Assembly: GCA_913057175.1 (NCBI GenBank)
Contig: CAJXNP010000006.1
Span: 248,001-312,000 of the forward strand
DNA: 64,000 nucleotides
Reading direction: 5' to 3'
DNA from: an uncultured Cytophagales bacterium
GTDB taxonomy: Bacteria > Bacteroidota > Bacteroidia > Cytophagales > Cyclobacteriaceae
Shown one piece after another: positions 1 to 64,000 of the stretch; the first letter of the stretch is position 1, and every line of letters begins with the position of its first letter. The notes beneath the pieces are model-generated. The model was given only the letters and a program-made list of their open reading frames with translations, was not told where the DNA came from and did no database searches. The position numbers and the translations under genes were made by a program.

Positions 1-1000
1 CTCCTAAAGTTTCATAACTATAAGCCAAGTGAAGAGAATCAAACACTGGATTGGAATTAATACTAATCGATAATTTTGCAAAGTGAAATGCTGAATCACT
101 TTGTTTTAGATTGATATATGCATTGGCTAGGCTGTTGGTAATGGACAATACTAAAACGTCTTTATTTCCATATTGAGTTGTAGCTAGGTTCAATGATTTG
201 TTAAGGATGTTTTTTGCTTTTATGTGTTCTTTTGTGGTTCTAAGGTAATTGGCAATCGATAAATAAATACTTATTCTGAGCCAAGGATTAAAATCAGGAT
301 TGGCTTCAAAAATCCTGGCGGCTTCTCTGAAATAATTTATTGACCTGGGGATATCATTTAAAGTAAAAAGAGTTTGTCCTAAATAGTAATAGCTGTATCC
401 AAGATATACATTTGTTTTATTAGGATTACGTTCACGTATTTCCAGTGCCTTTTCATAATAAATCATTGCATTGATATAATCCGATTTTCTTTCCTGCAAA
501 AAACTACCCATCGCATGGTAACTTTGAGCCAGATCGTTATGATCTTTTGGTAAGCTGGTTTCCCGGACTTTTATGGATTTATTAAAAGCCCATTCCGAAC
601 TATCAGTGTTGTTTGTGAATTTGTAATAGTATCCAAGGTTGTAATACAATCGACCTAATTCAGGATGATTGGCTGGTAAATTATTCTGAATGATCTTTTC
701 CGAATTGTTAAAATATTGCCTGGCTTGATCAAATTCTCTCAGGTATCTGTGGCAATACCCCAATAAATTCAAGCAATAAGCGTAACTATCCCATTCTTTA
801 TTTTCATAAAATCTATCAGCAGCCTTTTTGTATACATCAATAGCGCTTTCCATTTCCCCTTTACTCACCATTTCATCCCCCTTTAAAATCATCGGATGCT
901 CCCGGTAAGACTCATCGAAAGCTTCATTTTGTAAGAAGGAAAACAAGGGAAGAAAAAGAAATATGAAAAATATCTTTTGTGCAAAAAGAGGGTAGTTCAT
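1..1000 (-). CDS. TPR-repeat protein, N-terminal part only
   Basis: The frame is open from an ATG (complement of 998-1000) to the window edge, 333 residues without a stop. Residues 1-24 are hydrophobic (FFIFLFLPLFSF) and look like a Sec signal peptide. The rest is a run of tetratricopeptide repeats with the usual small/aromatic pattern, for example GRLYYNLGYYYKF, NDLAQSYHAMGSF and YLGYSYYYLGQTLF. The phrase NNLPANHPELGR resembles NNFPANHALLGR in the TPR half of the CHAT protein at 22178-25075, so this may be a second TPR-CHAT protein whose catalytic part lies outside. A TPR-containing sensor kinase like the one at 29551 is the alternative. The secreted TPR nature is seen; the missing C-terminus prevents a firmer call. 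Confidence 0.75.
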   Translation of the reverse strand, partial: MNYPLFAQKIFFIFLFLPLFSFLQNEAFDESYREHPMILKGDEMVSKGEMESAIDVYKKAADRFYENKEWDSYAYCLNLLGYCHRYLREFDQARQYFNNSEKIIQNNLPANHPELGRLYYNLGYYYKFTNNTDSSEWAFNKSIKVRETSLPKDHNDLAQSYHAMGSFLQERKSDYINAMIYYEKALEIRERNPNKTNVYLGYSYYYLGQTLFTLNDIPRSINYFREAARIFEANPDFNPWLRISIYLSIANYLRTTKEHIKAKNILNKSLNLATTQYGNKDVLVLSITNSLANAYINLKQSDSAFHFAKLSISINSNPVFDSLHLAYSYETLG

Positions 1001-1351
1001 TTTGGTGTTGTGTTTCCGGGTCCGCGCTTTAAGTTAAAGAAAATACATGAAAATCCAGTTAAGTGGATTTTATCTATTGTGTCTTCAACTTGACTGATAT
1101 AACCTGATCAGACCATTTTAATATGAAGTCATAAAAGAATTCTCGTCTATTGAACTTGGTAAGCTACTTCCAAAAGATCCCGAAACAGGTCCGGGAATGG
1201 TCTTCTCTATCTATTTTGAGCCACTTTCACTTGTAACATGGGTTTGGCCTGGGTAATGTCAAATTTTAGAATTTTTAAGAAGAATTTACCCACTCTGAAT
1301 AGCCTACATCACTTTCAGGAACAAGTTTTTGTTAGTTTTCTCTTTCCGAAT
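1001..1351. other. Intergenic, hairpin and dispersed repeat
   Basis: No gene is supported here. A small hairpin (aaaatcca ... tggatttt) lies at 1050-1071. At 1155-1200 there is a copy of a dispersed repeat: cttggtaagctacttcc followed by gatcccgaaacaggtccggg. The same two blocks recur at 10317-10446, the first of them in inverted orientation. Confidence 0.6.
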
Positions 1352-2431
1352 TCAATTAATTTTAAACACAAACGTGCTCGATGTCATGTATTTCCCTCCC
1401 TGCGTTGTCAGGAACAGATGGCTGGGTTTTCCATTCTGCAGTAGCAGTTGTGGACGCTCGAAGCGACCGTATTTGGAGAGATGTTTGGGCTTTGGCGGTT
1501 GGGTAAAATAATGATCTGTGTTGTAATAAGCGATCTTTGGTTTGGACCAGTGAATGCCGTCAGGCGATTCAATGTACAGTCCATATTGATGATTGAAAAT
1601 GCCCATGTCGCGAAGAATCATCTTAAATTTTCCATTCTCATACCAGACATAGCCATCTTCCGCCTGGATGTTGTTACCCATTCCGGAATAATCGATGACC
1701 GGATTCCCTTCGTATTTCGAGTAAGGTCCTTCTAAATTTTCCGCTATTGCCAGGCCATATTTTCTGTTCCCTCGGATCTTTGGGTCGGTATAGTTTTCGT
1801 AGTCAGCTGTATTCCACGATTTATAATAAAGCCAGTATTGGCTGTTAGGGTGTTTCAGGAAAGTGGGATTGGAGGTACAGTGATTGTCCCAGGCTTCTTC
1901 TTCGCTCGAAACATTCAGAAGTGGTTTCTCTGCATGTTCCCACGGGCCATTAGGAGAATCCGAAATGGACAGTCCAACCCGCTTGGTGTTGGTCTTTTTA
2001 TTGGAGTTGCCCATGTAAAACAAGCAGTATTTCCCATCCACATATTTGATATGCGGATTGTGACAGGTAGTGCTGTCCCAGAAATTACCTTCTCGTGGTT
2101 TGAGAATCGTTGAAACGTATTCAAATTCAGATTCCGGTGTGTCAGCAACAGCATGGGCAATTTCAGATTGATGGATCCAACCACCCATTCCATATTTTTC
2201 CGGCCAGCGGGAATAAAACACATGTGTTTTTCCATCATCCCCAATGATTGGGCTCGTTCCCCAGACATAGTATCCTTCTGTTTCCAGCTTTCTTCCAATA
2301 GGAGAGAGGCTTTTACAAAAATCAGATTCATCGTCATTGAAGAGCAAGTTTTTGCCGAACGATGCATGGCTGATGGCAATAGCTGACATTCCAAGTCCTC
2401 CTTTGATGAATTTCCTTCTGTTTATTTTCAT
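1352..2431 (-). CDS. GH43/GH32-like five-bladed propeller glycosidase, exported
   Basis: A protein of 359 residues. It begins MKINRRKFIKGGLGMSAIA, a twin-arginine-type export signal. The body has the repeated short beta motifs of five-bladed propeller glycosidases (GH43/GH32/GH117 fold): GTSPIIGDDGKTHVFYSRW, TCHNPHIKYVDGKYCLFYMG, TSNPTFLKHPNSQYWLYYKS and RFERPQLLLQNGKPSHLF. An acidic residue after the first blade (GDDGK) and one in IQAEDGYVWYENGKF could serve catalysis, but I cannot assign the triad. It is the third gene after SusC and SusD on the same strand, 222 bp behind SusD, with a strong terminator between. The substrate is not readable from sequence; an alpha-L-arabinofuranosidase or galactosidase-like role is possible. 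Confidence 0.65.
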   Translation of the reverse strand: MKINRRKFIKGGLGMSAIAISHASFGKNLLFNDDESDFCKSLSPIGRKLETEGYYVWGTSPIIGDDGKTHVFYSRWPEKYGMGGWIHQSEIAHAVADTPESEFEYVSTILKPREGNFWDSTTCHNPHIKYVDGKYCLFYMGNSNKKTNTKRVGLSISDSPNGPWEHAEKPLLNVSSEEEAWDNHCTSNPTFLKHPNSQYWLYYKSWNTADYENYTDPKIRGNRKYGLAIAENLEGPYSKYEGNPVIDYSGMGNNIQAEDGYVWYENGKFKMILRDMGIFNHQYGLYIESPDGIHWSKPKIAYYNTDHYFTQPPKPKHLSKYGRFERPQLLLQNGKPSHLFLTTQGGKYMTSSTFVFKIN

Positions 2432-2575
2432 TAAATATCAATTAAATAAAAACAGCTTTCAGTTGCCTCCCGGCAATTTAAATTATGTGTTAAACCCTTC
2501 AAAGAGCATTCTCTTTAACATTTTCGTAATGGAATACCTTGTCATTCAAGCCTGGTTTAGATTCTTAATCAGAAT

Positions 2576-2625
2576 AAAAGTCCTGAAATGGGTTGAACTT
2601 TTTTCAACCGCACTCAGGACTTTAC
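2576..2625 (-). terminator. Two-part stem-loop terminator after SusD
   Basis: Outer arms agtcctga and tcaggact enclose an inner hairpin ggttgaa/ttcaacc. Read on the minus strand the stem is followed by a T-rich stretch (ttttattct). It lies 29 bp after the SusD stop codon and would reduce transcription into the GH43-like gene. Confidence 0.7.
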
Positions 2626-2653
2626 CTATTATTTCAAATAAACCTATATACTT

Positions 2654-4144
2654 CTAATATCCAGGGTTTTGTTCGTACAAACCTTCTTTTACTTCAAGCT
2701 GGCTTTGGTGAATGGCATAGATAATGTCATTTGCCACAATTGTTGGGATCTTGTCAGAAGCATCATCGACTTGTTCCCAGGCATTCATCACATCCAATAC
2801 TCTTCCGGTCCGCACGAGATCATGCCACCTATGTCCTTCTGCAACAAACTCTTTCCTTCTTTCTTCGAGTAACATGTCCAGGTCGACATTAGACACCGGT
2901 CCGACTCCAGCCCTGGCCCTGACATCATTGACAATCTGATCAATTTCCGTCTGGCTACCTCCGGTTTGAAGAAGCGCTTCAGCTTTCATCATGAGAATAT
3001 CGGTGTATCGGATGACAGGAAAGTTAATTCCCCAGTTAAACCGGTCAGCAGGCACATGGTCTAGGCTCACCCACTTGAGGTATTGAGGATTGTCATTTGT
3101 ATTTCCATTTTCATCGACATAGCTCAACAGGATCGAGATATCGTCCCTTATATCATCGACTTCAAAAGATGCCAGATAATCATCTGAAGGATTGATCGGA
3201 CTATCACCCGGAACTCCACCTGCAAAAGGAAGATTAATTCTTGCCCATGCTTCGTGATACATTAATGTTGGTAAGATGGTTCCTATTCCCAAATCACCTG
3301 TCACATTATTATTGATGTTTTGTACAGCAAATACAATATCTCCATTGTATTCATTGTCATAATCAAATATCGATGAGTAATCATCCACCCAGGAAAACTC
3401 ATTGCTGGCAATGACTTCATTCAACAATGTTAAGGCGGCATTGTACTGATTGGCTTCCATGCCCGGGCCATCAATTCCGTAAGTAGGTCCTGACATAGTC
3501 AAATATACTTTTGCCAGTAATCCTTTAGCAGCCCACGTTGTCGCCTTACCTGCTTCAGAATAGGAAGACGGCAATTGGCTGGCGGCCTCTTCAAGATCTG
3601 ATACGATCAGGTTGTAAACATCCGCTACAGGTGAACGAGGAATATCCAGCGCTTCTGTAGGAGTGACAACTTTGTCAATGATTGGCACTTTGCCAAAGAA
3701 CCTCACGAGGTCAAAGTAAAACAAAGCCCTGAGGAATTTTGCTTCGCCAATGATCCTGTTTCTTGTATTGTCATCAGGTACAACTTCCAGATTGATGTAA
3801 TCGATCACTGTATTGGCGAGGTAAATTCCCCTGAAATTGGAATCCCATGCTGTTTGCATCAAAACATTGGTTGCCAACGTCTTTTCAAAATTATTTACCG
3901 GATTCCATTCTCGAACGCCTGTCCCCGGTGAATAAACATTGTCTGATCTTATCTCCGAAAGATAAAAGTGGTTGCCGGAATAATCATTTAATGAATTGTA
4001 AACGCCGGTAATGGCCTGTTCAAAATCCTGCGTATTGCGGTAAAAATTTGCCGCACTAGGTTCTGATATAGGAGCCTGGTCCAGCTGATCTGTGCATGCA
4101 CTGAAAACCAGGACTGATAATATGTATATGAATATTCTTTTCAT
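2654..4144 (-). CDS. SusD/RagB-family glycan-binding lipoprotein
   Basis: A protein of 496 residues, within the usual 480-600 of the family. The signal MKRIFIYILSVLVFSAC places the lipid-modified cysteine at residue 17, so the protein sits on the outer membrane. The N-terminal SusD-like segment (APISEPSAANFYRNTQDFEQ) and the TPR-like helices (EAKFLRALFYFDLVRFFGKV) are typical. The C-terminal RagB motif RRKEFVAEGHRWHDLVR is clear. It lies 13 bp downstream of the SusC gene on the same strand and would form the lid of the SusCD transporter. Which glycan it binds cannot be told from sequence. Confidence 0.95.
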   Translation of the reverse strand: MKRIFIYILSVLVFSACTDQLDQAPISEPSAANFYRNTQDFEQAITGVYNSLNDYSGNHFYLSEIRSDNVYSPGTGVREWNPVNNFEKTLATNVLMQTAWDSNFRGIYLANTVIDYINLEVVPDDNTRNRIIGEAKFLRALFYFDLVRFFGKVPIIDKVVTPTEALDIPRSPVADVYNLIVSDLEEAASQLPSSYSEAGKATTWAAKGLLAKVYLTMSGPTYGIDGPGMEANQYNAALTLLNEVIASNEFSWVDDYSSIFDYDNEYNGDIVFAVQNINNNVTGDLGIGTILPTLMYHEAWARINLPFAGGVPGDSPINPSDDYLASFEVDDIRDDISILLSYVDENGNTNDNPQYLKWVSLDHVPADRFNWGINFPVIRYTDILMMKAEALLQTGGSQTEIDQIVNDVRARAGVGPVSNVDLDMLLEERRKEFVAEGHRWHDLVRTGRVLDVMNAWEQVDDASDKIPTIVANDIIYAIHQSQLEVKEGLYEQNPGY

Positions 4145-4157
4145 GATTTTGTCAATT

Positions 4158-7100
4158 TTATAGTCCTAAGTTTACACCGAAAATGATGGAGCGTGACAAT
4201 GGAAATGCCCCATAATCATCACCCTGGTTATTACGGGCTTCAGGATTAAATCCACCATTATATTTGTCTCCACCAAACCAGTTTTCTGCTGTAACATAGA
4301 TCCTGGCATTTGAAATGATATTGGATTCAAACAACCTGCCCAGATCGTAGCCAAGCGTGATGTTCCTGATCCTCCAGTAATCATTTGGATAAAGCCAATC
4401 GGTGTTTTTGATCCGACCAAATGTGGATGGTGATTTTCTTTCTTTACCTTCCACATCTGCTGCCGTAACTTCAGCTCCTTCTTCCCACACATATCGGTCT
4501 CTTGTCTTGCCAAGGGTATTTTCATTAGAACCCATACCTGTTCGATACATCGCTCGTCCAAAGGTGGAATACAGATGTCCACCCCATTGTCCCTGTATTA
4601 AAACAGACAGGTCAAATCCCTTGAAAGTGAAGTTATTGGTCATGCCCCAAACGTAATCAGGGTTTGGATGACCTGAATAAGTACGGTCATCTGGATCGAT
4701 CACGCCATCGTCATTGATGTCCACATATTTCGGATCACCTGCTTCCTGACTTCCGTAAAGTGGGTAGCCATTAGCAATATCTTCTGATGTTAACAGTCCA
4801 TCCTGTTGTACAATAAAGAGGGTGTACATTGGACGGCCAACTTCCAGGATATTATGTGTGATATCGAATCCACCACCTAAAATTGGTGTATCGTTAGGGC
4901 CTAGTTTAACTACTTCATTTGTATTGTGGCTAAAATTGACCTGGGTTCCCCATGTTAGGGCACCGGTTAGGTTTTTTGTGCTCAATTCCAGTTCCCAGCC
5001 TTTGTTTAGCACTTCTCCAATGTTAGTTAAAGCTGTGGCAAAACCACTTGCTGTTGGAACTGGGATATTCAATAAAAGGTCAGTATTTCTTTTGGTGTAA
5101 TAGTCAAAAGATACGTAGATCCTGTTGTTCAATAGCCCGGCATCTAATCCAATATCGATTGTTTCGGATTCTTCCCAGCTTAAGTCGGGGTTAGCAAAAT
5201 TGTCCGGAACCTGTCCATTGGCCAAATTTCCTCCGTAGCTGTAGTTCGCATAGGCAAGTCGTGCTATCTGATCGTAATCACCTACACCGTTATTTCCAGC
5301 TATTCCCCAGCTGGCTCGCAGTTTCAAGTCACTGAAAAAAGTTGCGTCTTGCATAAAACCTTCTTCAGACATCCTCCAGCCGGCCGATACGGAAGGGAAG
5401 ACACCCCATTTGGTATTATCGCCAAACTTGGATGAACCGTCACGCCGGATACTGGCCTGCAATAAATATTTATCGAGGTAGTTATACATCACACGACCAT
5501 AGTAGGAAATCAAGACATTTTTACTTTCAGAAGAGGAACCGCTCGTGCTGCTTGCTGCATTGAGAGTAGGAACATCATCAGAAGCAAATCCGGTTCCACT
5601 CAGGTCGGAATCTTCGTATTTATAGGAGCTGTATGAATATCCTGCCAAGACATCCAAATTGTGGTCTCCAAAGGAATGGTTGTAATTTAAGGTGTTCTCA
5701 CTTACCAGGTTGATCCTGGTATAGCCGGATTTGGATCCGCTGGCTGTACGGTTTCTCGTTACAAATGATGGTGTAAATCTCGCACTGTTGCTATTGTGAA
5801 TGTCAAAATTCAGATTGGTTCGGAATCGAAGTCCATCAATAAACTCATATTGGAAATATGCTGTACTGATATTTCTGAATAATTTGGTGTAGCGTTCAAC
5901 ATTTTGTGCTTCAGCAATCGGACTTACACGTGAAGTTCCCCATGCATACGATGTGAAGTCTCCAACATTTGTCAATTCCGCTCCGGTTTCAGATTCAACC
6001 ACCGGTTGCATACCAACAGTAATATGTGTGATGGCATCCTTTCCTTCCACACCAGGATCATTCAGGATACTGTAAGAAGGATTAAGGTTTAACCCAAACG
6101 TGACCTTGTTATTGGGTGAGACTTCGACATTCGCCCTTGCGCTGAACCGTTCATAATTGACACCAACGGCAACTCCTTCCTGGTCAAGATAATCTCCTGA
6201 TACGTAGTATTTGGTAACTTCATTTCCACCGGAAGCTGACAATTGGTAGCTTTGGATTAATCCTTTCTGGAAAAACAGATCCTGCCAGTCTACATAGTCC
6301 AGACCCGGATGTCCGGGTTCCATCCATCGATCATCCCACATGTATCGGGTATTGTATTCACCATCCGGTAATCCAAGTAACGCTCGTCTTTCTGCATTTG
6401 TATCAGAAGAGCTTGCTCCCTGATCACCGTAATCTCTTACCCAGAAATAGTTCATGTGTTCGACTTGTCGATCCACCCATTCCTGTGAGGATAGTACATC
6501 CAGTTTTTTAACTGTTTCATTCCAACCCAGGTAAGTATTGAAATTAATGTTCGGTTTGCCGGTCTTTCCTTTTTTAGTGGTAATAATGACAACTCCGTTA
6601 GATCCTCTTGATCCGTAAATCGATGCAGCTGCTGCGTCTTTTAAAACCTGGATGGATTCGATGTCATTGGGGTTAATGTTGGATAGGGGGTTCCCATTAT
6701 TGAAACCACCTTCCGCAGTTTGAGGAGAGACTTCCAGAGGGAACCCGTCAATTACGTAAAGAGGTTCGTTGTTAGCTGATATGGAACCAGTTCCCCTTAC
6801 CTGAATACTAAAGCCTTGTCCGGGAAGCCCACTTGTTTGTTGTACCCTTACGCCAGCCATTTCACCGACCAACGCCTGATCGACTCTGATCAGCGGTCTT
6901 TCCTTTAGTTGTTCTCCGTCCATGGTGGCAATAGCGCCTGTTACATCCGCACGTTTTTGGGTACCATAACCCACTACAACAATTTCACTCAATTCCTGTA
7001 CATCGACAGTCATCGTTAAATTGATTGTTGATCGACCATTAACTGGAATTTCTTCAGCGACATAACCAACAGCGCTGAATACCAGAACAGACTCATCAGA

Positions 7101-7316
7101 AGGTATTTCTATGCTATACCGGCCATCCAGGTCGGTAACAGTTCCTACAGAAGTTCCTTTGATAAGAATGTTTGCTCCGGGAAGCCCGGCATCATCTTCA
7201 GAGGACGTGACGCGTCCTTCTACTTGCATCTGGGCCTGAACCGGATAATTTATCCAAAGCCCTAAAATCACCAGGTAAAGAATACGGGTGACCCTTTTTG
7301 GTAGTTGTACACTCAT
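4158..7316 (-). CDS. SusC/RagA-family TonB-dependent transporter
   Basis: About 1052 residues counted from an ATG at 7316; a TTG two codons upstream is the alternative start. A signal peptide ending PVQAQ is followed by a carboxypeptidase-D-regulatory-like beta domain (VEGRVTSSEDDAGLPGANIL). The SusC hallmark LSEIVVVGYGTQKRADVTGA comes next, and then the plug with GSISANNEPLYVIDGFPL and SIYGSRGSNGVVIITTKKGK. The remainder is a 22-strand barrel ending in an aromatic-rich terminus (RSIIFGVNLGL). It is the first gene of the operon with SusD and the GH43-like enzyme. It imports oligosaccharides using TonB energy. Confidence 0.97.
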   Translation of the reverse strand: MSVQLPKRVTRILYLVILGLWINYPVQAQMQVEGRVTSSEDDAGLPGANILIKGTSVGTVTDLDGRYSIEIPSDESVLVFSAVGYVAEEIPVNGRSTINLTMTVDVQELSEIVVVGYGTQKRADVTGAIATMDGEQLKERPLIRVDQALVGEMAGVRVQQTSGLPGQGFSIQVRGTGSISANNEPLYVIDGFPLEVSPQTAEGGFNNGNPLSNINPNDIESIQVLKDAAAASIYGSRGSNGVVIITTKKGKTGKPNINFNTYLGWNETVKKLDVLSSQEWVDRQVEHMNYFWVRDYGDQGASSSDTNAERRALLGLPDGEYNTRYMWDDRWMEPGHPGLDYVDWQDLFFQKGLIQSYQLSASGGNEVTKYYVSGDYLDQEGVAVGVNYERFSARANVEVSPNNKVTFGLNLNPSYSILNDPGVEGKDAITHITVGMQPVVESETGAELTNVGDFTSYAWGTSRVSPIAEAQNVERYTKLFRNISTAYFQYEFIDGLRFRTNLNFDIHNSNSARFTPSFVTRNRTASGSKSGYTRINLVSENTLNYNHSFGDHNLDVLAGYSYSSYKYEDSDLSGTGFASDDVPTLNAASSTSGSSSESKNVLISYYGRVMYNYLDKYLLQASIRRDGSSKFGDNTKWGVFPSVSAGWRMSEEGFMQDATFFSDLKLRASWGIAGNNGVGDYDQIARLAYANYSYGGNLANGQVPDNFANPDLSWEESETIDIGLDAGLLNNRIYVSFDYYTKRNTDLLLNIPVPTASGFATALTNIGEVLNKGWELELSTKNLTGALTWGTQVNFSHNTNEVVKLGPNDTPILGGGFDITHNILEVGRPMYTLFIVQQDGLLTSEDIANGYPLYGSQEAGDPKYVDINDDGVIDPDDRTYSGHPNPDYVWGMTNNFTFKGFDLSVLIQGQWGGHLYSTFGRAMYRTGMGSNENTLGKTRDRYVWEEGAEVTAADVEGKERKSPSTFGRIKNTDWLYPNDYWRIRNITLGYDLGRLFESNIISNARIYVTAENWFGGDKYNGGFNPEARNNQGDDYGAFPLSRSIIFGVNLGL

Positions 7317-7749
7317 AAACAAATGATTTAATTAAATAATTAATTGATTTATTCTATTGCATTTTTCTAATGCACAATTTTTCGTCCCAACAAAAGCGCT
7401 GGGTTTAGCGTTAGCAAAAGGTTAATAAAGGTTGGATATGAGGCTGCACTTTTATGAATTTAATAAAAATGCATTGGAAAAGTATAGAGAATAATTTGTA
7501 TTCATATCCTGCCGTATCCTGCAGGATAATAAAGCAGGAAACATGGAATTGTATTTTTACAAGTTTTTGACATTTTTTTTGTCAAAACTTGCCTGAGAGT
7601 CCTGAGACAAGGTTTCCTCATCACAATAAGTTAAAGCTCATTGTCAGTAACACAAGTATTTGCAATGGCTTCCAAACAAGGATACTGCATGACAGGAAAA
7701 ATCAATTTATCGCCCAACTTCGCATATTGTCAATAAAGTAAGTATCAAT
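7317..7749. promoter_or_regulatory. Divergent promoter region between SusC and GH31
   Basis: This 433-bp AT-rich spacer lies between divergent genes and must hold both promoters. The clearest element is an inverted repeat at 7560-7591 (caagtttttgac ... gtcaaaacttg, with a run of T in the loop), a plausible regulator site or attenuator hairpin. A smaller direct repetition (cctgccgtatcctgcagga) lies at 7508-7526. No convincing Bacteroidota -33/-7 pair could be fixed. Confidence 0.45.
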
Positions 7750-10203
7750 ATGAATCCTCTTTTAAATAAATTCTCCCTTTCGCTTATCATTTTGTTTCTT
7801 TTAACTCCGGAAATTTATGCACAGGAACTGGGAAATATGCAGTCCGGGCTAAATACAGATGGCAATATCATAGATGTTTCCTATCAAAATGCAGATGTGC
7901 GGTTGGAGATCTGCCAGGATAACATGATAAGGGTGCGCACGACCTGGAACAAAGGATTTGAAGAAAATGAACCCTACATGGTTGTAAAGTATCAGTGGCC
8001 AAAAATTGAATATTCCATTGATAAGTATTCGGAATACTACTCTATAAAGACTGATAAACTTGAATTGAGGCTAAAAAAAGGAGATTTTGATTTGAAAATT
8101 TATGATATCAAAGGAAATCTATTGACCGAAGATGTCCTTCATTCTAAGGCAAATGAACAAGTGAAAAGCATTCATTCCCTGCAACCGGATGAGCATTTTT
8201 TCGGGTTTGGAGAGCGGATGGATTTTCTGGATAGACGTGGGAAGAAAGTAGAACTCAATGTAGGTCGCGGTGAACAAAGACCGCATATAATTGGTGCTTA
8301 CAATGTGCTTGAAGCTAACTATTGTCCGGTACCGTTTTTTATGAGTACAAAAGGCTACGGTATATTTTTTCACAATTCATATGCTACGGAATGGGATATG
8401 GGAAACGGAAATCCGGATGAGTATTCCTTTTCTGCTGATGGTGGAGAGTTGGACTATTATTTTATATACGGTCCAAAATTCGCCAACATTCTCGACGGAT
8501 ACACTGATATCACAGGAAAATCACCCATGATGAACCGATTTGCTTTTGGCCTTCATGTCGGGACTTACAGCGGAGGGACCTGGGGGCATGAAGAGCTTAC
8601 CTCAACCCAATATGTGATTAACCTGGCCCGAAAGTTTCGGGAATTGGGTATCCCACTTGACATCCTTCATCTGGACTCCACATGGCGAATATTTGGCGAT
8701 ACGGGAGGAAAGGGTGCCACGACTTTCGAATGGAGGGAAACATTTGTTGATCCCGAAGCGATGTTTGATACACTTTATCAGTTGGATTTGAATATGGTGG
8801 GTGTTCATCTCCGCCCAAGGTTTGACAATGGTAATAAACTGAAATTACTTACTGCAGCAAGAGAAAAGGGCTTTGTCTACCCGGAAGATGATAACCCAGG
8901 TGAGTTTGTCAATTTCTTTGATGAAGAGGCTGTTGACTGGTGGTGGGAAAACGGTGTGATGAGAGTCGCCGAACAGGGAGCCATGTTCTTAAAAACCGAT
9001 GAGGGGAGCGCATTTGGTAGAAAAGCTAATGAAAGTGATAAAATTGGACCGACCGGACAAGAAATTCAACGTCTGCACAATATTTTTCCTCTGGCCTATG
9101 CCAAAGCTCCTTATGGAAAGTTCGCTGAATACAATGGTTTGAGAGGGATGAACCATACCCGCGAAGGCTATGCCGGTATTCAGCGATACCCATTTATTTT
9201 CGCCGGCGACTGGCCGAGTGAATGGCAGTACTTTGAACCTGTTATCAAAGCTGGTTTAAACATCGGTATCTCGGGCGTAGGATATTGGGCGCATTGCATG
9301 GGTGGTTTTGAACACGAAGCGGATCCTGAACTATACATCCGGTGGTGCCAGTTTGGTCTGCTAAGCCCGGTTGCGCATTTATTTGGAATGGACCATCCAG
9401 CGTACAAGGAACCTTGGAATTACGGAGAAGAGGGTTTGAGAATCTTCAGGCAATACGATGAATTACGCTACCGGCTTATTCCCTTTATGTACAGCAATGC
9501 CTGGGAAATGAATCAAACAGGTATGCCATTGATGCGGGCATTGGTACTGGAATACCAGGATGATGTCAATACCTATGGAATTACCGATCAATATTTGCTG
9601 GGAAGTTCCATGCTGGTATGCCCGGTTACAACCAAAGGAGCAAAGACGAGGTCGTTGTATTTGCCTGAGGGAACCTGGTACAGCCATTGGGACGGTAAGA
9701 GTTATGAGGGTAAGCAATATGTACATGTAGTGACTCCATTGGATCAAATGCCGATCTTTTATAAAGAAGGAAGCATCGTCCCAACCCAACCGGTTGTTCA
9801 ATATGTTGACAAGGAACCTGTGAAGGAAATCACCCTTCATATTTATCCGGGAGCGGGAGGGAGTTTTGATCTTTATGACGATGACGGAAGATCATTGGAG
9901 TATCAAGACGGTGAATATGCTTTGACAAGAATAAACTATAGCGAGTCCGAAGATGGGTCAAAGGTTGAAATATTGCCAGCAAAAGGAGGATTTGAACTAC
10001 CGGAACGGACGTACATTATTCAGGTCCATGCAATGGAGAGGCCTTCCGAATTAACTGGGCTATTAGGAAAGAAAAAATTAAAATTATCGGAGTCCACTAC
10101 TTTAGAAAATGAGAATGAGTGGGGTTATGATGAAGGAGGACAAATACTGACAGCTAAGGTGAAGAAGGGGAAGGATGAAAAGGTGACTGTTGAGTGGAGG
10201 TAG
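7750..10203 (+). CDS. Glycoside hydrolase family 31 (alpha-glucosidase/alpha-xylosidase type)
   Basis: A protein of 817 residues with a Sec signal (LSLIILFLLTPEIYAQE). The N-terminal galactose-mutarotase-like domain runs to about residue 250 and includes HFFGFGERMDFLDRRG. A (beta/alpha)8 barrel and C-terminal beta domains (LYDDDGRSLEYQDGEY) follow. The catalytic nucleophile is most likely Asp417 in FLKTDEGS and the acid/base Asp487 in FIFAGDWPSEW, matching GH31 spacing. It is divergent from the SusC operon and probably processes the sugars imported by it. GH31 covers alpha-glucosidases, alpha-xylosidases, alpha-galactosidases and sulfoquinovosidases; the substrate is not clear, since the usual WxDMNE form is replaced by KTDEGS. 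Confidence 0.9.
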   Translation: MNPLLNKFSLSLIILFLLTPEIYAQELGNMQSGLNTDGNIIDVSYQNADVRLEICQDNMIRVRTTWNKGFEENEPYMVVKYQWPKIEYSIDKYSEYYSIKTDKLELRLKKGDFDLKIYDIKGNLLTEDVLHSKANEQVKSIHSLQPDEHFFGFGERMDFLDRRGKKVELNVGRGEQRPHIIGAYNVLEANYCPVPFFMSTKGYGIFFHNSYATEWDMGNGNPDEYSFSADGGELDYYFIYGPKFANILDGYTDITGKSPMMNRFAFGLHVGTYSGGTWGHEELTSTQYVINLARKFRELGIPLDILHLDSTWRIFGDTGGKGATTFEWRETFVDPEAMFDTLYQLDLNMVGVHLRPRFDNGNKLKLLTAAREKGFVYPEDDNPGEFVNFFDEEAVDWWWENGVMRVAEQGAMFLKTDEGSAFGRKANESDKIGPTGQEIQRLHNIFPLAYAKAPYGKFAEYNGLRGMNHTREGYAGIQRYPFIFAGDWPSEWQYFEPVIKAGLNIGISGVGYWAHCMGGFEHEADPELYIRWCQFGLLSPVAHLFGMDHPAYKEPWNYGEEGLRIFRQYDELRYRLIPFMYSNAWEMNQTGMPLMRALVLEYQDDVNTYGITDQYLLGSSMLVCPVTTKGAKTRSLYLPEGTWYSHWDGKSYEGKQYVHVVTPLDQMPIFYKEGSIVPTQPVVQYVDKEPVKEITLHIYPGAGGSFDLYDDDGRSLEYQDGEYALTRINYSESEDGSKVEILPAKGGFELPERTYIIQVHAMERPSELTGLLGKKKLKLSESTTLENENEWGYDEGGQILTAKVKKGKDEKVTVEWR

Positions 10204-10316
10204 GTTTGATTAGTTAGACCTGCCTCGTCCGTCAGGCGGGCACCAACCAAGGTGTTGCCGATTGGTACGAAAAATATTTATCTACCAAAACAAAGTACAA
10301 GAGACAAGAGAAGTAA

Positions 10317-10446
10317 TTCCCGGCCTTGTGCCGGGATCCCCTGGAAGTAGCTTACCAAGCGTATTAAAAGGACGATGTTTTTTCGATTCCCTTGCTATTT
10401 ATTAGACCTCTTCAGTTTGCTGGAGATCCCGGCACAAGGCCGGGAA
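10317..10446. repeat. Inverted-repeat element with nested palindromic arms
   Basis: A perfect 22-bp inverted repeat: ttcccggccttgtgccggga at 10317 with its reverse complement ending at 10446. Each arm is itself palindromic (cccgg ... ccggg). Between the arms lies the block ggaagtagcttaccaag (10343-10359), which recurs inverted at 1155-1171. It fills the gap between the convergent GH31 and PL22-like genes and may act as a bidirectional terminator or be a small non-autonomous element. Confidence 0.75.
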
Positions 10447-10469
10447 TGGTCGTTTTATTGTGTTTTATA

Positions 10470-11675
10470 CTAAATCTCCACTGCATAAATATTCACCTCC
10501 CCATCAAAATCCGATCGGAAGATGATCCATTTGCCATCGGGTGAGAAATGCACATTTGGCTCAAGCGGTCGGTATCCGTGATGTTGCATGTTGACCAGCT
10601 TTTCCGACTCCAGCCGATTTCCTTTTGGTGTGAACAGATAGAGCCATTCCCCGTCCTCCGCATGTGCGACCTGGGTGGGGTCTCCACCGTCACCGGCAAA
10701 CAAGGCTTGGTCGGGTGATTGGTTAAAATGGATGGACCATTCATTTCGATCCATTTCATATAGTTTCTTTTTACCCGTTTTAATATCAACTCCCGCAAGG
10801 AAAAAGGTTTCGCCTCTTGGTTTTTGAAGATCATACCATATTGTTTTACCATCCCTGCTAAAAAATTCATGTCCGGCTATTTCCATATCCATTTCACGCT
10901 CGTGCATCAGCTGATTTTTTCCTGTAGTTACATCGATGGTCCAGATACGATCCACTTTGTGCCAGGGGCCTTCGTGATCGTACATCAACAGATTGGGGTC
11001 GGTAGGAGAGAATTGGATGTGGTTGAGCCAGGCCCTTTCGCTATAGATCTTGTTTAATTTGCCGGTTTCAATATTTAAGGTGAAAAGTGTATGGGGGATC
11101 TTAGCCTCATAAATCAGGTTGAAGTAACTGCTTTTGTCCGGATTCTTTTTATAGATCTCGTCCTTAACCGGATCGGCATAGGAGCCGGCCAGCAAGGTTT
11201 CGTTGGAGTTGAGAGTCGTAACTCCTGCTTTGAAATCTTCAGGGAACACGTAAACCAACCTCGGAGTTTGGGTATCCACATTTGTAGCAAACACGCTGTC
11301 ATTGCTTTGATAAAAAACTTCCCTTCTCTCAGGAGCAACAATCTCTCCCCGGATCTGATTGCCATGGTTGGTCAGCCGGGTGATTTCAAATGTTTTCATG
11401 TTTACAGTAAAGAGTTGGCGGAGACTGTCGACTTCTCCATAAAAGACCATCAGATCCCCTTCATCTCCGGTTTGATGGATGAAGGGGTTGTTATGGAAGT
11501 AAAAGCTTCTTGAGTCACCATCTCTCCGGCTTAATTTAATAATGCGATGCTGGGTGTCTTTGTCAATCCATTCATTGGGCATCGGTTTTTCACTCCCTGT
11601 TTCCAAAACAGGAACCGTATCGTTTTTGTCCATGAGAAAGAAAAACAGCGCAGCAATAAAAATAAATCGCATCAT
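10470..11675 (-). CDS. PL22-like oligogalacturonate lyase / beta-propeller protein
   Basis: A protein of 401 residues with a short hydrophobic N-terminus (MMRFIFIAALFFFLM). The body is a seven-bladed propeller with TolB/WD-like strands such as NIETGKLNKIYSE and NVHFSPDGKWIIFRSDFDG. The segment HIQFSPTDPNLLMYDHEGPW followed by HKVDRIWTID is the best-conserved block of PL22 oligogalacturonate lyases. AGHEFFSRDGKTIWY supplies a likely metal-binding histidine. Members cleave short unsaturated galacturonides by beta-elimination with Mn2+. The start of the family in the cytoplasm is usual, while this copy looks exported or membrane-tethered. It lies convergent to GH31 and points to pectin-like material, but activity on another uronide is possible. 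Confidence 0.75.
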   Translation of the reverse strand: MMRFIFIAALFFFLMDKNDTVPVLETGSEKPMPNEWIDKDTQHRIIKLSRRDGDSRSFYFHNNPFIHQTGDEGDLMVFYGEVDSLRQLFTVNMKTFEITRLTNHGNQIRGEIVAPERREVFYQSNDSVFATNVDTQTPRLVYVFPEDFKAGVTTLNSNETLLAGSYADPVKDEIYKKNPDKSSYFNLIYEAKIPHTLFTLNIETGKLNKIYSERAWLNHIQFSPTDPNLLMYDHEGPWHKVDRIWTIDVTTGKNQLMHEREMDMEIAGHEFFSRDGKTIWYDLQKPRGETFFLAGVDIKTGKKKLYEMDRNEWSIHFNQSPDQALFAGDGGDPTQVAHAEDGEWLYLFTPKGNRLESEKLVNMQHHGYRPLEPNVHFSPDGKWIIFRSDFDGEVNIYAVEI

Positions 11676-11798
11676 GATGGTCTGATTTAAGGGTGACTAT
11701 TTAAATGAAATTACCTTTTATGGGTGATCGCTGCTGATAAAATAAAAAGAATATTGCTAAAGATCCGTCCTGTTCTGACCCGAATAAATATGACGACT

Positions 11799-13268
11799 TT
11801 ATGATCGCTCAGAGGATAATTTGGCAAACAAGCTCAGCCATCGTTTTAACTGGCTAAAAACTGTAAAGTGTTCAATCACCCGTATTTGACCATTAAACCC
11901 CCATTTTTCCCGAACTTTTGGTTGGAACAGCATTTTATTCAATGCATTGGAAAGGAGGTCAATATCTGTGGCATCATCGATGATCATTCCATTGATTTCG
12001 TGTTCAACCTGATATTTTAATCCTGCTGCATTGGAAACAATGATGGGTACTTGCTTCCACATGGCTTCGGTCGCTGTCAGGCCAAAACCTTCCTGCAATG
12101 AATTTTGAACAATGATACTGGAACTCCGCTGCAAGGCATTAACGATCAGCGCATTTTGCTTGGGATCGTCCATTGGTAGCAAAAGAATGGCGATGTCTTT
12201 TTGATATTTTTTTGCTTTGCTCGTGTAAATGTCAATTAGTTCCTCCAAAACTTCTTTCCCCTCCGGATCATCCTTGACAAAATCAGGATCCGGTCCAGCA
12301 AGGATTAACCGGGATTTTTCGATCCTTTTATAATGAATGGTGTCATGTCGATATTGATCAATATTCTCTTTCAGTTTAATAAACGCTTCCAAAACTTGTT
12401 TGAATCCTTTGAGTTTATCCCATCTGGACACCTGTAAAATGGTTGGTCGGTAGATGATATCCAGTTCCTCCGGCTCCTTGGCTTTGCCAAATGTTCCATC
12501 AGGTTTAACACGTTTTACCTGGTGTTTATAAAAGTTGTAAATCACCGGTTCCTTTTCGTTGATGATCCCCGACTGATGCAAAATCCCAATGCATTTGTGT
12601 AATTGCAAGGTTCTGTTTTTGTGGCTTAACGGGTCAATTGAAGGGGGGATAATGGTATAATTTTCCTTGATAAAATCAGGGACGTAAGCAGGAATGCTAA
12701 AGACAAAATGATTGAAATGTGAAAGGATGGGTTTCATAAACTCCCAAGCTTCATGGGTTGCCTTATTTCGCTCTTCCAGTCCGATATGACACCGCCAAAT
12801 GGAAGTGATATTGAATGATTGGTTGAGATACTTTATCATTCCTGCCGGCTGAGGATCATGAATGACCACGATGTCTCCATCTTTTATAAATTTTTTAGCC
12901 GATTCAGCATTGGACTTGTTGACCCGATTGTAAACTTCATAGTCATCGTCCGTAAAACTGAAAGTTCCTGATCCATGAATGGCATTATGTACCTGCTTTG
13001 TCAATTCAAAAAAATGCTCATCATTTGTTTCCATCACCAGCCATTCCACTTTGAGCCCTTGCTCACGCATGATGCGGATCTGACTTGGGAGCATTTCGGC
13101 AACTCCGCCTCCGGTTTCTGTTGAGTTGATCATCCAGATAGTTTTGTCCTCAAAGAAGGGGATATCCTCTTCGCATTCTTTTTTGTACCCCCTTACCGTT
13201 GTTGCAAGAGATGCGTATGATTCGTAATCTGTTAATTTTGGACCCCCTGTTATTTTTACTTTGTTCAT
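11799..13268 (-). CDS. GT4-family trehalose synthase-like glycosyltransferase (TreT type)
   Basis: A protein of 489 residues, cytoplasmic (no signal). The N-terminal Rossmann half has STETGGGVAEMLPSQIRIM, the glycine-rich acceptor-side motif of TreT/trehalose phosphorylase GT4 enzymes, and VVIHDPQPAGMIKYL. The C-terminal half has QVSRWDKLKGFKQVLEAF and the EX7E motif inside QEGFGLTATEAMWKQVP. TreT joins NDP-glucose and glucose to make trehalose. The length and both signature blocks fit. It is divergent from the AraC-type regulator at 13470. Trehalose phosphorylase of the same fold is the main alternative. Confidence 0.8.
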   Translation of the reverse strand: MNKVKITGGPKLTDYESYASLATTVRGYKKECEEDIPFFEDKTIWMINSTETGGGVAEMLPSQIRIMREQGLKVEWLVMETNDEHFFELTKQVHNAIHGSGTFSFTDDDYEVYNRVNKSNAESAKKFIKDGDIVVIHDPQPAGMIKYLNQSFNITSIWRCHIGLEERNKATHEAWEFMKPILSHFNHFVFSIPAYVPDFIKENYTIIPPSIDPLSHKNRTLQLHKCIGILHQSGIINEKEPVIYNFYKHQVKRVKPDGTFGKAKEPEELDIIYRPTILQVSRWDKLKGFKQVLEAFIKLKENIDQYRHDTIHYKRIEKSRLILAGPDPDFVKDDPEGKEVLEELIDIYTSKAKKYQKDIAILLLPMDDPKQNALIVNALQRSSSIIVQNSLQEGFGLTATEAMWKQVPIIVSNAAGLKYQVEHEINGMIIDDATDIDLLSNALNKMLFQPKVREKWGFNGQIRVIEHFTVFSQLKRWLSLFAKLSSERS

Positions 13269-13469
13269 ATATTCAATTTATGTTAGACCCTTTCAAGGAC
13301 CCGCATTGCTAAAATTGTTCTTTATTTTAACTTTCCAAATGGCAATTGGTTTTAACTATGAAATGTTAGGTATAATACAATTGTCGTTTTTAGAAGCTGA
13401 TTCGTGGCAATTTTTCGCATTTGGGCGATTAAAATTTTATTTTTGTTATCACACAGCCAATCTCCTGCC

Positions 13470-14345
13470 ATGGTTAATATTCAGGATGAAATAGTCAATA
13501 GTGGTGAGTACAAGACCTTTAAAGTTGATGATCTGCTTTTTGTTGATTATCGATGCCTCGTGGAAGAAGATCATTCTGATGTGTGGGCACATGATAACTA
13601 CCTGGCCTATGTGCTGGGAGGCGAAAAAAAATGGAAAACACCCACAAATCAAATTAAGGTAAAGTCGGGGGATGCATTGTTTATTAAAAAGGGTGCGAAC
13701 ACGGTTTACAACTATATTGACAAGCCTTTTATTGTGCTTTTTGTCTTTATTCCCGATCATTTTATTCGGCATGTGGTGTTGAAGCATGAGGATCTGGAGT
13801 TGGAAGAAAACTATGATGAATGCCAGGATAACAGCCTTGTTTTGTTGTCTTTAAATAACCTTCTCGAGTCATTTTTTCAATCCCTGATTGCCTTGTTTTC
13901 TGAAAGTGCCGTATTCTCAAAAAACATTTTGAAATTAAAAATGGAGGAGTTGGTGCTGAACGTGCTTACCCAGCCGGGCAATTCTTCTTTGAAACAATAC
14001 TTTCTTACCCTGAGTCATCATCAAAAAGTAGATATTTCGGATGTCATGCGAAATAACTATTTCCGACAGCTTTCCATTAACGATTTTGCTCGCCTGAGTG
14101 CGAGAAGCATTTCTACTTTCAGGCGGGATTTCAAGCGTACTTTTGGTACCGTTCCAGGAAGGTGGCTGATTAACAAAAGACTGGAGTACGGCCGGTTTCT
14201 ATTGGAAAATACGGATCAACCTGTCAGTGAAATAATGGACAACTGTGGCTTCAAGGACCGTTCCCACTTCACCAAAGTATTCAAAGAAACATTTGGCTTA
14301 TCTCCCAATAAATACAGGACAATGAAGTCAATCGAAGTGGTTTGA
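13470..14345 (+). CDS. AraC-family transcriptional regulator
   Basis: About 291 residues from the ATG at 13470; an upstream in-frame ATG at 13404 would add a poor, hydrophobic leader. The N-terminal half is a cupin-like ligand domain (DVWAHDNYLAYVLGGEKKW, VKSGDALFIKKGANTVYNY). The C-terminal hundred residues hold two helix-turn-helix units: LSINDFARLSARSISTFRRD, then VSEIMDNCGFKDRSHFTKVF with the signature FGLSPNKYR. It is divergent from the TreT-like gene and followed by the haloperoxidase-like gene; either could be its target. Confidence 0.93.
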   Translation: MVNIQDEIVNSGEYKTFKVDDLLFVDYRCLVEEDHSDVWAHDNYLAYVLGGEKKWKTPTNQIKVKSGDALFIKKGANTVYNYIDKPFIVLFVFIPDHFIRHVVLKHEDLELEENYDECQDNSLVLLSLNNLLESFFQSLIALFSESAVFSKNILKLKMEELVLNVLTQPGNSSLKQYFLTLSHHQKVDISDVMRNNYFRQLSINDFARLSARSISTFRRDFKRTFGTVPGRWLINKRLEYGRFLLENTDQPVSEIMDNCGFKDRSHFTKVFKETFGLSPNKYRTMKSIEVV

Positions 14346-14444
14346 CTTTCTCAACCACATTTTTGAATTTCCCAGCAAACCCGCCTTCATCACTCATTTA
14401 TACATTTGTTCATGTCAACCATCCAAAAGAACAACTGTATTAAT

Positions 14445-15758
14445 ATGAGAAAGTTAAAAGCAAATATCCGAACAATATTTACATGCGATTTTATTCGTCT
14501 GATCACCTGTTTATTTTTTTCAGTAAGTCTGTTTTGTTGCCAGGAAAACCAGCAAGGTACTCAAAGTGAAGAAATAAACGTAAGCAATGAGTTGATTACC
14601 GACTGGAATAATCTGACCTATCAAATTGCCTACGAGCATGACCAGTTTTATTCTTTTATCGGGGTAAGAACATTGAGCATGGTTCACCTTGCCATGCATG
14701 ATGCATTGAATTCAATTGACCGTCGATATGAACCCTATCTCTATGATCAGCTGAATGCTCATGCTGATCCGGTGGCAGCATCCTCGCAGGCAGCGTATCA
14801 AATATTGGTTGATGCTTATCCAAACAGAGAGGATACGATTTCACTATTGTTGAATAAATGGATGGGGAGTGTAGAAGAAGATTCCCAAAAACAAAAAGGG
14901 GTTGAACTGGGAAATGAAATTGCATTTCAGATGATCCAAGTGAGGGAAGGGGATGGTCACCATAAACAGGGAGACTATGCCCCCATGTCAAAACCCGGTG
15001 ATTATCAATACACGCCAGGCTGGGATGGTTGGGTGTTAAAGCCAGATTTTGAATATGCAAAACCTTTTGCATTGGATACAGTCACACAATTTCGTTCGCC
15101 CCCTGCACCGGATTTGAGTAGTGAAGAGTATGCTGATTCGTACAATGAAGTAAAAATGTTTGGCTCAAAAGACAGTAGCGTACGTATGGAAGATCAAACC
15201 CATTATGCCCATTGGTGGGCGGAGTTTGCCGAGCATGGATGGAATAGGCTCGGCAGAATCGTTACAAAATCTGAAGACTTGTCTGCCTGGGAAGCTGCAA
15301 GAATGTTTGCATTGATCAACGTGGACATTTACGATATTTACCTAGCATCCCTGGAAAGCAAATACTACTACGACACCTGGCGACCTTATACGGCCATTCG
15401 CGAAGCTGAAAATGACCAGAACCCATTAACAGATCCACAAAATGATTGGGAGCCGGAAATGATGACACCACCATGGCCGGAGTACCCTTCTGCACATGCA
15501 GCTGTCGCAGCAGGAGGAGCCGAGATGGTTAGTCATGTTTTAGGCACGGCGGATGTATCTTTTTCAATGGAATCTGTCACTGCTATGCCGGAATCAAAAT
15601 CCCGCAGTTTTGACAACTTGTTTGAGGCTGCCAATGAATGTGCAGAATCGAGGATTATGAACGGCTATCACTTCAGGTTTGCAACGGATGAGGGTCTGAA
15701 ACAAGGCAGACAAGTTGCCGAATACATCCATTCCAATTTTCTGGGGCCCGTAGAATAG
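14445..15758 (+). CDS. Vanadium-dependent haloperoxidase/PAP2-like lipoprotein
   Basis: Counted from the ATG at 14445 it has 437 residues; in-frame starts exist at 14406 (TTG) and 14412. The N-terminus CLFFSVSLFCC suggests a lipoprotein with Cys31 or Cys32. Vanadate/phosphate-binding residues of the vHPO/PAP2 superfamily are present in order: KYYYDTWRPYTAI with Arg313, PEYPSAHAA with Ser349 and His351, and SRIMNGYHF with Arg403 and the vanadate-binding His409. The wide spacing and helical body (VHLAMHDALNSID) match bacterial vHPO-like proteins rather than small PAP2 phosphatases. Halide specificity cannot be read; a phosphatase activity is possible. Confidence 0.88.
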   Translation: MRKLKANIRTIFTCDFIRLITCLFFSVSLFCCQENQQGTQSEEINVSNELITDWNNLTYQIAYEHDQFYSFIGVRTLSMVHLAMHDALNSIDRRYEPYLYDQLNAHADPVAASSQAAYQILVDAYPNREDTISLLLNKWMGSVEEDSQKQKGVELGNEIAFQMIQVREGDGHHKQGDYAPMSKPGDYQYTPGWDGWVLKPDFEYAKPFALDTVTQFRSPPAPDLSSEEYADSYNEVKMFGSKDSSVRMEDQTHYAHWWAEFAEHGWNRLGRIVTKSEDLSAWEAARMFALINVDIYDIYLASLESKYYYDTWRPYTAIREAENDQNPLTDPQNDWEPEMMTPPWPEYPSAHAAVAAGGAEMVSHVLGTADVSFSMESVTAMPESKSRSFDNLFEAANECAESRIMNGYHFRFATDEGLKQGRQVAEYIHSNFLGPVE

Positions 15759-15781
15759 GATCCGAAATGCTTTAACCTGAC

Positions 15782-15973
15782 TTAATTCCTTTTCTTTTGC
15801 TGGCCAGGGGCATATTCTTTCGCAGACTTTGACCCGGTTGCTTTTTTCATTTGTCCAGGAGGAACTTTAGAACTGTTGTTTGTTGTAGTGGTAGTTTTTA
15901 CCGTCGTAACTGAAGTGCATTAAAACGTCCCGATCATGGCACCAGCAAAAAGTATGATAAGCATTTTTTTCAT
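15782..15973 (-). pseudogene. Small lipoprotein gene with in-frame TAA at the lipobox
   Basis: On the minus strand an ATG (15971-15973) opens MKKMLIILFAGAMIGTF, then a TAA stop (15920-15922), then the same frame continues CTSVTTVKTTTTTNNSSKVP and GQMKKATGSKSAKEYAPGQQ to a stop at 15782-15784. The tail PPGQ-KK-GSKSAK-YAPGQQKK is the form of a small secreted lipoprotein common in Bacteroidota. The stop falls exactly before the cysteine that would be lipid-modified. A nonsense mutation or a sequencing error are the simple explanations. TAA excludes selenocysteine or pyrrolysine readthrough. Confidence 0.7.
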
Positions 15974-16103
15974 GTTGCAACTTACTATCTCTTATAAGGA
16001 CAATTTTTTGATATCACAGACAGTCACTACGTATGTAAGCAGGGAACCCGCTTTAAAGAATTTTGCCCACTAAATAAAACTTATGTGAGTCAATAGAAAA
16101 CTC

Positions 16104-16194
16104 AAATTTTGACTTGAATTATACAATTATTCTCCTCTTGAGAGGAGATTCAGAGGTGTGTTATTTAAAAACTACATAATTCAAGTCAAAATTT
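16104..16194. repeat. Palindromic element, 19-bp perfect arms
   Basis: Perfect inverted arms aaattttgacttgaattat (16104-16122) and its complement (16176-16194) enclose an inner palindrome ctcctcttgagaggag. The architecture matches the elements at 33288, 38005 and 57381, although the arm sequence differs. The rest of the 15974-16332 gap shows no gene. Confidence 0.8.
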
Positions 16195-16332
16195 CTTTAA
16201 TCTCAAAGTCAAAAGCGATTTCCCAGCGTATTTATTCAGTTTAAGAAATTGGTTGTAGTAACCGTATTGGTGATAAAATCAATCGACTGGAACGGTTATT
16301 GGTTTTATACAAGGTCTTAAAATGGTATATTC

Positions 16333-17220
16333 ATGAAGAAAAAGGACATGTATTTGGATCTTGATATAAAGCAGGATAAAGCCTACCGGCAATTAGCAGA
16401 AACGATGGCTGCCGAATTGGTTGCTCTGACGAAGAAAAAGGGTCTGATCGATACAAGGGTACATGAGTTGAGGAAACAGCTCAAGAAGATGAGAGCCCTT
16501 CTCCGCCTGATTCGAATACCGATTGGCAATTCTAAATACAAAAGCTGCAATTACTTTTTCAGGGATTTCGGCAGGGAGTTTGGCGACGCGCGTGATGCTA
16601 AAGTAAGAGTGGGCACGCTTCAATCGCTCAAAGAACCTGTAGATGAATCGATCGAAGAAAAAGCCTTTAACAGACTTGAGGAGCTTTTGGTAGTTGAACA
16701 CAAAAATGCCAAGAAGAAATTGAACAGAAATTTTTGGAAGGAAATGCAGATGAAATCGGCATCGGCAAAGCCCCTTATTGTTCACAATATTCATAAACCT
16801 GACGGGTTTAAGACCTATAAAAAATCTGTCAAGAAAGTGTACAAAGGAGGTTATAAGGCCTTGAAGATTGCCATCGAGAACCCGAAGGCAGAAGAGTTGC
16901 ATGAATTTCGCAAGCAGGTAAAGTACCTGAGGTATCAGTTGACCTTTCTGGATGCCATGTGGCCAAAGATGCTTCAGACGATGGAAGACGTGATGCATGA
17001 CCTGTCAGATTTACTTGGCAATGACCATGACCTGTATGATTTGGTTTCATGGCTTGAAGAGAATGACTGGCCGCAAATGTCTGAAAACGAAAAAGAACTA
17101 TTAAAGGGTCTGGCATGCAAAAAGCAAAGTGTATTTCGAAGTGAAGCGCTCAAACTAGGCCAGAAGATCTATTATGAATCCCCTTCTCAATTTATCAATC
17201 GATTGGAAAGTTATTGGTAA
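16333..17220 (+). CDS. CHAD-domain protein (polyphosphate-binding helical domain)
   Basis: A protein of 295 residues, no signal peptide. The two conserved-histidine helices of CHAD are seen: VHELRKQLKKMRALLRLIR near residue 43 and LHEFRKQVKYLRYQLTFLD near residue 193, with DFGREFGDARDAKV between. Later helices include MHDLSDLLGNDHDLYDLV. Basic, His/Arg/Lys-lined helical bundles of this kind bind inorganic polyphosphate. There is no attached triphosphate tunnel (CYTH) domain. The last 116 bp of the gene recur as a direct repeat at 28812-28928. Confidence 0.9.
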   Translation: MKKKDMYLDLDIKQDKAYRQLAETMAAELVALTKKKGLIDTRVHELRKQLKKMRALLRLIRIPIGNSKYKSCNYFFRDFGREFGDARDAKVRVGTLQSLKEPVDESIEEKAFNRLEELLVVEHKNAKKKLNRNFWKEMQMKSASAKPLIVHNIHKPDGFKTYKKSVKKVYKGGYKALKIAIENPKAEELHEFRKQVKYLRYQLTFLDAMWPKMLQTMEDVMHDLSDLLGNDHDLYDLVSWLEENDWPQMSENEKELLKGLACKKQSVFRSEALKLGQKIYYESPSQFINRLESYW

Positions 17221-17221
17221 C
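17106..17221 (+). repeat. Direct repeat, left copy (3' end of CHAD gene)
   Basis: From gggtctggcatgcaaaaag to the stop codon this segment matches 28812-28928 with one substitution and one inserted base. Identity stops sharply on both sides. It forms the left border of an 11.6-kb segment. A short homologous block (ttgtcacctcgaccgg) also follows both copies, at 17295 and 29012. Confidence 0.9.
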
Positions 17222-17403
17222 GTTTTTATCCAGTAATTTTGCTACTTTAAAAGCACGTGGGTTCTCTATCTAAGACCCCGCTTAAACAATTAAGTTGTCA
17301 CCTCGACCGGTAAGGAGAGGTCTGCTAAGTACTCATTCTAAACTCAATTTTGTCATTAGCAAAGCGCCCAAATTAATGGTAAAAAATATTGTGGATTTTA
17401 TTT

Positions 17404-17850
17404 CTAAAACTTCTTTATCCATTTTAACACCTTGTGAAAAGGGTCGACTTTGCCAACAAACATCATGGGACATCCGTTTTTGATCACTGTTATTCCTTTT
17501 TCTCCGGCTAGCTGGTCTGCTTTGGGTGAGTAGCTTCCCTGCCCGATCCCCTTGTGCATCCAGACAAGGTCGACATGGTTGTCAAGGCATTCTTGCATGA
17601 CTTTCTCCGAAACTACCGGAGTGCCGGCAAGCATGACAGCTTCTGGTTTTTCGGGCAACGAAGAAATATCGGGATAACATGTTAAGCCCTCAACAACTTC
17701 TGCATGAGGATTGACCGGATAAACGTCATAACCGGCATCTTTGAATTTATGAAAGATATGATTTGCAGGGATGTCTCCTTTTCTTGACACGCCCACAACG
17801 GCAATTTTCTTTTTGCTGAGAAATTCGATGATAAGTTCTGTTTGTATCAT
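17404..17850 (-). CDS. CoA-binding domain protein (YccU-like)
   Basis: A protein of 148 residues, the normal size for single-domain CoA-binding proteins. The Rossmann core shows KKIAVVGVSRKGDIPANHIF with the nucleotide-binding loop, then GYDVYPVNPHAEVVEGLTCY, SSLPEKPEAVMLAGTP and the C-terminal VIKNGCPMMF. The family resembles the CoA-binding half of succinyl-CoA ligase but has no catalytic partner, and its role is not established. It lies just inside the left direct repeat and is not clearly coupled to its neighbours. Confidence 0.92.
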   Translation of the reverse strand: MIQTELIIEFLSKKKIAVVGVSRKGDIPANHIFHKFKDAGYDVYPVNPHAEVVEGLTCYPDISSLPEKPEAVMLAGTPVVSEKVMQECLDNHVDLVWMHKGIGQGSYSPKADQLAGEKGITVIKNGCPMMFVGKVDPFHKVLKWIKKF

Positions 17851-17941
17851 TTTGATATGAATTTCATACTTTTCAGTCGAATATCATATGATAAATATCA
17901 GCCATAGATTGTGTTTTCACCAGTAAGACCTGCATGTTAAA

Positions 17942-18055
17942 GTTGGAAACAGCTTTATCCTGCCTTTTATCAATCAGAAAAAGGTTATTATGTGTTGGGA
18001 TACCGGGATGGGGATGGTTGATGATGTTTTCACCAACAACAAACTAGGGAGTAAT
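17942..18055. repeat. Dispersed intergenic repeat, copy 1
   Basis: The stretch agctttatcctgcc, aatcagaaaaagg, gggatggttgatgatg and caccaacaacaaactag aligns in order with 25731-25860 (copy 2). It sits in the otherwise empty 456-bp gap between the CoA-binding and papain-like genes. Confidence 0.65.
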
Positions 18056-18245
18056 AATTTCAGTAAACAATAACCATAGAGCATATATGATTTAGATAAG
18101 ACTCAAAGCTTATATATTATCATCGAAGGTTCCATATTTTAGGATTACCTTAAAAGACACAATGATCCTTGAGTATTTATGATTTTAACAAATAACAAAT
18201 TCATTTTTCTAATTGAGACGACAAAACCAAATCATTGTAACAGAT

Positions 18246-18276
18246 AAAAAAACCATTCGACTGAATGGTTTTTTTA
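18246..18276. terminator. Bidirectional intrinsic terminator
   Basis: A stem aaaccattc/gaatggttt with a 4-base loop is flanked by A-runs on the left and T-runs on the right, so it works in both directions. It lies 31 bp beyond the stop of the papain-like protease gene on the minus strand. Confidence 0.9.
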
Positions 18277-18306
18277 ACAGAACAATAATATAAGTGGAGG
18301 CGTGCC

Positions 18307-19974
18307 TTATTCCTCCTTGATCATGACAAAAGGACTTTCATCAGTTTCGCCAATAGTATGTCCGGAAATATTTCCTTTTGTATGATTTAAATGTTGACCT
18401 TTCAGGTTTATTACACCTTCATCTAAATTAATCTCAATAAATACTTGGCTGTAATGAATCTTTGGAATACGCATGCGAGCATTTCGTGCTATACCATCTT
18501 CACCGGTAAAGGTTCCCGTGATAAAGTAGTTTTCAGGGAACTCTAATCTATAGGGTTCAATCTCATCCAGCTCAATCCTTCCAACTTGTTTGTCCAAATG
18601 GATGGCCCAGGAAGAATTTTCAAAACTGGAAGGCGAAAATGGTCTGAGCGTCAAAGCCCCTTCACTAAACAAATCACCTTTAATAGCATATCCGGCATAT
18701 GATCTTCCATCAGGGTCAGTATGGAAGCCAGCCATGTAATCATCGTCAGAAAGATAATATTCAAACCGACGGCCACCAATCTCATCCCACCGGGCATTGG
18801 AATTTGAGTTATCCAGGTAAAATACTATCTTATTTCCATCGATATTTCCATTTACCTTAAATGCTTTTCCATTAGGAGCATAAAAAGAACCAATGCGCTT
18901 ATCATCCATGCCAATCAAATCACTCCTATATCCCGGAAGATGGTAAATATCCAGGATACCATCATGACCATCGAACACCAGATTCCACCTTCCGACAAAT
19001 TTAAACGCGTTCCATTCCTGAGGGTCAACCATAGGTAATGAAATGTAGGCTGCAGAAGTTCCAAACTGCCGGACAAATTCATAGGACACTTTTGTAAAGT
19101 TATCTGGCGTTGATGTAAAGCCACTTCCCCAGCTATTTTTGACGATAAAATAATGATCGTCCGGATTGGAGCTGGTTTTATCAAATCCCACAATCAGCAT
19201 GCTATGTGTAATGTCAACACAACCTGTACCACCCATTGGACAAGGTATCCATATATCCCCACGCAAGGTTAGTCCATCAAAATCCCAGGCAATTTCGAAA
19301 CCACGCCTTAAAATACCTTCCATAAAGTCGGTATCTCTGGAGAATTCACCGTTTCCAGTTTGAGGGCCATAAAACTTTCCTTTGGAAGCACCATAAAACT
19401 TGTCGGAATGTTGCAAATCGTATGTTAATTTACTTGGATCCAAATTGAAGTTGCTCATCACCCGTTGTTTATTGTAGACAGGCGAACTCCAGTCGTTGTG
19501 AGCTAGCGTTGGGTCGTTAACAGTGTTATATTCTGAATCTTTGTAAGGCATAAAATCTTCTTTTGGAACCCTTAATCCCTTGGTAAGCATTGAGTAAATG
19601 TAATAAGCCCCACTACCACCTCCAAAAGCACCAACTTGCGTTTCACTTCCGTCGTTGCCCTTGGCCTCGATTTCACTCCAGTTAGGATGCAACCAGAATG
19701 TTTTACCAACATGATTCACAAATTCTTCGCTTAGGTCTAGGTCGCCATACCCATTTCGTTTATAAGCAGCTTCAAGGCAAGCTACAGCAGCAAAAGATAT
19801 ACAGGTGTTTCTATTGCCCTGAAATTTTATGGAGGTTTGTTGTGGTCTTAAATCCACCCGATCATCTGATGAGAACACTTCCGGTGGGGTTTCAAATTCC
19901 TCATCACACGATACTAATACAAGAGCCATAGCCACTAGGAAAGGGCTCAAACATTTTGTCATTAAATTTTTCAT
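18307..19974 (-). CDS. Papain-like (C1) cysteine protease lipoprotein
   Basis: A protein of 555 residues. The signal MKNLMTKCLSPFLVAMALVL ends in VSC, giving lipid Cys23. Residues 42-290 form a C1-type domain: the active-site Cys58 in QGNRNTCISFAAVACLEAAY (compare QGxCGSCWAF of papain), His257 in DITHSMLIVGFD and Asn280 in YFIVKNSWGSGF. The oxyanion Gln may be Gln52. The last 250 residues are a beta-rich region with internal similarity (FVGRWNLVFDGHDGILDIYH; YFITGTFTGEDGIARN), unlike known C1 tails. No obvious propeptide is present. It lies beside the sigma/TPR/CHAT genes and is on the same strand as the sigma operon. The substrate is unknown. Confidence 0.85.
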   Translation of the reverse strand: MKNLMTKCLSPFLVAMALVLVSCDEEFETPPEVFSSDDRVDLRPQQTSIKFQGNRNTCISFAAVACLEAAYKRNGYGDLDLSEEFVNHVGKTFWLHPNWSEIEAKGNDGSETQVGAFGGGSGAYYIYSMLTKGLRVPKEDFMPYKDSEYNTVNDPTLAHNDWSSPVYNKQRVMSNFNLDPSKLTYDLQHSDKFYGASKGKFYGPQTGNGEFSRDTDFMEGILRRGFEIAWDFDGLTLRGDIWIPCPMGGTGCVDITHSMLIVGFDKTSSNPDDHYFIVKNSWGSGFTSTPDNFTKVSYEFVRQFGTSAAYISLPMVDPQEWNAFKFVGRWNLVFDGHDGILDIYHLPGYRSDLIGMDDKRIGSFYAPNGKAFKVNGNIDGNKIVFYLDNSNSNARWDEIGGRRFEYYLSDDDYMAGFHTDPDGRSYAGYAIKGDLFSEGALTLRPFSPSSFENSSWAIHLDKQVGRIELDEIEPYRLEFPENYFITGTFTGEDGIARNARMRIPKIHYSQVFIEINLDEGVINLKGQHLNHTKGNISGHTIGETDESPFVMIKEE

Positions 19975-20113
19975 TTTCTTTTTCTTTTTGATTTAGCCCT
20001 TAGTGTTTGTCAAAAAGAATAGGTTACCGTAAATTTGAAAAAATCTGGTATTTTTTTGAAAATTGCCCTTAATGGAGCAAAAAACACAGTTTATACCTAT
20101 AGAGCGTAGGTTT

Positions 20114-20851
20114 TTATTTCAGCTCACTTAAGATTTCTTGGGCCTGGCTGGCAAAAATATGGTCATTGGCAACCATGTTGTTCAATAGGATGACTGCTTT
20201 ATCATGATCGCCTTGATCTATATGTATAAGTGTCATGTACCAGTCGGCCAACTCAAGAGGAAGGCCTTGTGCCGTCTTTCTGACTTCCTCCAAATGATCA
20301 ACCGCAGCTTGGGGATGATTAAGCGATATTTGACAGACGGCTACATATACCTGAACCATAGAATTCTCGTTATCAGAAAGGTAATTTTCGAGGCTGGAAA
20401 GCGCTGATTGATAATCTTTTGCATTGTAGGCAGCCATGCCTTTCATAAGATCTGGATTGTCGGTTTGTGACCTTTGGGTGAGAATATCTTCATATGGTGT
20501 GTAATAAGCTAAAAATAGCTCTTTGTCTGATCTGGAAGCATCCATGATACCAAAGTACCACAAACCTGTTGGAATTATTATTAGCAAGACTATAGCGGCA
20601 TATTTCAGAAAAGTATTTAGTGAAAAGGATTTCGATTTTCGGATATCCTCTTCCCAGTTTTGAAGATTACCCATAAACTGATCTACACCTTCATCATTAA
20701 TCGATTGCATGATAAGCACATAATCTTCTACCTTTTGATTAAATGCGTGATCAGAAGACCTTCTTAATTCGAAATCCTTAAGATCTTTCTCACTTAACTT
20801 TTCTTTAAAATAGCTTTCTATTAATTCGATATCCTTTTCTTCCTTATCCAT
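20114..20851 (-). CDS. Anti-sigma-like membrane protein with periplasmic TPRs
   Basis: Counted from the ATG at 20851, 245 residues. The start is chosen because it follows the sigma gene stop by two bases and gives the typical opening IELIESYFKEKLSEKDLKDF seen in Bacteroidota anti-sigma-like proteins. Residues about 1-80 are charged and cytoplasmic, one membrane helix follows (FLKYAAIVLLIIIPTGLWYF), and the remaining 140 residues are TPR-like (MAAYNAKDYQSALSSLENYL, YVAVCQISLNHPQAAVDHLE). No zinc-binding anti-sigma motif is seen. The tight coupling with the sigma gene and topology suggest it holds the sigma factor; this is inferred. Confidence 0.75.
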   Translation of the reverse strand: MDKEEKDIELIESYFKEKLSEKDLKDFELRRSSDHAFNQKVEDYVLIMQSINDEGVDQFMGNLQNWEEDIRKSKSFSLNTFLKYAAIVLLIIIPTGLWYFGIMDASRSDKELFLAYYTPYEDILTQRSQTDNPDLMKGMAAYNAKDYQSALSSLENYLSDNENSMVQVYVAVCQISLNHPQAAVDHLEEVRKTAQGLPLELADWYMTLIHIDQGDHDKAVILLNNMVANDHIFASQAQEILSELK

Positions 20852-20853
20852 AT

Positions 20854-21426
20854 TTACTGCTGTTCTGCCAATTCCTGCAAGTCTTTTCTGATTTTTTGCA
20901 AGCACTGGCATTTCTTTTTTTTCGCAACCGAATCACTTTTATACCCCATATCCCTGGCAATGCTCTCCATGGAGAAATTTCGGAAGTAATATAGCTCAAG
21001 TATGGTCTTACAGGGTTCCTTAATCCGCTTTAGTATACTCCGAACTACTTCCTGTCTATGAGTCAACTCCTGTTTTTCTTTAAAATCATGTATCGCCATT
21101 ATACTTTCAGGTATGTTTTCCAAAGAGGAAGATTTTCTAATACGCAAATTGGCTCTGATCAGGTTTTTACCAATGCCAAATAAGTAAGTTTCTATCGAAC
21201 TATCCAATGTTGTTATCTTCTCCTCTTTAAAATTCAAAAATAGAATGGTGAATGCACGTTGATACAATTCTATTGCGTTTTCTTTATCTATGGAATAGTT
21301 TTTGAAAAACCATCCTATAAACCGATTCCTGTGATGTTCATAGAGTGATTTAAGTGTAGCTTCATCACCTGCTTTAATTTTCTCCAGGAGCATCCCTTCA
21401 TCGATATTTGTTATTCCATTATTCAT
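20854..21426 (-). CDS. ECF-type RNA polymerase sigma factor
   Basis: About 190 residues from the ATG at 21426; a TTG at 21489 would add 21 residues of non-family sequence. Region 2 is seen as LKSLYEHHRNRFIGWFFKNY and ELYQRAFTILFLNFKEEK. Region 4 is seen as CKTILELYYFRNFSMESIAR followed by DMGYKSDSVAKKKKCQCLQK, a helix-turn-helix for the -35 element. It is transcribed with the TPR membrane protein, and is divergent from the lipoprotein and CHAT genes, which makes the 21427-21602 spacer a likely target promoter. Confidence 0.9.
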   Translation of the reverse strand: MNNGITNIDEGMLLEKIKAGDEATLKSLYEHHRNRFIGWFFKNYSIDKENAIELYQRAFTILFLNFKEEKITTLDSSIETYLFGIGKNLIRANLRIRKSSSLENIPESIMAIHDFKEKQELTHRQEVVRSILKRIKEPCKTILELYYFRNFSMESIARDMGYKSDSVAKKKKCQCLQKIRKDLQELAEQQ

Positions 21427-21602
21427 TAATGCGGTGAGAGGTAAAGGAGTTACCGCTGTGCTTATATTAATATGTGAAAATTTAATCAACGATCAAAAAC
21501 ACAATATCCAATTCTGCTGTAGAGAATTGATAATTGATTGACTTTCACTGATTTAATGGTTATATTGAATGTTAACCAAATTGATTATTAACCAAATATG
21601 GT

Positions 21603-22154
21603 ATGAAGGCTCGCATATTTCTATTATTTCTTTTGATTTTAGGATTAGTGTGGATGACAAATTGCGTCAAGAAGGAGGATACTGCGCCGGACAATAATGA
21701 TCAAACACTTATCTTCGGTAATGGTGATTGTGATTGTGCCTTATCAGAAATACCAATGGAATGTGAGTCTATTTGCAATAGTACTTACATGACGCTGTAC
21801 AATGCAACTTTCATTATCCGAGGCCGTGGATGTAAACTCCCGACAGATTGCTTTCCAGATTCGCCAACTTTAAATGAATTCATATTAAAAGTTTTAACAG
21901 AGCAACCTGAAGAAACTGAAGCAGCTATTGTCAATTCAAGTAACATGGGAGTGGCGCTTCCTACCGATGATTATGGGGGTTCGTCGTCGTTTGATAGTGA
22001 AACAGGAATGACAACCTTTAAATTTGGATGGGTGGACAGTCATATTGGAGGACAACTCTATCTGAGTCTTAAAACCGTGATCAAGCAACCAGATGGAAAA
22101 CTTAAAGTCATCGAACTACAAGAGGATTTGGGAATGGATTTCTTTGCTAAATAA
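21603..22154 (+). CDS. Cysteine-rich lipoprotein of unknown function
   Basis: A protein of 183 residues. The signal MKARIFLLFLLILGLVWMTN ends before Cys21, a lipoprotein. After it come six cysteines within about 60 residues (NGDCDCALSEIPMECESIC, RGCKLPTDCF), enough for three disulfides, then a Cys-free beta-rich half (GMTTFKFGWVDSHIGGQLYL). I do not recognise the family. It is 23 bp upstream of the CHAT gene on the same strand, so the two are probably co-transcribed and act together in the envelope, as sensor, inhibitor or substrate. This is inferred from position only. Confidence 0.75.
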   Translation: MKARIFLLFLLILGLVWMTNCVKKEDTAPDNNDQTLIFGNGDCDCALSEIPMECESICNSTYMTLYNATFIIRGRGCKLPTDCFPDSPTLNEFILKVLTEQPEETEAAIVNSSNMGVALPTDDYGGSSSFDSETGMTTFKFGWVDSHIGGQLYLSLKTVIKQPDGKLKVIELQEDLGMDFFAK

Positions 22155-22177
22155 TTAATATTTTCCTCGGCGATCTT

Positions 22178-25075
22178 ATGACCTTTTTAGCTATACAAAA
22201 AACACTTGGGATCAGTATGTTCTTTTTATTATCCCCAACTGTTTATGCGGCAACAACCAACGACAGTACCCGTCAGGCATTTAACCAGGCGCTGGAGGAT
22301 ATAGGAAATAGTTATTTTTATGAACGTCCGGATACAGCTCTTCAGTTGTATTCATACTATCTAAATAAGGCCAAAGATGAAAAGTTGTGGGATGAATATT
22401 TACATGTCGTTCTAAATTTGGCATCAGTTGCCAGTCATTTGGATAGTATGTCCATGCTGAAAAGGTACCTTGAAGATGGGCAGAGGGTATTAAAGGAATA
22501 CTCAAATGTCATTTTACGATATGATACCATCGGATTTCTTAGATCTAATTTTTATTATTTTCAGGGGCGGCATTATTATGATCTCCTGGATTATCACCAG
22601 GCGATCACCGCATTTGATCAGATTCTCAAGCTGAGAGAAGTTGTTTCTGATTCTCTCCTGGCATTTGATACCCACGTGTCTTTGGCTCAAAGTGCGTTGA
22701 ACCTGGGAGATTTTGTAAAGGCGCAACATCACTTTGACCTTGCAGAACATTGGCTACCCAAACACCACAATACCTATGTCGCAGGTAGGGGGTATTACTA
22801 TCAAAAGGCATTTATCAGTACGCAAATAGGTCATGCTAAGTATTATGAAGCCCGGATAGATAATCAGTTAGAAAGCTTTAGACAAACACTTGACCAGTAT
22901 CAATTAGCGTGGAAACAGTTGGGAGGTCTGTCTAAGAAAAAATCCAGTTGGAGTCTTGCTGTGACAATCACTAGAAGTATATCCCAGTGCTATCTGGATT
23001 TGAAAAACTATGATAGCTCCGTGTACTATATGCAACGCTTGTTAAATCTTCCTTCACGTTCGTTGACCGATGAGATTTATAATCTGGTGCACGCAGTCCA
23101 TGTCCGATTTGCCTTACAACAATTTGATGAGGCCAGGATTCACCTGAGAAATGCTCAGTCCATCATGGAAAATAATTTTCCTGCAAATCATGCCTTGCTA
23201 GGTCGTATTATCCGATTGAAGGGAGAGTTATGTTTTCATCAAAATAAGCTTGATTCTGCGATAATCTATTTTAACGAGGCGACCACATATTTTATAAAAG
23301 ACGGTTTACAGGATAATCAAGGGATCATCGGTGATTTTGATATACTCAACATCTATGAAAAGAAAGCAGATGCGTTGGCAAAGTCGGGCACAGTTGCAGA
23401 TTTGATTGTGGCCATTCAGTATTATAAAATGGTTGTTGACTTTGCCGCAACCATGCGTCAATCGTTTATCTCACAACAATCACATCAATATTTATTAGCA
23501 GATATCTATCAGGTTTTTGAAAAAGCGTTAGATGCAATACAAGTGTTCAGGCATAAGGAACCTCAAAATAAAAGTTGGAAGGAAGATTGCTTATATTTCT
23601 TTGAAAAAAATAGAGCGAATCATCTTGCCAATAATCATCGCCAATTAGAAGCCGTTCGTGCCCAATTGATTCCCTCAGGCTGGTGGGAGCGAGAACAGTT
23701 GTTAAAGGGGAACATTGCCTATTTCAAACGTCAACTCATTCAGAAAAATATAGGACTTACTAAACTTGAACAGGCATATGACGAATATGAGGCATTTACA
23801 GATTCTTTAAAGCTGTTTTATCCCGAGTACCTGGATTGGGAGGGGGGACAGCAAGTGCAAAAGGAAGAGGATATTCTAAAAATATTGCCCAGTGATAGCC
23901 GATTGCTATCGTTCTTTTGGGGGAAGGAAAATCTGTATGTTCTTTTAGTTGATCACAAAACATTTGATATGAAACGTCTTCCAATAGAAGAGATTTCTTC
24001 GCAGCTTATAGATTATTTATCACATATTCAAAATCCTCCTGGTACAGTTGAAGAATTAAATATGGAACTTATTCAAGCAGGTCATAGTCTCTATGTTTCA
24101 TTTCGCGAAGTCCTGACAAGTGGTCACAAGTCGTATGTGGTCATTCCTGATGGTCCACTAGCATACCTGCCATTTGAGGCGCTGGTGGTTGATTATAAAG
24201 CAGACGAGCCTGACTGGTTTTTATATAATGCGACTGTCTATTATGCTCCCGGAATTTCAATCCTGCTGAAATTATTGACAGATTCTGAATCAACAAGCGA
24301 GTCACTGAGTTATTTGGGTGTTGCTCCTGACTATGGAGCAATCCAGACTTCATCCGAAAAGAACAAACTGGCTCCATTATCACATAATCGGGAAGAAGTA
24401 AGGCAAGCTGGTAGAATCTTTGGTGGTACAATGCTTTTTGGAGAGAAGGCAACAGAATCCAACTTCAAGAAATTAAGTGGAAATAAACAGATAATACACT
24501 TAAGTGCACATGCAACTGTGAACCGGCTATACCCTAATTACAGTGCAGTATACTTTGAGCAAGATATAGAGGACAGCACTGAGGTTGTTCAGGTTTTTGA
24601 GATGGATGGTATTTTACATCTATATGAGTTGTATGGATATCAATTTCAAGCTGAACTCGTGGTACTTAGTGGTTGCGAAACGGGTTACGGCACCTATGCT
24701 AAAGGAGAGGGAGTTCTTAGTATTGGCCGCGCTTTTCAACATAGTGGACGTCCTGCAGTTACCTTAAGTTTATGGCGGGTTAGTGACCTTTCCACTGCTA
24801 CCATCATGGAAAACTATTTTAAGCATTTGCATAATGGAATGTCCAATGAGCAGGCTCTTCAGAGTGCTAAAATAGGATATTTAAAAGATCCAATGCATAA
24901 ATATTTTCAGCATCCATATTACTGGGCTGCGTTTATCCTGCAAGGTAATCCTAATCCAGTAGTTAGCAAGCACAATTTCATTTTGTTTTGGATTTTTGGC
25001 ATAGTTACCATGTTGCTTGTAGGCTTGTCAACTCTCAATTTATATAGGAGGAAGAATAGATGTAAAAAGAGGTAA
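22178..25075 (+). CDS. TPR-CHAT domain protease, secreted and membrane-anchored
   Basis: A protein of 965 residues. An N-terminal signal peptide (GISMFFLLSPTVYAAT) is followed by about 480 residues of TPRs (LASVASHLDSMSMLKRYLED, IIRLKGELCFHQNKLDSAII), a coiled segment near 500-560, and a CHAT caspase-like domain from about 640 to 920. The catalytic dyad is His778 in IIHLSAHATVN and Cys833 in VVLSGCETGYGTYAKGEG, both in the conserved contexts. A C-terminal helix (FILFWIFGIVTMLLVGLSTL) ends in a basic tail (RRKNRCKKR), so the protease domain most likely faces the periplasm. CHAT proteins are caspase/separase relatives; some act with TPRs as sensors. It is downstream of the Cys-rich lipoprotein. 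Confidence 0.92.
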   Translation: MTFLAIQKTLGISMFFLLSPTVYAATTNDSTRQAFNQALEDIGNSYFYERPDTALQLYSYYLNKAKDEKLWDEYLHVVLNLASVASHLDSMSMLKRYLEDGQRVLKEYSNVILRYDTIGFLRSNFYYFQGRHYYDLLDYHQAITAFDQILKLREVVSDSLLAFDTHVSLAQSALNLGDFVKAQHHFDLAEHWLPKHHNTYVAGRGYYYQKAFISTQIGHAKYYEARIDNQLESFRQTLDQYQLAWKQLGGLSKKKSSWSLAVTITRSISQCYLDLKNYDSSVYYMQRLLNLPSRSLTDEIYNLVHAVHVRFALQQFDEARIHLRNAQSIMENNFPANHALLGRIIRLKGELCFHQNKLDSAIIYFNEATTYFIKDGLQDNQGIIGDFDILNIYEKKADALAKSGTVADLIVAIQYYKMVVDFAATMRQSFISQQSHQYLLADIYQVFEKALDAIQVFRHKEPQNKSWKEDCLYFFEKNRANHLANNHRQLEAVRAQLIPSGWWEREQLLKGNIAYFKRQLIQKNIGLTKLEQAYDEYEAFTDSLKLFYPEYLDWEGGQQVQKEEDILKILPSDSRLLSFFWGKENLYVLLVDHKTFDMKRLPIEEISSQLIDYLSHIQNPPGTVEELNMELIQAGHSLYVSFREVLTSGHKSYVVIPDGPLAYLPFEALVVDYKADEPDWFLYNATVYYAPGISILLKLLTDSESTSESLSYLGVAPDYGAIQTSSEKNKLAPLSHNREEVRQAGRIFGGTMLFGEKATESNFKKLSGNKQIIHLSAHATVNRLYPNYSAVYFEQDIEDSTEVVQVFEMDGILHLYELYGYQFQAELVVLSGCETGYGTYAKGEGVLSIGRAFQHSGRPAVTLSLWRVSDLSTATIMENYFKHLHNGMSNEQALQSAKIGYLKDPMHKYFQHPYYWAAFILQGNPNPVVSKHNFILFWIFGIVTMLLVGLSTLNLYRRKNRCKKR

Positions 25076-25179
25076 ATTGATTAATGGCGGAATAGAGTAT
25101 TGCTAAGGAATGGTTATAAACCAATGTGAAAGCGTCAAATCCCTGGGATTAACGCACTCCATTGCTTTTACTCGAAATT

Positions 25180-25715
25180 CCGGATGAAACTGTACGCCCC
25201 ATTCAGGGGTAAGTGGGCATCTTATTCCGGTAAAACTACACACCCTGTACCGGTGAAACTGTACACCCCCTATGTTAGCATTTCAAATTTTTTTGTAATT
25301 GTAATTTTCTAAGAAGGTGTACTCTTGGGCTTTTAAATTTTAACAAGCCCAACATGTCTAACAAAAAGAATGATATGCTAATAATCCGACAATTAATCGA
25401 GTTAAAACTCCAGAAGGTCTCTCATAAATCCATCACCAAACAACTTGGCATCAGTCGTACCACTTCATTCACTATGTCAGGCAGCTTGAAGCAAGCGGTC
25501 TTGGCTGGAAACAATTAGATGAGATCGATGATCCTGCCCTTGCTGTTATTCTTACTGGCAGTGAAAGAAAAGACCGTTACAGACGCCTGCTCAGTTTTTC
25601 GCCTATATGGAAAAAGAGCTCTAATGCTGGGGTGTGGCCAGACAGTTTCTCTGGAAGGAATACAAGGCCGATGAAACTGACCCTTTTTGTTCTTTTTTAC
25701 AAATAAAACCTGATT
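25180..25715 (+). mobile_element. istA: IS21-family remnant: end repeats and decayed istA
   Basis: Three copies of a 20-bp end repeat lie at 25180-25200, 25227-25247 and 25250-25270 (ccggtgaaactgtacacccc type), the hallmark of IS21-family termini. An istA-like start at 25354 reads MSNKKNDMLIIRQLIELKLQ and KQLGISRTT, then frameshifts into HYVRQLEASGLGWKQLDEID, and later YMEKEL-stop-CWGVARQFLWKEYKA, again istA-like. Only the first quarter of the transposase remains, with several frameshifts and stops; istB is absent. The remnant is inactive. Confidence 0.8.
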
Positions 25716-25730
25716 GTTGATGATGAAAGC

Positions 25731-25860
25731 TGCTTTATCCAGCCAGGTATGAATCAGAAAAAGGGAATTATATATTAAGATATCAGGATGGTTGTTGATG
25801 TACGACCTTCGGCAAGCATACGACGACCGATGGAAAAACACCAACAAGGAACTAGAAATA
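25731..25860. repeat. Dispersed intergenic repeat, copy 2
   Basis: Aligns with 17942-18055 in the blocks gctttatcc-gcc, aatcagaaaaagg, ggatgg-tgttgatg and caccaacaaggaactag. A 38-bp insertion (tacgaccttcggcaagcata and following) separates the last two blocks. The final block also recurs near 26344-26372. Confidence 0.6.
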
Positions 25861-25973
25861 GTTGATGCAAAGAGATTTTTCGTATTTCATTCATGTGTGT
25901 AACAAAAGTTACCATTTTTATCCAGTCAGGCTAATTACCTTAGCTCTGGACAAAATCATTTAAACCAATCGTT

Positions 25974-26228
25974 ATGAAAGTTTCGGAAAATATTGATATT
26001 AACTCCATGAGAGGAGATATCGCCAAAGTCAGAGCTCATGATGCCATTGTGGGCGTATTATATTTGAGCTCAGTGGTTCTTGCCTATCAGTTTGGAATGG
26101 AATGGCTCTATATTGCCCTGGGAGTTGCCATTTTACAGATCATCAGTCCAATCACAAAATTTTGCCCGGTATATATGATATTGAATAAGCTCATGCCAAA
26201 TTCCACTCCCATGCAAAACGGGAAATAG
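25974..26228 (+). CDS. DUF2892-type small membrane protein
   Basis: A protein of 84 residues with two hydrophobic helices (AIVGVLYLSSVVLAYQF and WLYIALGVAILQIISPITKF) and the DUF2892 pattern ending FCPVYMILN, as in the membrane part of YgaP-like proteins. The N-terminus has no rhodanese domain. Its function is not known; relatives often sit near sulfur or redox genes. It is isolated, between the IS21 remnant and repeats. Confidence 0.8.
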   Translation: MKVSENIDINSMRGDIAKVRAHDAIVGVLYLSSVVLAYQFGMEWLYIALGVAILQIISPITKFCPVYMILNKLMPNSTPMQNGK

Positions 26229-26304
26229 CCAATCCACTGGCGTCTACTTAGTGTGGCAAATTGCATGTGAAATATTCAGGAAGCCATCCTGACTTCCATC
26301 TCTG

Positions 26305-26360
26305 TTGGTGCTTTCACCAACAATACTCTCATGCTCCATCCTTGTTGGTGAAAGCACCAA
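26305..26360. repeat. 17-bp perfect inverted repeat
   Basis: Arms ttggtgctttcaccaac (26305-26321) and gttggtgaaagcaccaa (26344-26360). A weaker outer stem (actctc/gagagt) follows. The right flank shares the ccaataatgaactag theme with the repeats at 17942 and 25731, so this is another member of that family. Confidence 0.75.
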
Positions 26361-26378
26361 TAATGAACTAGTTGAGAG

Positions 26379-26670
26379 TGATTTATACTGGCAATGCAAC
26401 TGCCTGCCTGGCGGGCTATAGCCGTCAGATAAGCCCCGTTATATGGGGCGAAATATCGGTAGAATAGATTTGAAATCGTAGAGCAGTGCTATAAGTACGA
26501 TACATGTTTCATCCCTAAAGGGATTAAATCCAGCTTTGACATAGTTCTACCGATATTATGTCCCTAAAGGGACAACAAATATCCTAGCCTGAAAGGTATC
26601 GTCGGCAAGGCAGGATTGGCTTTTTCTTCCATCATCGTTATCGCTTTCGCTCAATCGAGGATGATGGGGC
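26379..26670. repeat. Composite repeat with an inserted palindromic element
   Basis: Outer blocks gtgatttatactggcaatgc and catcatcgttatcgctttcg (then ctcaatcgaggatgatg) are adjacent in a second copy at 29114-29187. Here they are separated by about 200 bp that begins cctgcctggcggg and ends ggcaaggcagg. That insert carries an inverted pair atatcggtagaa/ttctaccgatat (26451 and 26543) and two ccctaaaggga palindromes. It reads as a small palindromic element inserted in an older repeat. Confidence 0.65.
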
Positions 26671-26693
26671 TAAATTCAGAATGTTAACTTTAG

Positions 26694-27271
26694 TCATTTT
26701 AGAAAATCTATAATTTTTGATTCTACCTCCTTTTTGAAAATTTCAAATATATTATGCGCCGAATTAAGTCTAATGGGAGGCCTTCCTAGTTTTCCATTAT
26801 AACCAATACAATTGTTTCTAGAGTTAAATAGTAATTTGTTTTTAGAATATATAATAGTAATAATCTGTGAAAAAGGAAAAGATTTATTGAAAACCCCAAT
26901 AAAAAAAAATCTCTATTATTTTTGTGTACTTCAATGCCAAGTTCCTCAGAGATACTTAAGACAATCTGTCTATAAATTGCTGTATTGCTAGTGTCAATAG
27001 TTTTTAGTTTCCAAATTTTTGAGACATTTCGATATAATGAAAAGATTCCAAGAACTAATCACAGAGATGCTGTGATAGTTGTATGGAATGAAATTTCAGT
27101 ATTTCCTGATTCGGTTCTTTCATAAAGCATCATTGAGAACCAAATATTTGGGAAAATTAAGATAAGAATAGGAATATTTAAATCATCTGACCAATCGTGA
27201 CTTATGAATACAAGTCGTTTTTTCTGCTTACTCTCTTTAAGGTTAATTTTATCAAGATAAATTTCAAACAT
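26694..27271 (-). pseudogene. Broken gene of unknown function (stop plus T-run frameshift)
   Basis: The frame starts MFEIYLDKINLKESKQKKRL and runs through a hydrophobic stretch (LNIPILILIFPNIWFSMML). It hits a TGA at 27059-27061, continues in the same frame as LVLGIFSLYRNVSKIWKLKT and IDTSNTAIYRQIVLSISEEL, then loses frame at a run of nine T (26901-26909). Adding one T restores GVFNKSFPFSQIITIIYSKN and GRPPIRLNSAHNIFEIFKKE to a stop at 26694. A two-helix membrane protein with a cytoplasmic basic domain is suggested. I do not recognise the family. Confidence 0.6.
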
Positions 27272-27292
27272 TGTTAACTTGCTCTATCAGTT

Positions 27293-28003
27293 TTAATGGA
27301 AATTCTTCAACTTATATCCAAATGTTAGTCTCACAACAGAATTCCTGAGCGATTGATCATAAACAAGATTTTCATACTTCATTACTCTGTAAAAACCATA
27401 ATCGTAAGAAGCCTGGATGGTGAATGATTTCATTTCAATACCTAAACCTGCATTCATTCCATAATCAAGCCGGTTGACAAATTTTTCTTCAATGGCATTT
27501 TCTAAATCAAATGTATTTTCAATATCAGTTGGTTCTTCATTAACAAAAAATCCGGATGTTGAAGTGTCAAAAAGCCTCAGGTTGATGTATGGTCCGGCTA
27601 ATGCATAAAAATTTATGTCGTCAACTATGAATCTGAACTTCACAGTCATGGGTATTTCAAGATAATATTCATTCAAAAAATTTTCGAACCTGTAGGTATT
27701 TGTTGTTGATACTGTTGGGTCTTCAAAATCCGGCACAAAATAATGGTATTCACTTTTCTCCCTTTTTAAAGAGAATTGTATGCCTGGTGTAAAATAAAAA
27801 TTGTTGTTTAAATCAATTTCAATTGCCGAACCTACATGGAATCCTGGCCTAAAAAAACTTTGACCATTATAATTGTCCTTCTGCTGATTTAACCTGGAGA
27901 TATTTACCCCTCCATTTAGATAAATTTGTTGTCCATAAGAAAAATCAGCAACCGCAAACATTAAAAAAATAGATAGTGCGAAAGATATATTGAAAAAGTT
28001 CAT
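27293..28003 (-). CDS. Outer-membrane beta-barrel protein (PF13568-like)
   Basis: A protein of 236 residues with a signal peptide (ISFALSIFLMFAVADFSYGQ). Alternating beta strands follow: GGVNISRLNQQ at the N-terminus, HVGSAIEIDLNNNFYFTPGI, YYLEIPMTVKFRFIVDDINF, GPYINLRLF and the closing strand VVRLTFGYKL. The GG-N--R opening and the YLEIP-KF block are typical of the Bacteroidota 'porin family' barrels of eight strands. No enzymatic role is evident. Its position 22 bp after the broken gene is not clearly operonic. Confidence 0.85.
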   Translation of the reverse strand: MNFFNISFALSIFLMFAVADFSYGQQIYLNGGVNISRLNQQKDNYNGQSFFRPGFHVGSAIEIDLNNNFYFTPGIQFSLKREKSEYHYFVPDFEDPTVSTTNTYRFENFLNEYYLEIPMTVKFRFIVDDINFYALAGPYINLRLFDTSTSGFFVNEEPTDIENTFDLENAIEEKFVNRLDYGMNAGLGIEMKSFTIQASYDYGFYRVMKYENLVYDQSLRNSVVRLTFGYKLKNFH

Positions 28004-28132
28004 TTAAAAAAATAAGGTTACAATGAAAAAATATTTTGTAAAAATGCTATTAATTTCAGACCAACGCAACCTAATTTTTAACAATTATTCATGGGTAGTA
28101 ATCAGGTTGTCAGGTCAGTAGTTGCAAGGCAG

Positions 28133-28684
28133 CTATTCAGTTTTCGGTTCGTAGTAAAGAGTTATTGCACCACCACCAAAGGTTTTGGTCTTTGTGAGTT
28201 TAAGAACAGTTCTGTCGTCTATATTTTCAAATAATGGCAAACCGCTACCTGCTATAACAGGGTGAACGCAAAGCTGGTATTCATCAATCAAATTAAGTTT
28301 CATGAGCTGTATAATCAAGCTCCTGCTGCCAACAAAAATATCTTTGCCCGGTTCCTGTTTGAGTGCTAAGACCTCATTTTCAAGGTCCCGATTTGCCAAT
28401 TTTGCACTTTTCCAATCCACACTTTTAATCGTACGGGAAAAAACAATTTTGGGAATTTTGTCTATAGCTATGGCGAATTCATTCATTGATTTTTCTTCTG
28501 AAGGTGTTTCTAACAGTGTTCGCCAAAATTCCATAAGCTGATAGGTAATTCTGCCATATAGAATGGCGTCTCCCTGACCTAATAGTTCCGTATAGTGTTG
28601 ATGTATTTCTTCATCGGGTATTCCGGCAGTATGGTCGCAAATCCCATCGATTGTCATATTGATTGCTGCAATTACTTTTCTCAT
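28133..28684 (-). CDS. RibD C-terminal/dihydrofolate reductase-like protein
   Basis: From the ATG at 28684, 183 residues. The opening MRKVIAAINMTIDG is the standard start of the family; an ATG two codons upstream and a TTG at 28717 are alternatives. Further blocks are ILYGRITYQLMEFW, PKIVFSRTIKSVDWKSAK, KDIFVGSRSLIIQLMKLNLI and HPVIAGSGLPLFE, all typical of NADPH-binding RibD_C reductases. These stand-alone proteins are probable NADPH-dependent reductases; the substrate is not established. Confidence 0.92.
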   Translation of the reverse strand: MRKVIAAINMTIDGICDHTAGIPDEEIHQHYTELLGQGDAILYGRITYQLMEFWRTLLETPSEEKSMNEFAIAIDKIPKIVFSRTIKSVDWKSAKLANRDLENEVLALKQEPGKDIFVGSRSLIIQLMKLNLIDEYQLCVHPVIAGSGLPLFENIDDRTVLKLTKTKTFGGGAITLYYEPKTE

Positions 28685-28764
28685 ATTCATCAAGTTAATC
28701 AACCATAAATCTCGCAATAAAATTCACTCTATTGCAGTACTGTTTTGACAATCTTAGCGGGGGA

Positions 28765-28801
28765 TTCCGACAAGTAAGAATCGTCCCAAATGTCGGAATG
28801 T
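28765..28801. repeat. Small hairpin
   Basis: Arms attccgaca and tgtcggaat with a loop of about 17 bases, upstream of the DHFR-like gene on its minus strand. It lies immediately left of the right direct-repeat copy. Its purpose is unclear. Confidence 0.5.
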
Positions 28802-28811
28802 TAAACGAATT

Positions 28812-28928
28812 GGGTCTGGCATGCAAAAAGCTAAAGTGTATTTCGAAGTGAAGCGCTCAAACTGGGCCAGAAGATCTATTATGAATCCCCTTCTCAATTT
28901 ATCAATCGATTGGAAAGTTATTGGTAAC
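28812..28928 (+). repeat. Direct repeat, right copy (orphan 3' end of CHAD gene)
   Basis: 117 bp matching 17106-17221 with an inserted t (gctaaagtg against gcaaagtg) and one a/g change. No upstream coding part is present, so this is a copied gene end. It marks the right border of the 11.6-kb accessory segment. Confidence 0.9.
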
Positions 28929-29550
28929 ATTATGATTCAGCGATTTAACGGAGTTTTACAAATCATGGATATCTGTCGAAGACTCCATTTAACATTCAAA
29001 CAGTTTATTGATTGTCACCTCGACCGGCAGGGAGAGGTTTGCTACGTTCTCATTAAAAAAGTAATTTCCTTGTGGCCTAAAAGTGTGGAAAGATTAGATT
29101 GATTAAGTGAATTGTGATTTATACCGGCAATGCAATTGCCTTTCTCTAACATCCTCGTTACCGCTGTCGCTCAAACGAGGACGATATGGGAAAGCGGTAA
29201 CGAGGACGATTGGGATAGTTCCTGAAACCCCAATGAAACCAATAAAAAACTTGATCAGTCCGGTTATAAACATTTTTTAATTGTAAATGAACTGTAATGA
29301 GTGAATAGAAACAACTGCTTTTTCCTTTTTATACCTTAGGCATAATTCAATATGATATATACGAAACAAGCCCCAAAAATTATTTCTATGCTCACAACAA
29401 AATAATTGGTTATGTCTTAGTGGGGGTTTGCTCAAGGGACCCTGCGTTTAAAAAAAAATCATTCTTAACCCCCAAAGATTTTGATTCATACGGCCTATTG
29501 CTTTATAACTTTCCAACACGTAATTTGCACAGTTCTTTCAGGTTATACAG
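28929..29550. other. Intergenic debris before the hybrid kinase gene
   Basis: No intact gene. It holds the ttgtcacctcgaccgg block (29012-29054, also at 17295), and the second copy of the gtgatttata-ggcaatgcaa repeat (29114). A long hairpin has arms atcctcgttaccgct (29151-29165) and agcggtaacgaggacgat (29193-29210). The last 150 bp are AT-rich and probably carry the promoter of the downstream gene. Confidence 0.6.
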
Positions 29551-32500
29551 ATGTGCTATTCATTGCCTCGATTCAAACAGTGCATTGCCTTTTTCCCGGT
29601 CATTCTTTTTTCTTTTTTTACCCAACTATCCGCACAAGATCATCAATTAGACAGCCTGGAACAATTATTCAAAACCTCAAAGGGAACAGACAGGGTTGAC
29701 CTTAGCCTCGAAATTGCCAATTACCTGAATGAAAAGAATTCTGATGAAGCCCTTAAAAATGCAATTTATGCCAGGGACGAGTCAGTTAAGTTAAATTACC
29801 AGGAAGGTGTGGCCACGGCCAACCTGGTTCTATGCAAGGTTTACAACACCCAATCCAAATTTGACCTGGCCAGAGAAAACTGCGATCTGTCGCTCGAGAC
29901 CTACCGATCAATGGCCGATCAGGACGGTATAGCCAGGGTATTAAAAAGTTACGGTTCTATCGAGCAAAACCTCGGCAACTACTTTAAGAGCCGGGAATAT
30001 CTATTAGAGGCTCTCGCAATAAGCCAAAAATCAGGAAATAAGGCCCTTATTTCGGAAATCTACCATAACATCGGGCTCAGTTACTACTTCCAAAACAAGG
30101 TGGATTCTTCCCTGTTTTATCATCAATTAAGCCTGGAAATGAGTAAGGATCTTGGTGACAAAAGTCTCATTTCAAAAGCGCTGTTTCACATCGGCATTAA
30201 TTACTCAGATCTGAAATATGATGACAGGGCGCTTGATTATATTTTGCAGGCGCTTAAGATGAACGAGGAATTGAATGATGAGGCAGGCATGGCCGCTGCG
30301 CTAAACTCCATAGGTTTGATCTACAAACAAAACGGAGATCATGACAAGGCGCTTGAATACCAGCACAGGAGTCTGGAACTCCATGAAAAGCTTGACAAAA
30401 AGCGGGGAACAATCATTGTTATGAACAACCTTGCCGTCATTTATCAAATGCGAGGTGACCTGGAAAAATCACTGGACTTTCTTCAAAGAGCATTGGAATT
30501 GAGCCAATCCATTCAATATAAAAGAGGTCTAACCTTGTCGTATGGAAATATTGCCGAAGTATACAAGGATCAGAAAGATTATGACAAAGCCATTGAATAT
30601 GACCTTCTCAGTTTAAAGTTGAATACAGAATCAGGCTCGATAGGAGAGATGGGAAAAAGTAACCTTAACCTGGCAAAAATTTATCTGGAAATTGATGAGT
30701 TGGAAACGGCAGAGGACTACCTGGAAAAGGCTATTGCTTTGTGTACCGAGGGGCAGAGTATTCTGGCATTACGCGATGCGTATTTCACACTGTCGAATGT
30801 GAATGAAAAGCAGGGCAAATACAGGGAATCCCTGGTCGCATTAAAGCAGGCGGAGTTTTTGGAAGACAGCGTGTCGAACGAAGAAAAGACCAAGAGTTTG
30901 ACTGAGCAACAGGTTCGTTATGAAACGGAAAAGAAAGAACAGCAACTCGCATTGTTAAGCCAGCAAAAAAAGGTCGATACGCTTTGGCGGTATGTCTTGA
31001 TTGGCTCCCTGGTGGTTCTGGCAGTTCTGGGGTTTCTCATTTATCGTTACATGCGGTTTAAGGCCGTCCAGCACAAAAAACTATACGAAGAAGAGCATAA
31101 AGTTAGCAAGCAGCTTCAGGAACTTGATGCCATGAAATCCCGGTTTTTTACCAATATATCGCATGAGTTTCGAACACCATTGACCCTGATAAAAGGTCCG
31201 GTGGATTCCCTTCTTGGTTCAGTGAATGAAGAACAGCGAGGAGCACTTTTATTAATAAAAAGAAATGCAAATAAGCTCCTCAAACTTGTCAATCAGCTAC
31301 TGGATCTTTCGAAGATCGAATCCCATAAGATGGAATTGCATACCTCACCTCAATCGATTGTCCCATTTATCCGTCGTATTACCATGCTGTTTTCTTCTCA
31401 TTTGGAACGGAAAAAAATTAAGCTTGACTGGGTTGAACCACCTGAGGATATAACGGTCTATTTCGATGAAGAGAAGCTCGAACACGTGGTTGAAAATCTG
31501 CTTTCCAATGCGGTCAAATGGACACCAGAGGGAGGAAAGATCATTGTTTCTTCAGAAAAGACTTTGTGGGCTGGCCGGCAATGTTTCAAATTATCGGTTA
31601 AGGACAATGGCCCTGGAATTCCGGAAGAAAGCCTGCCGTATATTTTTGATCGGTTCTATCAATCTTCCAGTCAGGAGCAGGTGGAGGGCACCGGAATCGG
31701 ATTAGCTCTTGCAAAGGAATTAGTTGAGCTTCACCACGGACAGATCCAGGTCGTTAGCAAGCTCAGAGTGGGTTCAGAGTTTATGGTTTTACTGCCTTTA
31801 GGGAAAGAACATCTTCAGGAAAATGAAATCAACCTTTTCAAAGCAAACGATATTGCTTTTCCAGATCAGGTAGAAAAAGCCGTAGAAATTAATTATGAAA
31901 AGATCAATGATTCCGCACCGGATGAAAGCTGCCTGGTTTTGTTGGTTGAAGATAATGAAGATGTAAGGCTTTATCTTGAGAAAATTTTAAGGAGGAAATT
32001 TAAATTAAGCCTGGCCGTAGACGGGATAGACGGGTGGAATAAAATCCTTGATAGCATTCCGGACCTGATCGTAAGCGATGTGATGATGCCCGGGTTAAAC
32101 GGACTTGAGCTTTGCAAAAGGATCAAATCTGACAGCCGGACAAGCCATATCCCGGTTATTTTATTAACTGCAAAAGCCAGCGAGGAGGATAAAATTGAAG
32201 GATTGCAATACCGGGCAAATGACTACCTGATGAAGCCATTTAATGAAATGGAATTGATCCTCAAAATTGAAAATCTGCTGTCCATAAGGAAGGAGATGCG
32301 GTCAAAATTCTCCAATCCGGAAATTAAACCCAATGAAATCGGCTTATCCTCTTTGGATGAAGTTTTTGTCGAAAAGCTCAAGCAAAACCTGGAAGAGCAT
32401 CATTCGAATGAGCGATATGGAATTGAGGAAATGTCCAAAGAGATGGGAATGAGCAGGTCACTGCTTCACCGGAAGATACTCGCTATGACCGGCCAGGCGC

Positions 32501-32673
32501 CGAGTATGTTGCTTCGCAAATTCCGACTGGAAAGAGCATTGATGATGCTCAAAAAGCAAACAGGAACAATTTCCGAAATATCCTATCAGGTGGGCTTTTC
32601 CAGTCCGGCTTATTTTACCAAGTGCTTTTCTGAAGAATACGGCTACACGCCAAAAGAAATCATGAAGCATTGA
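29551..32673 (+). CDS. Hybrid two-component sensor with TPR domain and AraC output
   Basis: A protein of 1040 residues. Signal-like N-terminus (CIAFFPVILFSFFTQLSAQD), then about 430 residues of TPRs (YHNIGLSYYFQNKVDSSLFY, AAALNSIGLIYKQNGDHDKA), a coiled coil, and a membrane helix (YVLIGSLVVLAVLGFLIYRY). The kinase has the phosphoacceptor His538 in NISHEFRTPLTLIKGP, N-box ENLLSNAVKWTP and G-boxes DNGPGIPEE and GTGIGLALAKEL. The receiver has Asp843 in LIVSDVMMPGLNGLELC and the LTAKAS and KPF switch residues. It ends in an AraC domain (RYGIEEMSKEMGMSRSLLHR, QVGFSSPAYFTKCF). It differs from Sus-type hybrids, which use beta-propeller sensor domains. No SusCD pair is adjacent. Confidence 0.95.
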   Translation: MCYSLPRFKQCIAFFPVILFSFFTQLSAQDHQLDSLEQLFKTSKGTDRVDLSLEIANYLNEKNSDEALKNAIYARDESVKLNYQEGVATANLVLCKVYNTQSKFDLARENCDLSLETYRSMADQDGIARVLKSYGSIEQNLGNYFKSREYLLEALAISQKSGNKALISEIYHNIGLSYYFQNKVDSSLFYHQLSLEMSKDLGDKSLISKALFHIGINYSDLKYDDRALDYILQALKMNEELNDEAGMAAALNSIGLIYKQNGDHDKALEYQHRSLELHEKLDKKRGTIIVMNNLAVIYQMRGDLEKSLDFLQRALELSQSIQYKRGLTLSYGNIAEVYKDQKDYDKAIEYDLLSLKLNTESGSIGEMGKSNLNLAKIYLEIDELETAEDYLEKAIALCTEGQSILALRDAYFTLSNVNEKQGKYRESLVALKQAEFLEDSVSNEEKTKSLTEQQVRYETEKKEQQLALLSQQKKVDTLWRYVLIGSLVVLAVLGFLIYRYMRFKAVQHKKLYEEEHKVSKQLQELDAMKSRFFTNISHEFRTPLTLIKGPVDSLLGSVNEEQRGALLLIKRNANKLLKLVNQLLDLSKIESHKMELHTSPQSIVPFIRRITMLFSSHLERKKIKLDWVEPPEDITVYFDEEKLEHVVENLLSNAVKWTPEGGKIIVSSEKTLWAGRQCFKLSVKDNGPGIPEESLPYIFDRFYQSSSQEQVEGTGIGLALAKELVELHHGQIQVVSKLRVGSEFMVLLPLGKEHLQENEINLFKANDIAFPDQVEKAVEINYEKINDSAPDESCLVLLVEDNEDVRLYLEKILRRKFKLSLAVDGIDGWNKILDSIPDLIVSDVMMPGLNGLELCKRIKSDSRTSHIPVILLTAKASEEDKIEGLQYRANDYLMKPFNEMELILKIENLLSIRKEMRSKFSNPEIKPNEIGLSSLDEVFVEKLKQNLEEHHSNERYGIEEMSKEMGMSRSLLHRKILAMTGQAPSMLLRKFRLERALMMLKKQTGTISEISYQVGFSSPAYFTKCFSEEYGYTPKEIMKH

Positions 32674-32854
32674 ATATAGTATGATATCAATGTCTTGCGA
32701 CCTGATTTATAATTTTGGCGACGTGGTTTATAAGTATTGAAAACAGGTCCTGAATTGTTTTTTGCCCAATCAAAAAATTGTAATTCTTTGCGACAAGGCT
32801 GATAGCCATGGCATAGGATTGTGCCGTTAATTTGCATCAACAATCAATCGTGCC

Positions 32855-33241
32855 ATGTATATCTTAAAAATTATTTCAATCATCGTGTTGCTAATCATCG
32901 CTCCTTCATTAATAAAAGGAAATTCTTTTAAAGCGAAAATTGATATCAGTTTTCCAAGAAACTGGAATAATACGGATGCTGTTGAAGGATTGGAATACCC
33001 AATTGAATACAGGAAGCTGGGAATGGAAAGTCAGTTTTTACTGACCAGAGGACTTGGAGTAAAAAGTACGGTGATGGATTATACTGAATCTTCGGATCAG
33101 GATGATCATGTATCAATAAAATTTAATGTTTCACCATCTAAAAGCTCAAAGTTGTCGCTTGAAATTATTGAAAAGGGAGAGGTGCTGATCAATCTGGAAG
33201 TAGTTAAAGTAGCTTTTGAGTTTAAAAGTGAATCAATTTGA
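32855..33241 (+). CDS. Small secreted protein of unknown function
   Basis: A protein of 128 residues with a hydrophobic N-terminus (ILKIISIIVLLIIAPSLIKG) and a beta-rich rest containing NWNNTDAVEGLEYPIEYRKL and VSIKFNVSPSKSSKLSLEII. I do not recognise it. It follows the hybrid kinase by 181 bp on the same strand and could be its target or an independent gene. Low-complexity or shadow origin is unlikely because of the good signal peptide and even codon use. Confidence 0.6.
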   Translation: MYILKIISIIVLLIIAPSLIKGNSFKAKIDISFPRNWNNTDAVEGLEYPIEYRKLGMESQFLLTRGLGVKSTVMDYTESSDQDDHVSIKFNVSPSKSSKLSLEIIEKGEVLINLEVVKVAFEFKSESI

Positions 33242-33287
33242 GATAAGACAATTATTCAATTTAACCTGAGCTTGATATAAACCCTGT

Positions 33288-33375
33288 AAAAATCAAATGA
33301 AAACAGTTTTTTACGTTTTACACACCCCTTCGCCCTTCTCAAGAGGGGAACATTTGCGTTTTCATTTGATTTTTT
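33288..33375. repeat. Palindromic element, copy A
   Basis: Arms aaaaatcaaatgaaaac (33288-33304) and gttttcatttgattttt (33358-33374) are fully complementary. The interior has an inner palindrome with cccttctcaagagggg. See copies at 38005 and 57381. Confidence 0.85.
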
Positions 33376-33444
33376 CATTCCTCAGCTAACAAAATTTGAA
33401 AATCTAACAATTGAAAATTTTCGTGATAAGGTGATAAAACAAAT

Positions 33445-33475
33445 GACACGCTTCCTGTGAGGCGTGTCTGTTTTT
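33445..33475. terminator. Bidirectional intrinsic terminator
   Basis: Stem gacacgc/gcgtgtc (33445-33451, 33462-33468) followed by tgttttt on the plus strand and by ttgtttta on the minus strand. It closes the plus-strand unit that contains the small secreted protein. The rest of the gap to 33735 shows no gene. Confidence 0.75.
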
Positions 33476-33735
33476 ACAAGACTTTTATGGAATATCATTG
33501 ACCTGATTTTTAATCTGAAATATTTTTTTTCTAAATACCCACCTCTAACTACTCCGGGGAGGAGAATAATGGCATATTTCAGGGTTAATAATCTTAGAAA
33601 TAATAGCACAACAGGTATCATTAGATTCCGGTAAAGATGCTATAAATATCATTTCCTTACATAAATCCGAATCCAGGTAATTCCGATCAGCAAACCTTTA
33701 GTGAAAGGCTTTAATTCGGGTAAAATTAAAACTTG

Positions 33736-34839
33736 ATGGACTGGAAAAGAAAATTGGCAGTTTGTTGTCTGATTTTATTTGTTTATGCCTGCTCTGACGA
33801 AGGAATAGATTTAGCAACAGACATTCACAATCCTTTGGAGAACCCATCCGAAGGTCCTCCTGCGGGTAATCCCGATGGAAAAGTTGCCATTCCGGTCCAG
33901 GCAGGCCTGGAAGATGTTTCGTCCCCGGATCAGGTTGTTGGAAATGGCACTCCTGAAAGTTGCAATTGCGATGCTTTTGTCAATGCGGTTGCAAAAGGAG
34001 GGAAGATCGTTTTCAACTGTGGAGAAGATCCTGTCACCATCAAAATGGACCGACCGGCTAAAGTTTTCAATGATGCCAATCCCAATGTAGTTATCGATGG
34101 AGGTGGATTGGTAACGTTGAGTGGAGAGGGTATGTCCAGAATTTTATATATGAATACCTGTGATCCGGATCAAGCCTGGACAACAACCCACTGCCAGAAC
34201 CAGGACCATCCGAGATTGACCGTTCAAAACCTGACATTTGCCAATGGAAATTCCAAGTCTGAAAAAGGATACGATGGTGGTGGTGCCATTTGGGTGAGAG
34301 GTGGCAGGTTCAAGATTGTCAATTGCCGGTTTTTCAATAACGTTTGTGCAAGTACCGGACCCGACGTTGGTGGGGGAGCTGTTCGCGTTTTCAGCCAGTA
34401 CAATAACCAACCGGTTTATGTGGTCAACAGTACCTTTGGAGGTGCTGAAGGATATGGAAATGTAGGTTCGAACGGTGGTGCATTAAGCAGCATTGGGGTT
34501 TCCTGGACGATTATCAACAGCCTTTTCTCTCATAATGAAGCTGTTGGAAATGGTGGCAATCCTGCGCAAAATGACACTCCCGGGGGTGGAAGTGGCGGAG
34601 CTATTTATAATGATGGCAATACCATGACGCTCACCATTCTTGGCTCCAAACTCATTGAAAATAAAGTGAATGCATATGGGTCGGCCATCTTTTTTGTGAC
34701 GAACAATCATACAGGAGACATCAGGATCAGTGAAACGACGATTCAAAACAACATCGGCGGCTCATGGTATCCTGTGTACCCTGCCATTTCCATGCACAGT
34801 GATACGAAGATTGAAGTTGAGAATTCAGTGATTGAATGA
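33736..34839 (+). CDS. Right-handed beta-helix lipoprotein
   Basis: A protein of 367 residues; the ATG at 33736 is preferred to a TTG one codon upstream. The signal MDWKRKLAVCCLILFVYAC ends at Cys19, a lipoprotein. After a Pro/Gly-rich linker (NPLENPSEGPPAGNPDG) the rest is a parallel beta-helix with repeated turns: PRLTVQNLTFANGNSK, GGRFKIVNCRFFNN, QPVYVVNSTFGGAEGYGNVG, MTLTILGSKLIENK and GDIRISETTIQNN, with the GGA-I/GGAV corners of polymorphic-outer-membrane/pectate-lyase-like proteins. Catalytic residues of a polysaccharide lyase are not identified. A cell-surface adhesin or a lyase are both possible. Confidence 0.75.
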   Translation: MDWKRKLAVCCLILFVYACSDEGIDLATDIHNPLENPSEGPPAGNPDGKVAIPVQAGLEDVSSPDQVVGNGTPESCNCDAFVNAVAKGGKIVFNCGEDPVTIKMDRPAKVFNDANPNVVIDGGGLVTLSGEGMSRILYMNTCDPDQAWTTTHCQNQDHPRLTVQNLTFANGNSKSEKGYDGGGAIWVRGGRFKIVNCRFFNNVCASTGPDVGGGAVRVFSQYNNQPVYVVNSTFGGAEGYGNVGSNGGALSSIGVSWTIINSLFSHNEAVGNGGNPAQNDTPGGGSGGAIYNDGNTMTLTILGSKLIENKVNAYGSAIFFVTNNHTGDIRISETTIQNNIGGSWYPVYPAISMHSDTKIEVENSVIE

Positions 34840-35165
34840 ATTTAATTAGAGCTTTCAGAGAAACGATATAAGATACAATTAGCTCTCTTTAATAAGGACT
34901 GATCAAAAAATACATTTTTGATTATGTAATCTAAATTGTTTGTATTTCGCAAAGAAAGAATTAACTATTTCTCTTTCCAAAATTGAAAGGTAATTTTTAG
35001 CTATGATACTTAATGGCTTGTTCATTTCTTTTTCAATCGAAAAAAAGAAACGAACCAAAGAAAATTCTTGTCAAAACAAAGCTTCCTCCCACATATCCAG
35101 CGCACCCCCCGCTGTTTTGACAGGCCGACGCTCTTTTTTTGTAAATAATAGTTTTAAACTGGGCA
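34840..35165. repeat. Intergenic with hairpin-bearing extragenic repeat
   Basis: No real gene. At 35035-35140 a stretch begins ctttttcaatcgaaaaaaag, continues aaacgaaccaaagaaa, and includes an inverted pair cttgtcaaaacaaagc (35067-35082) / gctgttttgacagg (35111-35124) around a C-rich loop. The wording resembles an extragenic repeat I have seen in many Bacteroidota genomes; this is recollection, not a search. A short reading frame through it has no family resemblance. Confidence 0.5.
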
Positions 35166-37892
35166 CTAATTATTTATCAAAAAATTTCTCAGCACATAGT
35201 GCAGAATGCCGCCGTTTTTGAAATATTCCACTTCGATCTTTGAATCCAATCGACATAGCGCTTTGAAGGCGGTTTTATTACCTTCTTCATTAATCGCAAC
35301 TACATCAAGCATTTTCGCAGGTTCCAGGCTATCGTCGATTCCCGAAATGTGGAATGTCTCACGTCCGTTCAGTCCATGTTTATCAAAGCTTTCTCCATTT
35401 ATAAACTGTAGGGGTAAAACTCCCATCCCCACCAGGTTGCTTCGGTGGATCCGCTCATAGCTTTCAGCGATGACGGCCTTCACGCCCAGGAGGATCGTTC
35501 CCTTGGCAGCCCAGTCTCGCGATGAACCGCTACCATATTCTTTTCCCGCCAGTACTATCAGGTCGGTTCCGTCATTCTGGTATTTCATGGATGCATCGAA
35601 TACAGACATTTCCTGATTGTCAGGAAAATAAGTGGTAAAACCACCTTCTTTTGTGGCGATCTGATTCTTGATCCGCACGTTGGCAAAGGTGCCGCGCATC
35701 ATTACTTCGTGGTTGCCCCTTCTTGAGCCATAGGAATTAAATGATTTGGAGTCTACTCCATGATCCAGAAGGTACCTGCCGGCCGGAGTATCGGATGCAA
35801 AAGCACCTGCCGGCGAAATGTGATCGGTCGTGATGCTATCGCCTAATTTCAATAAAACCCTGGCATTTTTTATATCTTTTAGAGGTTCCGGTTGTTCTGA
35901 AATCTGTTGGAAGAAGGGCGCTTCCTTGATATAGGTTGAATCGTCACTCCACCTATAATCGGTGCTGGATGGAGCGGATAATTTCTGCCATTGTTCTTCC
36001 CCGTCAAAAATGACCTTATAGGTTTCTTCAAAATCCGATTGTGACATACTTGAAGCAATTAGGTCATTGATCTCTTTTTGCGTGGGCCAGATATCTTTCA
36101 TGAATACAGGTGTATCGTTTTGATCATACCCAACTGGCTCGGTTGTCAGGTCAATGTTTACCCTGCCTGCTAGCGCGTAAACGACAACAAGCATCGGAGA
36201 AGCAAGAAAGTTCATTCGAACCTGTGGATGTACCCGCGCTTCAAAGTTTCGGTTTCCTGAGAGAACCGATGAGACGTTTAGCTCATGTTCGCTTACAGCT
36301 TCAGCAATCGGATCGGGTAGGGGGCCACTGTTTCCTATACAGCTGGTGCATCCATATCCTACGGTATTAAAATGCAGCGCGTCCAGATCTTCATTCAAAC
36401 CTGATTTTTCCAGGTACCTGGTGACAACTTTTGAACCTGGCGCCAGGCTGGTTTTTACCCATGGCTTTACGTTCAGGCCTTTTTCACGTGCTTTCCTTGC
36501 CACAAGTCCGGCACCGACCATTACACTTGGGTTGGAAGTATTGGTACAACTGGTAATAGCTGCAATGACTACGGAACCGTCCAGTAATTCGAAAGTCTTG
36601 TTGTTGTATTCCACTTTGGCGGATCTCAGGCTTAGTTTTACGTCTGGCGCTTGTACGAATTCCGTCAACGAGCCTCCTTCGCTCAACCAGTTCGATTCAG
36701 CATTGCTGCCGGCAGCTTCTTTTTTGTGCTCATATTCTTTTTCAATCAAGTCATAAAAGGTGTCTTTCAGGTCTTTTACCAGGATTTTATCCTGCGGACG
36801 TTTAGGTCCGGAAACTGTTGGTTCCAGTGAGCTGAGATCAAGTGTTAGTACGTCTGTGTAATTGGTTTCTTCTTTTCCGGTTCGCCACAAATAGTTTTCT
36901 TTCGTGTATTTTTCGACCCGTTCAATGATCTCTTCCGGGCGGTTGGTCCTTCGCATATAGCCCAATGTCTGATCATCGATCGGGAAATAGGTTACCGTAC
37001 AACCAAATTCCGGAGACATATTGGAAATGGTGGCCCTGTCTGGCACAGTAAGGTGGTCCAGTCCCTCACCAAATACTTCAACGAATTTTCCTACCACCCC
37101 ATAATTTCTCAACAATTCTGTAATGGCAAGCACCATATCCGTAGCTGTAATACCTTCTTCCAGCTTGCCTTCCAGTTTTAACCCGATGACCTGAGGACAT
37201 GTAAAGTAGATCGGCTGACCCAGCATGGTGGCTTCTGCTTCAATTCCGCCGACTCCCCATCCCAAAACTCCTATGCCATTGACCATCGGTGTATGTGAGT
37301 CTGTTCCCACCAGCGTGTCGGGAAACAACCAGCCGTCTCGTTCTACCACTCCCTGCGCGAGGTATTCCAGGTTAACCTGGTGACAAATACCCATTCCGGG
37401 AGGGACAACACTGAAATTTTTGAAATTCTTCTGTCCCCATTTCAGCAGTGCATACCGCTCATGGTTTCGTTCGTATTCTTTTGCCACATTTTTTTCATAA
37501 GCCTCCTGGCTACCGAAAAAATCGACCTGGACGGAATGATCGACTACAAGGTCAACAGGTATGGAGGGGTTGATCTTGCTTCCATCTTTTCCTTTTCTGA
37601 TTACTTCGGAGCGGATAGAGGCCACATCCACAATGGCGGGGACACCTGTGAAATCCTGCATCAAAACCCTTGCTGGTTTGTAGGGAATGTCGTTATCTGT
37701 TCCCTTTGGGTTCCAATTCTCAAGGATCTGAAGGTGATCATTTGTAATGGCCAGTCCGTCGATGTTGCGTATCACATTCTCGAGAAGAATCCTGATGGAA
37801 AATGGCAGTTTGTCAATTTTTGGGATAGAACTTAGGTCTGCTATTTTGAATGAGGAATTATTAAATGAGAAAGTTTTTGTATTCGTAGGCAT
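35166..37892 (-). CDS. acnA: Aconitate hydratase A
   Basis: A protein of 908 residues, standard for the AcnA/IRP1 branch. The N-terminus (FNNSSFKIADLSSIPKIDKL; LPFSIRILLENVIRN) and the three [4Fe-4S] cysteines are seen: ITSCTNTSNPSVMVGAG and YGCTSCIGNSGPLPDPI. The swivel domain has LLKLGDSITTDHISPAGAFA and AGKEYGSGSSRDWAAKG, with the substrate arginine context SYERIHRSNLVGMGVLPLQF. It isomerises citrate to isocitrate in the TCA cycle. Monocistronic as far as seen. It is a housekeeping gene beside the stress island; some AcnA proteins also act as RNA-binding regulators when the cluster is lost. Confidence 0.99.
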   Translation of the reverse strand: MPTNTKTFSFNNSSFKIADLSSIPKIDKLPFSIRILLENVIRNIDGLAITNDHLQILENWNPKGTDNDIPYKPARVLMQDFTGVPAIVDVASIRSEVIRKGKDGSKINPSIPVDLVVDHSVQVDFFGSQEAYEKNVAKEYERNHERYALLKWGQKNFKNFSVVPPGMGICHQVNLEYLAQGVVERDGWLFPDTLVGTDSHTPMVNGIGVLGWGVGGIEAEATMLGQPIYFTCPQVIGLKLEGKLEEGITATDMVLAITELLRNYGVVGKFVEVFGEGLDHLTVPDRATISNMSPEFGCTVTYFPIDDQTLGYMRRTNRPEEIIERVEKYTKENYLWRTGKEETNYTDVLTLDLSSLEPTVSGPKRPQDKILVKDLKDTFYDLIEKEYEHKKEAAGSNAESNWLSEGGSLTEFVQAPDVKLSLRSAKVEYNNKTFELLDGSVVIAAITSCTNTSNPSVMVGAGLVARKAREKGLNVKPWVKTSLAPGSKVVTRYLEKSGLNEDLDALHFNTVGYGCTSCIGNSGPLPDPIAEAVSEHELNVSSVLSGNRNFEARVHPQVRMNFLASPMLVVVYALAGRVNIDLTTEPVGYDQNDTPVFMKDIWPTQKEINDLIASSMSQSDFEETYKVIFDGEEQWQKLSAPSSTDYRWSDDSTYIKEAPFFQQISEQPEPLKDIKNARVLLKLGDSITTDHISPAGAFASDTPAGRYLLDHGVDSKSFNSYGSRRGNHEVMMRGTFANVRIKNQIATKEGGFTTYFPDNQEMSVFDASMKYQNDGTDLIVLAGKEYGSGSSRDWAAKGTILLGVKAVIAESYERIHRSNLVGMGVLPLQFINGESFDKHGLNGRETFHISGIDDSLEPAKMLDVVAINEEGNKTAFKALCRLDSKIEVEYFKNGGILHYVLRNFLINN

Positions 37893-38004
37893 AGCTGGTA
37901 ATTAGTTTTGGAGATATTATAATTTACTGATAATTATCTGTAAATGTTCCCTGTTACGTCATAAACTACTGTCTTAAACTTAAGTCAATGTACTAATCAA
38001 GTCG

Positions 38005-38196
38005 TTAAAAAATCAGATGAAAACAGTTATTTGATTGTTGCCCACCCTTTCATCCTTCCGCAATGCTATTAAGTTAAGGGGTTTTTTAACACCTCTCCCT
38101 AACCCTCTCCGAGAGAGGGACATAGTATTGTCTTAACTTAATATCATTGCATCCGTCAGTTGAAGGAAATTGAGGTGTTTTCATCTGGTTTTTCAA
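38005..38196. repeat. Palindromic element, copy B, carrying a nested element
   Basis: Outer arms aaaaatcagatgaaaac and gttttcatctggttttt (one G-T wobble position) lie at 38007 and 38177. Between them the inner element at 38060-38150 is inserted. It sits in the 343-bp gap between acnA and the HepT-like gene. Confidence 0.8.
38060..38150. repeat. Nested palindromic element
   Basis: Arms gcaatgctattaagttaag (38060-38078) and cttaacttaatatcattgc (38132-38150) match 18 of 19 in inverted order. The interior has the ccctctccgagagaggg palindrome. It interrupts element copy B. Confidence 0.8.
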
Positions 38197-38235
38197 TAAA
38201 CTTATCCTTTTAATTAACACATCTGGTTGAACTTT

Positions 38236-38592
38236 TTAATACTTTTTCGCAGTTGTCATTAATTCTTTTTCAATTTCCCTGAACTCTGTTTGGATGATAT
38301 TCCAAACGGAATTAAGATCTATCTCAGCTTCCTGGTTAAATCGTGCATTGCTAAATCGGCTCAGGTTGTCCAGAATGTCTTTGTTTTTGTCTTCATCTTC
38401 ATACTCATTCAAACTTGCGGAAATTTCATTCGCCGACTGACCTATTTCCTGCAATTGCGAAAAGACGCGCTCTTTCAATTGTTCGTTCTTTGTGAATTCA
38501 TTATAAGGCACATCATCTGTTTCCGCAATGATATTGTGGATGAGGTCTGCAATATTTGTTAATTTAAATTTCAATTCTTCTGCAGCAATCAT
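38236..38592 (-). CDS. HepT/DUF86-like helical protein, possibly catalytically dead
   Basis: About 118 residues from the ATG at 38592 (one 57 bp upstream adds an unlikely leader). All helical. The order LQEIGQSANEISASLNEYED, LSRFSNARFNQEAEIDL and NSVWNIIQTEFREIEKEL parallels HepT-type proteins (compare IEIIGEAARRLSEEL, RN--VH-Y--ID and VWEIV-NDLPEL). The HepT catalytic motif RX4HXY would fall on RFSNARFN, where the histidine is Arg and the tyrosine is Asn. No MNT partner gene is adjacent. An unrelated helical bundle is the alternative. Confidence 0.45.
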   Translation of the reverse strand: MIAAEELKFKLTNIADLIHNIIAETDDVPYNEFTKNEQLKERVFSQLQEIGQSANEISASLNEYEDEDKNKDILDNLSRFSNARFNQEAEIDLNSVWNIIQTEFREIEKELMTTAKKY

Positions 38593-38725
38593 AATCTTTT
38601 GTTTTATGGTTTTGTGTAATAAGAAAAAAGGAAGACCAGCACCACGCATGGCGCCGGAATTCCAAATCGTGTATGGAGCTTATAATTAATTTCCATTAGC
38701 TGAAAGACCCATCGTTAATGATGGA

Positions 38726-40312
38726 TCACATATTAAGTCTGGTAATTTCAAGGTTGTTGTTGACTACGATGGCTCCTCCATCAAACGCATTAATTTCTGC
38801 TTGCTGGTATTCTTTCCAGCTATCTACCGTCCCGCTTAAGGTTGCGATCCCGTTGTCAACGGAGACGTTCACATCTTCCGAATCAATGAAAGGAGACCAC
38901 CAGATTTGCTTGGAGATATTTTCTTCAATTTCAGCATCGCTTTCCGCCAGGTTATCTGTTGCCGGGGCACGGTTATACTCATACGGGTAATAGTGGAAGT
39001 AATGATAATCATAGACATATGGAATGGTGCTAACTGCCACGTTTATGTCGTTTTCTATTTTTTGGACACCAAAAACTTTTGAAGCTACATCCTCAGCCGT
39101 ATATTTTTCGAAATTGGAGTTGACCGTACCCGAGAGAATAGCTGTGCCATCCTGATAGTCAACATCTATCTGAAATTCCTCTACATAAGCGTTATAGGAT
39201 AAGGCTTCTTCAATGTTTGACTTAATTCTTTCTTCAGGTGGAAATTCGGTACTGTTAACTTTCATTTCGTTGTTAACTTTCCAGACGCCGATCACATTTT
39301 CAGCATTCATGGAGGCGACATTTTTGGATTTCAGGTTATCGACAATACCTGAAAGTATAACTTCACCATTATTTACCTCAACTTCAATACCATACGCGTT
39401 GAGGCGGGCATCGTAAAGAAATGCATCTTTGACGGCCTCCCGGATTTGTTCATCTGATCGCTCAACATATTTATCATCCCTAAGGTCTTCATCGCGAGCC
39501 CAGCGTTCTACTTCAAGTCCATCGATGTTAACAGCCTCAACGCCCGCTACCCATGCATTTACTTCGGCCTGGCTTTTCTCTGAGGCGCTTCCGACAATAC
39601 CGTTAAGCGTTACCTCACTATTTTCAACTACCACATCTATCAGGGCATCGTCCACGCGAATGTCCCAGTTTAATGCGCTGACCACATCGTCCCGGATCTC
39701 TTCGTCTGATCGGGTTTTTGCGTAGTCAAAATAAATATTGTTATCAATGGAAACCACACCATTCACCCCCTGAGCAATATCTGTCGCGAGCCTTTTTTCA
39801 TGCCATGAATCAACTTTCCCTGTTAAGGTGACATGTCCATCTGTCGCCTCTACCTCGACTTCGTAGGACTCGGTCGTCGGATCCATCACTAACGAGCGTG
39901 TAACATTTCTTTTTAGTGTTTCATCATCAAGATCAAGGGTTTTAACGGTAAGATCGTTAATGACTCCCCTTACTCCTTTGAATGATTTTGAAATCTCGAT
40001 AGCTCGCTCTCTGGCTAAGATGCTTTTTACGGTACCTTCAAGGGTAATGATACCATCCTGTGATGCAACTTTCAGTGATTCCGCAGCGATACCATCCTGA
40101 ATCATCAGCTCCGTTTCAATGGTATTGGCTATTTCACTATCCGTCGGTAGGTTTCGGTCTTCGGTAAATTCCACCGGCACGGCATCACGTCCGGTTTGGG
40201 CATCAGTGGTTACGGATTGCTTTTTGTTGCAACTGAAGCATAGAACCGCTATCAGCCCAATAACAGGCAATGTGTTTTTTAAGTGTTTTATTTTTATACT
40301 ATTTGTGTTCAT
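38726..40312 (-). CDS. Lipoprotein with six BON domains
   Basis: The start at 40312 is chosen because it follows an excellent ribosome-binding site (gggaggaatt) and gives the lipoprotein signal NTLPVIGLIAVLCFSC with Cys28; 528 residues. Six BON domains of about 65-75 residues follow, each opening with a D/E-I--(N/A/D) helix and ending with a GT(V/G)-S turn and 'V..V.N.(I/L)': DSEIANTIETELMIQDGI, DDETLKRNVTRSLVMDP, SDEEIRDDVVSALNWDI, SDEQIREAVKDAFLYDA, PEERIKSNIEEALSYNA and SDAEIEENISKQIWWSP. BON domains bind membranes or ligands in stress-linked OsmY-like proteins. OsmY has two; six is long. It shares the stress island. Confidence 0.92.
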   Translation of the reverse strand: MNTNSIKIKHLKNTLPVIGLIAVLCFSCNKKQSVTTDAQTGRDAVPVEFTEDRNLPTDSEIANTIETELMIQDGIAAESLKVASQDGIITLEGTVKSILARERAIEISKSFKGVRGVINDLTVKTLDLDDETLKRNVTRSLVMDPTTESYEVEVEATDGHVTLTGKVDSWHEKRLATDIAQGVNGVVSIDNNIYFDYAKTRSDEEIRDDVVSALNWDIRVDDALIDVVVENSEVTLNGIVGSASEKSQAEVNAWVAGVEAVNIDGLEVERWARDEDLRDDKYVERSDEQIREAVKDAFLYDARLNAYGIEVEVNNGEVILSGIVDNLKSKNVASMNAENVIGVWKVNNEMKVNSTEFPPEERIKSNIEEALSYNAYVEEFQIDVDYQDGTAILSGTVNSNFEKYTAEDVASKVFGVQKIENDINVAVSTIPYVYDYHYFHYYPYEYNRAPATDNLAESDAEIEENISKQIWWSPFIDSEDVNVSVDNGIATLSGTVDSWKEYQQAEINAFDGGAIVVNNNLEITRLNM

Positions 40313-40548
40313 AATTCCTCCCTTTTTAATTCTTTTCATTAGGATCAATTCCAATTCACTTATAAAAATGAATGAATAAATTCCCCTTAATTGGGTAAAA
40401 AACTATGCCATAGCCATTTCTAAACTAAAAAAGGTGGTTGTGTGAAGTAAAATAGTATCTAGTTCTACATTACGTGTAGAAGAGTTTCAACATTTTGTGG
40501 GAGATTATTGGCTTTATTAGAATGAGGATATGATTGGCCGGTTGTTTT

Positions 40549-40701
40549 CTATGCTGTATCGTGTTCGTACTTCTCTTTGATTTTCTTTTCTTTGGTCTTA
40601 TTCAATCCCAGGAATACCACGAAAATATTGACAAAGATCTCCATGAATCTTTTCAGACCCAGGCTAAGCTTATTTTCCTTTTTGCTTTTTGATTCTTTCA
40701 T
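40549..40701 (-). CDS. Small basic protein with one hydrophobic stretch
   Basis: Fifty residues from an ATG at 40701: it opens MKESKSKKENKLSLGLKRFM, then the hydrophobic EIFVNIFVVFLGL, then a charged tail ending KEKYEHDTA. It begins 23 bp beyond the ArsC-like stop on the same strand, so the two may be co-transcribed. The charge arrangement (positive, hydrophobic, mixed) suggests a membrane-associated small protein. Only sequence composition and spacing support it. Confidence 0.45.
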   Translation of the reverse strand: MKESKSKKENKLSLGLKRFMEIFVNIFVVFLGLNKTKEKKIKEKYEHDTA

Positions 40702-40723
40702 TATTTCAATTCATTGTTTCTGG

Positions 40724-41227
40724 TTATATTTTTGTTTTATCTGTTCCGGATTCGTCTTTATTGCTCAACTCATCTTTGAAGCTATGACTCACCATATCCA
40801 TTTTGATAAATTCAAAAGATGATTCAACAAAGGAAGCACGGTCATGATAGACAGCGATTGGCGTTTTCATGATAAGCGGATTGTTTTTAATGAGCTTTAA
40901 TATATCCTCTTCATCGTAATTTAAACCGTTATACTCTTCCTTGTATAAATCTGAATTTTTATTGATCAATGAGATTGGATGCTCGCCAATCTTGTTGGCT
41001 ATTTCCTTGATCTGTGTTTCCGAAAGATTTTCCTTATAGAGGTCCTTTTCTTTCAGCTTATGATTTTTTAGACTTTTAGCATATCCCAATGCTCTTCTTT
41101 CTTGCATATCATTGGAATTGTAAATAAATAATACTTCATTATCCTTGATCATCATTGTATATGTTGTTGGTGAAACAGCAATATTAACAGCAACATCGCT
41201 TTGCATAAGTTGCCTTTGACCAGCCAT
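40724..41227 (-). CDS. ArsC-like protein lacking the catalytic cysteine
   Basis: A protein of 167 residues. A thioredoxin-like fold of the ArsC/Spx family is suggested by EVLFIYNSNDMQERRALGYA, LKEKDLYKENLSETQIKEIA, HPISLINKNSDLYKEEYNGL, DILKLIKNNPLIMKTPIAVY and the closing block DRASFVESSFEF. In working ArsC/Spx the first loop reads CxxS/CxxC; here it is NSNDMQE, and no cysteine is present in the whole protein. A binding or scaffold role is more likely than arsenate reduction. The gene is in the stress island, next to Usp genes. Confidence 0.7.
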   Translation of the reverse strand: MAGQRQLMQSDVAVNIAVSPTTYTMMIKDNEVLFIYNSNDMQERRALGYAKSLKNHKLKEKDLYKENLSETQIKEIANKIGEHPISLINKNSDLYKEEYNGLNYDEEDILKLIKNNPLIMKTPIAVYHDRASFVESSFEFIKMDMVSHSFKDELSNKDESGTDKTKI

Positions 41228-41724
41228 TCGCTCCGCCGTGCTTGCTTCTCTATATCAATTATTATTGAGCTATTTTTATTCCATTTTCTTTCATCTGACT
41301 TTTAATGAATAATAGTCAGGTTATAAATTAATGCTCTATACCCCCGATTTGGATTGCGGTGAGATGTATTTATGAACTTATTTTGTGGCTAAGCAATTAG
41401 ACATTCCTTAAGTTTTTGTCAAAATGAACAGTTGGTTGTGGCATGCAATCTTGTGAATTATATTCCACAAATCTGCACTATTGGGGCATTTGATACACAC
41501 AAAGATTAGATTTTTGGCATGTTATAATTCATCGGTTAAAATTCTTTTAATGGGTAAATCTCCTTATTGATGAATAATATTTTGTGCAAGATCTTATCAA
41601 AAACTCCATTGGCCTGGTTGATTTTATCTCAGGTGAATGGCCACATTGTTGTCAGGTTAAAACTGGCAGGGTATTGTATTTGAATATTCCCGAAATATAA
41701 AAGTTGTATTAGCTACGGACTGCT
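41228..41724. promoter_or_regulatory. Divergent promoter region, ArsC-like and Usp genes
   Basis: A 497-bp AT-rich gap with no gene. A possible Bacteroidota-type promoter for the Usp operon is TTG near 41648 with a -7-like tgtaTTTG near 41674-41681, about 45 bp before the ATG at 41725. The left half holds the promoter of the ArsC-like gene. No strong palindrome was seen. Confidence 0.35.
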
Positions 41725-42579
41725 ATGAAAACAAAAACTATTCTCGTACCTGTGGATCTATCTGATCATTCAAAAAACCTGATCAATTATGCAACTGAAT
41801 TGGCAATCAGGTTCAATTCCAGGTTGATCATTCTTCACACACATCCCCTTACCAATATTCCTCAGACCACAGCAGGATATATGGGAACGGTTGAACCTAT
41901 TTATCCGACTTTCGCAGATGTAGAGGATTATGCTGCCATCAAAGAGGATAAACTAAAGGTCCTTGACAGTTTCATCAGCGAAGTTCCAATTATTCGCTCG
42001 GTACCTTATGAAAAGCGCATTGCAATTGGACAACCTTCGGACTTGATCTGTGAAGAGGCCAGGAATAATTTGGTTGATCTGATCGTAATGGGCACGTCAG
42101 GCGCTTCAGGACTTGAAGAAATACTGGTCGGAACACGAGGCGAAAGTGTCACACGAAATGCTCCATGTCCCGTTTTGGTTTTACCGGAAAAATGCCAGTA
42201 TAAGCCTATCCGATCCATCTACCTGGCTGTCGACGAAGATAGCCTGGAGCATAATGCCCAGTTGGAGTTGCTTGTTAAAATTGCCAGGTACTTTCATTCG
42301 GAAGTTCACATGATCTATGTGACAGATAAGATTTCCCGGGAAAAGGGTCAGCTGATTATGGATAAATTAAATCATGCTGTCAATGACCTTAAGTATTCAT
42401 TTCATATTATCACACATGATGATCCGGAAAAGGGATTAAATAGCATAATAGAGGAAAATGAAGTTAGCCTGGTGGCGCTGATTTACCGGGAACACAATTT
42501 TCTGGAGCGGATTTTCAGTCCCGGCTTACGTAAAAAAATGGTTTTTCACACCGAGAAACCACTTCTGATCTTAAAATAG
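41725..42579 (+). CDS. Tandem universal stress protein (UspA family)
   Basis: A protein of 284 residues with two Usp domains. The first opens KTILVPVDLSDHSKNLINYA and contains the ATP-binding motif in VMGTSGASGLEEILVGTRGE (G-2x-G-9x-G-S/T) ending PCPVLVLPEK. The second starts RSIYLAVDEDSLEHNAQLEL and lacks the glycine motif (SLVALIYREHNFLERIFSPG). One half therefore may bind ATP while the other does not. It is the first of a plus-strand run of stress genes and is 7 bp from the GNAT gene. Confidence 0.95.
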   Translation: MKTKTILVPVDLSDHSKNLINYATELAIRFNSRLIILHTHPLTNIPQTTAGYMGTVEPIYPTFADVEDYAAIKEDKLKVLDSFISEVPIIRSVPYEKRIAIGQPSDLICEEARNNLVDLIVMGTSGASGLEEILVGTRGESVTRNAPCPVLVLPEKCQYKPIRSIYLAVDEDSLEHNAQLELLVKIARYFHSEVHMIYVTDKISREKGQLIMDKLNHAVNDLKYSFHIITHDDPEKGLNSIIEENEVSLVALIYREHNFLERIFSPGLRKKMVFHTEKPLLILK

Positions 42580-42586
42580 AACTGAT

Positions 42587-42877
42587 ATGAAATACCTGAA
42601 ATCAACGATCATGCACGATTTGCAGCATCAAATGTTCAGCAAAAGAGTGAAAGGTGGTATGGCTTACGTAAAGTACAATAAGCCTGAAGAAGATCTGATA
42701 GAGATCAGACATACCTTTGTCCCGAAAGAAGCCAGGCATAAAGGCGTGGCGTCTAACCTGGTGAATTATACGCTTGATTTTGCTCAGTCGGAAGGAATTG
42801 AGGTAATCCCAACCTGCCCGTTTGTAAAGGACTATATTGATCATCACGATGAGTATAAAAAGCTTGTTCATGATTGA
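42587..42877 (+). CDS. Small GNAT N-acetyltransferase (YjdJ/GTN type)
   Basis: A protein of 96 residues. The compact COG2388 acetyltransferase form is recognisable: RVKGGMAYVKYNKPEEDLIE, EIRHTFVPKEARHKGVASNL (the acetyl-CoA pyrophosphate loop is RHKGVAS), NYTLDFAQSEGIEVIPTCPF and VKDYIDHHDEYK. It shares an operon with the Usp gene. The substrate is unknown. Confidence 0.93.
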   Translation: MKYLKSTIMHDLQHQMFSKRVKGGMAYVKYNKPEEDLIEIRHTFVPKEARHKGVASNLVNYTLDFAQSEGIEVIPTCPFVKDYIDHHDEYKKLVHD

Positions 42878-43083
42878 TAAATAATTATTAAAAGTTCAAA
42901 AAATGATTTTTCTTCTAACTTGTTCAGGTCGGGCACTACCCACTTAGAAATTTGGAAACAATCTATCATAGGCATGGTTTTTCCTTTTTTCTAAATGAGA
43001 AAAAGGAGGTGGTTTACGATTCAAAATGACAAAATCACTTTCCCGAAATACTTATTATTCTTTAACCCGAAAATCTATACATT
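42878..43083. other. Intergenic with a weak hairpin
   Basis: A hairpin ccttttttct/agaaaaagg at 42983-43006 lacks a following T-run, so it is a poor terminator. An aaggagg stretch lies at 43003-43009, too far from the next ATG to serve as its ribosome-binding site. Confidence 0.35.
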
Positions 43084-43926
43084 ATGAAAATTATCACATC
43101 AAGTAAAGATTTAACTAAAAAGACATTTAAGGGGTGCACCATTCCTACCATTGGAATGGGAACTTTTGAAATGACAGGTATGGAATGCCGAACAGCTGTT
43201 CGTGATGCCCTAGAAATGGGCTACCGTCACATAGATACGGCTCAGGCATATGACAATGAAGGGGAAGTTGGCACAGCGATAAAAGAAGCAGGAATAGATC
43301 GGAGTGAAATATTTCTTACGGATAAGATCCACTTTGGAAACCTCCGTCCGGAGGATTTGAAGGAAAGCTTTAGAAATAGCCTGGTCAAGTTACAAACCGA
43401 TTATATTGACCTGTTATTGATCCATTGGCCGTCGCCAAATAATGTTCCGCTTAAGGAAACGATCGATGCCATGTATCAAATTAAATTATCCGGAGGAATC
43501 CGGCACGTCGGGGTGAGTAACTTTACGCCAGAACTATTAAAAGAAGCGTTGACGTATGAAAATATTGTAGCCAACCAGGTAGAATACCATCCTTATCTGG
43601 CTCAAACGGAATTGCTGGAAATGTGCAGTAATTTTGATACGTTTTTGATCGCCTATTCCCCATTGGCCAGAGGTGAAATGCCTGAAAATGAACTTATTGC
43701 TAAAATTGGAAAAAAATATGGAAAAGCCCCTGCACAGGTGGTTTTAAGGTGGTTGATCGAACAACATTGTGTGGTTGCCATCCCGAAAGCTTCTTCTAAA
43801 GAGCACAGAAAAGATAATCTGAATGTATTTGATTTTGAGTTGACCGAAGATGAAATGCTTCAGATCTCTAATTTGGAAAAAGGGATGAGAACCATTGATC
43901 CAGACTATGCTCCAAATTGGAATTAA
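43084..43926 (+). CDS. Aldo/keto reductase
   Basis: A protein of 280 residues with the AKR (beta/alpha)8 fold. The catalytic tetrad is in place: Asp in GYRHIDTAQAYDNEGEVG, Tyr in the same block, Lys in FLTDKIHFGN and His in DLLLIHWPSP. NADPH-binding residues appear in VVAIPKASSKEHRKDNL. AKRs of this 2,5-diketogluconate reductase type reduce aldehydes and ketones, including methylglyoxal. It belongs to the plus-strand stress run, 57 bp before the baeRF gene. Confidence 0.97.
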   Translation: MKIITSSKDLTKKTFKGCTIPTIGMGTFEMTGMECRTAVRDALEMGYRHIDTAQAYDNEGEVGTAIKEAGIDRSEIFLTDKIHFGNLRPEDLKESFRNSLVKLQTDYIDLLLIHWPSPNNVPLKETIDAMYQIKLSGGIRHVGVSNFTPELLKEALTYENIVANQVEYHPYLAQTELLEMCSNFDTFLIAYSPLARGEMPENELIAKIGKKYGKAPAQVVLRWLIEQHCVVAIPKASSKEHRKDNLNVFDFELTEDEMLQISNLEKGMRTIDPDYAPNWN

Positions 43927-43982
43927 TTGGTCAGCATCAGTTTTTGGTTTGAAATTTTGAATAGTTAACGAGAGGAAAAAAT

Positions 43983-45128
43983 ATGATTGATAAGAATGAA
44001 TTTCTGGCTTTATCAAATTTTCATGATGCACACTGTATATCCATATATCTTCCTTTGTCGGGGGTAACAGAAACAAACAAGGATAAGATCAATCTGAAAA
44101 ATCAGATAACAAAAATTCGCGAAAAATTATCACAAGAATACCGTCTGAGTACCAGACAAATCAATGAAAAATTAACTCCTTTTATAGATTTTTATGACAA
44201 TCCCGGCATGTGGAAAACCGGGAACAAAGGTTTGGTTCTTTTCCAGTATGGGAATGAATTCAGTTATATTTTCTTGCCTGACGCAAGTGACACCAGGACC
44301 TATATTTCTGATCATTTGTACTTGCTGCCACTGGCAAACCTGGTACATAAAAACCGAAATTTGTTCATCCTGACATTGAGTGCCAACCACGTTCATTTGT
44401 ATGAAGCAACATACGACCATATAAAAGAAAGCCCGCTGGTTGAGAAGCTACCCACCGACAAAGAAGATGTCATTGGAAAAGATGTGCATCAAAAATCCCT
44501 GCAATACAGGTCTGGTCAGGGTGAAGCAGAAAGCGGGATGTACCATGGACAGGGAGCCGGTAGTGATTCCGAGCGGAAATGGGAATACGAAAAATACTTT
44601 CGAGAAGTAGATCAAAAGGTAAATGATCTATTGCCAAAAAATCAACATGAGCTGGTGATAGCTGGAGTGGATTATCTTTATCCTATCTATAAGAACATTA
44701 GCAACTATAAAAATATTTATCCCAAACCCATTACCGGCAATTTTGATCAGCCTAATCAGAACTTATTACAGGAAGAAGCCCGTAAGATATTACTGGAACA
44801 GGAATCGAAAGAGCTAAACGAACAGAAGCAACGATTTGATGAATTGCTGAACGTACGAAGGGCCTCTTACAAACTTGAAGAGGTAGTCTCTGCTTCTGTT
44901 GAAGGTAAAATTGATTATTTATTTATCAACAATGAACAAGAAATCTGGGGGCTTTATAAACCTGAAAGTGATTCGGTTATCATTGCACCGGAAAAGAATA
45001 TCGATAATGTATCTCTTCTGAATTTGACAGCTATTAACACTATCAGGGGCGGAGGAAAGGTATTTATCGTCGATAAGGAAAATATGCCTGCCCGGGATAC
45101 CCATATCAATGCAGTATTTCGATACTAA
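43983..45128 (+). CDS. baeRF-family (bacterial archaeo-eukaryotic release factor-like) protein
   Basis: A protein of 381 residues, preceded by a good RBS (gagaggaaaaa). The N-terminal domain (NFHDAHCISIYLPLSGVTET) and the middle RNase-H-like domain (RNLFILTLSANHVHLYEATY, HELVIAGVDYLYPIYKNISN) have the layout of aRF1/Pelota-related proteins, here in the bacterial baeRF set. The C-terminal L7Ae-like domain has EVVSASVEGKIDYLFINNEQ, IIAPEKNIDNVSLLNLTAIN and GGGKVFIVDKENMPARD. No GGQ motif is present. The gene lies in a stress cluster, like the ribosome-hibernation factor Balon of this superfamily; whether it acts likewise is unknown. Confidence 0.75.
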   Translation: MIDKNEFLALSNFHDAHCISIYLPLSGVTETNKDKINLKNQITKIREKLSQEYRLSTRQINEKLTPFIDFYDNPGMWKTGNKGLVLFQYGNEFSYIFLPDASDTRTYISDHLYLLPLANLVHKNRNLFILTLSANHVHLYEATYDHIKESPLVEKLPTDKEDVIGKDVHQKSLQYRSGQGEAESGMYHGQGAGSDSERKWEYEKYFREVDQKVNDLLPKNQHELVIAGVDYLYPIYKNISNYKNIYPKPITGNFDQPNQNLLQEEARKILLEQESKELNEQKQRFDELLNVRRASYKLEEVVSASVEGKIDYLFINNEQEIWGLYKPESDSVIIAPEKNIDNVSLLNLTAINTIRGGGKVFIVDKENMPARDTHINAVFRY

Positions 45129-45194
45129 TTTCTCATTCTATCAAATGACATTAACGGTAAATGTGAGTAGATTCGGTTAAGGAAAGGCAGGTTC

Positions 45195-46082
45195 ATGTCA
45201 CACGATCATTCACACCGTGCTAACTATGACAAAGCATTTGGCTTTGGGATGGCCCTTAATGTCATTTATATCATTGTAGAGGTATTTTATGGGTTAAGAA
45301 TTGATTCAACAGCGCTATTGGCGGATGCCGGACACAATATCAGTGATGTCCTAAGCCTGCTCATCTCGTGGGTAGCTATCAAGCTAGCTGCAAAGCCTAC
45401 CTCTGCGAAGTTTACTTATGGTTACAGAAAAGCAACAATTTTTGCTTCCATCCTGAATGCCCTCCTCATTTTTGGTGCAGTCATATTAATTGGGAGGGAG
45501 GCAGCCATAAAGCTTACCAGGCCTACAGAAGTACCGGGAATTCCCGTAATGATCGTAGCAGGAATCGGGATTTTCATCAATGCCCTGACAGCTTTCTTCT
45601 TTTATCGTGGACGAAAAAAGGACCTCAACATAAAAGGGGCTTTTCTTCACATGGCAGCCGATGCTGCGGTATCGCTTGGAGTGGTGTTGGGCGGTTTTTT
45701 AATCCTTCGTACCAATGAATATTTAATAGATCCGATCCTGAGTTTCATCATTATCATTGTTATCATCTATAATACCTGGGATCTTTTGAAAGATGCTGTT
45801 AACCTGGCGCTGGATGGCGTTCCTAAAAACATCGATACCAATGAAGTACAGAAGTTTCTGGAGCATGTTGATGGGGTGGAAGAGGTTCACGACCTGCACA
45901 TCTGGGCGATCAGTACAACAGAAACGGTTTTGACCGCGCATCTGGTCGTTCCCGGTGGTCATTCAGATGAATTTATTTTTGATGTGAGGGAGAAGTTGAA
46001 CGAAGAATTTGGGATCGTGCATGTCACCCTTCAGCTTGAGCATACCTATCAGGATGAGTTGTATAGAAAGGAGAGGTTCTAA
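45195..46082 (+). CDS. CDF-family cation efflux transporter (CzcD/ZitB type)
   Basis: A protein of 295 residues with a His-containing start (MSHDHSHRANYDKAFGFGM) and six membrane helices. Metal-site residues are seen in ALLADAGHNISDVLSLLISW (helix II) and LHMAADAAVSLGVVLGGF (helix V). The cytoplasmic domain runs from about residue 210 (VDGVEEVHDLHIWAISTTET) and ends HVTLQLEHTYQDE. The protein exchanges Zn2+ and similar ions for protons. It forms part of the stress run, 66 bp after the baeRF gene. Confidence 0.97.
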   Translation: MSHDHSHRANYDKAFGFGMALNVIYIIVEVFYGLRIDSTALLADAGHNISDVLSLLISWVAIKLAAKPTSAKFTYGYRKATIFASILNALLIFGAVILIGREAAIKLTRPTEVPGIPVMIVAGIGIFINALTAFFFYRGRKKDLNIKGAFLHMAADAAVSLGVVLGGFLILRTNEYLIDPILSFIIIIVIIYNTWDLLKDAVNLALDGVPKNIDTNEVQKFLEHVDGVEEVHDLHIWAISTTETVLTAHLVVPGGHSDEFIFDVREKLNEEFGIVHVTLQLEHTYQDELYRKERF

Positions 46083-46450
46083 GCTTAATTCGTAAAATAA
46101 ACAATGAGGAAAATATTCCCCGGTAAAGTTGGAATACCAACACCTGATTGCTTTAACCCGGAAAATTCGTTGAATTTTCCGCCCAATGGGCCGATGTTTT
46201 TACAAAATCCTGGTCACAAGTAAGTTAAGTTTATTATCATCGTAAGTGAAGAATCCAAACATTCCTCAAATTTGGGGGATAAGGATTTTGTTAAAATCGG
46301 GGTAACCCTGACATAACTTATTGAATAACAGAAGTTTTCAATAAGTTATCGTCATTATTCATGTTTTTCCATGAATAATACGGGTTAAATGATGATGGCT
46401 CGATTTTTTCGCATAAAAACCCGAATACCCAAATGTTTGGGTTTCTGTAT
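46083..46450. other. Intergenic with three strong hairpins
   Basis: Between the CDF gene and the small ORF lie: a weaker stem ggaaaattc/gaattttcc (46158-46178), a perfect 13-bp stem ataacttattgaa/ttcaataagttat (46313-46325 and 46337-46349), a 10-bp stem attattcatg/catgaataat (46354-46363, 46370-46379) with a six-base loop, and a stem cccaaa/tttggg (46428-46441). They could be terminators or an RNA element; no coding signal is present. Confidence 0.6.
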
Positions 46451-46555
46451 ATGACAAAAACCAATATGAAAGGTAGAAAGAGATTGATCATCATTTTGAT
46501 TGCCCTGATGATCATACCCATGATATTGTATATGATTATGCAATCCATGGTTTAA
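46451..46555 (+). CDS. Small membrane protein, 34 residues
   Basis: An ATG at 46451 opens MTKTNMKGRKRLIIILIALM, continues with IIPMILYMIM and ends QSMV before a stop at 46555. A basic head followed by one hydrophobic helix is typical of a small single-pass membrane protein. It lies 110 bp upstream of a Usp gene on the same strand. No family is recognised and no RBS decides it. Confidence 0.35.
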   Translation: MTKTNMKGRKRLIIILIALMIIPMILYMIMQSMV

Positions 46556-46665
46556 ATCTGTGAAAGAACGACCTTGATATACTTACTTTTCAACGGTCAT
46601 TACCCAATCGCATACGGGAATTGAAAAAATTCAATCAATTGAATTAAGGATCAAAAATTAAAGCA

Positions 46666-47430
46666 ATGAAAAATATAATCATAACAGATGATGCATCGGG
46701 AAATGCAGAACTAGCCCTGAAGATGGGTGTGCGTATTGCAGAAAAAAGCGAGGGGGAAATTGAGCTTATTCATCTGAAATACGGAAATGATGACGAGGAA
46801 TACTCCGACAAGCTTGATAGATATTTAGAAAAGGTGCGACACGAATCCATTTCGAAAATAAGAAAGACCATCAGCTCGCTAAGCGGGGCAATAGAGATGA
46901 TAAACCGTCAAGGTGATTCATCCATTTTAATCCTTCCATATGACATAGATAAGAGACGTTCATCCAGTATTTTTTCCAAGCCCATTGAAAAGATCCTGGA
47001 CAATGTAAATATCCCCATTTTGTTCATATCCGATGAGTTTTCCATTCAGGAAGTCAGGACTATTGCCATCATTGAAGATCTTACAGATGCACAAATGCAC
47101 AAAACTTTTGAAGACTGGGGTGGTACATTTTTTGAAAATGCGGAGGTCCATTTTGTCTTTCACAAGCAGAATATTTACCAGGATGACGGTGTGATTCTTG
47201 ACAAAATGAAAGAAGTTTCGTCAGAATACAACCTGATCCCAACCCAGATCCACATCATGGATCATTCGGACCTGAAGACGCTCATTACAAATCTCGATGA
47301 ACGGTTTAACCTGGATGTACTTGTACTGAAGAATTACAAAAAAGATATCCTCAGAAAATTATTTGAAGGAAACGAATACCGTGAGCTGATCAAGGAAAAA
47401 AAATTCAACGTGATTACAGAAAAGGTATAG
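46666..47430 (+). CDS. Universal stress protein-like, non-ATP type
   Basis: A protein of 254 residues. The opening KNIIITDDASGNAELALKMG replaces the usual VDGS-- of UspA, and the tail of the first half reads SIFSKPIEKILDNVNIPILF, the Usp C-terminal strand. The ATP-binding glycine motif is absent. A second half (QEVRTIAIIEDLTDAQMHKT; RFNLDVLVLKNYKKDILRKL) repeats the fold. It is probably a tandem Usp regulator in the stress run; the function is unknown. Confidence 0.85.
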   Translation: MKNIIITDDASGNAELALKMGVRIAEKSEGEIELIHLKYGNDDEEYSDKLDRYLEKVRHESISKIRKTISSLSGAIEMINRQGDSSILILPYDIDKRRSSSIFSKPIEKILDNVNIPILFISDEFSIQEVRTIAIIEDLTDAQMHKTFEDWGGTFFENAEVHFVFHKQNIYQDDGVILDKMKEVSSEYNLIPTQIHIMDHSDLKTLITNLDERFNLDVLVLKNYKKDILRKLFEGNEYRELIKEKKFNVITEKV

Positions 47431-47634
47431 ATCTTTTCATACCACTGGACATATTGGTATGTGGATTATTTTCCACACAGCTGGTGAAGGAATGACCCCC
47501 TTGTTTTTTCATAATGTGTAATTGATCATCAATATTCGGCTGTTAATGCCTTTCTTCTTTAATTTTTGATCCACCCAATTTGTGGCAACGATCTTGCTCA
47601 CTTTTTCCCGGAATAATAGCTCAAGCCGATAAAC

Positions 47635-48720
47635 ATGAAATGGTCATTAAAAATTGGTAGAATTTCAGGGATCAGGATATTGGTTCACTGGACATTCCTC
47701 ATATTGTTGGGGTGGATTATCTTTCACGAAATAAACAGGGGAAGCGATCTGCCAACCATTTTGCTGACTATTGGATATGTGCTTTCTATTTTTATTTGTG
47801 TGATCCTGCACGAGTTGGGGCATGCGCTAATGGCGAAGAAGTACAAAGTAAATACGAGAAAGATCACCCTGCTCCCCATTGGAGGAGTTGCCAGCCTGGA
47901 TAAAATACCGGAAGACCCAAAGAAAGAATTTTGGGTTGCCGTTGCAGGGCCCGTTGTAAATGTAGCGATTGCTTTTATTCTCGCTATCATCATTCAGTCG
48001 CCCTGGCAAACGATCACTTCGGACCTGAAAAGCATGACGGTTCTCACATCGGATAATTTTCTCTTCTCATTAATGCTGATCAATATTTTGCTGGTTGTTT
48101 TCAACGCCATTCCGGCATTTCCAATGGATGGAGGAAGAGTGTTGAGGGCCTTGCTGGCAATGAGAATGGGCAGAAGTAAGGCCACCAAAATTGCGGCTCT
48201 GCTTGGTCAGACCATCGCTTTTATTTTCTTTATTCTTGGATTCTTCTTTAATCCGTTCCTTGTCTTTATTGGATTATTCGTCTTCCTCGGCGCTTACTCG
48301 GAAAATACCATTGTTCAGCAAACGGAATTTTTACGGGATTTTGAAGTTGAGGAAGCTATGATGACCAATTTTACGACCATATCCCCACATGATACCATCG
48401 ATAATGTAAAAGACGTATTGATTTCAGGTTCTGAAACTTCCTTTGTTGTTGTCCATGAAGATCTGCCAGTTGGTGTAGTAACTCAAAAGGACCTGGTAAA
48501 GGCCCTAAAAAACGGACAGGCCGACGAAGCTGTAGCAACAATTATGAAAAGAGATGTGGAAGTATTTAATCCCCGGGAAAAATTAAACGCAATATTTGAA
48601 TACTTACAGAGAAAAAGAGACCTGGTTTTTCCCGTGGTGACAAATGATAAGATAAATGGTATTATCAATAGCGAGAATGTTTATGAGTTTATTACCATCA
48701 AATCTGCACTAAGATATTGA
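47635..48720 (+). CDS. Site-2-type M50 metalloprotease with CBS pair
   Basis: A protein of 361 residues. Six membrane helices carry the zinc site His59-Glu60-His63 in [15 protein letters not shown] and the third ligand Asp165 in [18 protein letters not shown]. The C-terminal third (about 230-355) is a pair of CBS domains ([40 protein letters not shown]), an arrangement of the Rip/SpoIVFB-like branch of intramembrane proteases with a possible adenine-nucleotide sensing role. The stop is followed by NDH-2 after 53 bp, likely the same transcript. Confidence 0.96.
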
Positions 48721-48773
48721 GGGATAACGGTAAGTATGGAAGTAAAATTACGGTGGAGAGAGGAGCGGCTAAA

Positions 48774-50066
48774 ATGACACAAATCGATTTAAACATACCT
48801 TCTACCCAAAGACACAGGTTAATAATTATTGGCGGAGGCTTTGGTGGTATTCATTTACTGAGAAAGGTAAGAAAATCTAATTTTCAGATTGTTATCATTG
48901 ACAGGGAAAACCATCATACTTTTCAACCCTTGTTGTACCAGGTTGCTACGTCCGGATTAGAGGGAGAGGCTGTAACCTATCCGATCCGAAAACTATTTCA
49001 CGGAAGGGGAGAGACTCATTTCCGATTGGCTGATGTTCAGCGCATTGATCCTGAAGAAAATCTGGTTGTGACAAATAAGGGAGATATCAAATATGACTTT
49101 CTGGTAATAGCAACCGGTGCCGAGCCCAATTTTTTTGGCATGGAAAATATTGCCAAAAACGCTAATACGATGAAGACACTGGGAGAGGCTTTGGAAATCA
49201 GAAATAAGATCATTGAGAATTTTGAATCCGCGTCTATGATGGATGATAAAATTTCAAGGCAAAGGCGATTGAGTGTTGTGATTGCGGGCGGAGGTCCGAC
49301 TGGTGTTGAACTGGCAGGGGCGCTATCTGAATTTAAAAATAAGCTATTTCCAAAAGAGTATTCTACACTTAATTCAGATGATTTTGACATTTATGTCGTT
49401 GAGGCCCTGCCGAAGTTATTGCCAGCAATGTCAGAAAAGGCTTCAGCAAAATCCAGGGAATTCCTGGAAGAAATGGGAGTAATTGTCATTACTGATACGA
49501 TGATCAAGGGGTTTGACGGTGAAAGAATTGAAACTGAAAAAGGTGGTATAGAAGCCAATACCATGTTTTGGACTGCAGGGGTTAAGCCGGCTGCTATTTC
49601 TGGGTTAAATAGTGAAAGTAATACAAAATCAGGCAGACTGGCGGTTGATGAATTTTTAAAGGTAAAAGGATATGAAAATATCTTCGCCGTTGGTGATGTA
49701 GCTCAGTTTACATCCGAAGATTGCCCTGATGGATTACCAATGCTCGCTTCTGTAGCAACTCAACAGGGAAGACATTTGGGCAACAATTTCCTTCGAATGG
49801 AAAAGCGTAAGAATGCTAAGAAATTCATTTATAGGGATAAAGGAAAAATGGCCACAATAGGAGAAAAAAGGGCTGTTGCTGATCTAAAAAACTGGAAATT
49901 TCAGGGAACGTTTGCCTGGTTCCTGTGGCTTGGCGTTCACCTGGTCACATTGATCGGTTTTAAAAATAAACTTATCGCCCTGACGAACTGGTTTTGGAAT
50001 TATACGCGCAATGACCGCCACTCGGAGATACTTACAAAAATCAAAAATGAATATAAAACCACATAA
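48774..50066 (+). CDS. ndh: NADH dehydrogenase, type II (NDH-2)
   Basis: From the ATG at 48774, 430 residues; the RBS gagaggagcgg precedes it, and a TTG at 48717 would add 19 residues. The FAD-binding start RLIIIGGGFGGIHLLRKVRK and the NADH-binding GXGXXG-type loop SVVIAGGGPTGVELAGALSE are seen, with NIFAVGDVAQFTSED and a C-terminal amphipathic, membrane-anchoring tail (FAWFLWLGVHLVTLIGFKNK). It passes electrons from NADH to quinone without proton pumping. Confidence 0.96.
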   Translation: MTQIDLNIPSTQRHRLIIIGGGFGGIHLLRKVRKSNFQIVIIDRENHHTFQPLLYQVATSGLEGEAVTYPIRKLFHGRGETHFRLADVQRIDPEENLVVTNKGDIKYDFLVIATGAEPNFFGMENIAKNANTMKTLGEALEIRNKIIENFESASMMDDKISRQRRLSVVIAGGGPTGVELAGALSEFKNKLFPKEYSTLNSDDFDIYVVEALPKLLPAMSEKASAKSREFLEEMGVIVITDTMIKGFDGERIETEKGGIEANTMFWTAGVKPAAISGLNSESNTKSGRLAVDEFLKVKGYENIFAVGDVAQFTSEDCPDGLPMLASVATQQGRHLGNNFLRMEKRKNAKKFIYRDKGKMATIGEKRAVADLKNWKFQGTFAWFLWLGVHLVTLIGFKNKLIALTNWFWNYTRNDRHSEILTKIKNEYKTT

Positions 50067-50072
50067 AATTTG

Positions 50073-51539
50073 ATGGAAGAAGTAATGATAATCAAAATTA
50101 AAGGTGAAGAGGTTCCTGTAACCCTTCTGGATAAGACAGAAAAAAATTCAAATCATAAAAACACCAAGAAAATGAGTATGAACGCAGTGAATCCGGTAAA
50201 CGGATCGATAGTAGAAGAATATCGCCAGCATACCGTAGAACAAATATTGGACATCATAGACAAATCCCATGCTTCCTGGAAAATGTGGAAAGACTCATCT
50301 TTTAAGGAGCGAGCCGTCTTGTTGAGAAGGGCTGCAGAAATACTTCGTTCCAGGAAGGAAAAATATGCAGATCTGATGACGAAAGAAATGGGTAAATTAA
50401 CGAAAGATGGAAAAGCCGAAATTGAAAAGTGTGCATGGGTTTGCGATTATTATGCAGAAAATGGTGAGAAATTCCTTTCAAGGGAAGATATCAAAACGGA
50501 TGCATCATCAAGCTATGTCACGTACAATCCGCTCGGTGTCGTATTAGCCGTTATGCCTTGGAATTTTCCATTTTGGCAGGTTTTTCGTTTTCTGGCACCG
50601 GCATTAATGGCCGGAAACGGAGCCGTACTCAAACATGCCAGCAATGTGACAGGGTGTTCGCTTGCCATAGAGGAAATCAATAAGGATGCAGGATTTCCAA
50701 ATGACATTTTCAGAAGTCTCATAATCGATTCTTCTCAGGTGAAAATGGTCATTGAAAATCCATTGATTAAAGCTGTCACGTTAACGGGTAGCACGGAGGC
50801 AGGTCGTTCAGCTGCATCGATTGCCGGTCAAAACCTTAAGAAAATTGTGCTGGAACTGGGTGGAAGCGATGCTTATGTAGTACTGAAAGATGCCGACGTT
50901 AAAAAAGCAGCTGAAACATGTGTCAACAGCAGATTGATCAATGCGGGTCAAAGCTGTATTGCAGCAAAAAGGTTTATTGTTGAGCAAGATATTTATGGGG
51001 AATTTGTCGAAGAAGTCAGGGAGATATTGGAATCGAAAAGTATAGGTTCACCGAATGACGACGATACGGATATTGGGCCGATGGCAAGAAAGGACCTTCG
51101 TGATGAAATACACGAGCAAGTGCAGGAAAGTATAAAAAAAGGAGCTAATTGTCTGCTTGGCGGAGTGATACCGGATAGGGAAGGAGCTTATTATCCACCA
51201 ACCCTCTTGACCGATGTGAAACCCGGAATGCCAGCATATGAAGAAGAAATCTTTGGGCCGGTTGCGTCTGTGATCAAGGCAAACAGCGAAGAAGATGCCA
51301 TTCACATTGCCAATGAGAGTTTCTTTGGCCTGGGTGCAGCAATCTTTACTTCTAATCATGAAAAAGGGGAGAAGATCGCTGCTGAAGAACTTGAAGCAGG
51401 GTTTTGCGCAGTCAATGATTTTGTACGTTCTGATCCGAGATTGCCATTTGGCGGTATCAAGGAAAGTGGTTATGGGCGGGAGCTAAGCTCAATCGGCATC
51501 AAAGAGTTTGTGAATATCAAAACGGTATATGTAAAGTAG
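50073..51539 (+). CDS. NAD(P)-dependent succinate-semialdehyde dehydrogenase
   Basis: From the ATG at 50073, 488 residues; an ATG at 50172 would trim a variable leader. Aldehyde-dehydrogenase features are present: VMPWNFPFWQVFRFLAPALM, the coenzyme loop VTLTGSTEAGRSAASIAG, catalytic Glu261 in VLELGGSDAYV and catalytic Cys295 in NAGQSCIAAKRFIV, then AYEEEIFGPVASVIKAN and RLPFGGIKESGYGREL. The overall wording is that of the YneI/SSADH group. The gene follows NDH-2 by six bases, so they are co-transcribed. Confidence 0.93.
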   Translation: MEEVMIIKIKGEEVPVTLLDKTEKNSNHKNTKKMSMNAVNPVNGSIVEEYRQHTVEQILDIIDKSHASWKMWKDSSFKERAVLLRRAAEILRSRKEKYADLMTKEMGKLTKDGKAEIEKCAWVCDYYAENGEKFLSREDIKTDASSSYVTYNPLGVVLAVMPWNFPFWQVFRFLAPALMAGNGAVLKHASNVTGCSLAIEEINKDAGFPNDIFRSLIIDSSQVKMVIENPLIKAVTLTGSTEAGRSAASIAGQNLKKIVLELGGSDAYVVLKDADVKKAAETCVNSRLINAGQSCIAAKRFIVEQDIYGEFVEEVREILESKSIGSPNDDDTDIGPMARKDLRDEIHEQVQESIKKGANCLLGGVIPDREGAYYPPTLLTDVKPGMPAYEEEIFGPVASVIKANSEEDAIHIANESFFGLGAAIFTSNHEKGEKIAAEELEAGFCAVNDFVRSDPRLPFGGIKESGYGRELSSIGIKEFVNIKTVYVK

Positions 51540-51560
51540 ACTGAAAACCTTATCTAAACC

Positions 51561-52028
51561 ATGGATTCCATATCGAGAGAAATAGAAGTGGGAATTGCCG
51601 TCGACAAAGCATTCTCCATTTTTGTTGAAGATATTAACAATTGGTGGCCGCAGGAATATACCTGGTCTCAGGAAAAACTGAATGAGATCAAAATTGAAGG
51701 CTGGGAAAATGGCTTGTGTACGGAAATGGGCCCTTTTAATTTTAGATGTGACTGGGGCCGTGTCACAGAATTTGTTGAAAACAAGAGGCTTCGAATAAAA
51801 TGGCAAATAAGTCCTAATCGTGAGCCTGTTCCCGATCCTGAATCAGCTAGTGACCTTCATCTGGAATTCGTAGCTTCACACGATTCAGATAGCCTTATTA
51901 AATTTGAACATTCCAATTTTGAGAATCACAAAAATGGCGCGAAGAAATACAGGGAAATGATGGATTCGGAGAATGGTTGGGACTATATCCTGAAACGATA
52001 TAAGAAATATTGTGAAAAAAAACCATGA
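51561..52028 (+). CDS. SRPBCC/AHSA1-family protein
   Basis: A protein of 155 residues, no signal. The opening SISREIEVGIAVDKAFSIFV and the middle WWPQEYTWSQEKLNEIKIEG, NKRLRIKWQISPNREPVPDP, LHLEFVASHDSDSLIKFEHS are of the START/Bet v1-like hydrophobic-ligand fold (polyketide cyclase/AHSA1). It follows the SSADH gene by 21 bp and ends 31 bp before a convergent FNT gene. Ligand is unknown. Confidence 0.88.
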   Translation: MDSISREIEVGIAVDKAFSIFVEDINNWWPQEYTWSQEKLNEIKIEGWENGLCTEMGPFNFRCDWGRVTEFVENKRLRIKWQISPNREPVPDPESASDLHLEFVASHDSDSLIKFEHSNFENHKNGAKKYREMMDSENGWDYILKRYKKYCEKKP

Positions 52029-52059
52029 GACAATATTCGTTTTAGGATAATACTACAAA

Positions 52060-52917
52060 TTACGATTCATCCGAATTTTCTTTTGCTATATTCTTTTCTA
52101 CCATGGTATATTTCATAATGGCCACAAATACAACTCCTCCAATGATATTGCCAAGGGTTGTCCATGATTGAAAATGAAAGTAGTCACCGATTTTGATCCT
52201 CGCATCGGATATGGTTCCTGCAAATACTTCAATGGAACCGGCAATAGAGTGATGGAGTCCGCCAAAACCAATCACTGTTGTGATGAGTGCTACGATGATG
52301 ATCCTGCTAATGGTTTCCTGGGCGCTTGTTACCAGCCACGACAAAAGGCCCATCAGCCATCCTGCTATGATACTGCTTCCCAGGATAATGGCCCAGTTAA
52401 AATCAACCATTTTTATGGCCAGATGATAAAAAGCTTCTTTTGAAATGATTCCCATAGCCGGGCCAAGGGTGACGAAAATAAAGGAGAACAGATACCCACC
52501 CAATAAATTTCCGATGTAAATAATGATCCATATTTTGAGCAAACTTTTGATGGAAGTTATTCCCTGCAGGACCGGAATTACAGCCAGTGTGGTATGTTCC
52601 GTAAATAACTCTGATCTTCCAATGACAACAAAGATAAATCCCAGGGAGTAGGCAACGGCAATTAAGCATGTGAGATAATAATCCTCTATTTTACCATGAA
52701 ATAAAGTATAAAAGATTCCAATGAGAAACAGGCTAAATCCTAATTCCAGACCTGCTGAGAAAGAAGATGCGAATAACCTTTGTGTTGATCTCCTGTATTG
52801 ATCCAGTCCGGCTTGTGATTGTTCCTGTAGGATTTCACTAACCGTTTTAGGTTGGTTGCTGACATCCTTGACCTTTTTTGGTTCTTGCTTATCAAAAAAC
52901 TTTATTGGAAATTTCAT
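52060..52917 (-). CDS. Formate/nitrite-family channel protein
   Basis: A protein of 285 residues. An N-terminal cytoplasmic stretch of about 50 residues precedes six membrane helices of the FNT family: SAGLELGFSLFLIGIFYTLF, GRSELFTEHTTLAVIPVLQG (helix 2 and the omega-loop region), IWIIIYIGNLLGGYLFSF, WAIILGSSIIAGWLMGLLSW, ISRIIIVALITTVIGFGGLH and HSIAGSIEVFAG. This close relative of YfdC conducts small anions such as formate or nitrite. The extended N-terminus fits YfdC-type members, which may have a different role. Confidence 0.92.
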   Translation of the reverse strand: MKFPIKFFDKQEPKKVKDVSNQPKTVSEILQEQSQAGLDQYRRSTQRLFASSFSAGLELGFSLFLIGIFYTLFHGKIEDYYLTCLIAVAYSLGFIFVVIGRSELFTEHTTLAVIPVLQGITSIKSLLKIWIIIYIGNLLGGYLFSFIFVTLGPAMGIISKEAFYHLAIKMVDFNWAIILGSSIIAGWLMGLLSWLVTSAQETISRIIIVALITTVIGFGGLHHSIAGSIEVFAGTISDARIKIGDYFHFQSWTTLGNIIGGVVFVAIMKYTMVEKNIAKENSDES

Positions 52918-53066
52918 ATACTTTTTGATTCAATCATTCCACACTGTGTGGTTGTACTTCTACATCTGAGAGGAATTTTTAAAGAATTATCAACTTTATT
53001 CATCCAATTTTTGATTTCTGTAATATCATAAGTTATTGTTAATCAGTATTTTAATTCAATCAATGT

Positions 53067-53094
53067 TTGATAATTACAATTAACTAATTATCAA
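53067..53094. promoter_or_regulatory. Inverted repeat upstream of dps
   Basis: Arms TTGATAATT (53067-53075) and AATTATCAA (53086-53094) form a perfect 9-bp palindrome with a 10-bp spacer, 46 bp before the dps start. It is a candidate operator. It does not have the TTGAT-N4-ATCAA spacing of FNR. Confidence 0.5.
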
Positions 53095-53140
53095 AAACTA
53101 TGTGACAAGCAAATTGCTGTAAATAAAGGGTGACAGATTT

Positions 53141-53668
53141 ATGAATTTAACGAAAGGAATTATGGAATCAATTAAAGAGAGAAAAACAATCAATACTTCG
53201 AATAAGTTAGGCTTTTCAAAATCGCAAACAACAGTGTTAGTCGAACCAATGAATGCCCTTCTGGCCAATTACGTGGTTCACTATCACAAACTGAGAAATT
53301 ACCATTGGAATGTGGTAGGACCTGATTTCTTTGATTTGCACAATGAATTCGAGGTACTTTACAACGAAGCTAAAAGCAATATTGATGATATCGCCGAACA
53401 AATCAGGGTTTTCGGAAGAACGCCACTCAGTACAATGGCCGATTTTCTTGCCACATCAGAAATCCGTGAAACGGGAACAGACCTTAAATATGATGAAATG
53501 GTAGGAGAAGTTCTTAAAGATATGCGTACCCTTATCGATTTGATGTACCATGTTTTGGACAATGCCATCGAAATCGGAGATTCAGGTACAGAAGATATGA
53601 TGAAAAAATTCATCAAGGGATTGGAAAAACACCATTGGATGCTGAACAGTTTTTCTATTCAGGCCTAG
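53141..53668 (+). CDS. dps: Dps-family ferritin-like protein
   Basis: A protein of 175 residues; an ATG at 53162 is an alternative start. The four ligands of the inter-subunit ferroxidase site are present with exact spacing: His55 and His67 (NYHWNVVGPDFFDLHNEFE), Asp82 and Glu86 (SNIDDIAEQIRVFG), as in Listeria Dps (His31, His43, Asp58, Glu62). Such 12-mers store iron and protect DNA from peroxide in starvation. The upstream palindrome may control it. A related tail fragment persists at 63323. Confidence 0.97.
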   Translation: MNLTKGIMESIKERKTINTSNKLGFSKSQTTVLVEPMNALLANYVVHYHKLRNYHWNVVGPDFFDLHNEFEVLYNEAKSNIDDIAEQIRVFGRTPLSTMADFLATSEIRETGTDLKYDEMVGEVLKDMRTLIDLMYHVLDNAIEIGDSGTEDMMKKFIKGLEKHHWMLNSFSIQA

Positions 53669-53749
53669 GTGAATACGATTTACCCGGTGAATGGACTATG
53701 CCAGTGAACCATTATATGAAGAAGGAAATTTTGTCAATCCGATCCCCGG

Positions 53750-56700
53750 CTATTTCATCAATTTTGTGCCTTCTTCAGAAGTTCCGACTGGCGAAAACAT
53801 TCGTAGCCCTTCATTGTTAATGCTTACGATAACGGTCCATTCCCCTTTAACTTTAATTGGCTGCATATCCTTCACATTGTAAGGCACGAAAAATCCACTT
53901 TCGGTAGGTTTAAGGTTTTTGAAACCAAGGTCTCCGGTTCCTTTGAGGAATACTCCCGGTGAAGCATCTGCGGCTGTTGTTTCGACCTCAACATCAAATT
54001 TGTTTCCTGCCAGCAGCATATCTTTCCGGCCATCCTTATCGAAATCTTCCACGATAATGCCGTTCACAGCTGATAGCTGTGCCTCGACCGGAAGCTTTCT
54101 TATCTCTAATTCGCCTCCTTCATTGATAAGTATAACACTGGAAAAAAGATGCGCTTTCCGATGAATAGCATTCTCTATACTATTACCCAGAATGCCACGA
54201 ACATCAGACCTGGCAAAGGAAAGATAGGTAGGGAATTTTTGTGCAATCACAGGCATCTGTTGTGAGGAGCTTTCCAATCCCCGGACAGGCACCATCGTTT
54301 CATTATAATATTCTGCAAGAAAGATATCGTTGGTTCCATTGTTGTCGAAGTCTTGTGCAAAGACCTGAAACGGTTTTTCAACACTTGCTTTAAACTTGTA
54401 ATTTTCACCAAGATTACCGACGATGAGGTCCATGTCGCCATCGCCATCCAGGTCGTCTGCAATAACTTTATTCCACCATCCTTCCGTATTTTTCAGACCA
54501 TAATTGTCAGAAACATCTTCCAGCTTTCCGTTCGTATATTCAAAAATCGTAACCGGCATCCATTCACCTACTACTACTAATTCAGCAGAGTTGTCACCAT
54601 TCAAATCCACCCAGACTGCCGAGTTAACCATTCCTATTTCAGAAAGTGCCGGAGAAATTTCCAGGGTCCTGTCAACAAATTTTCCCTTATCATTTATCAT
54701 CACATAGCTTTTGGGAGCCTTCGGATAAGCGCCGGCTACCACCTGACCGCCCCTGAACAAATCCATATAGCCGTCTCCATTTATGTCGTGCGCAACCACA
54801 CACGAACCGCTACTTTCCGTTTTTGCAAACTCCTTCCTCTTAAAATTACCTTTGCCAACATTTATATAGAGCCTGTCCTGGTACATTTCGGATCCTTCCT
54901 GAAATTCGCTTCCCCCGCTTACAACGTAAAGGTCGGTATTCCCATCATTGTCAGCATCAATCAAAATGGCGCCCATGTCTTCATATGCTTTATCAGCTTC
55001 GAATGCAGGTACCGAAGCCTTAACCATTTTTCCATTATCCTGAATAAACAAGTTGCCTGCCTGACCGGCCGCGCCACCCACATAAAAATCTTCGTTGCCA
55101 TCATTATTTATATCTCCTGTAGCAATAAAAGGGCCGCTGCGGGAAAACATATGGGGTAGCAACATTTGTTCGCCATATTCATAAAACTCATTTTCCCGGT
55201 GTACAAACGGACGGGTCAACAATTCTGTGGTTGTTTCTTTAAAAAGGCGTGTTTTTTTGAGTTTGTCTGAAGATTTTCGTTCGGACTCATCATATCTAAT
55301 CTGGAGCAATTGATTGGCTTCCTGATTCTTTAACAGGTTCTCTTTGCCATCATTCCACAGCACTTTGATGCTATCGACCATTTTTACTTTTCCCAGGCCA
55401 AAATGAACGATCGGTTCACACGAGGAAAGGTATCCTCTCACGGTCTTATTTTCGAAATATTGAATTTCATCACCATGGTACAGTGTCACTTTCGCACCCA
55501 ATCCATCGGCATTTCCTACCGGTCCTATCAGCTTTAATCTTAAATAATTGTTCCGGGTAGACGATGTGTTGTCATAAATGAATGCCTCTCCGTCAATGTT
55601 GTTGACAACGAGGTCAAGGTCACCGTCATTATCAAGGTCAGCGACCGCCGCCCCATTGGAAAAGCTGGCATCGGAAAATCCCCAAGCATCTGCTACATTT
55701 TCAAATTCCAAATCGCCTTTATTCCTGAAAAGGTAATTTTTAACCTTGATTGAATCATACACATTGATAAATTCTTTGAATCCCCTTTCAAGCATGTCCC
55801 TTGCTGAACGGTATTTATGCTTGTTTTTCATGATGAAGGCAGATAACTTTTGCTGCAGATCGCCATCAAAGACGTCGCGCTTGTATCCATTTGCCACAAA
55901 AATGTCCTTGTTTCCATCGTTGTCAAAATCAGATAAAATTGCCGACCAGCTCCACTCTGTTTTCGCAACACCTGACAAATGAGAGATCTCACTAAAAAAA
56001 AGATCGCCCTGGTTCAGGTGCAACGCATTGTGCATGTATTGCTTGTGCATTCCGCTGTTGACAATTGCATAGAACCCATCGAAATCGATCGGAGGCATTG
56101 AAACTTTTGAACGTCTGTAGTCTTCGGGGAGCATTTCACTCACGAAAATATCCTCGAGACCATCGTTGTTAATATCTGCAATGTCAGTACCCATAGAAGA
56201 CATGGAAATGTGATTGGTTGCCTGTTTTATTTTTTCCACAAAGGTTCCGTCTCCCTGGTTGACGTACAGGTAGTCACATTCGGCAAAATCATTGGCAACA
56301 AAAATGTCAATGAATCCATCGTTATTGACATCAGCGGTCACGACACTTAGTGCATAACCGTAATTGTTTGTAATACCCGCCTGTATTCCTATTTCGATAA
56401 ATTTTCCCGCATCATTCCGGTATAATTTATCCCGGGAGAAATCAGGAGAAAGTTTTTTTAATTCTGCCATTTGCGTTAACGGCAGGTTGAAAGAGTCGGG
56501 CCGGTTGGCTATGTAAACATCCAGATCATTGTCGTTGTCCATATCAAAGAAAGAAGCATGTATGGAATAGCTCATTTCATCAAACCCGTATTCCTTGCTT
56601 TGCTCTTTAAATGTCAGGTCACCCTGGTTAATGAACAGAAGATTTTGTAGCTCTTCTTTCCGCTCCTGCCATCCGCCCCGGCACACATAAATATCCAGGA

Positions 56701-57124
56701 AACCATCGTTGTTGATATCGACCATGGTAACACCATTGTCCCATCCTGGTCCGCCCTCCACACCAGCGGACGCGGTAATGTCCTTGAACCGCATATTTCC
56801 CTGATTGAGATACAGCTTATTGGAAACCTGGTTGCCTGTGAAGTAAATATCTGGAAGTCCATCGTTGTTGATATCTCCTATACCTACACCACCGCCATTA
56901 TATACATAGGCAAAATCATCGAAAAAATTCCCGACAGTTTCTTCCAGTGAGTTTCGAAAAGTCACACCACTGTATCCGGAAGATATCTTTTTAAAAACCG
57001 GTTCTTCCTTTGCAGCTGTAGTAGCTGATTCCGTTTTTTCCTTTTCACATCCAATCAGGCACAGAGAGATCAGAAATAATCCGGATACCCCGGATAAAAG
57101 CTTTGAATATTTTTTTGCTTGCAT
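53750..57124 (-). CDS. FG-GAP/VCBS and ASPIC/UnbV-repeat lipoprotein
   Basis: A protein of 1124 residues with lipoprotein signal (SGLFLISLCLIGC, Cys26). From about residue 80 to 520, many FG-GAP-type repeats of Ca2+-binding form appear: GDINNDGLPDIYFTGNQ, VDINNDGFLDIYVCRG and DIADINNDGLEDIFVSEM. The ASPIC/UnbV segment reads LGAKVTLYHGDEIQYFEN and HFGLGKVKMVDSIKVLWNDG. More repeats follow (VDLNGDNSAELVVVGEW, DLDGDGDMDLIVGNLGENY). The beta-propeller fold binds glycans or protein partners at the surface. In Bacteroidota such genes lie beside SusCD loci, as here, being separated from SusD by 507 bp. Confidence 0.93.
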   Translation of the reverse strand: MQAKKYSKLLSGVSGLFLISLCLIGCEKEKTESATTAAKEEPVFKKISSGYSGVTFRNSLEETVGNFFDDFAYVYNGGGVGIGDINNDGLPDIYFTGNQVSNKLYLNQGNMRFKDITASAGVEGGPGWDNGVTMVDINNDGFLDIYVCRGGWQERKEELQNLLFINQGDLTFKEQSKEYGFDEMSYSIHASFFDMDNDNDLDVYIANRPDSFNLPLTQMAELKKLSPDFSRDKLYRNDAGKFIEIGIQAGITNNYGYALSVVTADVNNDGFIDIFVANDFAECDYLYVNQGDGTFVEKIKQATNHISMSSMGTDIADINNDGLEDIFVSEMLPEDYRRSKVSMPPIDFDGFYAIVNSGMHKQYMHNALHLNQGDLFFSEISHLSGVAKTEWSWSAILSDFDNDGNKDIFVANGYKRDVFDGDLQQKLSAFIMKNKHKYRSARDMLERGFKEFINVYDSIKVKNYLFRNKGDLEFENVADAWGFSDASFSNGAAVADLDNDGDLDLVVNNIDGEAFIYDNTSSTRNNYLRLKLIGPVGNADGLGAKVTLYHGDEIQYFENKTVRGYLSSCEPIVHFGLGKVKMVDSIKVLWNDGKENLLKNQEANQLLQIRYDESERKSSDKLKKTRLFKETTTELLTRPFVHRENEFYEYGEQMLLPHMFSRSGPFIATGDINNDGNEDFYVGGAAGQAGNLFIQDNGKMVKASVPAFEADKAYEDMGAILIDADNDGNTDLYVVSGGSEFQEGSEMYQDRLYINVGKGNFKRKEFAKTESSGSCVVAHDINGDGYMDLFRGGQVVAGAYPKAPKSYVMINDKGKFVDRTLEISPALSEIGMVNSAVWVDLNGDNSAELVVVGEWMPVTIFEYTNGKLEDVSDNYGLKNTEGWWNKVIADDLDGDGDMDLIVGNLGENYKFKASVEKPFQVFAQDFDNNGTNDIFLAEYYNETMVPVRGLESSSQQMPVIAQKFPTYLSFARSDVRGILGNSIENAIHRKAHLFSSVILINEGGELEIRKLPVEAQLSAVNGIIVEDFDKDGRKDMLLAGNKFDVEVETTAADASPGVFLKGTGDLGFKNLKPTESGFFVPYNVKDMQPIKVKGEWTVIVSINNEGLRMFSPVGTSEEGTKLMK

Positions 57125-57380
57125 GAGCGATTCTATTTCAGGGTTTTATACTCCAAACGGTATAAATTGAGCCATTTTGCATAAAGTTGGCAGTTGGCAT
57201 AACCTGTCCCGATTTGTCGGGAAAGCAGTAGGCTAATTGCGCTTATAAAAATGTGTAAATTTGTCCCGTGCAAAGTATAACGGTAATAAAATTCGTATTG
57301 CGCTTTAACCATACAAGATATTGTGCCATATATGAACACGTGGGTTCGTAAATAATCTGTTTCAAGTCAACAATCTGGTG
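57125..57380. other. Intergenic, short hairpin
   Basis: No gene. A hairpin tcccgatttgtcggga lies at 57207-57222 (5-bp stem tcccg/cggga extended by one base). The segment just before it (agttggcagttggcataacc) is repetitive. The promoter of the FG-GAP gene must lie in the right part of this spacer, as it has its own 507-bp gap. Confidence 0.4.
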
Positions 57381-57478
57381 TTAAAAAAAATCACATGAAA
57401 ACAATTATTTAATCGCTACCCACCCCTGCACCCCTCCATTGAAGGGGAATAGTAGTGTTTTCATGTGATTTTTTTAAT
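57381..57478. repeat. Palindromic element, copy C
   Basis: Arms aaaaatcacatgaaaac and gttttcatgtgattttt (inside 57384-57403 and 57456-57475). The interior has the inner cccctccattgaaggggaa palindrome. Homologous in plan to copies A (33288) and B (38005). Confidence 0.85.
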
Positions 57479-57568
57479 AAACTTAATATTTAATTAGCAC
57501 AACAGGCTAATCTAATAATAAGCTCAGTTCGTCAAGGTACAGAGAATTCAACATTGATAAAAATAAAA

Positions 57569-57600
57569 ATTGGCCGGAGATCAAGACCTCTCCGGCCAAT
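57569..57600 (-). terminator. Intrinsic terminator after SusD (second locus)
   Basis: Twelve-base-pair stem attggccggaga/tctccggccaat with an 8-base loop, followed on the minus strand by ttttatttttatc. It lies 32 bp past the SusD stop and separates SusCD from the FG-GAP gene. Confidence 0.9.
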
Positions 57601-57631
57601 TATTTTAAGCTTGTTTAAAAATCAGATTAAA

Positions 57632-59431
57632 TTAGTATCCATCATTCTGAGGATAGCCTCCGAATGTTCTGTCAATTTGTGGTTGAGGGATGGGCCTGAA
57701 AACATGATAGTCCTGAATATTTGCAGCCCCAAGCGGATTATACAATCTGACATATTCCACCAGTTTCCCGGTCCGGGCTAAATCAAACCATCTTACCTGT
57801 TCAGCATCCAGTTCAAGCGCCCGCTCCAGTAAGATACGATCAATGTCCACATCCCCCGGTGCTATTTGCATTTCAGCAATTTTTCCGGGTTTTGCGGCCC
57901 GTGTTCGTACAACATTGATATCGTCTGCTGCTCCTGCTGCGTCGCCGCTATTAAACCTGGCCTCTGCGCGAAGCAACAATGCATCTGCCAACCGCATCAC
58001 GAACCAATCTCGCGACCCTGCTTCATGCTGGATAGCAGGTCTGCGTGGGTCGAAGAATTTAGCAATGGTTGGAAATAACCTTTCATTATAAAAGAAAGGA
58101 TCGGATGGATAAAAGTTAGGATCGTCGCTTGGCAGCGTACTCGCCGGGTAAGATGCCTTTTCCTTTGTAATAACGGTATATCTTACCTTGAGCTTTTCAT
58201 CACCCAGCCAGTTGGCATCTTGCCCGGGACCTGGGTAATAAAGCGCTGTATCCCCAACTTCAAACCTTCTTGTTCCTATGTCAGCAGCAGTCACGGTAGA
58301 ACCATCGGCTTTTTTGGCTCCTTTGTCAACATGAACCTGTTTCCATAAAGGGATACCATTACCTGAACTGCGGGTGTCGTTAGAATAGTAAACGTGCTTA
58401 TAGGTGTCTTCATAGCGTTGGTCGTTTTCGCGAGCATCAGCCCACACATCGATCATATGATCCGTAGGCCTGAACCGTTTGAAAGGCCGGCCATTGGCAA
58501 TGTCCCGGATCATTCCCGGCTGAACATCATACTCACTCCCAAAATACAAGTGAGCACGGTTTCCAACGCCTGAATTCAATATTAAATCAACTGCATACTG
58601 AACCGCCCAAATGACTTCGCTGTTGATCTGATTGTCCTGATTCCATAGGTCTTTATGCGAAGGAACCAATGCAAAGTCATAATCTTCAATAACACTTGAC
58701 AGCAGCGTTTCTGCCTGGGTAAAATCACTGCTTGAACCAAACGACTGATAACCTCGTGTTAAATAAGCTTGCCCTAGCAAAAATTGTGCAGCGGGCTTCG
58801 TGGCCCTTCCATAGTTACTTTGTGAGGCGGGAAGAATATCAATGGCAAATTCAAGGTCAGGGATGATCCCTTCCGCATAAATGGTAGACTGTTCCGTTCT
58901 GTTGGCATCTACCTCAGCGCCTTCCGTTTCTTCCAGAGAGAAGTGAACATCGCCCCAGGTCCGAACCAAATAAAAGTAATAGAACGCCCGTAAAAAGCGA
59001 ACTTCAGCGCGCCTTTGCTGCTTTACGTCTTCCGACATATCAGGGACATCGTCTATACGGTTTATCACGGCATTTGCCTGGTTGATCCCCTGATACAGGA
59101 AGCCCCATTGTTGGTCTAAGATGTTGACGCCTGAATTAAGTCCATTGTCATAGAAATTAAAGGACTTATATCCACCATCTGCACCATTGGTATGTGTATC
59201 CGTACCAAAAATGCTCAGGGTGTGCGCCCGCTCATTACTATAGATTTCACGCAGGAAGGAATAGGTAGCATCCACGCCATCTTCCAAACCGGCAGCTGTT
59301 GAATAATACCCTCCGGCAGAAACACCGGCAACTAATTCCTCATCCAGGAAATCCTTACAAGACTGAGTGCCGAATGCGATCAATGCAACGGCTATTAATA
59401 TTGATTTTGTTATTTTCATTTTCATGATCAT
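57632..59431 (-). CDS. SusD/RagB-family glycan-binding lipoprotein (second locus)
   Basis: A protein of 599 residues. Signal ILIAVALIAFGTQSC places lipid Cys25. The N-terminus (GYYSTAAGLEDGVDATYSFL) is the SusD-like domain, and EVRFLRAFYYFYLVRTWGDV the TPR-like core. The RagB end reads LLERALELDAEQVRWFDLAR. It follows the SusC gene by 20 bp and forms a pair with it. It is longer than the first locus's SusD, so it is likely to have a different ligand, but the ligand is unknown. Confidence 0.95.
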   Translation of the reverse strand: MIMKMKITKSILIAVALIAFGTQSCKDFLDEELVAGVSAGGYYSTAAGLEDGVDATYSFLREIYSNERAHTLSIFGTDTHTNGADGGYKSFNFYDNGLNSGVNILDQQWGFLYQGINQANAVINRIDDVPDMSEDVKQQRRAEVRFLRAFYYFYLVRTWGDVHFSLEETEGAEVDANRTEQSTIYAEGIIPDLEFAIDILPASQSNYGRATKPAAQFLLGQAYLTRGYQSFGSSSDFTQAETLLSSVIEDYDFALVPSHKDLWNQDNQINSEVIWAVQYAVDLILNSGVGNRAHLYFGSEYDVQPGMIRDIANGRPFKRFRPTDHMIDVWADARENDQRYEDTYKHVYYSNDTRSSGNGIPLWKQVHVDKGAKKADGSTVTAADIGTRRFEVGDTALYYPGPGQDANWLGDEKLKVRYTVITKEKASYPASTLPSDDPNFYPSDPFFYNERLFPTIAKFFDPRRPAIQHEAGSRDWFVMRLADALLLRAEARFNSGDAAGAADDINVVRTRAAKPGKIAEMQIAPGDVDIDRILLERALELDAEQVRWFDLARTGKLVEYVRLYNPLGAANIQDYHVFRPIPQPQIDRTFGGYPQNDGY

Positions 59432-59451
59432 TTCAATTTAAAGTCGTTCGA

Positions 59452-62400
59452 TTAGAATGAAATGTTGATACCACCCACATACATAATATTGGAAGGCATC
59501 GCCCCACTGGTAACATTGCCTGCTCTTTCCGGATCAAATAATTTGTAGTTAGAGAAGGTAAGTGGATTTTGTGCCATTGCATAAAGTCTCAATTTCTGTA
59601 TTCTTAGCTTGCTAACAACACTTTCCGGAAAGGTATAACCCAAGGTGACATTACGGAGTTTAACAAAGCCTCCATCCACGTACTGCAAAGATGACCCATA
59701 CGTAATGCTTTCCTGGTTTTTGTTCGGTCGTGGATATTCATTGGTTGGGTTATCAATGGTCCAATAATCGACATCCAGGTTATTGTACCGGCCTTGCATA
59801 GTAGCCTGACCGTTGCTGAACTCGCTTCGGATCATAAAACCAAGTCTGTAATAAAGGAAAAAGGAGAAATCAAATCCTTTAAATGTAAACTTATTGGTAA
59901 AACCTCCGTAGGCCTTAGGAACATCATTGCCAAGAATTTTTCTGTCATCAGTAAGCGTGATTCTACCGTCGTCGTTCAGATCCTCAACCTTTATTTCTCC
60001 CGGGAATTGGTCATATGATTCGGCTTCATCTACTTCATCTGCCTGCCAGATCCCAATTTTATTGAAATCATAGAAGACCCTGATAGGTTCCCCAATAAAC
60101 CATCCATTTCCTACATCGTCAATGAGTTCGCCGTCCGGGCCACGAAGTGCAAGGTCAACAATTTTTTCGTTCAGGCTACCAAGGTTAAATTCTGAAGTCC
60201 ATTTTAACCCGTTCGGATTATCGACGATGGTAGAGCTAAGCGTAACTTCAAAACCCTTTGTTTTTGTTCCTCCTACATTTTGCAGGATAAACGCATATCC
60301 CGAAGTTGGCGGAAGTTGACGGTTTAACAACAGCGAAGTACCGGTAGAAGTGCTGTAATAATCAACATAACCATTCAGTCTGCCGTTGAAGAAGGCAAAA
60401 TCAACACCTACGTCAAAGGACTCAGAAACCTCCCAACTCAAATCTGCATTTGGAATCAGATCCAGCCTAAAACCTTTTGCATCGCTGTCGTTCCAATCGT
60501 AAAAGGTATTGGTCAATGTACCTTGTGTTTGATAAGGTAAAACTGAGGTATTACCAACTTTGCCATATGATGCTCTCAACTTAAGTTCAGTTAAGAAATT
60601 GACATCGGCTAAAAACGGTTCCTCTTTCAATCTCCAGCCGGCCGATACCCCAGGGAAGCTATTCCACTTGTTCCCTTCCGCGAGTCTGGACGAACCATCC
60701 CAACGAATACTAGCCTGTAAGAGGTATTTATCCTTAATGGAGTAATTGATACGGCCCATATACGATAGCAATTGGTACTCTGCAAAATTACTGCTGTAGG
60801 CCGTGATTGTTCCCAGATCCAGCTTGTTCCAAAGGGCTGTTTCATAGGGAAGGTTTTGCGCTGCTAATGAACTGGTATTATACCTTTGGTCTGCCACACT
60901 CTGCAAAAAGGTAAGTCCAAATCGATGATCTCCCATGGACTTATCGTAGGTGAGTATGTTCTCCAGGGTATATCCTGATTCTTTGGCGTTTTGAAGAGAC
61001 CCAAATGGTGAGCCGTTCTTCCGTGTATTCGTGAATTGGCCTTCAAAAATACCTCGCCGAAAATTTTGGATATCCATTCCCAACAGGAACTTATATTTAA
61101 GCCCATCGAGAATATTAACATCCAGATAAACCGAAGAAAAAATACGTTCAAATTTTCGTTCATCGATTCGTTTACCCGGAACCAACTCTGAAAGTGGGTT
61201 AGACCGGATACCATCCGATATAGGCAAAAAGATAATGTTGCCTTCCTCGTCATAGGGTAAACCAAGGGGAGATTGATTAACGGCCTCGGGGATGACTGAT
61301 CCGGAGCCAAAATTATCTGTAACATTCGAGTAGATACTGGAAACACCTATCTTAAACGTTTTGCTTATGTCATGATCCACATTGATGCGACCGGTATATC
61401 GGTTGTAATCGACTCCTTCGATAAGACCCTTTTCATCAAAATAACTAAACGCTAAGTATACACGAGTCTTTTCAGTTCCTGTAGATACGCTCAATTGATT
61501 ATTCCACTGAGACCCGTTCTGATAGATCAGATCCTGCCAATCGGTTGACAAACCATTTTGAACGGAATTTAGTTCAACAGCATCATTAAAAACGGCAGCA
61601 TCATCGGGAATAGAAGAGCCCTCAGCCCCCCAGGCAGCGCGACCGGATTGTCCGGTTTCATCTAAGCGGTTACCTTCACGCTTCAGGTCTGCAAATTGTG
61701 CCCCATTCATCATCGGAATGGTTCTGAAGGCCTGGGAAACACCGTAAGTAGAGGTGAAATTAACCCTCGTAACGCCTGGTTCGCCTCTTTTGGTGGTGAT
61801 GAATACCACACCATTCGATCCTCTGGAACCATAAATGGCTTGCGACGCAGCATCTTTTAATACTTCCACAGATTCGATATCTGCAGAGTTAAAGTCTGCC
61901 AGCGTTGACGTACCTGCCGTCATGGGGATACCGTCGATGACGAACAATGGATCATTGGACGCCGTGAGTGACCTTCTTCCGCGAATGGTAATTGTGGGAG
62001 CCTCACCGGGACGCCCACCATTTTGCAACACGTCAACACCGGCTATCTGTCCTTTCATGGCATCCATTGGATTGGGTGTTGGGAGGGCTGCGAGAGCCTC
62101 ACCCTTTACGGTTGAAATAGAGGATGTTACATCACGCTTTTCCTGTGTACCGTAACCAACAACAACTACTTCAGAAAGCTCTGAAATATCGGGCTCCAGA
62201 GTTACATTGATGATTGATCGGTTATTGATTTCCTGTTCTTGGATAGCAAAACCAATAAATGAAAATACAAGCGTTCCGTTCAATTGATCGTCAGACAGAC
62301 GTAATGCGTAAGCGCCATCAGCATCTGTAGTGGTACCTGTTGTGGTTCCTTGCAGTATAACGTTTACACCTGGTAACCCTATACCAGTGTCATCAACTAC

Positions 62401-62529
62401 TTTTCCCGTTACAGGAGAGGATTGAAAATAATTTAAATCATAAGGTGATTCGGGAAAATCGAATGGATAGGCGCAGATCGATATACTGCACATTCCTATC
62501 CACAGCACTAGTGGTAGTAATCTTCTCAT
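59452..62529 (-). CDS. SusC/RagA-family TonB-dependent transporter (second locus)
   Basis: A protein of 1025 residues. A signal peptide, then a CarboxypepD_reg-like domain (VTGKVVDDTGIGLPGVNVIL), the SusC signature LSEVVVVGYGTQEKRDVTSS, the plug (LTASNDPLFVIDGIPM, AIYGSRGSNGVVFITTKRGE) and the barrel ending MYVGGINISF. It pairs with the SusD at 57632. The upstream tandem duplication with operator-like sites suggests LacI-type control, but no regulator is in the window. Confidence 0.97.
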   Translation of the reverse strand: MRRLLPLVLWIGMCSISICAYPFDFPESPYDLNYFQSSPVTGKVVDDTGIGLPGVNVILQGTTTGTTTDADGAYALRLSDDQLNGTLVFSFIGFAIQEQEINNRSIINVTLEPDISELSEVVVVGYGTQEKRDVTSSISTVKGEALAALPTPNPMDAMKGQIAGVDVLQNGGRPGEAPTITIRGRRSLTASNDPLFVIDGIPMTAGTSTLADFNSADIESVEVLKDAASQAIYGSRGSNGVVFITTKRGEPGVTRVNFTSTYGVSQAFRTIPMMNGAQFADLKREGNRLDETGQSGRAAWGAEGSSIPDDAAVFNDAVELNSVQNGLSTDWQDLIYQNGSQWNNQLSVSTGTEKTRVYLAFSYFDEKGLIEGVDYNRYTGRINVDHDISKTFKIGVSSIYSNVTDNFGSGSVIPEAVNQSPLGLPYDEEGNIIFLPISDGIRSNPLSELVPGKRIDERKFERIFSSVYLDVNILDGLKYKFLLGMDIQNFRRGIFEGQFTNTRKNGSPFGSLQNAKESGYTLENILTYDKSMGDHRFGLTFLQSVADQRYNTSSLAAQNLPYETALWNKLDLGTITAYSSNFAEYQLLSYMGRINYSIKDKYLLQASIRWDGSSRLAEGNKWNSFPGVSAGWRLKEEPFLADVNFLTELKLRASYGKVGNTSVLPYQTQGTLTNTFYDWNDSDAKGFRLDLIPNADLSWEVSESFDVGVDFAFFNGRLNGYVDYYSTSTGTSLLLNRQLPPTSGYAFILQNVGGTKTKGFEVTLSSTIVDNPNGLKWTSEFNLGSLNEKIVDLALRGPDGELIDDVGNGWFIGEPIRVFYDFNKIGIWQADEVDEAESYDQFPGEIKVEDLNDDGRITLTDDRKILGNDVPKAYGGFTNKFTFKGFDFSFFLYYRLGFMIRSEFSNGQATMQGRYNNLDVDYWTIDNPTNEYPRPNKNQESITYGSSLQYVDGGFVKLRNVTLGYTFPESVVSKLRIQKLRLYAMAQNPLTFSNYKLFDPERAGNVTSGAMPSNIMYVGGINISF

Positions 62530-62717
62530 TTGATTAAGATTTAATTTTGTTTATAATAAATAGAAAAACCTCACGTTTATTCGAAGCTTGTTTTCTTCCT
62601 TGTTCCGAAATGAACGGAGTGCATGCAATTTCCAGGAGTCCCTACCCGGAAGGATTGTACGAATGACAGTGTGTCAGCATAAGCATAGTTTTTAAGTGAT
62701 AATTTTTGATTTAGAAT

Positions 62718-62735
62718 TACGCAAACGATTGCGTA
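62718..62735. promoter_or_regulatory. LacI/GalR-type operator-like palindrome, site 1
   Basis: tacgcaaacgattgcgta is symmetric at 16 of 18 positions and has the central CG flanked by AA/TT typical of LacI-family operators. It lies about 190 bp before the SusC start. Confidence 0.55.
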
Positions 62736-62910
62736 CGTTAAGAAAAAATTTCCGTTTTATTCGAATTTATTCGAAACCCGTTTTTTTCTTTGTTTGTTTT
62801 GTGAAAACCGTAGTCAACGAAATTTTCAGGGGTACTATCCGGAAGGATTGAACGAATAACAGAGTCTTAGCATAAGATTAGTTTTTAGGTGATTGTTTAT
62901 GATTCAGCAG

Positions 62911-62928
62911 TACGAAAACGATTCCGCA
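62911..62928. promoter_or_regulatory. LacI/GalR-type operator-like palindrome, site 2
   Basis: tacgaaaacgattccgca is the counterpart of site 1 in the second tandem unit. The core aaacgatt is kept but outer symmetry is partly lost. Confidence 0.4.
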
Positions 62929-62931
62929 CTT

Positions 62932-63106
62932 CAAACAATATCGGAATTAATTAACATAAAAACTATCCTGCTGTGTTATGGTATTTGAAATATTATAAAA
63001 TAACTTGATTGTCAATGATTTAATTAATTCCACTAAGAAAGCGTCCTGGTGTCAGCGACTCCTATTTTACTAAAATGTACAAAGCGTCCGCTTGAAATCT
63101 TTCAAT
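62932..63106. other. Intergenic, AT-rich
   Basis: No gene and no clear repeat were found in this stretch. Confidence 0.5.
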
Positions 63107-63268
63107 TCATTTTTCTTTAATGATTTTATCTGCTGCACAGCTGCACAGCCATGCTTCGGGACTTTCTGCAATTAAGTAGGCGCCGGAATCATGCGGAGCT
63201 TTCTTTAGTGAGGCAGGTATTCCCGCTTCTGAGCCCTCTGACAGGATTTTTACCCTGTTTGCCAAATA
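63107..63268 (-). pseudogene. Gene-end remnant of unknown family
   Basis: A 53-codon minus-strand frame, open after a TGA and ending at 63107, reads YLANRVKILSEGSEAGIPAS, then LKKAPHDSGAYLIAESPEAW and LCSCAADKIIKEK. It has no start codon near its upstream end. Its even composition is protein-like rather than random, suggesting the C-terminus of a deleted gene. I do not recognise it. Confidence 0.35.
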
Positions 63269-63322
63269 TCATGTTAATACGGTTTGTCAGGGAAGGCATG
63301 AAGTATCCATGCTTTGCAGGAT

Positions 63323-63441
63323 GATGTTCTGGACGATGCCATCAAAATTGGAGATTTCGGAACGGAAGACTTGATGAAAGAATTTGTCAAAGGTCTGGAA
63401 AAAAATATTGGATGTTGAACAGTTTTTTTATACTGGTTTAG
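63323..63441 (+). pseudogene. Dps C-terminal remnant
   Basis: The plus-strand frame DVLDDAIKIGDFGTEDLMKE then FVKGLEKN matches the intact Dps end HVLDNAIEIGDSGTEDMMKK then FIKGLEKH. After this a one-base deletion shifts frame, although the nucleotides still match through the stop (ttggatg-tgaacagttttt). Nucleotide identity is roughly 78 percent by eye with mostly silent changes, so it is an old paralogue tail, not a recent copy. Confidence 0.8.
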
Positions 63442-63496
63442 GGATGATAATTTTAGGTTGAACAAAAACTTATGGTTTTCAAAAATCCCAATCCCT

Positions 63497-63565
63497 ATCC
63501 AAGCTGATATACCCTTAGGTAAGCTGGTTCTGGCAGGCTTCCTCCGGGTATATCAACACTTGGAT
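63497..63565. repeat. Inverted repeat next to the RND gene end
   Basis: Arms atccaagctgatataccc (63497-63514) and gggtatatcaacacttggat (63546-63565) match in inverted order with two small differences. It lies 33 bp past the RND gene stop on the minus strand; terminator or palindromic element. Confidence 0.6.
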
Positions 63566-63597
63566 ATGGCTGGTTTAACTAAACAATCTATTAATTA

Positions 63598-64000
63598 TCA
63601 TGAAAAAGCATGTTCGGGTACAAGATGCCCGTTGGATTTTTGTTGTTTTTGCAGGACTTCATCTGCCTCACTTGGCATGTCATCCAACGGAGTATCATCT
63701 ATTTCTATTTCCTTGGCTTTGTCCATTCCGAATTTCGCCAGTATACGGTCAAACACATAATAGATCAATGGCACTACAATAAGCGTCAGAAACATGGAAC
63801 TGCTCAATCCTCCGATCAGTACCCACCCCAATGCGTTTTTCCATTCAGCACCGGCGCCTCCTGCCATTGCAATGGGCATCATCCCGATTACCATGGCAAT
63901 GGTTGTCATTAAAATCGGCCGGAACCTTGTTCGTGTAGCCTGTATCAGGGCATCTTTTACTGCCAGTCCTTTCGCTTTAAGCTGATTGGTGAAGTCCACA
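63598..64000 (-). CDS. RND-family efflux pump inner-membrane protein, C-terminal part
   Basis: The last 133 residues of a larger gene that continues beyond the window. The phrases ATRTRFRPILMTTIAMVIGM, MPIAMAGGAGAEWKNALGWV and LIGGLSSSMFLTLIVVPLIY are the terminal two membrane helices of AcrB/HAE1-type pumps, with the hallmark TRFRPI loop. A charged cytoplasmic tail follows (FGMDKAKEIEIDDTPLDDMP). It would export drugs or bile-like compounds with MFP and OMF partners outside the window. Confidence 0.93.
   Translation of the reverse strand, partial: VDFTNQLKAKGLAVKDALIQATRTRFRPILMTTIAMVIGMMPIAMAGGAGAEWKNALGWVLIGGLSSSMFLTLIVVPLIYYVFDRILAKFGMDKAKEIEIDDTPLDDMPSEADEVLQKQQKSNGHLVPEHAFS

Follow-up and report, generated by a model that had tools for sequence, protein, structure and literature searches.

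The last 116 bp of a CHAD-domain gene are repeated downstream within the window, the 64,000-nucleotide stretch of DNA that was analysed. Judged from its sequence, the repeat is a 99%-identical block set inside an older duplication of roughly 250 bp, so that a single repeat holds two ages. This pattern fits an old recombination scar with a recently re-identical tail better than an insertion by the enzyme of a mobile element. We tentatively favour an insertion-duplication that needed no integrase and was anchored on CHAD, the coding tail being homogenised afterwards or in the same event, a reading that we place somewhat short of an even chance. The CHAD gene-end duplication is a fairly ordinary kind of genome change. 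The gene and the two copies of its tail are positioned as follows.

16333 to 17220, forward strand: intact CHAD-domain gene, 295 aa (Pfam CHAD, E 1.1e-25)
17106 to 17221, forward strand: left tail copy, 116 nt, within the intact CHAD gene (stop codon at 17218-17220)
28812 to 28928, forward strand: right tail copy, orphan, 117 nt, frame broken by one inserted T

The tail copies are direct repeats with a start-to-start distance of 11,706 bp, and they are identical at 115 of 116 aligned positions. This confirms the initial annotation, which had described a recurrence in the same orientation with one substitution and one insertion. The sole substitution (A17157 versus G28864, CTA/CTG) is synonymous, and the T inserted at 28832 shifts the frame of the right copy. 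Genome searches, run on a draft that is 98.7% complete, reported only these two copies. A chance origin of the repeat was considered and is ruled out by the BLAST E-values of the whole repeat, 2e-60 and 2e-58. The tail is native to CHAD, because the CHAD alignment extends to the last residue in 19 of the 25 other genomes with a match.

The DNA around the two tails contains the following features.

17222 to 17350, forward strand: left spacer and dispersed composite repeat, core at 17295-17327
28773 to 28811, forward strand: marginal match (23/39 aligned) to CHAD just before the orphan tail, possibly a further decayed part of the gene
28929 to 29067, forward strand: right spacer and dispersed composite repeat, core at 29012-29044, related to the left spacer and diverged from it
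29123 to 29185, forward strand: second dispersed repeat; another copy, 90% identical, follows the Y1 (RAYT-like) transposase gene C6:49700-50245 at a distance of 28 bp

Downstream of the tails, the spacers match at 32 of 60 bases in a fixed register. None of 50,000 shuffles was as good, and this level is matched at 25 of 1,489,886 forward-strand positions on four contigs, both copies themselves included. Over the first 36 bases alone the relation is weak, since 588 of 50,000 shuffles do as well, and part of the 60-base signal comes from the composite repeat, which starts near 17259. Anchored extension beyond the tails scores 78, whereas the best of 300 shuffles reaches 18. Upstream of the tails the similarity is marginal, 4 of 300 shuffles scoring as well as the 23 of 39 aligned positions. 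The earlier statement that identity ends abruptly on each side therefore fails downstream, where the spacers are still related. In total, similarity was found over about 250-290 bp. Within it, identity in the adjoining spacer is 17/37 and 25/36, compared with 115/116 in the tail (Fisher p 2.7e-14, tail versus spacer). The observation that the flanks are more diverged than the 116-bp core is thus real, and it is the key one here: the repeat core agrees at 30 of 33 positions and its surroundings agree less well, set against near identity in the tail.

The ttgtcacctcgaccgg block found at 17295 and 29012 is a dispersed repeat with six copies, at up to 3 mismatches, in the 6.6 Mb of the genome. It begins 75 bp past the stop codon of one tail and 85 bp past that of the other. 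The six copies are grouped as three direct pairs, each of them local, with spacings of 0.9, 6.9 and 11.7 kb. By score, the left copy is nearest to a copy on contig C1 and the right copy to one on contig C9, so the two are not a fresh copy of each other. The block was also considered as part of the same recent event as the tails and was rejected, since the family is dispersed and its copies resemble different members by score.

Such a repeat might itself have driven the copying. In that case a RAYT-like Y1 transposase acting on palindromic repeats would have carried the adjacent CHAD 3' end along with the repeat. Two ORFs for Y1 transposases were detected. The second repeat has a copy 28 bp behind one of them, on one side of the ORF, and the three local pairs of the first repeat also agree with this idea. 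However, the repeat should then match at least as well as the tail, which is the reverse of what is found, and the pair on C9 has just 52 bp in common and carries no gene tail. We regard repeat-driven copying as very improbable.

The segment bracketed by the tails comprises the following features.

17404 to 17850, reverse strand: CoA-binding protein gene, first of the segment (Pfam CoA_binding_2, E 1.1e-24)
18307 to 19974, reverse strand: C1 (papain-like) peptidase gene, module member
20114 to 20911, reverse strand: TPR protein gene, module member, with TPR matches below the Pfam cut-off
20854 to 21489, reverse strand: ECF-type sigma factor gene, module member (NCBIfam sigma70-ECF, E 1.3e-12, above cut-off)
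21603 to 22154, forward strand: small conserved protein gene, module member, without Pfam match, with homologues in L160 and L161
22178 to 25075, forward strand: TPR-CHAT protein gene, 965 aa, module member (Pfam CHAT, E 7e-47)
25076 to 27292, no strand assigned: decayed and rich in repeats, containing one small ORF (25974-26228) for a YgaP-like membrane protein
27293 to 28003, reverse strand: outer-membrane beta-barrel protein gene (Pfam OMP_b-brl_2, E 4.1e-17)
28133 to 28717, reverse strand: RibD_C gene

Five of these genes, encoding the C1 peptidase, the TPR protein, the ECF sigma factor, the small protein and the CHAT protein, form a module. Two genomes from another genus keep its arrangement at a distance from CHAD: in G133 module and CHAD lie far apart on one contig (839 kb versus 3.14 Mb), and in G077 they are on different contigs. 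Near the 3' end of the RibD_C gene, 182 bp (28141-28322) recur as a fragment at C9:168400-168581 with 91% identity. The G+C content of the segment is 0.377, the 10th percentile of 1,446 same-size windows, and that of the flanks is 0.415-0.418 (88th and 83rd percentiles). This value, low and below the flanks, supports the accessory character proposed for the segment. Among nine other bracketed segments, G+C lies above the median in four and below it in five. The "IS21 debris" reported earlier is not confirmed, the only match being a sub-threshold helix-turn-helix one (E 0.036) at 25279-25515.

We searched the segment for an integrase or a mobile carrier. Pfam and PHROGs scans detected no integrase among its ORFs, as had been said before. 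For serine recombinases, the search covered these ORF scans and 9 of the 20 open stretches at 25076-27292, with 17851-18306 and 28718-28811 not included. The genome has six tyrosine-integrase matches. Contig C6, which carries the window, has only one of them, at C6:131380-131775, and this match precedes the window by 116 kb and the segment by 133 kb; on the right the search is limited, since the contig runs on for 41 kb past the segment. No phage, plasmid or conjugation families were found among the segment ORFs with Pfam and PHROGs beyond sigma-factor-type regulators, and in PHROGs one of nine segment proteins, the sigma factor, matched, to transcription-regulation families. There were no exact matches in viral_contigs to the tail pattern or to the repeat pattern, nothing at Rfam gathering scores within 13000-36000, no tRNA genes in the window, and no matches in the defence library for eight segment proteins.

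These results bear on a decayed integrase-type island at the CHAD 3' end, comparable to e14 in icd. The tail of the element would have rebuilt CHAD, the resident tail would have been displaced and the integrase lost. Geometry and repeat size class are the same as for e14/icd in the passages cited (PMC11148124), and the sole substitution is synonymous. However, it would have to be a coincidence that the spacers are related and that both tails are followed by the same rare repeat, and the segment ORFs contain neither an integrase, the one candidate on the contig being the distant match to the left, with the contig ending 41 kb to the right, nor a phage, plasmid or conjugation family beyond the regulators. 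The lack of exact pattern matches in viral_contigs also speaks against an island, which we consider unlikely. Site-specific integration is not supported because the DNA past the left stop codon should then belong to the element and be unrelated to that on the right, whereas the spacers are related. Of the gene-end insertion suggested by the initial annotation, the geometry stands, with an intact gene on the left and an orphan tail on the right; the site-specific integration of a foreign element is not supported, given the spacers and the rare repeat.

A second scar of the same geometry lies in the window.

53552 to 53668, forward strand: comparison scar, 3' end of the Dps-like ferritin gene (53141-53668; Pfam Ferritin, E 2.6e-24)
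63326 to 63442, forward strand: comparison scar, orphan 3' end of a Dps-like gene (92/116 identical, 2 gap positions)

These copies are direct, about 9.8 kb apart and 79% identical, and the scar is older than that of CHAD. Short repeats were then counted by distance, pairs within ORFs on both sides (the ORFs being mechanical calls) being tallied apart. At non-coding or mixed positions, repeats 1-20 kb apart are 32 direct to 5 inverted (clustered, six contigs), compared with 18:14 for those more than 60 kb apart and 75:104 between contigs. For this local direct excess Fisher p is 1.4e-6 (bins below 1 kb and at 20-60 kb left out). At 5-20 kb it is 20:1 in the four contigs where it was first noticed and 2:2 in two further contigs, and it is used as background only; at 1-5 kb it recurs in the two further contigs (7:0). 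In a search for protein pieces, from which queries below 150 aa and self matches were dropped, C1:255696-255901 was found to carry two pieces, one N-terminal and one C-terminal, of a 339-aa protein whose gene lies 7.9 kb away.

A segmental duplication within the genome, tandem or by template switch, is a close rival, only slightly less probable than the reading we favour. CHAD or its 3' end, with the spacer, would have been copied about 11.7 kb downstream and mostly decayed, and the tail refreshed by gene conversion. Such a duplication makes a donor unnecessary, and it agrees with the direct orientation of most local repeats and with pairs such as that on C1, which are clearly decayed duplicates. 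However, beyond the roughly 250-290 bp no similarity to the left-side DNA was found right of the orphan, the 5-20 kb excess was not repeated in the fresh contigs, though that at 1-5 kb was, and the G+C step is left unexplained.

We looked for relatives with an empty site or with the proposed donor arrangement, and found none in the relatives, family and genome_contigs searches; no congener was found in these scans either (39 genomes of relatives, 390 of the family, and genome_contigs). CHAD matches occur in 3 of the 39 and in 26 of the 390 genomes, own genome included in both. Of the 25 other CHAD loci, 20 (12.7-20 kb each; G005, G048, G060, G275 and G302 were left out) were set against 37 proteins of the window with an E limit of 1e-6. 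A segment gene lay beside CHAD at none of the 20, and the flanking order was conserved in none, so these genera are too distant to decide. Scanning genome_contigs with CHAD yielded no relative, and with the neighbouring peroxidase-like gene 12 loci, with a best identity of 64% and no CHAD match in any.

For the insertion-duplication we infer a foreign origin of the segment, an illegitimate joint and the following order of events. DNA of a related chromosome, bringing a CHAD 3' end of its own along with spacer, repeat and the genes downstream, would have recombined with the resident CHAD, through homology at the CHAD side and through an illegitimate joint at the far side. In insertions of this homology-facilitated kind, the non-homologous joint is often at a few shared bases. 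The resident CHAD 3' end, spacer and repeat would remain as the right-hand orphan. The tails may be almost identical because both are copies of the resident tail, with a crossover at the end of the coding homology and a joint on a sister copy 116 bp upstream, or because gene conversion acted later, within limits set by the poorly matching flanks. The orphan would then have gained its frameshift, and the silent change could have arisen in either copy. The joint is proposed near 28811; the similarity on its far side, which is marginal and equalled by 4 of 300 shuffles, would move or remove it.

Counted for the insertion-duplication were the contrast between tail and spacer, the relation of the two spacers to each other and the occurrence of one rare repeat past either tail. 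Also counted were the G+C step, the module away from CHAD in G133 and G077, the Dps-like scar, and the comEC-like and dprA domain genes present in the genome. Of 14 control genomes, among them E. coli, 10 have a match to the first family and 11 to the second, so these genes say little about natural competence. Counted against it were the missing empty-site or donor relative, the weakness of the spacer relation without the composite repeat, a 10th-percentile G+C that is not extreme, and the mostly direct local repeats, which fit an in-genome duplication equally well.

More broadly, accessory blocks of roughly 8-12 kb may in this lineage have been added repeatedly beside resident genes by an anchor-driven process without integrase, leaving truncated direct copies of the anchor (the CHAD and Dps-like 3' ends, an oxidoreductase 5' end on C6, and others), with scars refreshed by gene conversion long after; this we think doubtful, marginally more so than the island. 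Gene-end direct repeats are easily taken for att sites of lost mobile elements. At the CHAD locus, checking the relatedness of the DNA behind both tails argues against the att reading and for homologous recombination with gene conversion. If this spacer test holds at other loci, some so-called decayed islands would be recombination scars, and a contrast of 99% versus about 50-70% within one repeat would mark recent conversion.

Homology-facilitated illegitimate recombination is described, in the passages cited, for Acinetobacter, Streptococcus pneumoniae and Pseudomonas stutzeri (PMC5361080, PMC2884548) and for E. coli conjugation (PMC3240628). As in those passages, the CHAD locus has one homologous anchor, no integrase and apparently foreign DNA added beside a resident gene. 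Unlike those cases, it is known from its scar alone, and the 99% identity of its tails, which the spacers do not share, requires the model to include homogenisation or a sister-copy duplication as a further step. In the portion consulted on transformation-made merodiploids of S. pneumoniae (PMC3784515), duplications arise during recombination using two sister copies. The type VI displacement arrays of Vibrio, as outlined in the cited part of PMC5361080, are similar in that insertion at a homologous anchor shifts resident 3' material downstream as orphans; those are effector-immunity modules whose immunity genes are kept, whereas the CHAD orphan is a plain tail of no evident use. In the cryptic prophage e14, a 165-bp segment of E. 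coli icd is duplicated with 12 exchanges (excerpt of PMC11148124). The excerpts on e14/icd (PMC11148124, PMC6379469) thus show a duplicated gene 3' end of similar length, with one intact-gene copy and one orphan, but e14 is a prophage with an integrase gene, whereas no integrase was found in the CHAD segment and the DNA behind both tails is related. Finally, small intergenic repeats and a Y1 transposase gene with an adjoining repeat copy are reminiscent of the REP/RAYT systems in the sections cited (PMC6006769, PMC3733652), although the first repeat has only six copies and is likened to them by copy number and neighbourhood alone.

The last 116 bp of the CHAD gene, stop codon included (17106-17221; unprefixed coordinates are window positions), recur in direct orientation at 28812-28928. 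As the initial annotation described, one substitution and one insertion separate the two tail copies; the substitution is synonymous, and the inserted T puts the right copy out of frame. In the assembly, a 6.62-Mb draft of 40 contigs that is 98.7% complete, the window occupies C6:248001-312000. Searches of the whole genome reported no further copy, and misassembly of the draft at a 116-bp repeat is unlikely. Gene calls in the repeat and ORF scripts were mechanical. In 19 of the 25 other genomes that have a CHAD match, the homologue aligns right through to the final residue; thus the tail is native to the gene, and the orphan is the right copy.

Identity had been described as ending abruptly on each side; downstream, similarity in fact goes on past both tails. 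In fixed register, 32 of the first 60 bases 3' of the tails are identical. None of 50,000 mononucleotide shuffles does as well; along the forward strand of four contigs, 25 of 1,489,886 positions do, both copies themselves among them. Restricted to the first 36 bases, the match is weak (17 identical; 588/50,000 shuffles as good). An outward downstream alignment anchored at the tails scores 78, where the best of 300 dinucleotide shuffles reaches 18; without the core of the dispersed repeat into which both spacers run (17295-17327 and 29012-29044), it scores 25 against a maximum of 19 (300 dinucleotide shuffles). Similarity 5' of the tails is marginal (4/300 shuffles as good) and includes four codons with identical amino acids (QMSE), in frame with the orphan-tail end. 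A perfect 9-bp inverted repeat noted by eye (28764-28772 / 28791-28799) overlaps this upstream stretch, its right end lying 12 bp before the orphan tail.

Aligned identity between the two CHAD ends, 5' to 3'.
Upstream of the tails: 23/39
Tail: 115/116
Spacer, first part: 17/37
Spacer, second part: 25/36
Dispersed-repeat core: 30/33
3' of the repeat core: 16/23, and 10/30 beyond that

A single simple event would not have left an orphan tail at 99% identity beside a spacer at about 50-70%, as selection is evident on neither. The duplication could be older, with the tails homogenised afterwards, or both tails could have been copied from the resident tail, with one spacer from a donor and one from the resident. 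Either outcome is produced by homologous recombination at CHAD. The genome carries ComEC- and DprA-family genes; these families are widespread and are no proof of DNA uptake.

The dispersed repeat, TTGTCACCTCGACCGG...GGAGAGGT, has six genomic copies at up to three mismatches, all on the listed forward strand, forming three local direct pairs on contigs C1 (0.9 kb apart) and C9 (6.9 kb) and at the CHAD locus. The left window copy scores best against a C1 copy, the right one against a C9 copy; the repeat was rejected as part of the recent event, being a dispersed family whose two window copies are nearest to different members. It starts 75 bp and 85 bp 3' of the two tail stop codons, a remarkable coincidence unless both spacers descend from one CHAD spacer. 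Repeat-driven copying is a very unlikely account of the locus, ranking below insertion or duplication. A second repeat (29123-29185) has one copy immediately following a Y1 transposase gene (C6:49700-50245), a neighbourhood known for RAYT-served repeats. The C1 pair (C1:208284-209289; locus L017, 1785-2790) brackets two small ORFs that by eye resemble a toxin-antitoxin pair, with no Pfam match at E 0.01. On C9, a 182-bp fragment of the 3' part of a RibD_C gene (C9:168400-168581; locus L015, 1901-2082), 91% identical to window 28141-28322, lies about 1.5 kb from a short Y1 transposase ORF.

The segment between the tails (17222-28811, 11,590 bp) has a G+C of 0.377, the 10th percentile of 1,446 same-size windows in four contigs, against 0.418 and 0.415 in same-size flanks. 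G+C in nine other bracketed segments lies above the median in four and below it in five.

Contents of the segment, in order.
CoA-binding protein gene
Divergent block, one strand: C1 peptidase, TPR protein and ECF sigma factor genes
Divergent block, other strand: small protein and TPR-CHAT protein genes
25076-27292: decayed, repeat-rich stretch
Outer-membrane barrel gene and RibD_C gene

A 110-bp direct repeat lies inside the segment (17914-18023 / 25694-25800, 74%, 7.8 kb apart; no other copy reported) and may mark an inner unit.

The divergent block (18307-25075) is an intact module rather than debris. Two genomes of one other genus (G077 and G133; L160 4346-10997 and L161 9346-14282) have all five genes, arranged in the same way, with the CHAT homologue split into two pieces in G133. 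In a further genus, three of the five are found in G266 and four in G282, where the peptidase is placed differently. At E up to 1e-20, a CHAT homologue is present in 297 of the 390 genomes of the family search, this one included, and the five proteins had no match in the defence library. With two protease-like partners and its own sigma factor, the module is worth study. In G133 it shares a contig with CHAD at a distance of 2.3 Mb, and in G077 the two are on different contigs. None of the 20 CHAD loci examined, out of 25 other CHAD-bearing genomes, has a segment gene beside it (E up to 1e-6); among the 39 genomes of the relatives search, our own is the only one assigned to its genus. Of 12 named loci related to one neighbouring gene, the best are metagenome entries of Flammeovirgaceae, with Catalimonadaceae, Saprospiraceae and others next, which suggests a member of the Bacteroidota.

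Two features, the G+C step and the location of this module away from CHAD in relatives, favour by a small margin an insertion anchored on CHAD, which we tentatively prefer, over duplication inside the genome. In-genome duplication is nearly as likely, and local repeats are compatible with it: after clustering, non-coding or mixed pairs in six contigs number 32 direct and 5 inverted at spacings of 1-20 kb, compared with 18:14 at more than 60 kb and 75:104 for pairs on different contigs. The direct excess at 5-20 kb rests on the first four contigs (14:1; two new contigs, 2:2), and the local excess fits insertion equally well.

The last 117 bp of a Dps-like ferritin gene (53141-53668) also recur, in direct orientation about 9.8 kb away (63326-63442), with 92/116 bases identical (79%) and two gap positions. 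Differences by codon position 1/2/3 number 9/4/11 and so lean weakly to silent sites. FG-GAP, SusD-like and TonB-receptor genes are bracketed, with no integrase domain in that segment; its G+C (0.427, 94th percentile) is high, opposite to the CHAD segment. A pyridine nucleotide-disulphide oxidoreductase gene on C6 has its 5' end directly repeated at a distance of 10.1 kb (C6:102192-102708 / C6:112320-112832; locus L047), the repeat comprising the upstream region and first 107 codons (286/321 identical in the coding part). Gene-end scars are thus peculiar neither to CHAD nor to 3' ends.

The reported absence of an integrase from the segment was borne out: no match above cut-off to a family of transposases, integrases, phages or conjugation proteins came from its ORFs or from the 9 of 20 open stretches scanned in the decayed part. 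The IS21 debris proposed there came down to a sub-threshold helix-turn-helix match, and the sigma factor was the sole PHROGs match among segment proteins. Six tyrosine-integrase matches occur in the genome, the only one on C6 (C6:131380-131775) lying 133 kb left of the segment; to the right, the search covers the 41 kb from the segment to the contig end. This integrase gene is just outside the right copy of a pair of 116-bp direct repeats (C6:118752-118867 / C6:131053-131168, 82%, 12.3 kb apart), a better candidate than the CHAD locus for a true integrase-type element.

An island that has lost its integrase is an improbable origin for the CHAD scar, less likely than insertion or duplication. 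The model for such islands is prophage e14, whose insertion duplicated 165 bp of the Escherichia coli icd gene with 12 exchanges (PMC11148124). With an e14-like island, the DNA 3' of the rebuilt gene would be unrelated element DNA, whereas at the CHAD locus the DNA 3' of both tails is related.
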